Assembly (NCBI GenBank): GCA_009837355.1
Contig: VXTR01000003.1
Coordinates: forward strand, 1 to 38,504
DNA from: Chloroflexota bacterium
GTDB lineage: Bacteria > Chloroflexota > Dehalococcoidia > Lucifugimonadales > UBA3495
DNA: 38,504 bases
Direction: 5' to 3'
A program made the translations under genes and the position numbers. The notes beneath the pieces were generated by a model. It ran no database searches. It saw only the letters and a list, made by a program, of their open reading frames with translations, and had not been told where the DNA came from. Of this stretch, positions 1 to 38,504 are shown one piece after another. Position 1 is the first letter of the stretch; every line of letters begins with the position of its first letter.

Positions 1-226
1 GTGTAGGGGTTTGGCGGTGGAGGTGACGGACGAACGGGGTAACTGTGATCACTCATGCTGAAGGCGTCCGGTGTATAATTGAGCGGGAGAAGCGGTTTGA
101 AATCGCAGGGTCTGGATCCCTGATCAAATCCGGAATGACGGGTAGGGGTAGGGAGCGGGGTATGCGAAACGCTATGGTGGGGACCAAAGCGGGTATCAAT
201 ATCAACCTAAAGCTCTCTATCCCGCG
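1..226. other. Intergenic left edge, no gene supported
   Basis: No reading frame here has a recognisable product. A plus-strand frame of 69 codons from 45 is open, but it runs into the opposite-strand lipoprotein gene and crosses the repeat-like stretch at 111-142, so I do not call it. A TATAAT hexamer lies at 74-79 without a convincing -35 box. Confidence 0.5.
111..142. repeat. Degenerate copy of a dispersed short repeat
   Basis: The stretch has the layout CTGGATcC..aatCCGGAATGACGGG. It resembles two better copies at 21571-21601 and 25015-25046, which share GGATTCC(C/G), a short GC-rich loop and a closing GGAATGACGG or GGTATGACGG. Such imperfect inverted repeats between genes are typical of REP-like elements. 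This copy has lost most of the internal symmetry. Confidence 0.35.
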
Positions 227-952
227 TCATGGCTCCACAATGTCGCAGCCGTAGAGAACCGGGATGTAAGGGTTGAACAAATTGGTGATGTACACACCGC
301 GTACGACGATGCGGTCACCCCGGTCGACGTGTTCCATCCATGCGCGGTCTACGGCAGGCGGAGCAATCCGAGTTGACCGGGCCAAATTGATGCGCCCAGA
401 TTCGTTCGTGCTGAACCGTATACCGCCACCGTAACCCCCTTCGCCAGAAGGGTCGCAGGCAACTTGCCCATCGCGGGCAGCAAGCGCGTACTTAATTTCG
501 GGGGTACGGATAAGGGCCAGACGGTCCTCTGGGTCTTTACGATCCCAATCGTTGAGGCTCCTCAGCGTTTCCGGCGACGAAACAAACAACATTCGAGGAT
601 TTTTTCTGACCACCTTTCCATAAATCAGAACTGGATCTCCGGCATCGCCATATATTCCCTGGCAATGCTTTACGTCGTTGCACTCATCGTAAAGCGTGCG
701 GGCAGGAAGAACGTCGCGGGTGTGCGAAACAGGACTAGATTGATCTGTGTGGGCGGAATTCTCTTTCGATACAACCGCGCTTGCTTGGGTTAGTGTCGGT
801 GTGTGAACAACACCAGTTTGCGGTTCTGTCTCAGGAAGGAGCGTTGGGATAGCAGCGGGTGCATCCAGTTCACACGACAACAACCCCAACAGCAATAACA
901 TGACGCAAATACCTATTGCGCAGACCCTGGCAACATTAAAATTGCAAGTCAT
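227..952 (-). CDS. Hypothetical lipoprotein
   Basis: The 241-residue product starts with a hydrophobic signal segment (about residues 8-26) ending in the lipobox LLSC, so Cys27 should be lipidated and the protein anchored to a membrane facing outwards. A Ser/Thr/Pro-rich linker (about 30-85) follows, then a compact domain of about 150 residues with several Cys, Gly and Asp residues. I do not recognise the domain, although its pattern of short beta-like strands would fit an OB-like fold; that is only an impression. It is the last gene of a minus-strand run, nine bases after a 45-codon ORF, with AGGA ahead of the ATG. Base composition is less GC-rich than in the metabolic genes nearby, which suggests a recently acquired or fast-evolving gene. 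Confidence 0.6.
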   Translation of the reverse strand: MTCNFNVARVCAIGICVMLLLLGLLSCELDAPAAIPTLLPETEPQTGVVHTPTLTQASAVVSKENSAHTDQSSPVSHTRDVLPARTLYDECNDVKHCQGIYGDAGDPVLIYGKVVRKNPRMLFVSSPETLRSLNDWDRKDPEDRLALIRTPEIKYALAARDGQVACDPSGEGGYGGGIRFSTNESGRINLARSTRIAPPAVDRAWMEHVDRGDRIVVRGVYITNLFNPYIPVLYGCDIVEP

Positions 953-961
953 CGTAGATCC

Positions 962-1099
962 TCACACCGCTATCCCCAACTCACGCAGCCTAGCCACCAA
1001 GTACTCCTGAGTACGTTCGCCCTTCCCGCTGATACAGTGCCCCCACAGCAGTTGCGGGTTTTCGACGTGGTCGTTGGTGAGATTGGTGACGGTGGTCAT
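962..1099 (-). CDS. Small hypothetical protein, 45 residues
   Basis: A complete short frame runs from ATG at 1099 to TGA at 962. An in-frame TAA five codons upstream fixes the ATG as the earliest possible start. The product is soluble-looking, with a Trp-Gly-His-Cys motif in the middle and a charged amphipathic end (TQEYLVARLRELGIAV). It sits between the MFS gene and the lipoprotein gene on the same strand, 9 bases before the latter. It may be a real small protein, a leader peptide coupled to the lipoprotein, or the remnant of a longer gene. No family is recognised. Confidence 0.35.
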   Translation of the reverse strand: MTTVTNLTNDHVENPQLLWGHCISGKGERTQEYLVARLRELGIAV

Positions 1100-1128
1100 G
1101 TATTCAGTATCTTATCACGCGCCCCATT

Positions 1129-2427
1129 CTAGCTAGCGGGGCGGAGGTTGGCGGGGAGGTGGCTTTCCCAGTCGGGGATTTGGCGGATGCGCGGGGAGGG
1201 GAGCAGCCAGGACTGGATTAGGGCCAGGGTGCTGAAGCCCAGGGACATCAGCAGCGGCGCCAGGTAGGTGCCCGTTACGTCCCAGAGCAGGCCGCCGACA
1301 AAGGGGGCCAGGCCCATGCCCAGGCCGCTGCCCAGGCTCTGCCATCCGTAGAGGCTGCCCTGGGGGACGTTGCCGTAATACTGGCGGTTGGCGATGGGGA
1401 AGGTGGGCACCTCGGTGCTCTGGCCGATGCCAAATAGGATGCCGAAGAGGTAGTAGGCCCAGAGGTCGTTGAAGAAGATAATGAGCAGCAGGGGGAAGAC
1501 CTGCAAGGCCATGCCGACCACCCAGACGATTCGGCAGCCGAGGCTCTCGGCGACCACAGGGACGGCAGCGCGGGCGACGACGCCGACGAGCTGCTGGGTA
1601 ATCAGCACGCCGGCGGCGGCGGCGGCGGACAGGCCGCGGTCCACGGCGATGGCCACTATCAACACGTTGATAATCTGGTGTCCCATGCAGCCCCAGTAGT
1701 GGATGCCGATGAGGTTCCAGAAGGTGGCGGTGCGCCGGGCCTGCTGGATGAAAACCTTGGCGCGCAGCTTGGCGGCCTCGTCGCGGCGGGGCCTCTGGAT
1801 GGGGCCGTCGCCGATGTCGCCCAGGGGACGCAGGCCGACGTCGGCGGGGCTGTTATAGAAGAACTTGACCAACGCCAAGAGCAGCACGCCGCCGGCGATG
1901 CCCGGCAGCCAGAAAATCCACTGTATCCCCAGCTGGGCGAAGGCCGCGCCAATGAGGAAGAGATAGGCGACGACGCCGACGGCCTGGAAGGACCAGACGA
2001 CGCCCATGGCGGGGCCCAGGTGTCGCCGGAACCATAGGGTAATGCCGGCCACCGGCAACACGGTGAAGATGGTTGAGGAGATGCCGAGTATCACACCGAA
2101 GTAGAGGTAGAACTGCCACAGGCTGTCCATGCGGCCGGTGAGCAGCATGCCGATGATGAACAGCACGGAGCCGGCGAGGAGGAACCAGCGAACTCCGTAG
2201 CGGTCGCCGAGCCATCCGACGTAGGGGCCGGCCAAGCCGAAGATAATCCACTGGAGGCTGAAGCCGATGGTGATTGCGCCGTAGCTCCAGCCGAAGGCGC
2301 CGGCGGAGTCCCTGAGATGGGGAACCAAGGCCGCCGCCGCGAAGCGCACCGACGAGGTGATGAACCCCATGGTGGCGGCAATGGCGACGATAATCCAGGC
2401 GTAATGGATGCGGCCTTTCAGGAGCAT
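1129..2427 (-). CDS. MFS transporter, oxalate/formate or monocarboxylate-like
   Basis: The 432-residue product has the length and hydrophobic pattern of a 12-helix major facilitator, with a charged central loop at about residues 190-225. The N-terminal HYAWIIVA stretch and the GWLGDRYG loop between helices 2 and 3 (a version of the family's GxxxDRxG signature) are typical of the OFA/monocarboxylate branch. It should sit in the cytoplasmic membrane and move a small organic anion. The ATG lies four bases after the stop codon of the MmgE/PrpD gene, so the two are probably translationally coupled and the carrier may bring in the substrate of that enzyme. The actual substrate cannot be read from the sequence. 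Confidence 0.85.
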   Translation of the reverse strand: MLLKGRIHYAWIIVAIAATMGFITSSVRFAAAALVPHLRDSAGAFGWSYGAITIGFSLQWIIFGLAGPYVGWLGDRYGVRWFLLAGSVLFIIGMLLTGRMDSLWQFYLYFGVILGISSTIFTVLPVAGITLWFRRHLGPAMGVVWSFQAVGVVAYLFLIGAAFAQLGIQWIFWLPGIAGGVLLLALVKFFYNSPADVGLRPLGDIGDGPIQRPRRDEAAKLRAKVFIQQARRTATFWNLIGIHYWGCMGHQIINVLIVAIAVDRGLSAAAAAGVLITQQLVGVVARAAVPVVAESLGCRIVWVVGMALQVFPLLLIIFFNDLWAYYLFGILFGIGQSTEVPTFPIANRQYYGNVPQGSLYGWQSLGSGLGMGLAPFVGGLLWDVTGTYLAPLLMSLGFSTLALIQSWLLPSPRIRQIPDWESHLPANLRPAS

Positions 2428-2431
2428 GGAA

Positions 2432-3775
2432 TCAGCCTCTGCCGGCTGCCGGCTGGCCCAGGACAGACATCAGCTGGGCCGTGTCGTCGAGATGTTCCAG
2501 GTTTTCCAGCATTTCCAGGACGCGCTCGGTATCGGAGTCGGACAGGGCACGCTGGAAGCAGTCTCGCACCTTGGCGAGGCGCTCGTCGCGGGACATGGGG
2601 TTGGTCGCCGAGCCGCGAAAGGCGGCACATTCGCCGCTGACGGTGGCGCCGTCTTTGAGCACGGCGGTGGTGAGGGTTGCGCCGGATTCGGGGCCTTCGG
2701 GTTCCACCTGGATGCGACCCAGCATATCCTCCATGTCGGGGGCGAAGCGGCGGGCGTCGGTGAAGGTGTCGATGCCGACGTGCCCGTCGAGCAGGGCGGC
2801 GGCGGCGCAGTATTCGACGCTGAACTTGCCATCCAGACCGCTGCGGGGGACCGGGCCGGAGTGGCCGCGTCCCCGGCGGTGGATCGTTACTTGCTGGATG
2901 TTGTTGGGATCTACGTTGTTTTGCTCGCGCAGGTTCAGGGCGGCCTCGATGACGTTCTGCATATAGACCTGGGCGGGGAAGCGCTTGATGTCGAAGCCGG
3001 GGTCGGCCAGACGCCAGGACGCGCCGAGGCTGCCGGTGGCGACTTCCCAGTCCAGCTCGCCGCCGAAGAGGGCGGCGGCGTAGCCTACCGGGGATTCCAG
3101 GGCTTCGTCGCTGGCGGTGTAGCCCATGGCGGCCAGGATGCCGGCCTCGGCGCCCATGCGGGCGGCGTTGCCCGGATGGGTGGACTTGACCATGGTGCCG
3201 GTGTTGGCGGTGAGGCCGCCGGTGCGGGAGGCGGCGATGCCGAGGGCCATCAGGGTCTGCTCGGTGTCCAGGTCCAGAGTCTTGGCGGCGGCCGCCGCGC
3301 CGCCCAGGGGGCCGACCAGGCCCGGCGGGTGATAGCCGGGACGGGTGGCCGGGGCCGACGCAGCGCGCAAGCGTCCCTGGATTTCCCAGCCCAGGGCGTA
3401 GGCGGTGATGACGCGCCGGCCGGGGACGTGATGCTGTTCGGCCAAAGCCAGGGCGGCGGGCAGGCAGGACGAGGTGCCGTGGGTGGGCGGAAAGCCCTGG
3501 ATTTCGTAGTCGAGGCAGTGTCCGAAGACGCCGTTGGCGAAGGCGGCGGCCGGCGGATTGGTCTGGTAGCCCCAGCCGACCACGGAGGATTGGGGGGAGC
3601 CGCCGGCGTCCTGCACGTAGCGTCCGATGATGTCGGCCAGTTCCTGGACGGAGCCGGCGACGACGTTGGCGACGCCGTCGAGGATGGCGATTTTGGCCGC
3701 TTCGACTACGGGAGGCGGGAGGTCGGCAAAGTCGGTGTCGGAAATAAACTGGGCGAGGGTTCGGGTTGCGCTCAT
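2432..3775 (-). CDS. MmgE/PrpD family protein (2-methylcitrate dehydratase-like)
   Basis: The 447-residue product matches the MmgE/PrpD family in length and layout. It has an N-terminal helical domain with the VVGSVQELAD/VVGWG region, a His/Tyr-containing FGHCLDYEIQGFPPTHG stretch at about residues 83-100, and the AASRTGGLTANTGTMVKSTHPGNAARMG block that follows it in this family. Members include 2-methylcitrate dehydratase, cis-aconitate decarboxylase and many uncharacterised enzymes, so only dehydratase or isomerase chemistry on a tricarboxylate-like acid can be suggested. No prpB or prpC lies nearby, which argues against a classical methylcitrate cycle role. GAGGTAGG precedes the ATG. It leads a minus-strand run with the MFS carrier and is divergent from the VOC gene. 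Confidence 0.85.
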   Translation of the reverse strand: MSATRTLAQFISDTDFADLPPPVVEAAKIAILDGVANVVAGSVQELADIIGRYVQDAGGSPQSSVVGWGYQTNPPAAAFANGVFGHCLDYEIQGFPPTHGTSSCLPAALALAEQHHVPGRRVITAYALGWEIQGRLRAASAPATRPGYHPPGLVGPLGGAAAAAKTLDLDTEQTLMALGIAASRTGGLTANTGTMVKSTHPGNAARMGAEAGILAAMGYTASDEALESPVGYAAALFGGELDWEVATGSLGASWRLADPGFDIKRFPAQVYMQNVIEAALNLREQNNVDPNNIQQVTIHRRGRGHSGPVPRSGLDGKFSVEYCAAAALLDGHVGIDTFTDARRFAPDMEDMLGRIQVEPEGPESGATLTTAVLKDGATVSGECAAFRGSATNPMSRDERLAKVRDCFQRALSDSDTERVLEMLENLEHLDDTAQLMSVLGQPAAGRG

Positions 3776-3842
3776 GGATTGCCTACCTCACGGGTCGCCG
3801 GGATGATGACACCGCAGGATACCCTAATAACGGGATGGCGGC

Positions 3843-3848
3843 TATAAT
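3843..3848 (+). promoter_or_regulatory. Candidate -10 box for the VOC/ACP gene run
   Basis: A perfect TATAAT lies 30 bases before the VOC start codon, in the divergent gap between that gene and the MmgE/PrpD gene. No good -35 box stands 16-18 bases upstream, so the assignment rests on the -10 box and its position. Confidence 0.35.
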
Positions 3849-3877
3849 GTGGCAACACCAGTTTTGGAGGCGTCCCC

Positions 3878-4288
3878 ATGGCCAAAATCAAGCACGTTGC
3901 CATCACCTGCGAAGACCCGGACGCGGTGGCGAAGTTTTACAAGGAGGGGTTTGACCTCTTTGAAGTAGCCCGCAACGCCCGGCAGATTCAGCTTTCCGAC
4001 GGCGACATCAACCTGACCATCCTGAAGTGGAAGACCAACGAGGACGCCGACGTAGGCCCCAACGGGGAGAACTACGACGGCATCCACCACATCGGCTTCC
4101 AGGTGGACAGCCTGGAGGAAACGGGGGCGAAGCTGCGGGAGATTGACGGCGAGGAGATTGTGCGGCGGGAAGTGGCCGGGGACGGGCAGCCGCGGGGGCC
4201 GCGGGCCGAGGAGAAGTGGGCCGGCCCCAACGGGCAGGTGCTGGACATATCGGAGCCGGGTTGGCTGCACAAGCTGCCGATGGATTAG
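3878..4288 (+). CDS. VOC family (glyoxalase/dioxygenase-like) protein
   Basis: The 136-residue product is one vicinal-oxygen-chelate domain. It shows the opening strand IKHVAITCEDPDAVAKFY, a mid-protein HHIGFQV strand and a closing GPNGQVLDISEPGW strand. Likely metal ligands are His6, His71 and the Glu of the last strand. Such proteins isomerise, epimerise or oxidise small CoA esters, aldehydes or phenols, often as dimers in the cytoplasm. The start is fixed by GGAGG seven bases before the ATG. It opens a plus-strand run with an acyl carrier protein, an alpha/beta hydrolase and an acyl-CoA ligase, so action on an acyl compound is plausible. The substrate is unknown. Confidence 0.8.
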   Translation: MAKIKHVAITCEDPDAVAKFYKEGFDLFEVARNARQIQLSDGDINLTILKWKTNEDADVGPNGENYDGIHHIGFQVDSLEETGAKLREIDGEEIVRREVAGDGQPRGPRAEEKWAGPNGQVLDISEPGWLHKLPMD

Positions 4289-4317
4289 GGCGGCGCAGCT
4301 GAAAGAAGGAGAGTTAA

Positions 4318-4557
4318 ATGTCGAACGTGTCTCAGCGAGCAGTGAAAGTGATCGCCGCTGAATTGAGGATCCCCGAATCGTCGGTGACGCCTGAAGCGAC
4401 TTTTGACGAGGATCTCGGGGCCGACTCTCTGGCATTGACCAGATTGGCAGCGGCCCTGGAGACCGAGTTCAGCTGTGTCATCCTGGACGACGATGCCGAC
4501 GTGATTACGACGGTGGGCGGGATGGTTGGGTACATCGAAGGGCGGCTGAACACGTAG
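4318..4557 (+). CDS. Stand-alone acyl carrier protein
   Basis: The 79-residue acidic helical protein carries the carrier-protein motif LGADSLAL, in which Ser37 is the expected 4'-phosphopantetheine attachment site. FDEDLGADS at about residues 29-37 and the acidic third helix are typical of ACPs. The general fatty-acid ACP gene normally lies near fabD/fabG/fabF, which are absent here, so this looks like a dedicated carrier for a small pathway. AAGGAGAG lies ahead of the ATG. Its TAG stop abuts the ATG of the hydrolase gene with no gap, implying coupled translation. What acyl group it carries is not evident. Confidence 0.85.
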   Translation: MSNVSQRAVKVIAAELRIPESSVTPEATFDEDLGADSLALTRLAAALETEFSCVILDDDADVITTVGGMVGYIEGRLNT

Positions 4558-5451
4558 ATGTCCGGGATTTGGAGTGTGCCAGAACCGGCGGAGATACTGG
4601 CCGTTGACGTTGCAAATGGCGCAAGGACGCAGGTGCGGCGACACGGGAACCCGGGCGGCCCGCGGCTTATCCTAAGTCACGGTTGCGGTTTGGCCGCGGA
4701 TACCTACTTACCGTACTGGTCCCTGTTGCAGGACTGTGTTGACCTGCTGGTTTTTGACTTTCGGTCGCATGGATGGAACCAGGAAGGCAGTCCCGCATCG
4801 CTCAATTTCCCTATTTTCGCGGATGACTGCGAGGCGATACTGGCAGCCATCGAGGAGAGGTTCGGGCCGAAGCCGATTGTGGGGGTATTCCACTCCATGT
4901 CGGCGTTGGCAGCCCTGCTTTTTGAGCAGACGCGGGGCGGTTTCGCGGGCCTGGTTCTGTTCGATCCGCCGATTCAGCAGCCGGGCAGAAATCCTGAAGA
5001 CCTGGTGTACGTCGCCGACCACATGAATCGCAGCGTGCGCCGGCGGAGGGAGCGGTTTGAGTCTCATGGCGACTTTATCGGTTATATTGAAGCAGCGCCG
5101 GCGTTTCAGCGGCTCTGCCAGGGTATGCCGGCGCTGATGGCGGAAACCCTGCTGCGGCCAGACGGTGAGGGCTATGCGCTGCGGTGTCCGCTGGAGCACG
5201 AGGCGCTGATCTACCGGTTCTTTTACGGCTGGTCGATGGAGATAGACACCAATCAAATCAGATGTCCACTCAAGGTTGTCGGCTCCGACCCCACGACTTC
5301 GTTCACCTTCATGCCGAGTTCCGACTTTAACGAGCTGGTTCGGATGGGCTACGACTTCCTGCCGGAAGCCACACACCTTATCCAGCTGGAAGAACCGGAA
5401 GAATGCGCGGAAATCACCCTTCAGTTTCTAGAAGAAACGGGGTTTCTCTGA
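4558..5451 (+). CDS. Alpha/beta hydrolase, possible thioesterase
   Basis: The 297-residue product has the alpha/beta-hydrolase landmarks. These are an oxyanion-hole loop SHGCG (about 40-44), the strand VDLLVFDFRSHGW, a nucleophile elbow VFHSMSA with Ser113, a late strand with an acidic residue (VVGSDPTT) and the catalytic His in EATHLIQLEEPEE near the C-terminus. The elbow has Phe and Ser where the usual G-x-S-x-G has glycines. The gene starts immediately after the ACP stop codon and precedes an acyl-CoA-ligase-like gene, so hydrolysis of an acyl-ACP or acyl-CoA thioester is a reasonable guess. Esterase or lactonase activity is equally compatible. Confidence 0.75.
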   Translation: MSGIWSVPEPAEILAVDVANGARTQVRRHGNPGGPRLILSHGCGLAADTYLPYWSLLQDCVDLLVFDFRSHGWNQEGSPASLNFPIFADDCEAILAAIEERFGPKPIVGVFHSMSALAALLFEQTRGGFAGLVLFDPPIQQPGRNPEDLVYVADHMNRSVRRRRERFESHGDFIGYIEAAPAFQRLCQGMPALMAETLLRPDGEGYALRCPLEHEALIYRFFYGWSMEIDTNQIRCPLKVVGSDPTTSFTFMPSSDFNELVRMGYDFLPEATHLIQLEEPEECAEITLQFLEETGFL

Positions 5452-5523
5452 CAGCCGCTCTCAAACCGCAACTTTTTGCTTGGGGCTATCTTCTTACGTA
5501 ATGGCATGGGTTGGAGAGCGATT

Positions 5524-6822
5524 GTGTCATCCGCGATTTGGGATCCAGTGGAGATAATCTCCCGGGAGGAAATGGCCGCATTGCAGGCGGAGCGCCTGCG
5601 CGATTGCCTGGCCCGGCTGGCGGCGCGGGTGCCCTTTTACCGCGAGAAGCTTGGCGCGATGGACGTAGCGCCGGAGGACGTGCGGTCGCCGGACGACCTG
5701 GCGGGTTTGCCCTTCACGGTCAAGCAGGACCTGCGGGACAACTATCCCTACGGGCTTTTCGCCGTGTCGATGGATGACGTAGTGAGGCTGCACGCTTCGA
5801 GCGGGACGTCGGGGAAGATGACGGTGGTGGGCTACACGGCCAACGACATCGACATGTGGGCGGACCTGGCGGCTCGTGCGTTACGCACGGCGGGGGTTGA
5901 CCGGCAAGACATCATTCACGTGGCCTACGGCTACGGGCTGTTCACCGGCGGGCTGGGCTTGCACTACGGCGGGGAACGGCTGGGCGCGACGGTAGTGCCG
6001 GCGTCGACGGCCAACGCACGGCGGCAGATTGAGATGGCACAAGACTTTGGCGCAACAGTGCTGTGCTGCACCCCGTCGTACTCCCTGTTTATTCGGGAAC
6101 AAGCAGCGGAAGGGGAGGGAAACCTGAGCAAGCTGAGGTTGGGCATTTTCGGCGCGGAGCCGTGGTCGGAGGAGATGCGCGCCGAGATTGAGGCACGATT
6201 TAGCATTACGGCGCTGGACATCTACGGGTTGTCCGAAGTGATCGGACCGGCGGTGTCGATGGAGTGCCAGTATAAGCAGGGGCTCCACCTGGCTGAGGAC
6301 CATTTCATACCGGAAGTAATTGACCCATCGACCGGAGAGCCGCTGCCGGACGGGGAGGTCGGGGAATTGGTCTTTAGTTGCGTTACAAAAGAGGCGCTGC
6401 CGTTGCTGCGCTACCGCACGGGAGACCTGGCGATGTTGAATCACGAGCAATGTCTCTGTGGCCGAACCACAGCCCGCATGAGCAAACCGTTGGGCAGGAC
6501 GGACGATATGCTGATCATCCGCGGGATCAACGTGTTTCCCGCCCAGATCGAAGCGGAGTTGCTGCGGACGGACGGCCTGGAACCTCACTACGAGCTGCTG
6601 CTGGAAAGAGGGGAGTCGCGGATGGATGATCTAACGATACGGGTAGAGGCGTCCGAGGAGTTGTACCGGGACGGGGACAGCGCGTACGCCGCCGGCCGGA
6701 AACTGATGATGTCGCTGCAGAGCAGGCTTGGGGTTGGATGTCGGGTCGAGGTATTGGCGCCCAAGCAATTGCCACGCAGCGAGGGCAAGGCGGTTCGCAT
6801 TGTGGACAACAGGCAGGTCTAG
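5524..6822 (+). CDS. Phenylacetate-CoA ligase-like AMP-forming enzyme
   Basis: The protein belongs to the PaaK branch of adenylate-forming enzymes, which activate an aryl or alkyl acid with ATP and join it to CoA. Visible motifs are IWDPVEIISREEM at the N-terminus, the P-loop SSGTSGK (about 92-98), DIYGLSEVIGP, the YRTGDLA hinge region and a GRTDDMLIIRGINVFPAQIE C-terminal domain. I chose the GTG at 5524 because GGAGAG lies five bases upstream and the resulting 432 residues match PaaK. ATG 5506 and TTG 5476 are open in frame but lack a ribosome site. No other phenylacetate-degradation genes are nearby, so the real substrate may be another acid, perhaps one destined for the adjacent ACP. Confidence 0.85.
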   Translation: MSSAIWDPVEIISREEMAALQAERLRDCLARLAARVPFYREKLGAMDVAPEDVRSPDDLAGLPFTVKQDLRDNYPYGLFAVSMDDVVRLHASSGTSGKMTVVGYTANDIDMWADLAARALRTAGVDRQDIIHVAYGYGLFTGGLGLHYGGERLGATVVPASTANARRQIEMAQDFGATVLCCTPSYSLFIREQAAEGEGNLSKLRLGIFGAEPWSEEMRAEIEARFSITALDIYGLSEVIGPAVSMECQYKQGLHLAEDHFIPEVIDPSTGEPLPDGEVGELVFSCVTKEALPLLRYRTGDLAMLNHEQCLCGRTTARMSKPLGRTDDMLIIRGINVFPAQIEAELLRTDGLEPHYELLLERGESRMDDLTIRVEASEELYRDGDSAYAAGRKLMMSLQSRLGVGCRVEVLAPKQLPRSEGKAVRIVDNRQV

Positions 6823-6856
6823 CCTTAGAGTCGAAGCACACAGGGAGGCGAATGTT

Positions 6857-7303
6857 ATGGAAGCAAGTTGCGTTACCCACATTGGAATCTGCGTCAGGGA
6901 CATGGACCGGTCGCTGGCGTTCTACCGGGACATATTGGGAATGACGGTGCTGGGCGACCGGATGACCGACCCGACGGAGGGCGGACGGCTGCACAACTAC
7001 CTGCGCGAGAGACAGGCTCGTCGCTGGGTCAGCCTGGCCTACGGCGACGGGGCGACGCCCACGCTGACGCTGACCAGTCATCCCGGCGATGCGCCGGACG
7101 GCGAACCCATCAAACTGGACATGGTGGGCATCAGCCATATCTCCTTCGGGGTCACCGACGTGAAGGCGCTGACCGAGGAGTTGCTGAGCAAGGGGGTTGA
7201 GCTGGCCGGCCCCATCGAGTCCTTCACCAGGCCAGATGGGGACATTCGCAGCATCTACGTGTATGACCCGGACGGGATATTGGTGCAGTTCAATACGCCG
7301 TAG
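6857..7303 (+). CDS. VOC family protein, second copy
   Basis: The 148-residue product is a glyoxalase-like domain. It opens with VTHIGICVRDMDRSLAFYRD, has a middle HISFGVTDVKALTEEL and ends in IYVYDPDGILVQFNTP. First-strand His8 is conserved, but the last-strand metal ligand, usually Glu, is Gln144, as in a subset of VOC enzymes. The ATG at 6857 is chosen because GGGAGG lies eight bases upstream and family homology begins right after it; the frame is open further 5' inside the ligase gene. It lies 34 bases after the ligase gene and probably shares its transcript. It is longer than and clearly different from the VOC protein at 3878, so it is not a recent duplicate. Confidence 0.8.
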   Translation: MEASCVTHIGICVRDMDRSLAFYRDILGMTVLGDRMTDPTEGGRLHNYLRERQARRWVSLAYGDGATPTLTLTSHPGDAPDGEPIKLDMVGISHISFGVTDVKALTEELLSKGVELAGPIESFTRPDGDIRSIYVYDPDGILVQFNTP

Positions 7304-7308
7304 GTTCG

Positions 7309-7337
7309 TTGACAGACCCGGCGTCTATCTTTAAACT
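7309..7337 (+). promoter_or_regulatory. Candidate sigma-70-type promoter for DUF1501 gene
   Basis: A perfect TTGACA (7309-7314) is followed after 17 bases by TAAACT (7332-7337, four of six matches). It lies just downstream of the VOC stop codon and would give a leader of roughly 85 bases before the DUF1501 ATG. That would separate the DUF1501/DUF1800/glc run from the upstream ACP/ligase run. Confidence 0.5.
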
Positions 7338-7428
7338 GGCGGTATCAGGCAGATTTGCGCTGGCGCTTTTCGTTGCGCCGTGTTTTTCGTTACCCGTGTC
7401 CGTTACCCATGAAGGAGGCCATCCCAAA

Positions 7429-8559
7429 ATGACCACCACCAACCGCAGCAAGTCGCTCGTCGTCATCCAGTTGGCTGGCGCCAACGACCCGCTGAACACC
7501 GTGATTCCCTACGCCGACGGGCTGTACTACGATTTCCGGCCCAACGTGGGCATCCCCACCGACCAGGTGATTCCCATCAACGAGCGGCTGGGGTTCAACC
7601 CCAACATGGCGCCCATCAAGTCGCTGTGGGACGAGGGCAAGGTAGCCATTGTCAACGGCATCGGCTATCCGAACCCCAACCGTTCGCACTTCCGCAGCAT
7701 GGACATCTGGCACACCTGCGAACCAGAAAAGATAGCCACCGAGGGCTGGCTGGGCCGGGTAATTCGCGACCTTGACCCCCAGGGTCAGAACGTGATTACC
7801 GGCGTGAACTTCGGGCGGGGGCTGCCCCGTTCCCTGGGCGCGCCGGGCGTGCCGGTGGCCTCGGTGGGGAACCTGGAAACCTACGGGTTGTTCCCCGACG
7901 TGGAGGAGGAGCGCATCCGCGGGCTGTGCCTGGACGCCTTCGGCAAGATGTACGGCGGCAGTATCCAGGACGCGGTGATGGACTACCTGGGGCAGACGGG
8001 CCGGGACGCGCTGAAAGGCGCCGACATCCTGCGCACCGCGCCGGACAAATATTCGTCCAGCGTGGAATACGCCGACAACCCCATCGCCCAGGCGCTGAAG
8101 AACGCGGCGCAGGTGATGACCGCCGACCTGGGCACCCGCATCTACTACACCCAGCACGGCAGCTTCGACACCCACGGCGACGAGGTGAAGGTGCAGGGCG
8201 GCCTGTGGAACCAGGTTTCCGGCGCAGTGAGTGACTTCATGGCCGACCTGGAAGAGCACGGCAAGGCCGAAGATGCCATCGTGCTGATCTGGACGGAGTT
8301 CGGCCGGCGCATTCGGGACAACGGTTCCGGCACCGACCACGGCTCCGGCGGGACGGCGTTCATCATCGGCAACGAGGTGAACGGCGGCTTCTACGGCGAG
8401 TACCCGTCCCTGGCCGAAAAGGACCAGCTGGACGGCGACCTGCACTTCAACAACGACTTCCGTTCCACGTACTCGACCATTGCCGAGCAGTGGCTGGGTC
8501 TGGACCCGGTTCCAATCGTCAACGGCCAGTTCGAGCAGTGGGACTTCATCCGCAATTAA
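7429..8559 (+). CDS. DUF1501 family protein
   Basis: The 376-residue product is a DUF1501 protein, a family with an alkaline-phosphatase/sulfatase-like fold and no firmly assigned reaction. Family landmarks are SLVVIQLAGANDPLNTVIPY at the start, a middle HGSFDTHGDE motif and the late WTEFGRRIRDNGSGTDHGSGG block with clustered Asp and His, suggestive of a metal site. The ATG at 7429 has AAGGAGG about 11 bases upstream. In contrast to most DUF1501 proteins there is no Tat signal after this start; an in-frame upstream hydrophobic run (codons at about 7345-7401) would only be included with a much earlier start. It is paired with DUF1800 downstream, as in many genomes. Confidence 0.85.
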   Translation: MTTTNRSKSLVVIQLAGANDPLNTVIPYADGLYYDFRPNVGIPTDQVIPINERLGFNPNMAPIKSLWDEGKVAIVNGIGYPNPNRSHFRSMDIWHTCEPEKIATEGWLGRVIRDLDPQGQNVITGVNFGRGLPRSLGAPGVPVASVGNLETYGLFPDVEEERIRGLCLDAFGKMYGGSIQDAVMDYLGQTGRDALKGADILRTAPDKYSSSVEYADNPIAQALKNAAQVMTADLGTRIYYTQHGSFDTHGDEVKVQGGLWNQVSGAVSDFMADLEEHGKAEDAIVLIWTEFGRRIRDNGSGTDHGSGGTAFIIGNEVNGGFYGEYPSLAEKDQLDGDLHFNNDFRSTYSTIAEQWLGLDPVPIVNGQFEQWDFIRN

Positions 8560-8588
8560 TCCACAAAAGGGAAAGTACGGAGGCAATT

Positions 8589-10004
8589 ATGAGCAATGCC
8601 GACATTGCCTTGATGGCGCACCTGATGCGTCGGGCCGGTTTCGGCGCCAGCCGCGACGAATTGGAACAGCGGAACGCCCGCGGCTATGAGAACGTGGTGG
8701 AAGACCTGCTCAATCCCGGCGCCGCCAACTCCATGCCGGACGACGTTATCCGCCGCTACCACGTGGATATGGCGGAGATGCGGGAGCTGAACAGCGCCGG
8801 GGCTTACTGGCTGTACCGGATGGTAACCACGGACAACCCGCTGGAAGAGAAGATGGCGCTGTTCTGGCACAGCCTGTTCGCCACCGGCTACTCCAAGCTG
8901 AACCAGGCGCGCGCGCTGATGAACCAGATTGACACCTCCCGGCGCAACGCCATGGGCGACTTCCGGACGATGCTGGTGGAGTTGTCAAAGGACCCGGCCA
9001 TGATCATCTGGCTGGACAACAACGACAACCACAAGGGCGACATCAACGAGAACTACGGCCGGGAGCTGCTGGAGCTCTTCTCCATGGGCATCGGCAACTA
9101 CACCGAGGACGACGTGAAGGAGTGCGCCCGCGCCTTCACCGGCTGGACTTTGGGCAACGCCGAGTACATGGCCACCCGGGCCAGCCGGGATTCCATCTGG
9201 CCGTACAGCCGCATTTCCTGGCACTTCCAGTACCGGGACCACGACCACGACGACGGCGAAAAGACGTTCCTGGGCGAGACCGGCAACTTCAACGGCGAGG
9301 ACATCATCGACATCATCGTGCGGCAGGAGGCCACGGCGCGGTTCATCTGCACGCGGCTGTTCCAGTTCTTCGCCGCCGACGAGGTGGACGCTGCCGGCGA
9401 GGCCGTCATCGAGGAGATGATGGCGTCCTACTTTGCATCCGGCTATGAAATCCGCTCGGTGCTGCGGACGCTGTTCAACTCCGACTACTTCAAGTCGGAG
9501 TCGGCGAGGTTCGCCCGGGTCAAGGGGCCGGTGGAGTTGGTAGTGGGCGCGGTCAGGCTGGCCGGAACCTATCAGGAGCCGACTTTCGGCGCAGACCAGC
9601 TGGCCCGTTACACCATGTACATGGGACAGGGCATCTTCCAGCCGCCCAGCGTGGAAGGCTGGCACGAAGGCGCGGAGTGGATTGACAGCGGCGCCCTGGT
9701 GGAACGGGTGAACTTCGTGGGCAAGGAGCTGGGCGACCCGACGAACCCCGGCGTCATGGCCATCATCGACCGCGCGTCCGCCGGCGTGGATGGGCCATTG
9801 TCCGCCGAGGCGCAGGTTGACGTGTGCGCCGACCTGCTGGGGCCGATCCCACTGTCCGACTCCACGCGCAGCTCGCTGAGCGAGTTCGCCAGCCAGCAGG
9901 GTGAGGCCGACCTGCGTCCCGGCGCGCGCACCGAGGCCGACGAGCAGCGCATCGCCAACCTGCTGCGGCTGCTGACGGCGACGCGGGAGTATCAGTTGGC
10001 GTAG
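8589..10004 (+). CDS. DUF1800 family protein
   Basis: The 471-residue product is a typical DUF1800 protein. It has an N-terminal LMRRAGFGASRDELE, then EKMALFWHSLFATGYSKL, the ENYGRELLELFSMGIGNYTEDDVKECARAFTGWTL block and a C-terminal GQGIFQPPSVEGWHEGAEWI. The biochemical role of the family is unknown. It is almost always next to a DUF1501 gene, as here (29-base gap), so the two proteins probably form a complex or process the same substrate. No secretion signal is visible at the ATG 8589, which has GGAGG five bases upstream. Earlier in-frame codons overlap the DUF1501 gene and lack homology. Confidence 0.9.
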   Translation: MSNADIALMAHLMRRAGFGASRDELEQRNARGYENVVEDLLNPGAANSMPDDVIRRYHVDMAEMRELNSAGAYWLYRMVTTDNPLEEKMALFWHSLFATGYSKLNQARALMNQIDTSRRNAMGDFRTMLVELSKDPAMIIWLDNNDNHKGDINENYGRELLELFSMGIGNYTEDDVKECARAFTGWTLGNAEYMATRASRDSIWPYSRISWHFQYRDHDHDDGEKTFLGETGNFNGEDIIDIIVRQEATARFICTRLFQFFAADEVDAAGEAVIEEMMASYFASGYEIRSVLRTLFNSDYFKSESARFARVKGPVELVVGAVRLAGTYQEPTFGADQLARYTMYMGQGIFQPPSVEGWHEGAEWIDSGALVERVNFVGKELGDPTNPGVMAIIDRASAGVDGPLSAEAQVDVCADLLGPIPLSDSTRSSLSEFASQQGEADLRPGARTEADEQRIANLLRLLTATREYQLA

Positions 10005-10034
10005 TTGGTTCGCCGACGTTCACAGCAGATTACA

Positions 10035-10060
10035 TAGGGGCGGCCCATGGGTCGCCCCTA
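10035..10060. repeat. Near-perfect 26-bp palindrome between DUF1800 and NHL genes
   Basis: The sequence opens TAGGGGCG and closes CGCCCCTA around a CCCATGGG core, with only one mismatched pair over 26 bases. The transcript could form a stem just before the ribosome site of the NHL gene. Palindromes of this GGGGCGNCCCATGGGTCGCCCC type occur as dispersed elements in many genomes; only one copy is in this window. It lacks a T-tract, so a simple terminator is less likely. Confidence 0.55.
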
Positions 10061-10081
10061 CAGCGAATAGGAGAAGCTACT

Positions 10082-11110
10082 ATGACTACCGCCGTAGCCG
10101 CCGGGCCGGTGGAATACATCAAGACCATTGGGCTGACCACCAACCAGAGCGGCCGAGGGTTCACCAACCCCTACGACTGCGCTTTTGACGCCGACGGGCG
10201 CATCCTGACACTGAATCGCTGCGACACGGTGCGGGCCTCGCTGGTTCGCATCGGGATGATGAGTTGGGATGAGGACTACCTGGGCGAGTTCAGCCGGGGG
10301 TACGGGCGCGGCGACGGGCAGTGGATTCTGCCGGTGGCCATGGCACTGGACCGCCAGGGCGTGGTGTACGTTACCGACGAGCAGCAGCACCGGATTACCG
10401 CGCTGGACACCGACGGCAATTTTGTGCGTCAGTGGGGCGAAAAGGGCAGCGACGCCGTGCAGATGAACGGCCCGGCCGGCCTGGCCATCGGCGGCGACGA
10501 AATCCTGTACGTCGTTGAGCAAGGCAACAACCGGGTGCAGCGGTTCACCACGGCCGGCGAGTCGCTGGGGACATGGGGCGAGGCCGGCGACGGACCCGGA
10601 CAGTTCAATATGCCCTGGGGCGTCGGCCTGGACGCCGCCGGCAACGTGTACGTGGCCGACTGGCGGAACGACCGGGTACAGAAGTTCACCGCCGACGGGC
10701 AGTTTATCGCCGCCTATGGCTCCTCGGGCGACGGCGACGGACAGCTGAGCCGTCCCTCCGCGGTGTGCGTTGACTCCGCAGGCTACATCTACGTGGCCGA
10801 CTGGGGCAACGAGCGGGTGCAGATATTCGACGGGGACGGGAGCTTTGTACAGTCGCTGCGGGGGCAGGCCACGCTGTCCAAGTGGGCGCAGGATTACATG
10901 TCCGTGAATCCGGACGAGCGCAACACCCGTGAGATTGCCAACCTGGTGCCGGAACTGCCGGCGCACTTTGACACGCCGTATCTCATTTCCTCACAAACCG
11001 AACCATACTTCTGGGGGCCGGTGTCGGTGCGGCTGGACGCCGAGGAGCGGCTATTCGTCGTGGAGTCCAACCGCCACCGCATCCAGGTGTACCAACGCCG
11101 CAAGGAGTGA
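10082..11110 (+). CDS. NHL-repeat beta-propeller protein
   Basis: The 342-residue product consists of repeated NHL units such as NMPWGVGLDAAGNVYVADWRNDRVQKF and RPSAVCVDSAGYIYVADWGNERVQIF (pattern only partly quoted by position: about residues 175-260), which together give a six-bladed beta-propeller. There is no signal peptide or membrane segment, so it is probably cytoplasmic or secreted by a non-classical route. NHL propellers serve as binding scaffolds or as lactonase/lyase-type enzymes; no catalytic residues are obvious. The start has AGGAGA upstream. It ends seven bases before the TTG of glcD and follows the DUF1501/DUF1800 pair, so it may act with either group. Confidence 0.85.
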   Translation: MTTAVAAGPVEYIKTIGLTTNQSGRGFTNPYDCAFDADGRILTLNRCDTVRASLVRIGMMSWDEDYLGEFSRGYGRGDGQWILPVAMALDRQGVVYVTDEQQHRITALDTDGNFVRQWGEKGSDAVQMNGPAGLAIGGDEILYVVEQGNNRVQRFTTAGESLGTWGEAGDGPGQFNMPWGVGLDAAGNVYVADWRNDRVQKFTADGQFIAAYGSSGDGDGQLSRPSAVCVDSAGYIYVADWGNERVQIFDGDGSFVQSLRGQATLSKWAQDYMSVNPDERNTREIANLVPELPAHFDTPYLISSQTEPYFWGPVSVRLDAEERLFVVESNRHRIQVYQRRKE

Positions 11111-11117
11111 ACCGACG

Positions 11118-12554
11118 TTGTCCAGCCCTGACCTGCTGACCCAAATCCGCGCCGTCGTCGGGGACGATTATGTAATTGACCACCGGGAGGATTTGCTGGT
11201 CTATGAGTACGACGGCTCGGTTGACCGCTCCATGCCCCGGGCGGTGGTGCTGCCGGACGGTGTTGACGAAGTAAGCAGGGTGATGGCTCTGGGCTACGAG
11301 GCCGGCGTTACCGTAGTTGGACGGGGCAGCGGCACCGGACTCAGCGGCGGGGCGATCACGCCGCCGGACGGGTTGCAGATTGCCTTTCCCCGCATGAACC
11401 GCATCCTGGACGTGGATACGGTGAACTGCACGGCGCTGGTGGAGCCGGGAGTCATCAACCTGGACCTGGACAACCACGTGCGGCGGTTCGGGATGCGCTA
11501 CGCTCCGGATCCGTCCAGCCAGCGGGCGTGCAGCATCGGCGGGAACATCGCGGAGAACGCCGGCGGGCCGCACTGCCTGGCATACGGCGCTACCACCAAC
11601 CACGTCATCGGTATGGAGGTCGTGCTGGAAGACGGCACGGTGGTGAACCTGGGGAGCATGGCGCGGGAAGCCGCCGGCTACGACCTGCGCGGGGCGTTCG
11701 TCGGTTCCGAGGGAACTTTCGGCATCGCCACCAAGATACTGGTGCGGCTGCTGCCGACGCCGGAAACGGTGCGCACGTTCCTGGGCATCTTTCCTGACAT
11801 TGACTCGGCCTGCACCGCCGTGTCCGCCGTTATCGGCCACGGCATCGTGCCGGCGGCTTTAGAAATGATTGACGCGCTGAGCATCAAGGCGGTGCAGAAC
11901 GTAACCGACGCCGGCTATCCCAACGACGCCGGCGCGGTGCTGCTCATTGAGCTGGAGGGCTTGCAGGAAGAGGTGGACGAAGTAACCAGGGAGGTTGAAT
12001 CCGCGCTGTGGGACACCGGGGCCGCCGACGTGCGAATCGCCGAGGATGACGACGAACGGGAACGGCTGTGGCTAGGCCGCAAGACGGCGTTCGGAGCATT
12101 CGGCACCATTGCGCCCAACTACTACCTGGTGGACGGCGTGGTGCCGCGCACTCGGCTGACGCAGATGCTGCGCAAGGTGAACGAAGTCAGCGAGCGTTAC
12201 GGCATCACCATCGCCAACGTGTTCCACGCCGGGGACGGCAACCTGCATCCCTGTATGCTCTTTGACGCCCGGGAGCCGGGGGTGATGGACAAGGCCCTGG
12301 CGGCGGCGGCCGAGTTGATGGAGGAATGCGCCGCGTTAGGCGGAACGCTGAGCGGCGAGCACGGCATCGGGCTGGAAAAGAAGGAGTTTATGCCCCTGGT
12401 CTATACCGACGCCGACATGGCGGCGATGCAGCGGGTGCGGGAGGCTTTCGCGCCAGAGAACCGCTTGAATCCGGGCAAGATTTTCCCCGACGGCAGCTAC
12501 TGGCGTCCGGCCGGGGCGCATCCGGCGGGGCACGCTGCCGTGTTGTACGTGTGA
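11118..12554 (+). CDS. glcD: Glycolate oxidase FAD subunit GlcD
   Basis: The 478-residue protein is an FAD-linked oxidase of the GlcD type, which oxidises glycolate to glyoxylate together with GlcE and GlcF at the membrane. It shows the FAD pyrophosphate loop GRGSGTGLSGGA (about 68-79), CSIGGNIAENAGG, VGSEGTFGIAT and, in the C-terminal half, VFHAGDGNLHP, SGEHGIGLEKKEFM and ENRLNPGKIFP. The TTG at 11118 is taken as the start because AAGGAG lies ten bases before it and the length fits; no ATG is available before the family homology starts. Its stop overlaps a GTG start of the nuclease/ATPase gene by four bases. glcE and glcF follow only after that gene. Other 2-hydroxy acids such as D-lactate remain possible substrates. 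Confidence 0.9.
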   Translation: MSSPDLLTQIRAVVGDDYVIDHREDLLVYEYDGSVDRSMPRAVVLPDGVDEVSRVMALGYEAGVTVVGRGSGTGLSGGAITPPDGLQIAFPRMNRILDVDTVNCTALVEPGVINLDLDNHVRRFGMRYAPDPSSQRACSIGGNIAENAGGPHCLAYGATTNHVIGMEVVLEDGTVVNLGSMAREAAGYDLRGAFVGSEGTFGIATKILVRLLPTPETVRTFLGIFPDIDSACTAVSAVIGHGIVPAALEMIDALSIKAVQNVTDAGYPNDAGAVLLIELEGLQEEVDEVTREVESALWDTGAADVRIAEDDDERERLWLGRKTAFGAFGTIAPNYYLVDGVVPRTRLTQMLRKVNEVSERYGITIANVFHAGDGNLHPCMLFDAREPGVMDKALAAAAELMEECAALGGTLSGEHGIGLEKKEFMPLVYTDADMAAMQRVREAFAPENRLNPGKIFPDGSYWRPAGAHPAGHAAVLYV

Positions 12555-14647
12555 CTCTTGTGCCACCACGACACCGAAATAGCGTTGGCTCCCTCTCCAA
12601 CGGAAGCGGACAGACGGGGCTGTTGCTAGACGACGCCGATTCATTGCTGGGCCGGCTGCACGTGGCCAAAGCGAGATTTGACCATGTTGAGCCATTTTCC
12701 CTTGACTTGTTCAAAGGGTTCTCGTCCTTGCGGGCGTTGACTTATTCGGTCAGCATCCCGATGATTACCCGGCTGATGCGGGAAGTCGGGTTTGACGAGT
12801 TGGAGGTGGTCTTCGGACACGCTGGGCTGATTAATCGTACCGTCGAGGACGTCCTGTCGTTCCAGCACGTAGTTGAGGATTTGCAGAACCAAGCTCTTGT
12901 GACGAGCCTTGACGACGAAAAGCGTCAAGAGCTTTTCGACTCGGTAGCCGCCGGCAAAACCAGGTTCTACGTAGTAAAAGACGCCGCCATTTCCCACGCC
13001 AAAATCTACTTGCTGGAAAACTCCCACACGAACCGAAGGCGCGTAGTTGTTGGCTCGGCCAACCTTTCGGAGCAGGCGCTATCCGGCAAGCAGGCGGAGA
13101 CTTTGCTGGCGTTTGACGACGATGACGCGGCCTGGGCGCATTATTGCGCGCAATATGAAGCGGTACGGGATACGGCCACCAGCAAGCTGGAATTGCGGCC
13201 CCAGCCTTTGCCGGCCCTGGACTTGGCGGAAATCCCCGCGCTGAAAGAGGCTCTGGAAGACGAGCGCGAAACCGGCGTTACAATTTTCACGCCGCCGGTT
13301 ACCAGTGCCGAAGAACTCACTTTTCAGGTCGTAGAGCACAAGGTAGAGCGTATTAGGGACTACGTACGCAAAGATATAGGTGACCAAAGACCAGACCGAT
13401 CGGGCAACGTGGTATTGAACCGTCATGTTATTGGGCAGATAGTCCGCCTTTCGCGGTCTCGCACGAGGGAGAATGAAGCAGAGCAAAACACTTGGCTGAC
13501 CATTAATCCTGACCGTCAAAGCATCAATCTGTCAGGAAAGCAAATTAATCTGGAGGCTGATTGGCCACAGGTGCGCGGTGATACGGCCTGTTGGCTGGAG
13601 TTTTTCGACAACTACGGCAAGGGATTCTCGGGCGACGTGCCCCGTCTCCAACGCGACTATTTCACGTTTATGAGTTGGTTCTATTTTTCTCCATTGCTAT
13701 GCGAGCTCCGGGATGCCGCCCTCAGACAGAATATGTCGTCATTTAACCATCCAATGTTCGCTGTCATGCACGGCGATAGCAGTTGCGGCAAAACAACCTT
13801 TATTGAAACGTTGATGACATCAATGTTCGAGTTTTGGCAGCGGTTGGAACCATCTCAGTTCACCGCATCCAACCTTCGGGCGTTGCGACATTCCTACCGC
13901 CGTTTTCCCGTTTTCTTCGACGACATCACTCGAGACCGATTCAATCGCTATGGTGAAGAGATCATCAAAGACCCGAACACGCCGGGGGTAGAATATCCTT
14001 GCTTCGTCATCTCGATGAACGCCAATGCGAGAAATTTCAAGACGGAGGTCATCAAGCGTTGCCTGATGATTTACACTCGCACTTACATTCCTGGCGACCG
14101 CATTGTGGAGCGCAACCAGTTGCAGCGTTCCGTAACTGGCATCCGCAGCCGACTCACCACGTCGCTGTACCGCGAATATCTGCGGCGCATCCTCGCCGTC
14201 ATTGATGGTATGGAACGCTCCGATGCCGGGGATGCCGATGTGCTGGAACTGTCATCGGGCGTTCTGCGAAATTTGATCAACGAAGCAAAACCAGATGGCG
14301 CTGTGTTGCCCCAATGGTGTCAGCAAACGTCGCTGATTGAATACCAAGAGCGAGCTTTTGAGCGTCCTAAACTGCTGCTGGAGAACCTGATTTCCAAAGA
14401 CCGATACAGCAAACGCCGCAACCCGCCAGAATCCTACTGGTCGCTGCGCGATAACCAAGTAGTCGTCAACGCTGGAACTCAGGAATTGCGCAGTCTCCGT
14501 ACCGATATACCGGATTGGATTCTAGACGACACCAGCAGCGTTGCCGGTTTGCTGACACTGAAGCGCAAGGAGCTAGAGGATTTTCTGGGAGTCCGATCGC
14601 TGAAACCACGAAACCCGCTGCAACGATTCTTGTCAGCGGGACGCTGA
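12551..14647 (+). CDS. HKD (PLD-like) nuclease domain fused to P-loop ATPase
   Basis: The 698-residue product has two recognisable parts. Residues about 20-200 resemble the HKD/phospholipase-D nuclease family: His149-x-Lys151 in SHAKIYLLE, then VVVGSANLS with Ser169 and Asn171, and Glu183 twelve residues later. Only one HKD set is present, as in dimeric nucleases such as BfiI. Residues about 390-560 form a P-loop ATPase with Walker A GDSSCGKTT (408-416), Walker B VFFDD (Asp457, Asp458), a sensor-like FVISMNAN and an Arg-containing VIKRCLM; it recalls phage SF3-type helicases. The start is the GTG overlapping the glcD stop; earlier open codons lie inside glcD. Base composition is nearer 50% GC in places, against roughly 65-70% in glc genes. 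A DNA-targeting defence or mobile-element protein is inferred, not shown. Confidence 0.7.
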   Translation: MTLVPPRHRNSVGSLSNGSGQTGLLLDDADSLLGRLHVAKARFDHVEPFSLDLFKGFSSLRALTYSVSIPMITRLMREVGFDELEVVFGHAGLINRTVEDVLSFQHVVEDLQNQALVTSLDDEKRQELFDSVAAGKTRFYVVKDAAISHAKIYLLENSHTNRRRVVVGSANLSEQALSGKQAETLLAFDDDDAAWAHYCAQYEAVRDTATSKLELRPQPLPALDLAEIPALKEALEDERETGVTIFTPPVTSAEELTFQVVEHKVERIRDYVRKDIGDQRPDRSGNVVLNRHVIGQIVRLSRSRTRENEAEQNTWLTINPDRQSINLSGKQINLEADWPQVRGDTACWLEFFDNYGKGFSGDVPRLQRDYFTFMSWFYFSPLLCELRDAALRQNMSSFNHPMFAVMHGDSSCGKTTFIETLMTSMFEFWQRLEPSQFTASNLRALRHSYRRFPVFFDDITRDRFNRYGEEIIKDPNTPGVEYPCFVISMNANARNFKTEVIKRCLMIYTRTYIPGDRIVERNQLQRSVTGIRSRLTTSLYREYLRRILAVIDGMERSDAGDADVLELSSGVLRNLINEAKPDGAVLPQWCQQTSLIEYQERAFERPKLLLENLISKDRYSKRRNPPESYWSLRDNQVVVNAGTQELRSLRTDIPDWILDDTSSVAGLLTLKRKELEDFLGVRSLKPRNPLQRFLSAGR

Positions 14648-14650
14648 CAG

Positions 14651-15982
14651 ATGATGAGCAACATCACCGCTCAGCTGGCCGACGTGATTGGCGCCGATGC
14701 CGTGGCGGATTCCGGCCGGCTGGCGGAATATGCTATTGGGCCGTTCACTCCCGTTGGTGCCGTGCGGCCGGCGGATGCTGATGGCGTGGCGGCGGTGATG
14801 GCGTGGGCACAGCGGGCCGGGATCGGCGTCTATCCTGTTGGGGGACGGACGCTGGCGCAATTGGGCAACGTGCCGACTCGGCCCGGCATTGCGCTGGACC
14901 TGTCCGGGTTGAATCGCCTGGTGGATTTTCAGCCGGCGGACCTTACCGTGCAAGCGCAGGCCGGTATGACCATCGCGCAACTTGACGCCGAGTTGGCCCA
15001 GGACGGCAAGCACGTTCCGCTGGGCGCGCCGCTGGCGCAGCGGGCTACCATTGGCGGCACGCTGGCCACCGGAATCAGCGGGCCGTTGCGGACTACCTAC
15101 GGTTTGCCCCGGGACTGGCTCATCGGGGTCAGCGTGGTGGGCGCCGACGGCACTGCCAGCAAAGCCGGCGGGCAGGTGGTCAAGAACGTTACCGGCTACG
15201 ACCTGAACCGACTCTACACGGGGTCGCTGGGCACGTTGGCGGTGATTACCGAAGCTACCTTCAAGCTGGCGCCGGCGCCTACGGAATGGGCTGCCATTGC
15301 CGCCGCTTTCAGCGATAACGACGCCGCGATTGCAGCCTGCCGGGAGCTGCAAGCACAACCCTACGCTCCGCAGGCTTTGCACCTGCTGAATCCGGCGGCG
15401 GCACGGAGTATGGGGAACCCCGACCTGCCGTCGGGATACGGGCCGGTGGCCATCGCTATTATCGGCGGGCGACCGTCGTCGGTGCGGCGGCGGATTACCG
15501 ACACGGCGCTGCTGTGGCTGGAGGCGGCCAGCACGCTGCACATTGCTGGCGCGGAGGCGGTTCAGCTAACGGAAGCGCTGGCGGATTTGCCGTTCAATCC
15601 TAGCAACCCGCCGTCGGTTTGCGTTCGCGTCAACGCGCCGCCGGACGCGCTGCCGCAGTTGCTGGCGATGGAACGGGAAGAACTGGCGGGAGCGACACCG
15701 GCGATTGCCGGCGACGTTGGATTTGGCGGCGGACGGCTGCTGTGGTGGGAAGATTTTTCCGATGCGGATGCGTCGCAAATCGCAGACAGACTGCGGGGCA
15801 TTCAGGGCGCCGCTGCACAGTTGGGCGGAGACGCCATCGTGGAGAGCTGTCCGGCATCGGTGAAAGAGCACATTGACGTGTGGGGGCCGGAGCCGTCGGG
15901 AATGGCCATAATGCGGCGCATCAAGGAGCAGTTTGACCCTAACAACATACTCAATCCCGGCCGCTTTATGGGAGGGTTATGA
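14651..15982 (+). CDS. glcE: Glycolate oxidase subunit GlcE
   Basis: The 443-residue product is the second FAD-binding subunit of glycolate oxidase. It shows VDFQPADLTVQAQAGMTIAQL, a loop GATIGGTL-like segment (ATIGGTLATGISGPLRTTYG), GGQVVKNVTGYDLNRL and GSLGTLAVITEATFKL, and ends NNILNPGRFMGG. It lacks the long GlcD C-terminal insert, as expected for GlcE, though it is somewhat longer than E. coli GlcE. The ATG lies three bases after the stop of the nuclease/ATPase gene, with a second ATG directly following; no strong ribosome site is seen, so translation may depend on readthrough of ribosomes from upstream. It overlaps glcF by four bases. Confidence 0.9.
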   Translation: MMSNITAQLADVIGADAVADSGRLAEYAIGPFTPVGAVRPADADGVAAVMAWAQRAGIGVYPVGGRTLAQLGNVPTRPGIALDLSGLNRLVDFQPADLTVQAQAGMTIAQLDAELAQDGKHVPLGAPLAQRATIGGTLATGISGPLRTTYGLPRDWLIGVSVVGADGTASKAGGQVVKNVTGYDLNRLYTGSLGTLAVITEATFKLAPAPTEWAAIAAAFSDNDAAIAACRELQAQPYAPQALHLLNPAAARSMGNPDLPSGYGPVAIAIIGGRPSSVRRRITDTALLWLEAASTLHIAGAEAVQLTEALADLPFNPSNPPSVCVRVNAPPDALPQLLAMEREELAGATPAIAGDVGFGGGRLLWWEDFSDADASQIADRLRGIQGAAAQLGGDAIVESCPASVKEHIDVWGPEPSGMAIMRRIKEQFDPNNILNPGRFMGGL

Positions 15983-17415
15983 TGGTCAACGCCCCGGACC
16001 GGCATCAAGAGCCGGATGCCGGCCACCACCTGGGCGGCGGAATTGACGCCGGGCATGGGTTTCCTTACGGAGTTCCCTTTGAGGGGTCCCTGAACGACGG
16101 GCCGGGTTTTGTGGGGGCAGATGCGCCAACCGAGGCCGATTTGTACCGCTGCGTGCACTGCGGGCTGTGTCTAAGCGCCTGTCCTACCTACGTGGAGACC
16201 CAGCTGGAAACCGAGTCGCCGCGGGGCCGCATCGCGCTGATGAAGGCCGTCCACGAGGAGAGGGTCGGCATCAGCGAGCGGCTGGTGTCGCACTGGGAGT
16301 TGTGCCTGCAATGCCGGGCCTGCGAGGCGGTGTGTCCGTCGGGAGTACCCTACGGCCGGCTGATGGAGCACACGCGGGCGCAGGTACAGGACAATAGCCT
16401 GCAAAGCCCGGAGTTAAGCCGGCTGTCCAGCCTGTTCCTGCGGGCCGCGTTGCCGCATAATCGGCGGCTGCGTTTGGCGGGACACTTGATGCGGCTCTAC
16501 CAAAGGTCGGGGCTGCAAGGGCTGGTGAGGCGGTCGGGGTTGCTGCGCGGACTGCCGGGTAGCCTGGCGGACATGGAAGCGCAGATGCCGGTGATGGGGC
16601 GGCAGTTTTTCAGTCCGGCACGTCGCGTCTATCCGGCAATGGGAGAGCGGCGCATGATGGTGGGCTTGCTGTCGGGTTGCGTGATGCCGATGATGCAGTC
16701 TGAGGCGATGCGGGCCGCGGTGCGGGTGTTGCAGCGCAATGGCTGCGAAGTGGCCGTGCCGCCGGCGCAAGGGTGCTGCGGCGCGCTGAATCTGCACGCC
16801 GGCGACCTGGAGCTGGGGCGGCGGATGGCACGGCGCAACATTGACGCCTTTCGAGATGCCGGGGTGGACCTGGTCATAACGGCATCGGCCGGCTGCGGGT
16901 CGTCGATGAAGGAGTACGGCGACCTGCTGCGCGACGATGGGGACTATGCGGAGGCTGCCGCCCAATTCGCGGCCAACACCCGGGACATTACGGAGTTTCT
17001 GGCCGGGCTGCCGCTGGAGCCGCCTCAGGCCGAAATGGCCTGGCGGGTGACGATGCAGGACCCGTGCCATTTGGCCCACGCGCAGCGGATTACGGATGCG
17101 CCGAGGCGGGTCTTGCGCAGCATTCCGGGGCTGGAGCTGGTGGAGATGGCGGAGTCGTCGCTGTGCTGCGGGTCGGCGGGGTTTTACTCCCTGATACAGC
17201 GGGATATGTCGCAGCGGTTGCAGCGGCGCAAGGTGGGGAACGCGCTGGCTACGGAGGCCGAGATTATCGCATCGGCCAACCCCGGCTGCATGGCGCAGCT
17301 GGAGCAGGGGTTGCGGAAGGCGGAGGCGTCAGCGGATGACGAGGACAGCCGGCCGGCGGTGCGGGTGATGCACGTGGTGGAGATACTGGACGCGGCGTAT
17401 CAGAGGGAAGGATAG
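15979..17415 (+). CDS. glcF: Glycolate oxidase iron-sulfur subunit GlcF
   Basis: The 478-residue product carries two 4Fe-4S ferredoxin motifs, CVHCGLCLSACP (Cys58, 61, 64, 68) and CLQCRACEAVCP (Cys109, 112, 115, 119). Two cysteine-rich CCG domains follow, with CCGALNLHAGD and the pair DPCHLAHAQ / CCGSAGFYS. This is the GlcF layout, which passes electrons from the GlcD/GlcE flavins to the quinone pool. It has an N-terminal extension of about 50 residues ahead of the first cluster, longer than in E. coli. Two start codons are possible: ATG 15979 overlaps the glcE stop, while ATG 15982 has better spacing (six bases) from GGAGG at 15971. It ends four bases from the convergent aminotransferase gene. 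Confidence 0.93.
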   Translation: MMVNAPDRHQEPDAGHHLGGGIDAGHGFPYGVPFEGSLNDGPGFVGADAPTEADLYRCVHCGLCLSACPTYVETQLETESPRGRIALMKAVHEERVGISERLVSHWELCLQCRACEAVCPSGVPYGRLMEHTRAQVQDNSLQSPELSRLSSLFLRAALPHNRRLRLAGHLMRLYQRSGLQGLVRRSGLLRGLPGSLADMEAQMPVMGRQFFSPARRVYPAMGERRMMVGLLSGCVMPMMQSEAMRAAVRVLQRNGCEVAVPPAQGCCGALNLHAGDLELGRRMARRNIDAFRDAGVDLVITASAGCGSSMKEYGDLLRDDGDYAEAAAQFAANTRDITEFLAGLPLEPPQAEMAWRVTMQDPCHLAHAQRITDAPRRVLRSIPGLELVEMAESSLCCGSAGFYSLIQRDMSQRLQRRKVGNALATEAEIIASANPGCMAQLEQGLRKAEASADDEDSRPAVRVMHVVEILDAAYQREG

Positions 17416-17419
17416 GCAG

Positions 17420-18622
17420 TTACGGCGCGCTGCCGTTCATGGCGAAGCTGCGCTGGGCGGCAGCTACGCTGGCTCCGTAGGCCACCTCGTAGCCGGCATC
17501 GGAGAGGATGACTTCCAGGGCGGAGAGGACGGCCAGCACGCTGGTCTCCCGCGCGCCTTCGCCCATCATGCCGATGCGCCAGACCTTGTTGCGAAACTCG
17601 CCCAGGCCGCCGCTGACCTCGATGTTCCACTCGTTGAGCAGCCGGGCGCGGGCGGCGCCTTCGTCCACGCCTTCGGGCGCTTTAACTATGGTGATGGGGT
17701 TCAGCTGGTACTCCGGGTTGGTGGTCAGTTCCAGGCCCATGGCGGCGAGGCCGGCGCGCAGGCCGGCGGCGACGCGGGCGTGGCGGGCGTGGCGCTCCTC
17801 GATGCCCTCCTCCATCATCATGCGCAGGGATTCGCGCATGGCGTAGGTCATGGTGATGGGGCTGGTGTGATGATAAACGCGCTGGGTTTCGTTCCAATAC
17901 TCGGCGACGCCCTGCAGGTTGAAGTAGAAGCTCTCCACGGGGGTGGCGCGCTTGTCGATGACGTCCATGGCTCGCTGACCGAAGGTGACGGGAGCGAGAC
18001 CGGGAGGCGATCCCAGGCACTTCTGGCTGGCGCTGTAGCAAACGTCGATGTCCCAATCGTCAACGCGCACTTCGTGGCTGCCCAGGGAGGTAACGGCGTC
18101 CACGACGACCAGCGCGCCGTGGCGATGGGCCAGGTCGATGGCGTCCTGCAACGGGGTGATTGCGCCGGTGGATGTCTCAGCGTGGACCAGGCCGACCATC
18201 TTGGTGCCGGGGTTGGCGTTCAGCGCGTCTTCCAGGGCGTTCAGGTCGGCCGGCTGGCCCCAAGGGGAATCGACCATTATGGTGTTGGCGCCGCAGCGCT
18301 GGGTTATGTCCGCCAGCCGGACGCCGAAGTAACCGTTGCGGCAGACGATGGCGGTGTCGCCGCGCTCCAGGACGTTGACGCAGGCGGTTTCCATGGCGCC
18401 GGTGCCGGTGGAGGAGATGGGCATGGTTACGTAGTTTTCGGTGTGAAAGACCTGCCGCAGCATCTCGCACACCTCGTCCATAATCTGGAAGAAGAGAGGA
18501 TCAAGATGTCCCACCACCGGCTGGGTCATCGCGCGCAGCACTCGGGGATGGACGGTGCAGGGGCCGGCCCCCAACAGCAGACGGTTGGGGGCTTCAAATT
18601 CGTCAAAATATGATTCGCTCAC
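17420..18622 (-). CDS. Alanine-glyoxylate / serine-pyruvate-type aminotransferase
   Basis: The 400-residue protein is a class V PLP aminotransferase of the AGXT/SgaA type. It shows LLLGAGPCTVHPRVL, the GHLDP substrate loop (38-42), SSTGTGAMET cofactor-phosphate loop, DAVTSLG with Asp175 for the pyridine nitrogen and SASQKCLGSPPG with Lys201 as the Schiff-base lysine. These enzymes make glycine from glyoxylate with alanine or serine as donor. Immediate convergence on glcDEF strongly suggests it uses the glyoxylate made there. The start is GTG with GGAGAA four bases upstream. It follows the SDR gene by 46 bases on the same strand and is likely co-transcribed with it. Aspartate or phosphonate aminotransferase relatives cannot be fully excluded. 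Confidence 0.88.
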   Translation of the reverse strand: MSESYFDEFEAPNRLLLGAGPCTVHPRVLRAMTQPVVGHLDPLFFQIMDEVCEMLRQVFHTENYVTMPISSTGTGAMETACVNVLERGDTAIVCRNGYFGVRLADITQRCGANTIMVDSPWGQPADLNALEDALNANPGTKMVGLVHAETSTGAITPLQDAIDLAHRHGALVVVDAVTSLGSHEVRVDDWDIDVCYSASQKCLGSPPGLAPVTFGQRAMDVIDKRATPVESFYFNLQGVAEYWNETQRVYHHTSPITMTYAMRESLRMMMEEGIEERHARHARVAAGLRAGLAAMGLELTTNPEYQLNPITIVKAPEGVDEGAARARLLNEWNIEVSGGLGEFRNKVWRIGMMGEGARETSVLAVLSALEVILSDAGYEVAYGASVAAAQRSFAMNGSAP

Positions 18623-18668
18623 TGTGTTCTCCGCTTTGCGCTGGGCTGCATTGTCCGGTTGTATTCCA

Positions 18669-19466
18669 CTACACTACCGCCGAGGCTCCGCCGTCGATGT
18701 TGATGGCGACGCCGGTGAGGTAGCTGGCGCGCTCGGAGGCCAGGAAGGCAATCACGTCGCCGGCTTCGGCTCCCTCGCCGACGCGGCCCAAGGGCACGCT
18801 GCGACCGGCGGCCAGCTGGTCATAGAAGTTGTCCATGTCCAGGTCCGGCTCGTTGGCGATGCGGGCATCGTAGCGGCGCTGGTGCTGGCCGCTCTTGATG
18901 AGGCCGATGCAGACGGTGTTAACCAGGATGTTGTCGGACGCCAAGTCCTTGGATAGGCCCTTGGTGATGGCGATGCCGGCGGCCCGGGAGATGGAGGTGG
19001 GCATGGAGTTGGCGCCGGGGGTGCGTCCGCCCAGGTTGGTAACGTTGATGATGCGTCCGCCGCCGACCTTGCGCATTTCGGGGATGGAGGCGCGAATCAG
19101 CCGGACGGCGCCCCAGACTTTGAGTTCGAAGTCAAACTCCCAATCGTCGTCGCTGACGGCCTCGAAGCCCTTGGCCATGGAAGTGCCGGCGTTGTTGACC
19201 AGAATGTCAACCCGGCCGTACTTCTCCACGGCGGTGTTGACCACGCGGGCTGCGGTGGCCTTGTCGGAAACGTCGGCGGAGAGGGGCAGAACCTCGCCCT
19301 CGGTGGCGGTGCGGATTTCGTCCGCCGCCGCGTCCAGCACGTCCTGCCGGCGGGCCACGATGATGACGTTGGCTCCTTCACCGGCCATACGTTGGGCGGC
19401 TGCTTTGCCGATGCCCTCGCTGCCGCCGGTTACGATTGCTACCTTGCCGTCCAGTCCGAGCTCCAT
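18669..19466 (-). CDS. SDR-family oxidoreductase with altered catalytic residues
   Basis: The 265-residue product has the classical SDR layout: cofactor loop TGGSEGIG (13-20), ADVSD, NNAG (91-94) and a C-terminal INIDGGAS. However, where the active-site YxxxK belongs the sequence reads TSISR (157-161), so Tyr is replaced by Thr and Lys by Arg, and the upstream catalytic Ser region reads NVTNLGG. It may therefore bind NAD(P) without classical dehydrogenase chemistry, or use a different proton donor. The start has AAGGAGG upstream. It precedes the aminotransferase gene on the same strand, with an extended -10 promoter about 80 bases upstream of the start. The substrate is unknown. Confidence 0.85.
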   Translation of the reverse strand: MELGLDGKVAIVTGGSEGIGKAAAQRMAGEGANVIIVARRQDVLDAAADEIRTATEGEVLPLSADVSDKATAARVVNTAVEKYGRVDILVNNAGTSMAKGFEAVSDDDWEFDFELKVWGAVRLIRASIPEMRKVGGGRIINVTNLGGRTPGANSMPTSISRAAGIAITKGLSKDLASDNILVNTVCIGLIKSGQHQRRYDARIANEPDLDMDNFYDQLAAGRSVPLGRVGEGAEAGDVIAFLASERASYLTGVAINIDGGASAVV

Positions 19467-19543
19467 GGTTGGCCTCCTTGTCGCTTCTGCGCCCCAGCAA
19501 CGGGAATGTTGGGGGCGGCGAATTATGTCGATAACCGAGGGGA

Positions 19544-19552
19544 ATTATAGCA
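19544..19552 (-). promoter_or_regulatory. Extended -10 promoter for SDR/aminotransferase genes
   Basis: On the minus strand the sequence reads TGCTATAAT, a perfect -10 hexamer with the TG extension. No good -35 box stands 17 bases upstream, which is common for extended -10 promoters. It lies about 80 bases before the SDR start and just beyond the end of the HNH nuclease gene. Confidence 0.5.
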
Positions 19553-19568
19553 TAGAGGCGACGATAAG

Positions 19569-20342
19569 TTACGGTTCCCGGCCACCGGACAGGCCCCAGG
19601 AGCTGCCATCGTCGCAGGTGTCCAGCATCTCGCGCAGGGCCGCGACTTCCCATTGGGTAACGGTGAGCTGCCACTTTGCTTTGACGGCAATCCAGTCGGC
19701 GGCGTAACGACACCAGCCGGCGGGTGCATCGGGACGCCATTGGTCGGGCGGCTGCTTGCCCTTGGTGCGGTTGAGTGACTTGTCGGTCACCTGCAGGCTG
19801 GCGGGATGGTCCAGGTCGTTGGCGTAGGCGCGCTTGCGTTCTCGATCCCAGTCCCAGCCGCCGGACTCGTGGGCGTGGCCCAGGGGGACGTGGTGGTCAA
19901 TGTCAATGTCGCCGGCGTCGGTGAAGAGCTCACCGCTCCACGGACCGCGCCATTGGCCGCCGGTTACGCGGCATTCCTCGCCGTCGGCGTTGGGCGTAAA
20001 GGAGACCGGGCCGGCGCTTTCGGAGATGAGGACTTCGGCGCGGGTGTTCTGACAATCGCGGTCGGCGTCCACCCAATGGGGCCAGTCGTCGCGGTGGTAT
20101 TTGAGGTCGCTGCCGCGTTGGGCGATGGGCAACTGTTCCAGGGTCGCCAGCACTTCGGCCACTTCGCCCGATGGAGCGGACGGCTCGGCGGCAGGCTCAA
20201 CCGGCAGTCGGCTTACGCCATCGGTCTCGGGACTCGGATTTGTAGATGTATCTGAAACCTCGAGACCGCAATAATTCACCACCAATCCCAGCGCCGCCAA
20301 CAACACCAGCGCCAGGATCGTAAATAGACAACCGGCTCGCAA
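19569..20342 (-). CDS. Secreted HNH endonuclease (DUF1524/GmrSD C-terminal-like)
   Basis: The 257-residue product begins with a hydrophobic segment (about 5-23) that acts as a signal or anchor. A low-complexity Pro/Glu/Ser linker (about 30-60) and an HNH nuclease domain follow. The core motif DIDHHVPLGHAHESGG has DHH at 149-151, followed by YANDLDHPASLQVTDKSLNRTKG with Asn175 and Asn191 and a Lys. This is the layout of the exported DUF1524-type nucleases common in actinobacteria, which probably degrade external DNA for nutrients. It starts five bases after the trpB stop on the same strand, so it is likely co-transcribed with the trp genes although no functional link is obvious. Confidence 0.85.
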   Translation of the reverse strand: MRAGCLFTILALVLLAALGLVVNYCGLEVSDTSTNPSPETDGVSRLPVEPAAEPSAPSGEVAEVLATLEQLPIAQRGSDLKYHRDDWPHWVDADRDCQNTRAEVLISESAGPVSFTPNADGEECRVTGGQWRGPWSGELFTDAGDIDIDHHVPLGHAHESGGWDWDRERKRAYANDLDHPASLQVTDKSLNRTKGKQPPDQWRPDAPAGWCRYAADWIAVKAKWQLTVTQWEVAALREMLDTCDDGSSWGLSGGREP

Positions 20343-20347
20343 GTGCG

Positions 20348-21556
<1,209 letters not shown>

Positions 21557-21570
21557 AGCAGTCTCAACCT

Positions 21571-21601
21571 TCCTGGATTCCCGCCTTCGCGGGTATGACG
21601 G
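21571..21601. repeat. Short dispersed inverted repeat (REP-like)
   Basis: The stretch reads CCTGGATTCCCGC, a CTTC loop and GCGGGTATGACGG, so CCCGC pairs with GCGGG. It lies in the 66-base gap between trpF and trpB. A closely similar element is at 25015-25046 and a degraded one at 111-142. In the transcript it would form a small stem upstream of the trpB ribosome site. Confidence 0.6.
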
Positions 21602-21622
21602 TAGATGCGGGAATAACGATTG

Positions 21623-22291
21623 TTAGTTGCCGGCGCCTTTGGCGTTGGTGATGAATTGGCGGATTTTGGCGGCGTCTTTGTCGCCGTCGGTTTCCACGCC
21701 GCTGGATACGTCCACGCCCCAGGGGTTGATCTGGGAGACGGCGGCGGCCACGTTATCGGGGGTCAGGCCACCGGCCATGAGGAAGCGGCTGCCGTTGCCG
21801 GCCAGCGCAGCGGCGATGGTCCAGTCGAAGGACTGGCCGGTGCCGCCGTGCAATCCGGCCACCTGGCTGTCCAGGGTAACGGTGCAGCCGGCGGCGGCGT
21901 AGGCGTCGATGCGGCTGGCCACCTCGGCGATGGCGTTGGAGTCGGTATCGTTGGGGACGTGGAGCACCTTGATGACGCCGGCGTGCTTTTGCACCTGGCG
22001 GCAATAATCCAGCGGCTCGTCGCCGCAGAGCTGGACGAAATCCAGGCCGGCGACGGTGATGGTGTCCAGAACTTCGTCCAGGGGCTGGTCGCCGAACAAC
22101 CCGACTGATTTCGGAGGCGACGGGCCAGTGGCGCGCAGACCGTCGGTGATTGAGCGCGCGCCTGTTGGCTCAACGCGTCGGCGGCGTCCGGGCACGAAGA
22201 CGATGCCCACGTAGTCGGCGCCGGCATCGGCGGCAATCAGGGCGTCGTCCAGTTGGCGCACGCCGCAGATTTTTACCCTGGTGTCCGACAC
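21623..22291 (-). CDS. trpF: Phosphoribosylanthranilate isomerase
   Basis: The 222-residue TIM-barrel protein shows the TrpF landmarks VKICGVR at the first strand (Cys9 as the general base), DYVGIVFVPGRRRRV, the LDFVQLCGDE strand and GGLTPDNVAAAV near the phosphate-binding end, finishing with GVDVSSGVETDGDKD. It catalyses the Amadori rearrangement of phosphoribosylanthranilate in tryptophan synthesis. The length is typical. It begins five bases before the end of trpC in the minus-strand order trpD-trpC-trpF-trpB, implying co-transcription. Confidence 0.96.
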   Translation of the reverse strand: MSDTRVKICGVRQLDDALIAADAGADYVGIVFVPGRRRRVEPTGARSITDGLRATGPSPPKSVGLFGDQPLDEVLDTITVAGLDFVQLCGDEPLDYCRQVQKHAGVIKVLHVPNDTDSNAIAEVASRIDAYAAAGCTVTLDSQVAGLHGGTGQSFDWTIAAALAGNGSRFLMAGGLTPDNVAAAVSQINPWGVDVSSGVETDGDKDAAKIRQFITNAKGAGN

Positions 22292-22296
22292 AGCGG

Positions 22297-23103
22297 CTAC
22301 CTTGCGACCAGAGCCGGCGCGCCCGTGAGTGAGCGCACTTTCGCCGCCGTGTCAGCAGCGGTAACGAGAGCCTCGCCCACCAGCACGGCGTTTACGCCGT
22401 GAGGTTCCAGCCGGGCGAGGTCGTCGGGTGTGCTGATGCCGCTCTCGCTGACGATCACCTTGTCGCGGGGAATCAGCGCGGCCAGCTCCTCCGTGGTGGC
22501 CAGGTCGGTTACGAAGGTGTGGAGGTCGCGGTTGTTGATGCCGATGACCTCGGCTCCGGCGTCGATGGCCGTGGCGATTTCGTCGGCGTCGTGGGTTTCC
22601 ACCAGCGGGGTCATGCCCAGGGACTTGCCGAGGTCGATTAGCTCGGACAGCTGGGACGGCGAGAGGATGTCAACGATGAGCAGGTAGGTATCGGCGCCGA
22701 TGGCCCGGGCCTCGTGAACCTGGTAGGGGTCGAAGAGGAAGTCCTTGCGCAGCACCGGAGCACTGCCCGACGCGCCGCTCTCCTTGACGGCGGTCAGGTG
22801 GGCCGGCTCGCCGAGAAAATGGCCGTCGGTGATGACGGAAATCGCCGCCGCGCCGTTGTCCGCGTAGGTTGCGGCCAACTCGGCTGGCTGGAAGTCGGCA
22901 CGCAGCAGTCCCTTGGAGGGCGACGCCTTCTTGACCTCGGCAATCAGGCTGATGCCGTCGCTGCGGAGGGCGGCGGCGAAGTCCAGAGCCGGCGGGTGGG
23001 CGGCGATACGCTCCCGCAGGGCGGAGAGCGGGGTAGCGGCCCGGGCAGCCGCAAGTTCTTCCCGCTTCTTGGCGACGATTTGGTTCAGGATGCTTGCGGG
23101 CAT
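22297..23103 (-). CDS. trpC: Indole-3-glycerol phosphate synthase
   Basis: The 268-residue product is a stand-alone TrpC, which closes the indole ring from CdRP. Landmarks are ILNQIVAKKREELAAA at the N-terminus, LIAEVKKASPSKG (Glu56, Lys58, 61-65), the VLRKDFLFDPYQVHEARAIGAD segment with a catalytic Lys, VIGINNRDLHTF and VSESGISTPDDL. The fold is a TIM barrel in the cytoplasm. GAAGGAG lies upstream of the ATG, and 14 bases separate it from trpD. It is not fused to TrpF, unlike in E. coli. Confidence 0.97.
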   Translation of the reverse strand: MPASILNQIVAKKREELAAARAATPLSALRERIAAHPPALDFAAALRSDGISLIAEVKKASPSKGLLRADFQPAELAATYADNGAAAISVITDGHFLGEPAHLTAVKESGASGSAPVLRKDFLFDPYQVHEARAIGADTYLLIVDILSPSQLSELIDLGKSLGMTPLVETHDADEIATAIDAGAEVIGINNRDLHTFVTDLATTEELAALIPRDKVIVSESGISTPDDLARLEPHGVNAVLVGEALVTAADTAAKVRSLTGAPALVAR

Positions 23104-23117
23104 TTGTCGCGTCTCCT

Positions 23118-24143
23118 TCAGCCGTTGGCCTGCGCCAGCTCTTGCGTCAACTCAACCATGGCATCCAGCTTGGCCAAGGCTTGCCCGTCGGCGATGGACG
23201 CTGCGGCCAGCTCGATGCCCTCGGGCAGAGTTGCAGCGAGGTCGCCGGCTACCAGAGCGGCGGCGCTGTTCAAGACCACGGCGTCGCGGACGGGGCCGGT
23301 TGCGCCGGACAGGATGCTGCGCATGGTGACGGCGTTGGCCGATGGGTCGCCGCCGCGCAGGTCGTCGGGCGTAGCGTGAGGGAGGCCCAGCTCGCGGGGT
23401 CGCACTACGTAGGGCGATATTGCTTCGTCCAGAATCTCCCATCCGGTGGAGTCGCTGCCGAGTGAAAGCTCGTCCATGCCATCGGTGCTGTGGAAGATGA
23501 TGGCGTGGTGGATGCCAAACAGGCGCAGGGCTTCGGCCATTTTTTCGACAGCCTCGGGATAACCGACGCCGAGCAACTGGCAAGGCACGCCGGCAGGGTT
23601 GGTCAGCGGCCCGAGCACGTTGAACACGGTACGTATGCCGATCTCCCGGCGCACCGGCGCGACGTAACGCATGGCCGGGTGATAGGCCGGAGCGAACATG
23701 AAGCCAATGCCGATTTCCCGCAGGCAGCGTTCCACGGCGTCCGGCGGCAGCTCGATACTCACGCCCAGAGCCTCCAGCACGTCGGCACTGCCGCAAGTAC
23801 CGGACGCGGCCCGATTGCCGTGCTTGGCGACGGTGAGGCCGGCGCCGGCCACGACGAAAGCGGCGGCGGTGGAGATGTTGAAGGTGCCCTTGCCGTCGCC
23901 GCCAGTGCCAACGACATCAATGGCCGGGCCGTCGGTGTTGACGCGCAGGGACTTCTCGCGCATCACAGTGGCGAAGCCGGCGATTTCCTCGGGCGTTTCG
24001 CCTTTGAGGGCGAGGGCGGTGAGGTAGGAGCCGAGCTGAGCCGGGGTAGCCTCGCCCTCCATCACCTCGCGCATGAGTTCAATGGCGTCGGGCATGGAGA
24101 GAGATTCGCCGGCCGTGGCCGCCGAGATGGCTTCACGAATCAT
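23118..24143 (-). CDS. trpD: Anthranilate phosphoribosyltransferase
   Basis: The 341-residue product transfers the phosphoribosyl group of PRPP to anthranilate. It shows DVVGTGGDGKGTFNIST (76-92) with the GTGGD PRPP loop, KHGNRAASGTCGSADVLEALG, the Asp-Glu pair in TDGMDELS and NAAAALVAG-like NSAAALVAG. I placed the start at ATG 24143 (MIREAISAAT) because homology begins there and the length fits; the frame stays open to 24203 but that stretch would overlap the divergent amidohydrolase start. No attenuator, leader peptide or T-box is visible in the 59-base upstream gap. trpE and trpG are absent. Confidence 0.96.
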   Translation of the reverse strand: MIREAISAATAGESLSMPDAIELMREVMEGEATPAQLGSYLTALALKGETPEEIAGFATVMREKSLRVNTDGPAIDVVGTGGDGKGTFNISTAAAFVVAGAGLTVAKHGNRAASGTCGSADVLEALGVSIELPPDAVERCLREIGIGFMFAPAYHPAMRYVAPVRREIGIRTVFNVLGPLTNPAGVPCQLLGVGYPEAVEKMAEALRLFGIHHAIIFHSTDGMDELSLGSDSTGWEILDEAISPYVVRPRELGLPHATPDDLRGGDPSANAVTMRSILSGATGPVRDAVVLNSAAALVAGDLAATLPEGIELAAASIADGQALAKLDAMVELTQELAQANG

Positions 24144-24205
24144 TGGGCACCGCAGTTCAGGTAGAATGTGGCTGAATATGATAGCACGGAAGAGGTTGCC
24201 CAATG
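24141..24205. promoter_or_regulatory. Divergent trpD/amidohydrolase gap bounded by inverted repeat
   Basis: A nine-base perfect inverted repeat, CATTGGGCA at 24141-24149 and TGCCCAATG at 24197-24205, encloses the 59-base gap and includes both start codons. The gap must hold both promoters; TAGAATGTG and TGAATATGAT are AT-richer parts but no clean -35/-10 pair is evident. The repeat may be an operator-like site or a chance consequence of similar start contexts. Confidence 0.35.
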
Positions 24206-25003
24206 CGCGTTGACGTTCATACCCACATCTGGCCGGACCGGATCGCTGATGCGGTGGCGGAGAATATGGAGGGCGAGCTGGGCTTTACGCCGATTGCCGC
24301 CAATACGGTCTCCGGCATCAAGGCGCACATGGCGGCGGCCGGCGTGGACAAGTCCGTGGTGCTGAGCGTGGCGGCGCGGGCGGACCAGGTGCGGGCCGCC
24401 AACGACTGGTTGATTTCGATTGCCGACGACAACCTGGTTCCTTTCGGTGCCGTGCATCCCGATTTGGCGGACAAGGGCGGCGAGATACGCTATTTGCGGG
24501 AGAACGGCGTCAAGGGCATCAAGATGCACCCGGTCATCAACGGTTTCTATCCCGACGACCCGCAGTGGTTCCCGGTGTATGAAGAGTTGGGCGAGGACAT
24601 GACACTGGCGATTCATGCCGGCCGGCTGCCCCACCAGGGGGCGGACGCGCCCTTGTACGCCGCGCCGGAGCGGATTGCCAACATCGTGCGGCGGTTTCCC
24701 AAGCTCAAGGTGATCGCGCTGCACCTGGGCGGGTTTTACATGCTGGATGAGGCAGAGCGGGAGCTGATGGGACACGAGAACGTGTTGGTGGACACGACCT
24801 GGCCGCCGTCGATTCGGGAGCTGACCGCCGAGACGTTGACGGCCATCATCGGCAAGCACGGGGCGCACAAGGTGTGTTTCGGGACGGATTACCCGCTGGT
24901 GGACATGGGCAGCGAGTCGGACTACCTGGCGTCGCTGCCGCTGACGTCGGGGCAGGTTGAGGGGATTCTGGGGGAGAACGCGCGGCGGTTTATCGGTTTG
25001 TGA
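24203..25003 (+). CDS. Amidohydrolase family protein (ACMSD-like)
   Basis: The 266-residue product is a metal-dependent hydrolase of the amidohydrolase_2 group. It has the His6-x-His8 pair in VDVHTHIW, a KGIKMHP strand (Lys107, His109), AIHAG with His138, ALHLGG with His174 and FGTDYPL with Asp229, which together build the TIM-barrel metal site. Relatives decarboxylate or hydrolyse aromatic or keto acids and lactones. There is no signal peptide, so it acts in the cytoplasm. It is divergent from trpD; a tryptophan-related role is conceivable because ACMSD works in tryptophan breakdown, but nothing in the sequence proves it. Confidence 0.85.
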   Translation: MRVDVHTHIWPDRIADAVAENMEGELGFTPIAANTVSGIKAHMAAAGVDKSVVLSVAARADQVRAANDWLISIADDNLVPFGAVHPDLADKGGEIRYLRENGVKGIKMHPVINGFYPDDPQWFPVYEELGEDMTLAIHAGRLPHQGADAPLYAAPERIANIVRRFPKLKVIALHLGGFYMLDEAERELMGHENVLVDTTWPPSIRELTAETLTAIIGKHGAHKVCFGTDYPLVDMGSESDYLASLPLTSGQVEGILGENARRFIGL

Positions 25004-25014
25004 CAGCGCGACGG

Positions 25015-25046
25015 CTATGGATTCCGGCTTTCGCCGGAATGACGGG
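25015..25046. repeat. Short dispersed inverted repeat (REP-like), best copy
   Basis: The stretch contains GGATTCCGGC, a TTTC loop and GCCGGAATGACGGG; ATTCCGGC pairs with GCCGGAAT over eight bases. It lies between the convergent amidohydrolase and oligopeptidase genes and could act as a bidirectional stem, though no T-tract follows. Similar copies are at 21571-21601 and, degraded, at 111-142. Confidence 0.65.
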
Positions 25047-25060
25047 TTGCCTTTGTGGGT

Positions 25061-27127
25061 TCAGTCCGACAGGCCGAAGGCGTGGAGGACGAAGGCGTAT
25101 TCTTCGGCAACCTCCTTGATGCGCTCGAAGCGGCCAGAGGCGCCGGCGTGGCCGGAATCCATGTGGATTTTTAGCAGCAGGGGGTTGTCGTCGGTGCGGG
25201 TGGCCCGTAGCCTGGCGACCCACTTGGTTGGCTCCCAGTAGGTTACGCGGGGGTCGCTGATGCCGCCGGTGACCAGCATGGGCGGGTAGTCCTGCTCTCG
25301 CACGTTGTCGTAGGGGGAGTAGGTCCGCATGTATTCGTAATACTGGGCGTCGTTGGGGTTGCCCCACTCGTTGTATTCCATGGTGGTCAACGGCAGGGTG
25401 TCGTCCAGCATGGTGTTGAGCACGTCCACGAAGGGGACGTGGGCCACGATGCAGCCGAAGAGGTCGGGCCGGGCGTTGACCACGGCGCCCATGAGCATCC
25501 CGCCGGCGCTGCCGCCGGCGGCGGCGATGCGTCCGGTTGACGTGTACCCTTCGGCAACCAGGTGCTCGGCGCAGTCGATGAAGTCGTTGAAGGTGTTGCG
25601 CTTGTTGAGCAGCTTGCCGTTTTCGTACCAGTCCCAGCCCATTTCCATGCCGCCGCGAATGTGGGCAATGGCGTAGATGAAGCCCCGGTTGACCAGGCTG
25701 AGGGCCGAGATGCTGAACCCGGCCTCCATGGTAATGCCGTAGCTGCCGTAGCCGTAGAGATACAGCGGCGCGCTGCCGTCAACGGGAGCGCCTTTTTGCA
25801 TCAGCAGGCTGATGGGAACCGGCGTGCCGTCGCGGGCGGTGGCCCAGATGCGCCGGGTTTCGTACTGGTCGCCGTCGTAGCCGGAGGGTATCTCCTGCTG
25901 CTTGCGCAGGACACGCTGGCGGCTGACCATGTCGTAGTCGAACACCGACGCCGGAGTTTTCATTGAGGTGTAGGAAAAGCGCAGGGAGGTGGTGTCGAAC
26001 TCCCACCCGCTCCGGGGGGACATGGCGAAGTCGTCCTCGTCCACGCCGGCGATATAGTGAACGTCGCCGTCCGAGAGGCGCAGCACCATGACCTGGGGCA
26101 GGCCATTATGACGGCAACTCACCACGAGGTGCTCTCGGTAGGCGTGGATGCCACGCAGCGGGCGGCCTGGCTCGTGGGCCATGAACTCCGTCCAGTGCTC
26201 CCATCCAGGCGCATTGATGTCCGTTGTGGACAGCATGAAATCGCGAGCGCCGTTGCCATTGTGACGGATGAAAAAGCGGTCGTCGTGGTCCTCCACGTCG
26301 TACTCAAAATCGGCGGAGCGCGGCTCAATCAGGGTAGGCAGAGCGTCCGGGTCGTTGGCGTCCAGGAAGCGCCATTCGGACATATTGTTGCCGCCGGAGA
26401 CGACGTAGATGAACCGCCGGCTGTTTGACTTGCCCACACCGACAAAGAAGCGGGCGTCTTCTTCGTGATAGACCAGTTCGTCGTCCGCCGGGTCGTTGCC
26501 CAGGGTGTGGCGGTAGATGCTCACCGGGCGGTGATGTTCGTCCAGCACCGAGTAGTAGAAGGTTCGGCTGTCGTTGGCCCATTGCAAACTGTAGTAGGTG
26601 TTGGGGATGGTGTCGGGCAAGGTTTCGCCGGTTTCCAGGTCGAGCACCCGGATGGTGAATTGCTCTGAGCCGTCAAAGTCGGCGCCGTAGGCAAACAGCC
26701 GGTGGTCGGGGCTGTTGGCAAAGGAGCCGAGGAAGGTATAGTCGCGTCCCTCCGCCAACTTGTTCACGTCCAGCAGGATTTCTTCCGGCCCGTCCTCGCT
26801 GCCTTGTTTACGGCAGTGGATGGGATACTGGCCGCCCTCTTCGTAGCGGACGTAGTAGTAATACTCGTCCTCCTTCTCGGGAACGGTATTGTCGTCTTCC
26901 TTGATGCGCCCGCGAATTTCGTCGTAGATGGCGGACTGCAGGGGTTGCAAGGGGGACAGAAAGGCCTCGGTGTAAGCGTTCTCGGCGCGCAGGTACTCCA
27001 TGGTTGCCGGGTCTTCTTGTTCGCGGAGCCAATACCACGGGTCAACCCGCGCGTCGCCATGGGTGGTAATCGTGTGAGGACGCCGGGGCGCGGCCGGAGC
27101 CGGCGGCAGGTGATGGTCTGTGGTCAT
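25061..27127 (-). CDS. ptrB: Oligopeptidase B (S9 prolyl oligopeptidase family)
   Basis: The 688-residue serine peptidase cuts short peptides after basic residues. The N-terminal part (DPWYWLREQEDPATMEYL and seven propeller blades) is followed by the alpha/beta-hydrolase catalytic domain from about residue 430. There AAAGGSAGGMLMG places the nucleophile at Ser540, VTGGISDPRV gives Asp625 and DSGHAGASGR gives His660. The length is that of oligopeptidase B and there is no export signal, so it is cytoplasmic. It lies 20 bases downstream of the SRPBCC gene on the same strand. Prolyl endopeptidase proper is less likely, since the N-terminal sequence is of the PtrB type. Confidence 0.93.
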   Translation of the reverse strand: MTTDHHLPPAPAAPRRPHTITTHGDARVDPWYWLREQEDPATMEYLRAENAYTEAFLSPLQPLQSAIYDEIRGRIKEDDNTVPEKEDEYYYYVRYEEGGQYPIHCRKQGSEDGPEEILLDVNKLAEGRDYTFLGSFANSPDHRLFAYGADFDGSEQFTIRVLDLETGETLPDTIPNTYYSLQWANDSRTFYYSVLDEHHRPVSIYRHTLGNDPADDELVYHEEDARFFVGVGKSNSRRFIYVVSGGNNMSEWRFLDANDPDALPTLIEPRSADFEYDVEDHDDRFFIRHNGNGARDFMLSTTDINAPGWEHWTEFMAHEPGRPLRGIHAYREHLVVSCRHNGLPQVMVLRLSDGDVHYIAGVDEDDFAMSPRSGWEFDTTSLRFSYTSMKTPASVFDYDMVSRQRVLRKQQEIPSGYDGDQYETRRIWATARDGTPVPISLLMQKGAPVDGSAPLYLYGYGSYGITMEAGFSISALSLVNRGFIYAIAHIRGGMEMGWDWYENGKLLNKRNTFNDFIDCAEHLVAEGYTSTGRIAAAGGSAGGMLMGAVVNARPDLFGCIVAHVPFVDVLNTMLDDTLPLTTMEYNEWGNPNDAQYYEYMRTYSPYDNVREQDYPPMLVTGGISDPRVTYWEPTKWVARLRATRTDDNPLLLKIHMDSGHAGASGRFERIKEVAEEYAFVLHAFGLSD

Positions 27128-27147
27128 TCAATTACTCTCCGTTGGGT

Positions 27148-27648
27148 TTACTCTGCGTTGGGTTCCGGGGCTTCTTCATCATCCACCGGCTCGGCATGCA
27201 CGGACTCGGCGGCGGACATCACTGCGGCCATCTCGTCCGCCAGGTAACGCCGGCAGGCTCCGGGCCTGAGCCGGGCGATGAGGCTGCCCAACCAACCGCC
27301 GTACTCCGCGCGTATTCTGAGATACGCGCATCCGAAGTCGTCTGAGGTGTATCCGGGATCGCTTTCGTCGCAGACGCGCAACTCGTAGGAATACTCAGCC
27401 CAAAAGCCAGGGCCGGACGCCCGGTGAGACAGCGCGGCCGGCTTTCTGGCAAAGGTGACGATGCTGGTGAATCGGTCGCGGCCGATTTGCAGCAGTATCC
27501 GGTGGCCCGTCGCCAAGTCCGTTCCGTCCGGCAAGTCGGCCCGGCGATAGCGAGCGTTATGTATGGTACGGCTGGGGAAATCGGCAACGGCTTCCCAGGC
27601 GTCTTGCAGCCCGCAAGGCAGGATTCGTTCGCGTTCAAAAACAGCCAT
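27148..27648 (-). CDS. SRPBCC-like (START/polyketide-cyclase fold) protein
   Basis: The 166-residue product starts with the pattern MAVFERERILPCGLQDAWEAVADFPSR-like region, typical of the first strand and helix of SRPBCC ligand-binding domains. A beta-rich middle and a long C-terminal helix (GSLIARLRPGACRRYLADEMAAVMSAAE) follow, with an acidic tail EPVDDEEAPEPNAE. Such proteins bind hydrophobic ligands in a central pocket. The assignment rests on length and pattern, not on conserved catalytic residues. It is divergent from the CoA-transferase operon and precedes the oligopeptidase gene by 20 bases. Confidence 0.6.
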   Translation of the reverse strand: MAVFERERILPCGLQDAWEAVADFPSRTIHNARYRRADLPDGTDLATGHRILLQIGRDRFTSIVTFARKPAALSHRASGPGFWAEYSYELRVCDESDPGYTSDDFGCAYLRIRAEYGGWLGSLIARLRPGACRRYLADEMAAVMSAAESVHAEPVDDEEAPEPNAE

Positions 27649-27791
27649 GATGCAACCACCGCCTCCGTTCCGTCGTTCCTTACTTACTCTGCTGACTCCG
27701 GCTTGGTTGAAGGGTGGATTGACCCCAACGCCGTTTTATGCAATTGTATCGCATCGTCCGCCTCGGCGGGCCGTGTGGCAGGATTAGCGGT

Positions 27792-29045
27792 ATGCCCAGC
27801 GGAGCCCTGACCGGACTCAAAGTCCTCGACTTCACTCACTACGTTTCCGGCCCCTATTGCGCCAAGCTGCTGGCCGACTACGGCGCGGACGTGATCAAGG
27901 TGGAACCTCCGGCCGGCGATGGAGCGCGGCGGATTGGGCCTTTCCCCGATGATGTTTCGCATCCGGAGAAAAGCGGCCTGTTCCTTCACCTTAACACCAA
28001 CAAGCGCGGCGTGGTCATCGACCTCAAGCAGCCTGACGCAGCCGGGATAGTGGAGCGGCTGACGTCCTGGGCCGACATCGTCATTGAAAGCTACCGGCCC
28101 GGCGTTGCTGACCGCCTGGGTGTCGGCTACGACCGGCTCAGCAGCCTCAATCCGGCGCTGATCTACACCAGCATCTCCAACTTCGGGCAGACCGGCCCCT
28201 ATCGGGATTATCGAGGGTCGGAAGTCGTTTTCTACGGCATGGGCGGCGAGATGCACTCCACCGGCCTAGCCGACCGGGAACCGCTGAAACTGGGCGGCAA
28301 CGTGGGCCTGTACCAGGCCGGGGCGGTGGCCGCCGTCGCCACCATGGGCGCGGCGCTGGCCGGCTCCTTCGCGCCGGAGGCCGGCGACGCGCCGGGGCAG
28401 CACATCGACGTCTCCATACTGGAAACGCAGTTGGGTTCCGTTGACCGCAGGCAGAGCGCGCTGCTGGCTCACCAGTACACTGGCAAAATCAGCCAACGTC
28501 CGCCCTCCGCCAGTTCCGGCGGCTATCCCAACGCCGTGTACCCAACGGCGGACGGCTATTTGCAGATAAACGGCTCGCGGATGTACTGGCCGCGCGCCGT
28601 GGCGATGCTGGGCAATACGCCTGAACTGACCGCCGAGCGCTGGCGAGAGCCGTCGGCGCAGGGGGACGTGGCCATGCAGGAGGAGTTTGAAGGGGAACAT
28701 CTGCTGCCGTGGATGCTGGAACGCACCCGCGCCGAAGCGTGGCAGGCCGCCCAGGGCAGCCGCGTGCTGTCCGGCCCGATCAACACCATGGCCGACCTGG
28801 ACGTTGACCCGTCGTTCAACGCGCGCGGCGTCTTCGCGGAGGGTGTCCACCCCATCGCCGGTTCGCTGCGTTACCCGGGCCGTCCGTTCATAATGAACGA
28901 ATCGCCCTGGCAGTTCCGACGCACCGCGCCGCTGCTGGGCCAGCATACGGCAGAGGTACTGCTCGAACTGGGCTACGATGACGTTGAAATCAGCGCGCTG
29001 GCCGATTCCGGCGCGGTGTCGCTGCTCCAAGCCGCAGAGGGGTAA
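27792..29045 (+). CDS. CaiB/BaiF type III CoA-transferase, first of a pair
   Basis: The 417-residue product has the family N-terminus GLKVLDFTHYVSGPYCAKLLADYGADVIKVEPP (quoted in part: about residues 7-39), LNTNKRGVVIDLK, and the NFGQTGPYRDYRGSEVVFYGMGG segment. In most type III CoA-transferases that segment carries a catalytic Asp in YD; here the equivalent is Glu144 in SE. It should move CoA from one acid to another. The start is ATG 27792, because homology begins right after it and the 18 earlier in-frame codons have none. It is five bases from a second CoA-transferase gene, and the two products may form one heteromeric enzyme. Confidence 0.87.
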   Translation: MPSGALTGLKVLDFTHYVSGPYCAKLLADYGADVIKVEPPAGDGARRIGPFPDDVSHPEKSGLFLHLNTNKRGVVIDLKQPDAAGIVERLTSWADIVIESYRPGVADRLGVGYDRLSSLNPALIYTSISNFGQTGPYRDYRGSEVVFYGMGGEMHSTGLADREPLKLGGNVGLYQAGAVAAVATMGAALAGSFAPEAGDAPGQHIDVSILETQLGSVDRRQSALLAHQYTGKISQRPPSASSGGYPNAVYPTADGYLQINGSRMYWPRAVAMLGNTPELTAERWREPSAQGDVAMQEEFEGEHLLPWMLERTRAEAWQAAQGSRVLSGPINTMADLDVDPSFNARGVFAEGVHPIAGSLRYPGRPFIMNESPWQFRRTAPLLGQHTAEVLLELGYDDVEISALADSGAVSLLQAAEG

Positions 29046-29050
29046 CCCGC

Positions 29051-30358
29051 ATGGGTCGGCTGCCGCTGGAAGGACTGCGCGTCCTGGAAATCACCGTGGT
29101 TTGGGCGGGGCCGTATTGCGGCTCGTTCCTGGCCGACCTAGGCGCGGAGGTGATTCGCGTTGAGTCCACCAAGACCTTCGTGCCGCTCACACGAGGGGCT
29201 TCGCCTCGCCTGACCCAGGCACAGATCGAGAACCTGCCGCTGTATTCAGGCGGAACTCCCGGCCACGTCCCCGGCGAGCGCCCCTTCAACCGTTCGCCGA
29301 TGTTCAACTCCCACGCGCGCAACAAGCGCAGCATGACCGTTAACCTGCTGGAGCCGGGCGGGCGGGAGATTTTCGACCGGCTGGTGTCCATCAGCGACGT
29401 GCTGGTTGAAAACAACCCCACCGAGACCATGGAGAAGCTGGGCGTATCTTACGAATCACTGAAAGCGGTCAAGGACGACATCATCATGCTGAGGATGCCG
29501 GCATACGGCAGCGACGGCCCATACCGGGACTACCGGGCACACGGCGTGCATATTGAGGGCGTGGTCGGCCACACGATGCTGCGGGGTTATGAGGATACCG
29601 ACCCTTCATACAACACCACCGTGCTGATGTCCGACGCCGCCGCCGGCGCTCAGGGAGCGTTCGCCGTGCTGGCCGCGCTGCATCATCGCAAGCGCACGGG
29701 CCAGGGGCAATTGGTGGAGCTGGGGCAGGCCGAGAACGTATTCCCATTCCTCGGCGAATACTACATGGACTACCTGATGAACGGCCGCACCCACGGGCCG
29801 ACGGGCAACCGCCATCCCCGCGCCCTGCAAAACTGCTATCCCTGCGCGCCGGAGGGCGACAACGAGGACCGCTGGGTGGCCATTACCGTGTACGACAACG
29901 AACAGTGGCAGGCCCTGTGCGAAACCATCGGCGCGCCCGATTTGGCTGCCGACGCGGAGCTGGCGGATGCCGCGGCTCGCCACGCGCGGCAGGCGGAAAT
30001 CGACCCGCGCATCGCGGCGTGGACGCGGGCGCAAAGCACCGCCGACGCCATGGACACCCTGCAGCAGGCCGGCGTCCCGGCCGGGGCGGTGATGAACCAG
30101 GAGGACGCCTTTGCCGACCCGCACGTTGAAAGCCGGCAGTTCTTCCAGGAGGCGTACCAGGAGGATTGCGGAACCCATCTGTACCCCGGACCGCTCTACA
30201 AGATGTCCGCGACTCCGCTGAGCATCCGCCGCGGCCCGGTGATGTTCGGGCAGGATAACGGGTACGTTTATCGCGAGCTGCTGGGCTACACCGCCGCGGA
30301 ATACGCCGCTTTTGAGGCGGCGGGACATATCGGAACGGACTACGCAGAGGGTATATGA
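29051..30358 (+). CDS. CaiB/BaiF type III CoA-transferase, second of a pair
   Basis: The 435-residue product starts GLRVLEITVVWAGPYCGSFLADLGAEVIRVES, has NSHARNKRSMTVNLLEPGGREIF and the motif AYGSDGPYRDYRAHGVHIEGVVG (quoted by parts, about residues 152-174). At the position of the catalytic Asp the sequence has Gly165, so this subunit may be non-catalytic in the usual sense or use another residue. Compared with the first copy it has an insert of about 25 residues after ES (TKTFVPLTRGASPRL region). The gene overlaps the start of the binding-protein gene by four bases (ATGA), so the three are one operon. Substrate acid unknown. Confidence 0.87.
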   Translation: MGRLPLEGLRVLEITVVWAGPYCGSFLADLGAEVIRVESTKTFVPLTRGASPRLTQAQIENLPLYSGGTPGHVPGERPFNRSPMFNSHARNKRSMTVNLLEPGGREIFDRLVSISDVLVENNPTETMEKLGVSYESLKAVKDDIIMLRMPAYGSDGPYRDYRAHGVHIEGVVGHTMLRGYEDTDPSYNTTVLMSDAAAGAQGAFAVLAALHHRKRTGQGQLVELGQAENVFPFLGEYYMDYLMNGRTHGPTGNRHPRALQNCYPCAPEGDNEDRWVAITVYDNEQWQALCETIGAPDLAADAELADAAARHARQAEIDPRIAAWTRAQSTADAMDTLQQAGVPAGAVMNQEDAFADPHVESRQFFQEAYQEDCGTHLYPGPLYKMSATPLSIRRGPVMFGQDNGYVYRELLGYTAAEYAAFEAAGHIGTDYAEGI

Positions 30359-31521
30359 TCAAACGGTTACTTCCGGTCATCCTGATGGCCGCTGTCGCGC
30401 TGGCGGTTTGGGCTTGCGGCGACTCTGATGAGGCAATTGCCCCGTACCGCATCGGAGTGATGGAGTCGCTCACCGGACCGGGGGAGTCTTACGGCACGGT
30501 GGCCAGCCAAGCCAAGCAAATGGCCGCCGACGAAATCAACGCCGCCGGTGGCGTCAATGGCCGTCCGCTGGAGCTGGTTGTCGAGGACTCGCAGTGCAGC
30601 GCCAAGGAGGCGGTGGCCGCCTACAACAAGCTGACGGGTGTGGACGGCGTCAAGATAATCCTGGGAACCTCGTGCAGCGGCGCGATGCTGGGCGCGGCGC
30701 CACTGGCGGAGGCCGACGGGACGATACTGTTTTCGGGTTTGGCGAGCAACCCGGACATCGCCAAGGCCGGCGACTACATTTTCCGCACGCAGATCAGCGA
30801 CGTTGAAGTCGGTATCGGCACCGGCAACCTGATGTGGAACGACGGGATACGACGGCTGGCCACAATCACCGAGGCTACCGACTACGCCGAGGGCGTGCGC
30901 GCCACTACGGCGACGCAGTTCGACAAGCGGGGCGGCCAGGTGGTTGCCCAAGAGTCTTACGCGTCGGACATTACCGATTTTCGTTCGCAGCTGAGCAAGC
31001 TGATTGACGCGGAACCGGACGCGCTTCACCTGGCGCCGCAGTCCGAATTTTCGGCCGGCATCATCATCAAGCAGGCGCGGGAGTTGGGCTACCAGGGGCC
31101 CATCTATGCTGAGACGATATCGGTGGGCACGACGGCGCTGGAAATTGCCGGAGAAGGGGCTACCGGCATGAAGGCCGTTACCGCCGACCTGGATCCTGAC
31201 CATGCGAAAGGGCAACAGGTTCTGGCCAACTTCCGCGAGCGTTATAACTACGTAACCCTGCCGTGGCACCTGGGTTCCGCCTACGACAACGTGTACATCA
31301 CCGCGGAGTGTCTCAAGAAGACCGGGGACGACCAGGACGCCGACGGATTCCGGGACTGTCTGTATGACATCACGTGGAGCGGCGCCATCGGCGACAATTA
31401 CAGCTTCGACGCCGACGGCGAGGTGGTGGGCTTGTCTCGGCTGGTGGTGGAGGTTCTGCCTGTCGCCGAGAGAACCGCAGACCGAAAGTACCGGGCGATA
31501 GGTCCGGCGCCGAAGGAATAG
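30355..31521 (+). CDS. Branched-chain amino acid-type ABC substrate-binding lipoprotein
   Basis: The 388-residue product is a LivK-like type I periplasmic binding protein. It has a signal peptide ending in VWAC with Cys21 as the lipidation site, then YRIGVMESLTGPGESYGT, AADEINAAGGVNGRPLELVVEDSQ and the C-terminal lobe with DPDHAKGQQVLANFRERY. It should be tethered outside the membrane and capture an amino acid, aromatic acid or other carboxylate. The permease and ATPase genes (livHMGF) are absent here. It overlaps the second CoA-transferase gene by four bases, which suggests that the ligand is the acid activated by that pair. Confidence 0.88.
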   Translation: MIKRLLPVILMAAVALAVWACGDSDEAIAPYRIGVMESLTGPGESYGTVASQAKQMAADEINAAGGVNGRPLELVVEDSQCSAKEAVAAYNKLTGVDGVKIILGTSCSGAMLGAAPLAEADGTILFSGLASNPDIAKAGDYIFRTQISDVEVGIGTGNLMWNDGIRRLATITEATDYAEGVRATTATQFDKRGGQVVAQESYASDITDFRSQLSKLIDAEPDALHLAPQSEFSAGIIIKQARELGYQGPIYAETISVGTTALEIAGEGATGMKAVTADLDPDHAKGQQVLANFRERYNYVTLPWHLGSAYDNVYITAECLKKTGDDQDADGFRDCLYDITWSGAIGDNYSFDADGEVVGLSRLVVEVLPVAERTADRKYRAIGPAPKE

Positions 31522-31556
31522 CGCACGTACTTTCGGTGGCGGCTTGCGCGCCATCC

Positions 31557-31585
31557 TCTACAAATGCGCCCGCCGGTGTTACGAT
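31557..31585 (+). promoter_or_regulatory. Candidate promoter for the first LLM flavoprotein gene
   Basis: TCTACA (31557-31562, four of six) is followed after 17 bases by TACGAT (31580-31585, four of six) with a TG extension at 31577. It lies in the 95-base gap after the binding-protein gene, 31 bases before the ATG. This would start a transcript with the two flavoprotein genes and the IsdG-like gene. Confidence 0.4.
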
Positions 31586-31616
31586 AGGGCATCCAAACCC
31601 CACCGAGGTTTTCACC

Positions 31617-32567
31617 ATGCCCACCAAACGCATCGGCATCCACGCCGGCGCTCCCAACGCCGAAGCATCCCTTGACCTCATGCGCCGGGCCGAGGCCGCC
31701 GGCGTCCAGGCCGCGTGGCTCACCACCGGCGGGACGGGTCTGGACGCGCTGACGCTGTTTGCCGCCGCCGCGGTGCAGACGGACAGCATCCGGTTCGGCA
31801 CGTCCATCGTGCCCACCTACCCGCGCCATCCCATCGTGGTGGCCCAGCAGGTGCAGGTACACGACCAGCTGGCTCCGGGTCGCCTGCGTCTGGGCGTTGG
31901 CCCCAGCCACCGGCCCACCATGCGGGCGATGTTCGGCTACAACCTGCGGGCGCCGTTGACTAACCTGCGGGAATACCTGGTCATCTTGCGGGCGTTGCTG
32001 CACGAGGGCGCCGTTGACTTCGATGGCCAGGAGTACACTGCCCACGCCAGCATTCCACGCCCGGTGGACGTGGCGGTGATGGCGTCGGCGCTGCAGGAAG
32101 GGTCTTACGAGCTGTGCGGCGAGCTGGCCGACGGCGCCATCAGCTGGGTGAGTCCGGCGGTGTACCTGCGGGACAAGGCGCTGCCGGCCATGCGACGCGG
32201 CTCGGACCAGGCCAGGCGGGAGACGCCGCCGCTGATCGCTCACGCCCCGGTCTGCATCAGCGAGAATCCCGACGCGACCCGGCTTGCGGTGCAGCAGCAG
32301 CTGTCCAACTATCCGCGATTGCCTTTCTATCAGCAGATGTGGGCGGCCGCCGGCCACCCGGAGGCCGCCGAGGAAACCTGGAGCGACGGGATGATTGAGG
32401 CGACCGTGCTGGCCGGCGACGCCGACACCGTCGGCGAGCGGATGGTGGCGATGCTGGACATGGGCATCAGCGAGCTGCTGGTAACTCCGGTAACCGCCGG
32501 CGACGACCCGGCCGCCGACATGGAGCAGACGATACAACTGCTGGGCAAAGTGGCGCAATCGCTATAA
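31617..32567 (+). CDS. LLM-class flavin-dependent oxidoreductase (F420/FMN type)
   Basis: The 316-residue product is a luciferase-like TIM-barrel oxidoreductase. It shows DLMRRAEAAGVQAAWLTTGG, the IRFGTSIVPTYPRHPIVVAQQVQVHDQLAPGRLRLGVGPSH run (about 58-98) and ADGAISWVSP, a pattern close to F420-dependent enzymes related to methylene-tetrahydromethanopterin reductase. Cofactor choice, FMN or F420, cannot be settled by eye. The ATG at 31617 is chosen because homology starts there and GAGG lies eight bases upstream. Paralogues of this family are strikingly numerous in SAR202 genomes and have been linked to oxidation of recalcitrant organic matter. A second, unrelated-looking family member follows after 31 bases. 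Confidence 0.87.
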   Translation: MPTKRIGIHAGAPNAEASLDLMRRAEAAGVQAAWLTTGGTGLDALTLFAAAAVQTDSIRFGTSIVPTYPRHPIVVAQQVQVHDQLAPGRLRLGVGPSHRPTMRAMFGYNLRAPLTNLREYLVILRALLHEGAVDFDGQEYTAHASIPRPVDVAVMASALQEGSYELCGELADGAISWVSPAVYLRDKALPAMRRGSDQARRETPPLIAHAPVCISENPDATRLAVQQQLSNYPRLPFYQQMWAAAGHPEAAEETWSDGMIEATVLAGDADTVGERMVAMLDMGISELLVTPVTAGDDPAADMEQTIQLLGKVAQSL

Positions 32568-32598
32568 GCGGCAATACGCAGCCTCGGGAGTCATTGCC

Positions 32599-33702
32599 AT
32601 GAAACTCGGCCTGTTCAATATGCCCCTGCACCCGCCGGGCCGGCGGCACGCCGACACTTACGACGAAGACCTGGAATTGATGGCGTATGCCGACGAACTG
32701 GGTTACGCCGAGGCGTGGATCGGCGAGCATTTCACCACCGAGTGGGAGAATATGCCGGCGCCGGAACTTTTCATCGCGCGGGCGTTGGGAGTCACCAGGA
32801 ACCTGGTCATGGGCACCGGCGTATCCCTGCTGGCTTTTCACGACCCGATTATGATTGCCCATCGCATGGCGATGCTGGACCATCTGGCCCGGGGACGTTT
32901 CTTCTTCGGCATCGGTTCGGGAGGCGTGCCGACGGACTCCGAAATGTTCCGCCAGGACCGCTATTCCGGCCAGCAGCGCAACCGGATGCGAGAGGCTGCC
33001 GAACTCATCGTCAAGATGTGGACTGACGACGACCCGAACGGGTTCCACTTCCAGGGCGAATACTACGACGTCAAAGTGCCGGCCGCTCGCCCGGAGATGG
33101 GCCTCGCCTACCACATGCGTCCCTATCAGCAGCCGCACCCGCCCATCGCAGTAGCGGGGAGCAGTCCGTCGTCGCAGACCCTGGAAGTGGCCGGTGAGCT
33201 GGGCTGGTGGCCGATGAGCACTTTCTTCCTGCACGCTTCCAACCTGCCGCTCCATTGGGAAGCCTACTGCAAAGGCGCGAAAGCCGCCGGACGTGCCGTG
33301 TCGCGGACCCAATGGCGTATCGCGCGCGAGGTGTACGTGGGGGAAACAACGGAACAGGCCGTGGCCGACGTGATGAGCGGGCCGCCGTCCACTTCCTTTA
33401 CCGAATACTTCCTCCCTTTGCTGGGTCAGGGCTTGCGCGGGCTGGACGGCATCAAAACCAGCCCCGACCTGCCCAACTCGGCGCTGACACCGGAGTACAT
33501 GCTGGAAAATTTCTGGATTGCAGGCGACCCGGACGAATGCGCTCGCCAAATCCGTCAACTGTATGAGGACACCGGCGGGTTCGGCACGCTGCTGATACTG
33601 TGCCACGATTGGGGCGCCGACCGGGCCAAGGGCCTCCGCTCGCTGGAGCTGCTGGCAACCGAAACCCTGCCGCAGTTGGCAGACCTGACACCCGTAGGGT
33701 AA
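32599..33702 (+). CDS. LLM-class flavin-dependent monooxygenase
   Basis: The 367-residue product resembles bacterial luciferase alpha and alkane/limonene-type monooxygenases. It has MKLGLFNMPLHPPGR, ADELGYAEAWIGEHF, LLAFHDPIMIAHRMAMLDHLARGRFFFGIGSG (about 75-106) and AVAGSSPSSQTLEVAGELGWWPMS. It likely uses FMNH2 and O2 to oxidise an organic substrate and would need a reductase partner, which is not nearby. GGGAGT stands in front of the ATG. The start lies 31 bases after the first LLM gene and the end ten bases before the IsdG-like gene, so the three are probably co-transcribed. Confidence 0.88.
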   Translation: MKLGLFNMPLHPPGRRHADTYDEDLELMAYADELGYAEAWIGEHFTTEWENMPAPELFIARALGVTRNLVMGTGVSLLAFHDPIMIAHRMAMLDHLARGRFFFGIGSGGVPTDSEMFRQDRYSGQQRNRMREAAELIVKMWTDDDPNGFHFQGEYYDVKVPAARPEMGLAYHMRPYQQPHPPIAVAGSSPSSQTLEVAGELGWWPMSTFFLHASNLPLHWEAYCKGAKAAGRAVSRTQWRIAREVYVGETTEQAVADVMSGPPSTSFTEYFLPLLGQGLRGLDGIKTSPDLPNSALTPEYMLENFWIAGDPDECARQIRQLYEDTGGFGTLLILCHDWGADRAKGLRSLELLATETLPQLADLTPVG

Positions 33703-33712
33703 GGAGACCGTT

Positions 33713-34036
33713 ATGTTCATCGCCACCAATCGCATCAAGGTCAAGACGGGCTACGGCGATACCCTGGAGAGCATGTTCAAGGCTCGTGGCGCCGTGCAGG
33801 ATCACCCCGGCTTCATCAGCTTTGAGCTGTGGAAGATGCGCAACACCCCGGAGCATGAAGAGTTCCTGGTGGTTACCCACTGGGAAACCGAGGAGCACCA
33901 TCACGCCTGGACCCGCAGCGACGCCTTCCGCTCCGCCCATGCCGGCGGCCCGCCGGATTTTCTGCTCGGCCCCGGCGAGTTCCACACCTACGACGTAGCG
34001 CATCGGCTGGAAGGCGTAGCGCGGGCAGCGGAATAA
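33713..34036 (+). CDS. IsdG/ABM-family monooxygenase, possible haem-degrading
   Basis: The 107-residue product has the ferredoxin-like dimeric alpha+beta barrel pattern of antibiotic biosynthesis monooxygenases. It opens MFIATNRIKVKTGYGDTLESMF, then GFISFELWK, and has EEHHHAWTRSDAFRSAHAG in the second helix. Asn6, Trp66 and His76 sit exactly one residue earlier than the catalytic Asn7, Trp67 and His77 of staphylococcal IsdG, which supports haem binding and cleavage. AAGGAG precedes the ATG. It closes the plus-strand run after the two LLM flavoproteins and is convergent, with a ten-base gap, to the permease fusion gene. A cofactor-free quinol monooxygenase remains an alternative. Confidence 0.82.
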   Translation: MFIATNRIKVKTGYGDTLESMFKARGAVQDHPGFISFELWKMRNTPEHEEFLVVTHWETEEHHHAWTRSDAFRSAHAGGPPDFLLGPGEFHTYDVAHRLEGVARAAE

Positions 34037-34046
34037 CCCTCACGCT

Positions 34047-35777
34047 CTACGAAGATTGTGCCACCCGCACGGTGATTATGTCGATGTCGTGGTACTTGTG
34101 ATGCTGCACTGAGGACGCGTAGTACCGCAGCAGCCGGAAGGATATTTCTTCCTCGTCATAGATCTGCGGCTGGTCGCTGAGGTAGGCCAACTTGTCCTCC
34201 ACGTTGCCGCCCTCACTGGTTGCGGCGAACTCCATCTCGATATCATCATCGGCGCGGCGCACGCTGACGACCAGGCGCTTGCCGGTTTCTTCCTCCCCTT
34301 CTCCCTGCTGGGACAGCAGGCACGACAGTGTTTCCTCGCCGGCCGAACGGAGACGGTTGACGGACGCTTCATTCCAACTCGCACCATTAGAGAAATCGGT
34401 GAGAAACTCATCAATCTCTGGAAGCGAAGAGGCGGCCATTGCCACCGACAAACGCCGACGCCGGTTGGAGATGAACTCCAGCAGCAGACTGAGCAAAATT
34501 ACTGAAATCGCTCCCGTGGTCATGCCGTTGCTGAGCAGCGTTTCCAGCGTTCCGCTCAAAAGCTCGGGCAATATCCATCCATTCTCAAACCCAATGCCAA
34601 TCCAGAGGGACACTCCCAGGACGGCGGCTTTCTTGCTGTCCAGGCCGCCGCGCACCACGCTGCTCATGCCCTGCACGAACAGCAGGGCCAGCAGGAAGAC
34701 GATATAGGCCACCAGGACCGGCCGGGGTATGGCAGTAATCAGGGCCACTACCTTCGGCAAAAACGCCACCGCTATCAGAATAAGCCCGCCATAGACACCT
34801 TTCCGCCGGGAAGCGACCCCGGTCAGCAACGACCGGGCCGCATTGGACGCGCCGATGGCGGCGGGAAGCGTGGCCAGCGCAGCGGCGAGAATATTGATCA
34901 ACGCAATCAGATTGTGGGCTCCCTGCACGACTCGGAAGTCGGTGGCTCGCGGCCGACGCCAGGCCACTTGCTGAATAATCACCGTATCGCTGATTGAGTT
35001 GATCATGGTTGCCATGTTCACGATTACGAATCCCGGCAGTATGGCCCAGAAGGCCGCTCCCAGGTTCAGCTCGAATTCCGAGATAGGATAGGCGGGAATG
35101 CCGATCCAGGGCGCGTCAATCACTTTCTGAAAGTCGAAAGCTCCCATTGGGATTGCTACGACACAACCAATCAACACCGCAATGACCGGCGAATACTGCT
35201 GCCACTTGGGTGAAGTGAACAGCCGCATTCCCAACAGAATCAGCAGGGTCATCCCGCCCAGAACCGGGGCCGTGGCAATGAGGGATCCCTCCGGCAGGTT
35301 GGGAAGCGTTCGAAGCACCGGGGGGATCACGGTGACCGACAGCAACATCAGCACGGTGCCGGCCACCAGGGGAGTCATTATCCGACGCAGCAAGGACAGC
35401 CGTGAGACAAACACGAACTGAATCAGCGCGGAAATCACCATCAGCGCCGATAGCGTCACCGGCCCGCCGGCCAAGAGCGCAGAGGCAGCGACCGTGATGA
35501 AGGCGGAGGTGGTAGCGATGCTGAGCGCGTAGCCGGAGCCGAAGCGCCAAAAATGCAGCGTGATCAAGATGTGGCCGATGCCACAGACCACCAGCGCGGA
35601 GAAGAAAATCCAGGAAAGGTAGTCCTCGGATTGGTCGCCCGCCACCGCAACGATGGCCGTAGTGCCGGCCATCGCAGCCATGCGGGTCATTACGTCCTGG
35701 AACCCGTGGACAAAAGAAATGGGATGACTCGGGCGGTCATCCGGTTGATAGACGATTTGCTCGTTGACTGCGGCCAT
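34047..35777 (-). CDS. NCS2-type permease fused to RsbW/GHKL-like domain, copy A
   Basis: The 576-residue product has an N-terminal membrane part (about 20-440, 12-14 hydrophobic segments) with nucleobase-permease (SLC23/NCS2) features: DDRPSHPISFVHGFQDV, a long NMATMINSISDTV helix and ASNAARSLLTGVASRRKGVYGGLILI. Residues about 447-576 are soluble and resemble the RsbW-type ATPase fold: VNRLRSAGEETLSCLL in place of the N-box helix and EEISFRLLRYYASSVQHHKYHDIDIITVRV at the end. The N-box Asn and the DxGxG loop are not conserved. I chose ATG 35777, because copy B starts at the equivalent residue and both are then 576 residues. The domain may regulate transport or act as a sensor; that is inference. 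Confidence 0.75.
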   Translation of the reverse strand: MAAVNEQIVYQPDDRPSHPISFVHGFQDVMTRMAAMAGTTAIVAVAGDQSEDYLSWIFFSALVVCGIGHILITLHFWRFGSGYALSIATTSAFITVAASALLAGGPVTLSALMVISALIQFVFVSRLSLLRRIMTPLVAGTVLMLLSVTVIPPVLRTLPNLPEGSLIATAPVLGGMTLLILLGMRLFTSPKWQQYSPVIAVLIGCVVAIPMGAFDFQKVIDAPWIGIPAYPISEFELNLGAAFWAILPGFVIVNMATMINSISDTVIIQQVAWRRPRATDFRVVQGAHNLIALINILAAALATLPAAIGASNAARSLLTGVASRRKGVYGGLILIAVAFLPKVVALITAIPRPVLVAYIVFLLALLFVQGMSSVVRGGLDSKKAAVLGVSLWIGIGFENGWILPELLSGTLETLLSNGMTTGAISVILLSLLLEFISNRRRRLSVAMAASSLPEIDEFLTDFSNGASWNEASVNRLRSAGEETLSCLLSQQGEGEEETGKRLVVSVRRADDDIEMEFAATSEGGNVEDKLAYLSDQPQIYDEEEISFRLLRYYASSVQHHKYHDIDIITVRVAQSS

Positions 35778-35844
35778 GATACTTGCTGCAGGCCTGGCAG
35801 GGTGGCCAAGTTCCACCACCCCCGGCGGTTAGCCAGTTGGCCGC

Positions 35845-35873
35845 ACTGTATCACGGGCTATGCTGCACGACAA
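35845..35873 (-). promoter_or_regulatory. Candidate promoter of permease fusion copy A
   Basis: On the minus strand TTGTCG, a 17-base spacer and TACAGT with a TG extension (TGATACAGT) lie about 68 bases before the ATG. The 15-mer CCCGTGATACAGTGC that contains the -10 box recurs upstream of copy B at almost the same distance. Confidence 0.55.
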
Positions 35874-35930
35874 GGACAAAACGGTGGATGCGGGCCGCCG
35901 CCCGCTCGGCAACGGAACAACCCTGACGCG

Positions 35931-37661
35931 CTAGGAAGAATGCGCCACCCGCACGGTGATGATGTCGATGTCGTGGTACTTGTGGTGCTGCACTGAGGAT
36001 GCGTAGTGCCGCAGCAGCCGGAAGGAGATTTCTTCCTCGTCGTAGATCTGCGGTTGGTCGCTGAGGTAGGCCAGCTTGTCCTCCACGTTGCCGCCCTCGG
36101 TGGTTGCGGCGAACTCCATCTCAATGTCGTTCTCAGCGCGGCGGATGCTGACCACCAGGCGTTTGCCGGTGTCCTGCTCCGGGTCGCTCTGCTGGGACAG
36201 CAGGCACGACAGGGTTTCCTCGCCGGCCGACCGGAGACGGTTGACGGAGGCCGCGTTCCAACCGCCACCGGTGGCGTAGTTGGCGAGAAACTCGTCAATC
36301 CGGGGGAGAGAAGATGCAGCCATTGCCACCCAGAGACGCCGGCTCCGGCTGGACAGAGACTCCAGGAACAGGCTGAGCAAAACTACCGCAATGGCGCCCG
36401 TCGTCATGCCGTTGCTGAGCAACTCTCCCAGCGTCCCGTTCAAAAGCTCGGGGAAGATCCAGCCGTTCTCAAATCCCATGCCAATCCAGAGGGACATTCC
36501 CAGCACCGCAGCTTTTTTGGCATCCAAACCGCCGCGGATTACGCTGCTCATGCCCTGGACGAACAGCAGGGCCAACAGGAAAACGATATACGCCGACAGG
36601 ACCGGCCGGGGTATGATCAGAATCAGCGCGACAATCTTCGGCAACAACGCGACCGCGATTAGAATCAGGCCCCCATAGACGCCCTTGCGCAGGGAAGCGA
36701 TGCCGGTCAAAACCGTACGCGCCGAATTGGACGTCGACGCCGCGATGGGAAGCGTCGTCAGGACTGCAGCAACCAGATTGGCCAATGCAGCCAGATTGTG
36801 GGCTCCCTGCACCATACGGAAATCGGTGGCTCCGGGACGCCGCCAGGACACCTGCTGAAGCACCACCGTATCGCCGATGGAGAGAATCATAGCCGCCAGG
36901 CTCACGATGACGAATCCGGGCAGCAATGCCCAGAAGGCCGTTCCCAGATCCAGGTCGAATGCCCCCACCGGATATTCGGGAAACCCCAGCCATGTCGCGT
37001 CGACCACTTTCTGAAACTCGAAGGCGCCCAGCGGGATGGCAATCACGCAACCGGCCGCCACCGCTACGACCGGCGAATATTGCTGCCATTTGGGCGCAGT
37101 GAACAGCCGCATACCCAACAGAATGGTCAGTGTTACTCCGGCCAGGATGGGAGCAGTAGCGGAATAGCTGCCCTCAGGTACGTTGGGCAGAGTGGCCAGG
37201 ACTCTGGGCATCACGGTGACCGGCAGCAACATCAGCACGGTGCCGGCGACCAGCGGGGTCATTACGCGCCGCAGCAGGGATAACCGGGAGACAAATACAA
37301 ACTGGACCAGCGAAGAAACCGCCATCAGGGCCGACAGCATCAGAGGCCCGCCGGCCAGCAGGGCTGACGAGGCCACGGCAATGTAGGCGGTGATAGTGGC
37401 GATGCTCACGGAATACCCGGAGCCGAATCGCCAGAACCGAAACGTCTGCAAGATATTGCCTATCCCGCAAAGCACGAACACCGAGAAGAAAGTCCAGGAA
37501 ACGTATCCCTCAGATTGTCCTCCGGCCGCCGCAACGATGGTGATGATGGCCGTCATCGAGGAGATGTGGGCCATCATGTCCTGCAAGCCGTGGACGATGG
37601 AAATATGATGGGCCGGCCGGTCATCCGGTTGATAGAGGATGTGTTCGTTGACTACAGCCAT
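35931..37661 (-). CDS. NCS2-type permease fused to RsbW/GHKL-like domain, copy B
   Basis: This 576-residue protein is the tandem paralogue of copy A, with the same length and domain order: membrane permease part (about 20-440) and soluble RsbW-like C-terminal domain (447-576). Over the last 130 residues I count about 20 differences from copy A, while the first 60 residues differ at roughly 25 positions, so the cytoplasmic domain is the more conserved part. VNRLRSAGEETLSCLLSQQ and NVEDKLAYLSDQPQIYDEEE are identical in both. No Shine-Dalgarno sequence is evident before either ATG. It lies between the tRNA-Met gene and copy A, all on the minus strand. Confidence 0.75.
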   Translation of the reverse strand: MAVVNEHILYQPDDRPAHHISIVHGLQDMMAHISSMTAIITIVAAAGGQSEGYVSWTFFSVFVLCGIGNILQTFRFWRFGSGYSVSIATITAYIAVASSALLAGGPLMLSALMAVSSLVQFVFVSRLSLLRRVMTPLVAGTVLMLLPVTVMPRVLATLPNVPEGSYSATAPILAGVTLTILLGMRLFTAPKWQQYSPVVAVAAGCVIAIPLGAFEFQKVVDATWLGFPEYPVGAFDLDLGTAFWALLPGFVIVSLAAMILSIGDTVVLQQVSWRRPGATDFRMVQGAHNLAALANLVAAVLTTLPIAASTSNSARTVLTGIASLRKGVYGGLILIAVALLPKIVALILIIPRPVLSAYIVFLLALLFVQGMSSVIRGGLDAKKAAVLGMSLWIGMGFENGWIFPELLNGTLGELLSNGMTTGAIAVVLLSLFLESLSSRSRRLWVAMAASSLPRIDEFLANYATGGGWNAASVNRLRSAGEETLSCLLSQQSDPEQDTGKRLVVSIRRAENDIEMEFAATTEGGNVEDKLAYLSDQPQIYDEEEISFRLLRHYASSVQHHKYHDIDIITVRVAHSS

Positions 37662-37730
37662 GTTGATCGCAGCAGCGCTTGGCGGGGCGGCTATAGTGCG
37701 CCGCCACGGGATGATTGATTCATTCGCAGC

Positions 37731-37759
37731 ACTGTATCACGGGGCCTGCGGCCCGGCAA
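37731..37759 (-). promoter_or_regulatory. Candidate promoter of permease fusion copy B
   Basis: On the minus strand TTGCCG, a 17-base spacer and TGATACAGT stand about 70 bases before the ATG. Spacing, -10 sequence and flanks match the element upstream of copy A, which supports both calls. Confidence 0.55.
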
Positions 37760-37789
37760 GGCGGGGCCGGCTGCCCCGGGATATGAAGA

Positions 37790-37812
37790 AGCCCCGGCGC
37801 AATGCCGGGGCT
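37790..37812 (-). terminator. Terminator-like hairpin after tRNA-Met
   Basis: AGCCCCGGC and GCCGGGGCT form a perfect nine-base stem with a five-base loop, 13 bases beyond the tRNA 3' end. On the minus strand it is followed by TCTTCAT, a weak T-tract; on the plus strand by GATTTTAT. It probably ends the 23S-tRNA transcript. Confidence 0.7.
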
Positions 37813-37824
37813 GATTTTATTGCT

Positions 37825-37899
37825 TGGTAGCGGGGGTTGGACTCGAACCAACGACCTTCGGGTTATGAGCCCGACGAGCTGCCACTGCTCCACCCCGCA
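37825..37899 (-). tRNA. Initiator tRNA-fMet (CAT)
   Basis: The 75-base gene folds as a full cloverleaf with acceptor stem GCGGGG/CCCCGC, anticodon loop CTCATAA and T loop TTCGAGT. CCA is encoded. Two initiator marks are present: an unpaired 1-72 position (T opposite T) and three consecutive G-C pairs (GGG/CCC) next to the anticodon loop. It lies about 107 bases beyond the 3' end of the 23S rRNA gene on the same strand and is probably part of that transcript. Confidence 0.95.
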
Positions 37900-38006
37900 C
37901 TGTTGGTATGAACTGAATAAGGAAGTCTGAACCTGGTTGATTGATGGACGATTGAACCATCGATTCACTGAGAACCGAGCCAGGAGAGTTTGAAGCTCCT
38001 AGCGTG
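37900..38006 (-). other. Spacer between 23S rRNA and tRNA-fMet, without 5S rRNA
   Basis: The 107-base spacer has small stems (for example AGGAG/CTCCT close to the 23S end) but no 5S rRNA signature such as the conserved CCGAAC region. Where a 5S gene would normally follow 23S rRNA, the next gene is the initiator tRNA. Confidence 0.6.

Positions 38007-38504
<498 letters not shown>

Follow-up and report, generated by a model that had tools for sequence, protein, structure and literature searches.

A gene for a predicted PLD-family nuclease with a replication-type AAA+ ATPase domain lies within the glc operon of a Chloroflexota bacterium

Described proteins with related domains

The structure of BrxL closely resembles that of MCM (PMC10164562), and a BrxL with a C-terminal HKD nuclease, in which the HKD motif is reported as HRD, has been described in Type 1 BREX (PMC12839542). 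BrxL carrying a C-terminal HKD is the closest published analogue of the protein studied here, which is encoded between glcD and glcE in a 38,504-nucleotide stretch of DNA from a Chloroflexota bacterium (the window). Both appear to combine an MCM-like AAA+ ATPase and an HKD nuclease in one protein. However, the inserted-gene protein has the opposite domain order, keeps HxK, and is adjoined by no BREX partners, and no BrxL model was among its PADLOC matches up to an E value of 1.

SauUSI and the HKD-SF2 helicase proteins (PbeA and the HKD+Snf2 protein C3a139) likewise carry a PLD nuclease and an ATP motor in one polypeptide, and SauUSI (7clg) aligned to the structural model of the inserted-gene protein at a Z score of 10.2. 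In contrast to these SF2 helicases, our protein has an AAA+ domain of the Cch/SF3/MCM type; Pfam gave no SF2 helicase or SRA match of the sort that marks SauUSI-type (type IV) enzymes. PLD restriction endonucleases of the NgoFVII/NgoAVII/BfiI type share with it the PF09565 domain and the pattern HxK...S-x-N...E without the canonical D, but the inserted-gene protein has a fused ATPase and no adjoining restriction-modification partner genes. The best fold matches of its ATPase half, SCCmec Cch and SaPI Rep, differ from it in being mobile-island replication helicases that lack a PLD domain. Azaca ZacB and MADS mad8 have local HMM similarity to the family (PLD motif; ATPase region), which for mad8 was seen in 19 of 22 family members (best value, 8.4e-6); these are short stretches, and neither protein matches over the full length. 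No full-length match to any described family was obtained, and we found no description of a PLD nuclease joined to a Cch/Rep/MCM-type ATPase in the openly accessible literature.

The inserted gene and its predicted domains

The gene, predicted to encode a PLD-family nuclease plus AAA+ ATPase of 698 amino acids, is an intact and complete open reading frame on the forward strand (12551 to 14647). It begins with GTG and shares its first four bases (GTGA) with the end of glcD, the TGA stop included, and the glcE ATG at 14651 lies three bases past its stop codon (TGA CAG ATG). Hence, the sequence bears out the initial annotation, which had placed a 698-codon gene between glcD and glcE with this overlap and this gap. 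Translation could also begin at a second GTG (12560), and because homologues start at approximately residue 17 to 22 of the 698-codon reading, the N terminus is uncertain. Pfam and NCBIfam searches identified the flanking genes, all on the forward strand, as glcD (10929 to 12554; FAD-linked oxidase subunit; TIGR00387, E value of 8.5e-146), which is complete with its native stop, glcE (14651 to 15982; PF01565 and NF008439), and glcF (15979 to 17415; iron-sulphur subunit; NF008434, E value of 1.8e-86), with scores under the strict NCBIfam equivalog cut-offs. No promoter or terminator belonging to the inserted gene was found above chance; the gene is probably co-transcribed and translationally coupled within the glc operon. 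A perfect 8-bp hairpin, TGTCAGCG-GGA-CGCTGACA (14631 to 14649), spans its stop codon and is absent from homologues. Just 5′ of the glc genes, a DUF1501 gene and a DUF1800 gene overlap each other (7309 to 10004).

The multi-contig assembly, its contamination estimate of 3.1%, and the differing composition of the inserted gene raise the question of whether a metagenome bin has joined unrelated DNA. However, both junctions are tight and truncate neither glcD nor glcE, genomes of the same order that consist of a single contig also have homologues, and sister genomes carry other inserts at the same junction. We therefore regard an assembly artefact as extremely unlikely.

The predicted PLD (HxK) nuclease domain covers residues ~36 to 215 (12656 to 13195, forward strand). 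A Pfam match to PF09565 (RE_NgoFVII, the NgoFVII PLD domain) spans residues 139 to 202 and scores 26.0 bits against a cut-off of 23.8. This half of the structural model resembles Nuc (1byr), NucT (6ehi), the NgoAVII R protein (4rct), and FAM83 proteins (Z scores of ~9 to 10). The catalytic motif, H149-x-K151...G168-S169-A-N171-L...E183 (12995 to 13099, forward strand), is invariant at all six numbered residues in 22 of 22 aligned sequences, which places the protein in the PF09565 branch of the PLD/HKD superfamily. The canonical HKD Asp, expected five residues past the Lys, is missing; residue 156 is Glu and varies among homologues. Enzymes of the BfiI/NgoFVII type likewise lack the canonical Asp.

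The predicted AAA+/SF3-MCM-like ATPase domain covers residues ~313 to 660 (13487 to 14530, forward strand, as are its motifs). It contains a Walker A motif, G408-DSSC-G413-K414-T415 (13772 to 13795; G408, G413, and K414 invariant), a Walker B motif, PVFFD457D458 (13907 to 13924; D457 and D458 invariant), and a sensor-1-like N490 with an Arg-finger-like R503 (14018 to 14059; both invariant). These are the elements of an AAA+/SF3-MCM-like helicase domain, the last two being putative assignments made from AAA+/SF3 motifs. Pfam gave no confident match for the ATPase half, only weak matches to SF3 (PF00910), AAA, and STAND/AAA_16; NCBIfam and PHROGs gave no useful match for the protein, and a PDB sequence search gave no match with the single protein and, with the profile, none above chance level.

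A structural model of the protein was built from 19 sequences and had a mean pLDDT of 71; modelling the ATPase half from one sequence gave an uninformative result (pLDDT of 38). In the former, the ATPase half (residues ~313 to 690) was nearest in VIA-align to SCCmec Cch (5dgk; Z score of 12.7, rmsd of 4.7, 250 residues aligned), followed by SaPIBov1 Rep (8tch; Z score of 12.6, rmsd of 10.1, 284 residues aligned), with MCM, AsfvPrimPol, and D5 ranking below them at Z scores of ~9 to 10. We conclude that the predicted fold of the ATPase half is that of helicases acting in mobile elements and in replication (SCCmec Cch, SaPI Rep, D5, and MCM).

The two-domain composition first proposed for this protein, a nuclease joined to an ATPase, agrees with the above-cut-off PF09565 match and with the structure prediction, in which both folds are seen. 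The residues named with that proposal (His149, Lys151, Ser169, Asn171, Glu183, Lys414, Asp457, and Asp458) are all present, and they are invariant in the 22 aligned sequences, which include Acetobacteraceae plasmid copies. Both active sites are unchanged across these sequences at identities down to 23%.

The glcD-glcE junction and horizontal spread of the family

Of the 13 genus mates, 11 have glcE directly after glcD, at a distance of 3 to 52 bases, and hence the inserted gene occupies precisely the gap from the native glcD stop to the start of glcE. Among genus mates, glcD is 86 to 93% identical; the adjoining glcE is much less conserved (57 to 70%). None of the genus mates carries the inserted gene at this junction, as a check of sister genomes proposed earlier confirmed. 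Two genus mates have other inserts there: a short unrelated ORF in G004 and a 2.27-kb type II restriction-modification system in G007 (L224; G007:C1 2050500-2058000), for which the methyltransferase matched at 1.7e-60 in PADLOC and 3.2e-36 in Pfam (N6_N4_Mtase) and the restriction endonuclease matched at 1.2e-76. In more distant members of the family, the junction is occupied by genes for a RelB-like antitoxin and a ParE-like toxin in G017, a RelB-like antitoxin gene in G027, a PaREP1-family gene in G035, and coiled-coil protein genes in G025 and G035. GDPD-like genes and a ClpN-like gene, both recognized by eye, also lie there in this wider group. The view that glcD and glcE are normally contiguous thus holds for most of the genus but not for G004 and G007, nor for the wider family, where the junction is often occupied. 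We conclude that the glcD-glcE junction is a recurrent insertion spot, for defence and other genes alike. The presence of restriction-modification and toxin-antitoxin genes could mean that the site is generally permissive, as GDPD and ClpN-like genes occur there too.

The inserted gene has a GC content of 54.0% (52.4% in its 3′ two-thirds), compared with 65.0% for glcD, 65.8% for glcE, and 66.9% for glcF. Its GC3, 0.628, is the lowest among the 16 window genes examined; the 15 others range from 0.738 to 0.873. The contrast of 50% with 68% GC drawn in the initial annotation was correct in direction, since the inserted gene is indeed lower than glcE, but the 50% came from one low line. Copies of the family are usually lower in GC than their own flanks (30 of 39 homologues), and composition, while it supports a foreign origin, is therefore partly a family trait.

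Of 250 genomes searched within the order, 39 carry homologues, as do 26 of 400 in a phylum-wide draw that included the window's own genome; a few of these are short fragments or weak partial matches. Beyond these, Acetobacteraceae plasmids carry homologues with ~24% identity over nearly the full length, and in Thermus oshimai pTHEOS02 (L072 5944-9002), the PLD half and the ATPase half are encoded separately, on either side of an annotated transposase-family gene. Phage or viral homologues were absent from 50,697 phage records and from viral contigs, and on this ground a phage origin of the inserted gene was rejected.

Similarity of the gene is decoupled from similarity of the hosts. The window gene is 38.6% identical to the copy in genus mate G006, while glcE is 64% identical; for G028, which belongs to another genus, the values are 51% and 42%; and the G001 and G011 copies are 95% identical, while glcE is 78% identical. 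Repeated horizontal transfer follows from this decoupling. The family, which is widespread but patchy, spreads horizontally. Acquisition of the gene by horizontal transfer into the glc operon, as first suggested, is consistent with its low GC content, this decoupling, and its absence from the junction in sister genomes.

Several observations would fit a self-moving single-gene element, with the PLD nuclease as transposase and the AAA+ domain as motor. The G001 and G011 copies are 93 to 94% identical in DNA sequence and have no similarity 3′ of the stop codon. In G101, at least four related copies (L120, L121, L122, and L223) lie in differing contexts, one of them cut by a contig end. A search for empty sites by joined flanks gave one clean case, the G006/G005 insertion, whose flanking genes are ~11 to 52 bases apart in G008, G010, and the window's own genome; G057 and G011 gave ambiguous results. 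The G006 insertion (L062 6862-9544) brought along a Uma2-type gene with the PLD-ATPase gene. Nevertheless, we consider self-movement very improbable. The segments shared in G101 have no fixed ends (left, ~70 to 90 or at least 620 bases; right, ~83 or 115 bases), and the right edge of one copy (3′ flank of L120) runs directly into an internal part of an unrelated repeated gene, at a micro-homology, CAGGAGATG. Terminal repeats or a target duplication at the window insert did not exceed shuffled expectation, and most carriers have a single copy. The 3′ hairpin (14631 to 14649) is not conserved in homologues and was ruled out as an element end. Self-transposition was set aside because the near-identical copies in G001/G011, in G101, and in the L049/L050/L051 group share no termini, repeats, or target duplication. 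The repeated small gene of G101 (L220 to L222) abuts the right edge of the L120 copy with its 3′ part, at CAGGAGATG.

Terminal inverted repeats, target duplication, and fixed ends, by which a transposon or insertion sequence is recognized, were thus not found. The suggestion of a mobile-element remnant was abandoned, as the gene is intact and belongs to a large conserved family without such features. The gene therefore moves, though not in the manner of a canonical transposon.

The nearness of the ATPase fold to SCCmec Cch and SaPI Rep, the copies on mobilizable plasmids, and the sequences resembling recombinases or ParA in the vicinity of some copies (G001 and G011; read by eye) are compatible with a replication initiator or helicase-nuclease of a mobile element, Rep-like but with a PLD nuclease replacing the HUH nuclease, that is now stranded in chromosomes. 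This origin seems unlikely, however: a plasmid with a copy (L070) has its own initiator, RepA, no partner gene is conserved across the loci compared, and most copies stand alone among chromosomal genes. We give still less credence to a phosphohistidine-based mobile or Rep-like system, in which a PLD nuclease making covalent DNA-histidine links and a Cch/Rep-type ring helicase would spread as a nearly bare coding sequence; the searches made turned up no PLD-class transposase or replication initiator.

Defence-gene neighbours and a proposed role

The 114 proteins flanking 38 homologues matched 215 PADLOC models, compared with 15 matches, all to candidate families or a reverse transcriptase, for 114 proteins from 19 arbitrary sites in carrier genomes; these counts include redundant models, come from partly non-independent loci and from ORFs chosen by length, and are set against a single control. 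Direct checks identified HsdR beside L121, a type IIG enzyme and HKD-Snf2 beside L052, HKD-Snf2 beside L119, and LeoA/LeoBC beside L060. GmrSD, AbiEii, and HerA were also among the neighbours matched in PADLOC. Clear defence neighbours were present at ~7 of 38 loci, and many other copies, including that of the window, are alone amid metabolic genes. We conclude that the association of homologues with defence genes is partial, involving a subset of loci. An antiviral role, raised as a possibility in the initial annotation, gains support by association from the loci with defence neighbours, but not from the many amid metabolic genes.

The inserted gene is probably a stand-alone, horizontally mobile single-gene effector against invading phage or plasmid DNA, encoding an ATP-driven nuclease. 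The best reading of the family is as a variant of the ATP-dependent HKD restriction enzymes with a putative role in defence. An AAA+ motor of the Cch/Rep/MCM type would form a ring on DNA, probably loading at replication intermediates or intermediates containing single-stranded DNA. ATP hydrolysis would then move or remodel the DNA such that the N-terminal PLD nuclease could cut it, by way of a covalent histidine intermediate. In the window, the gene was captured between glcD and glcE and would be expressed as part of the operon. We infer the nuclease activity, the ring, the DNA target, and the defence role, as well as co-transcription with the glc genes. The defence reading is weakened by the fact that the nearest motor fold, that of Cch, belongs to a replication helicase rather than a defence protein.

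The same neighbourhoods might instead reflect an abortive-infection toxin that is inactive until infection and then cuts host DNA (or RNA), with the ATPase as a sensor or switch and not a translocating motor. Members of the family occur as stand-alone genes next to AbiEii and LeoA/LeoBC and at a junction where toxin-antitoxin-type genes also insert, the Acetobacteraceae plasmid copies have toxin-antitoxin-rich surroundings, and no constant methyltransferase partner would shield self-DNA. However, the STAND/AAA_16 matches are weak and the ATPase fold is nearest to helicases, and we consider a toxin possible but rather doubtful.

Together, these data describe a real, mobile, and partly defence-associated gene family that is apparently undescribed so far. 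The Cch/Rep/MCM-type ATPase and the recurrent use of the glcD-glcE junction go beyond what the initial annotation had recognized. Defence cargo lands here at a junction within a metabolic operon, away from the classical islands. The gene itself is a widely traded, unannotated single-gene defence candidate that would couple a PLD nuclease to a replication-type ring motor in place of the usual SF2 helicase. If the protein defends, how a replicative-type AAA+ ring recognizes and destroys invading DNA would be directly testable in single-gene form.
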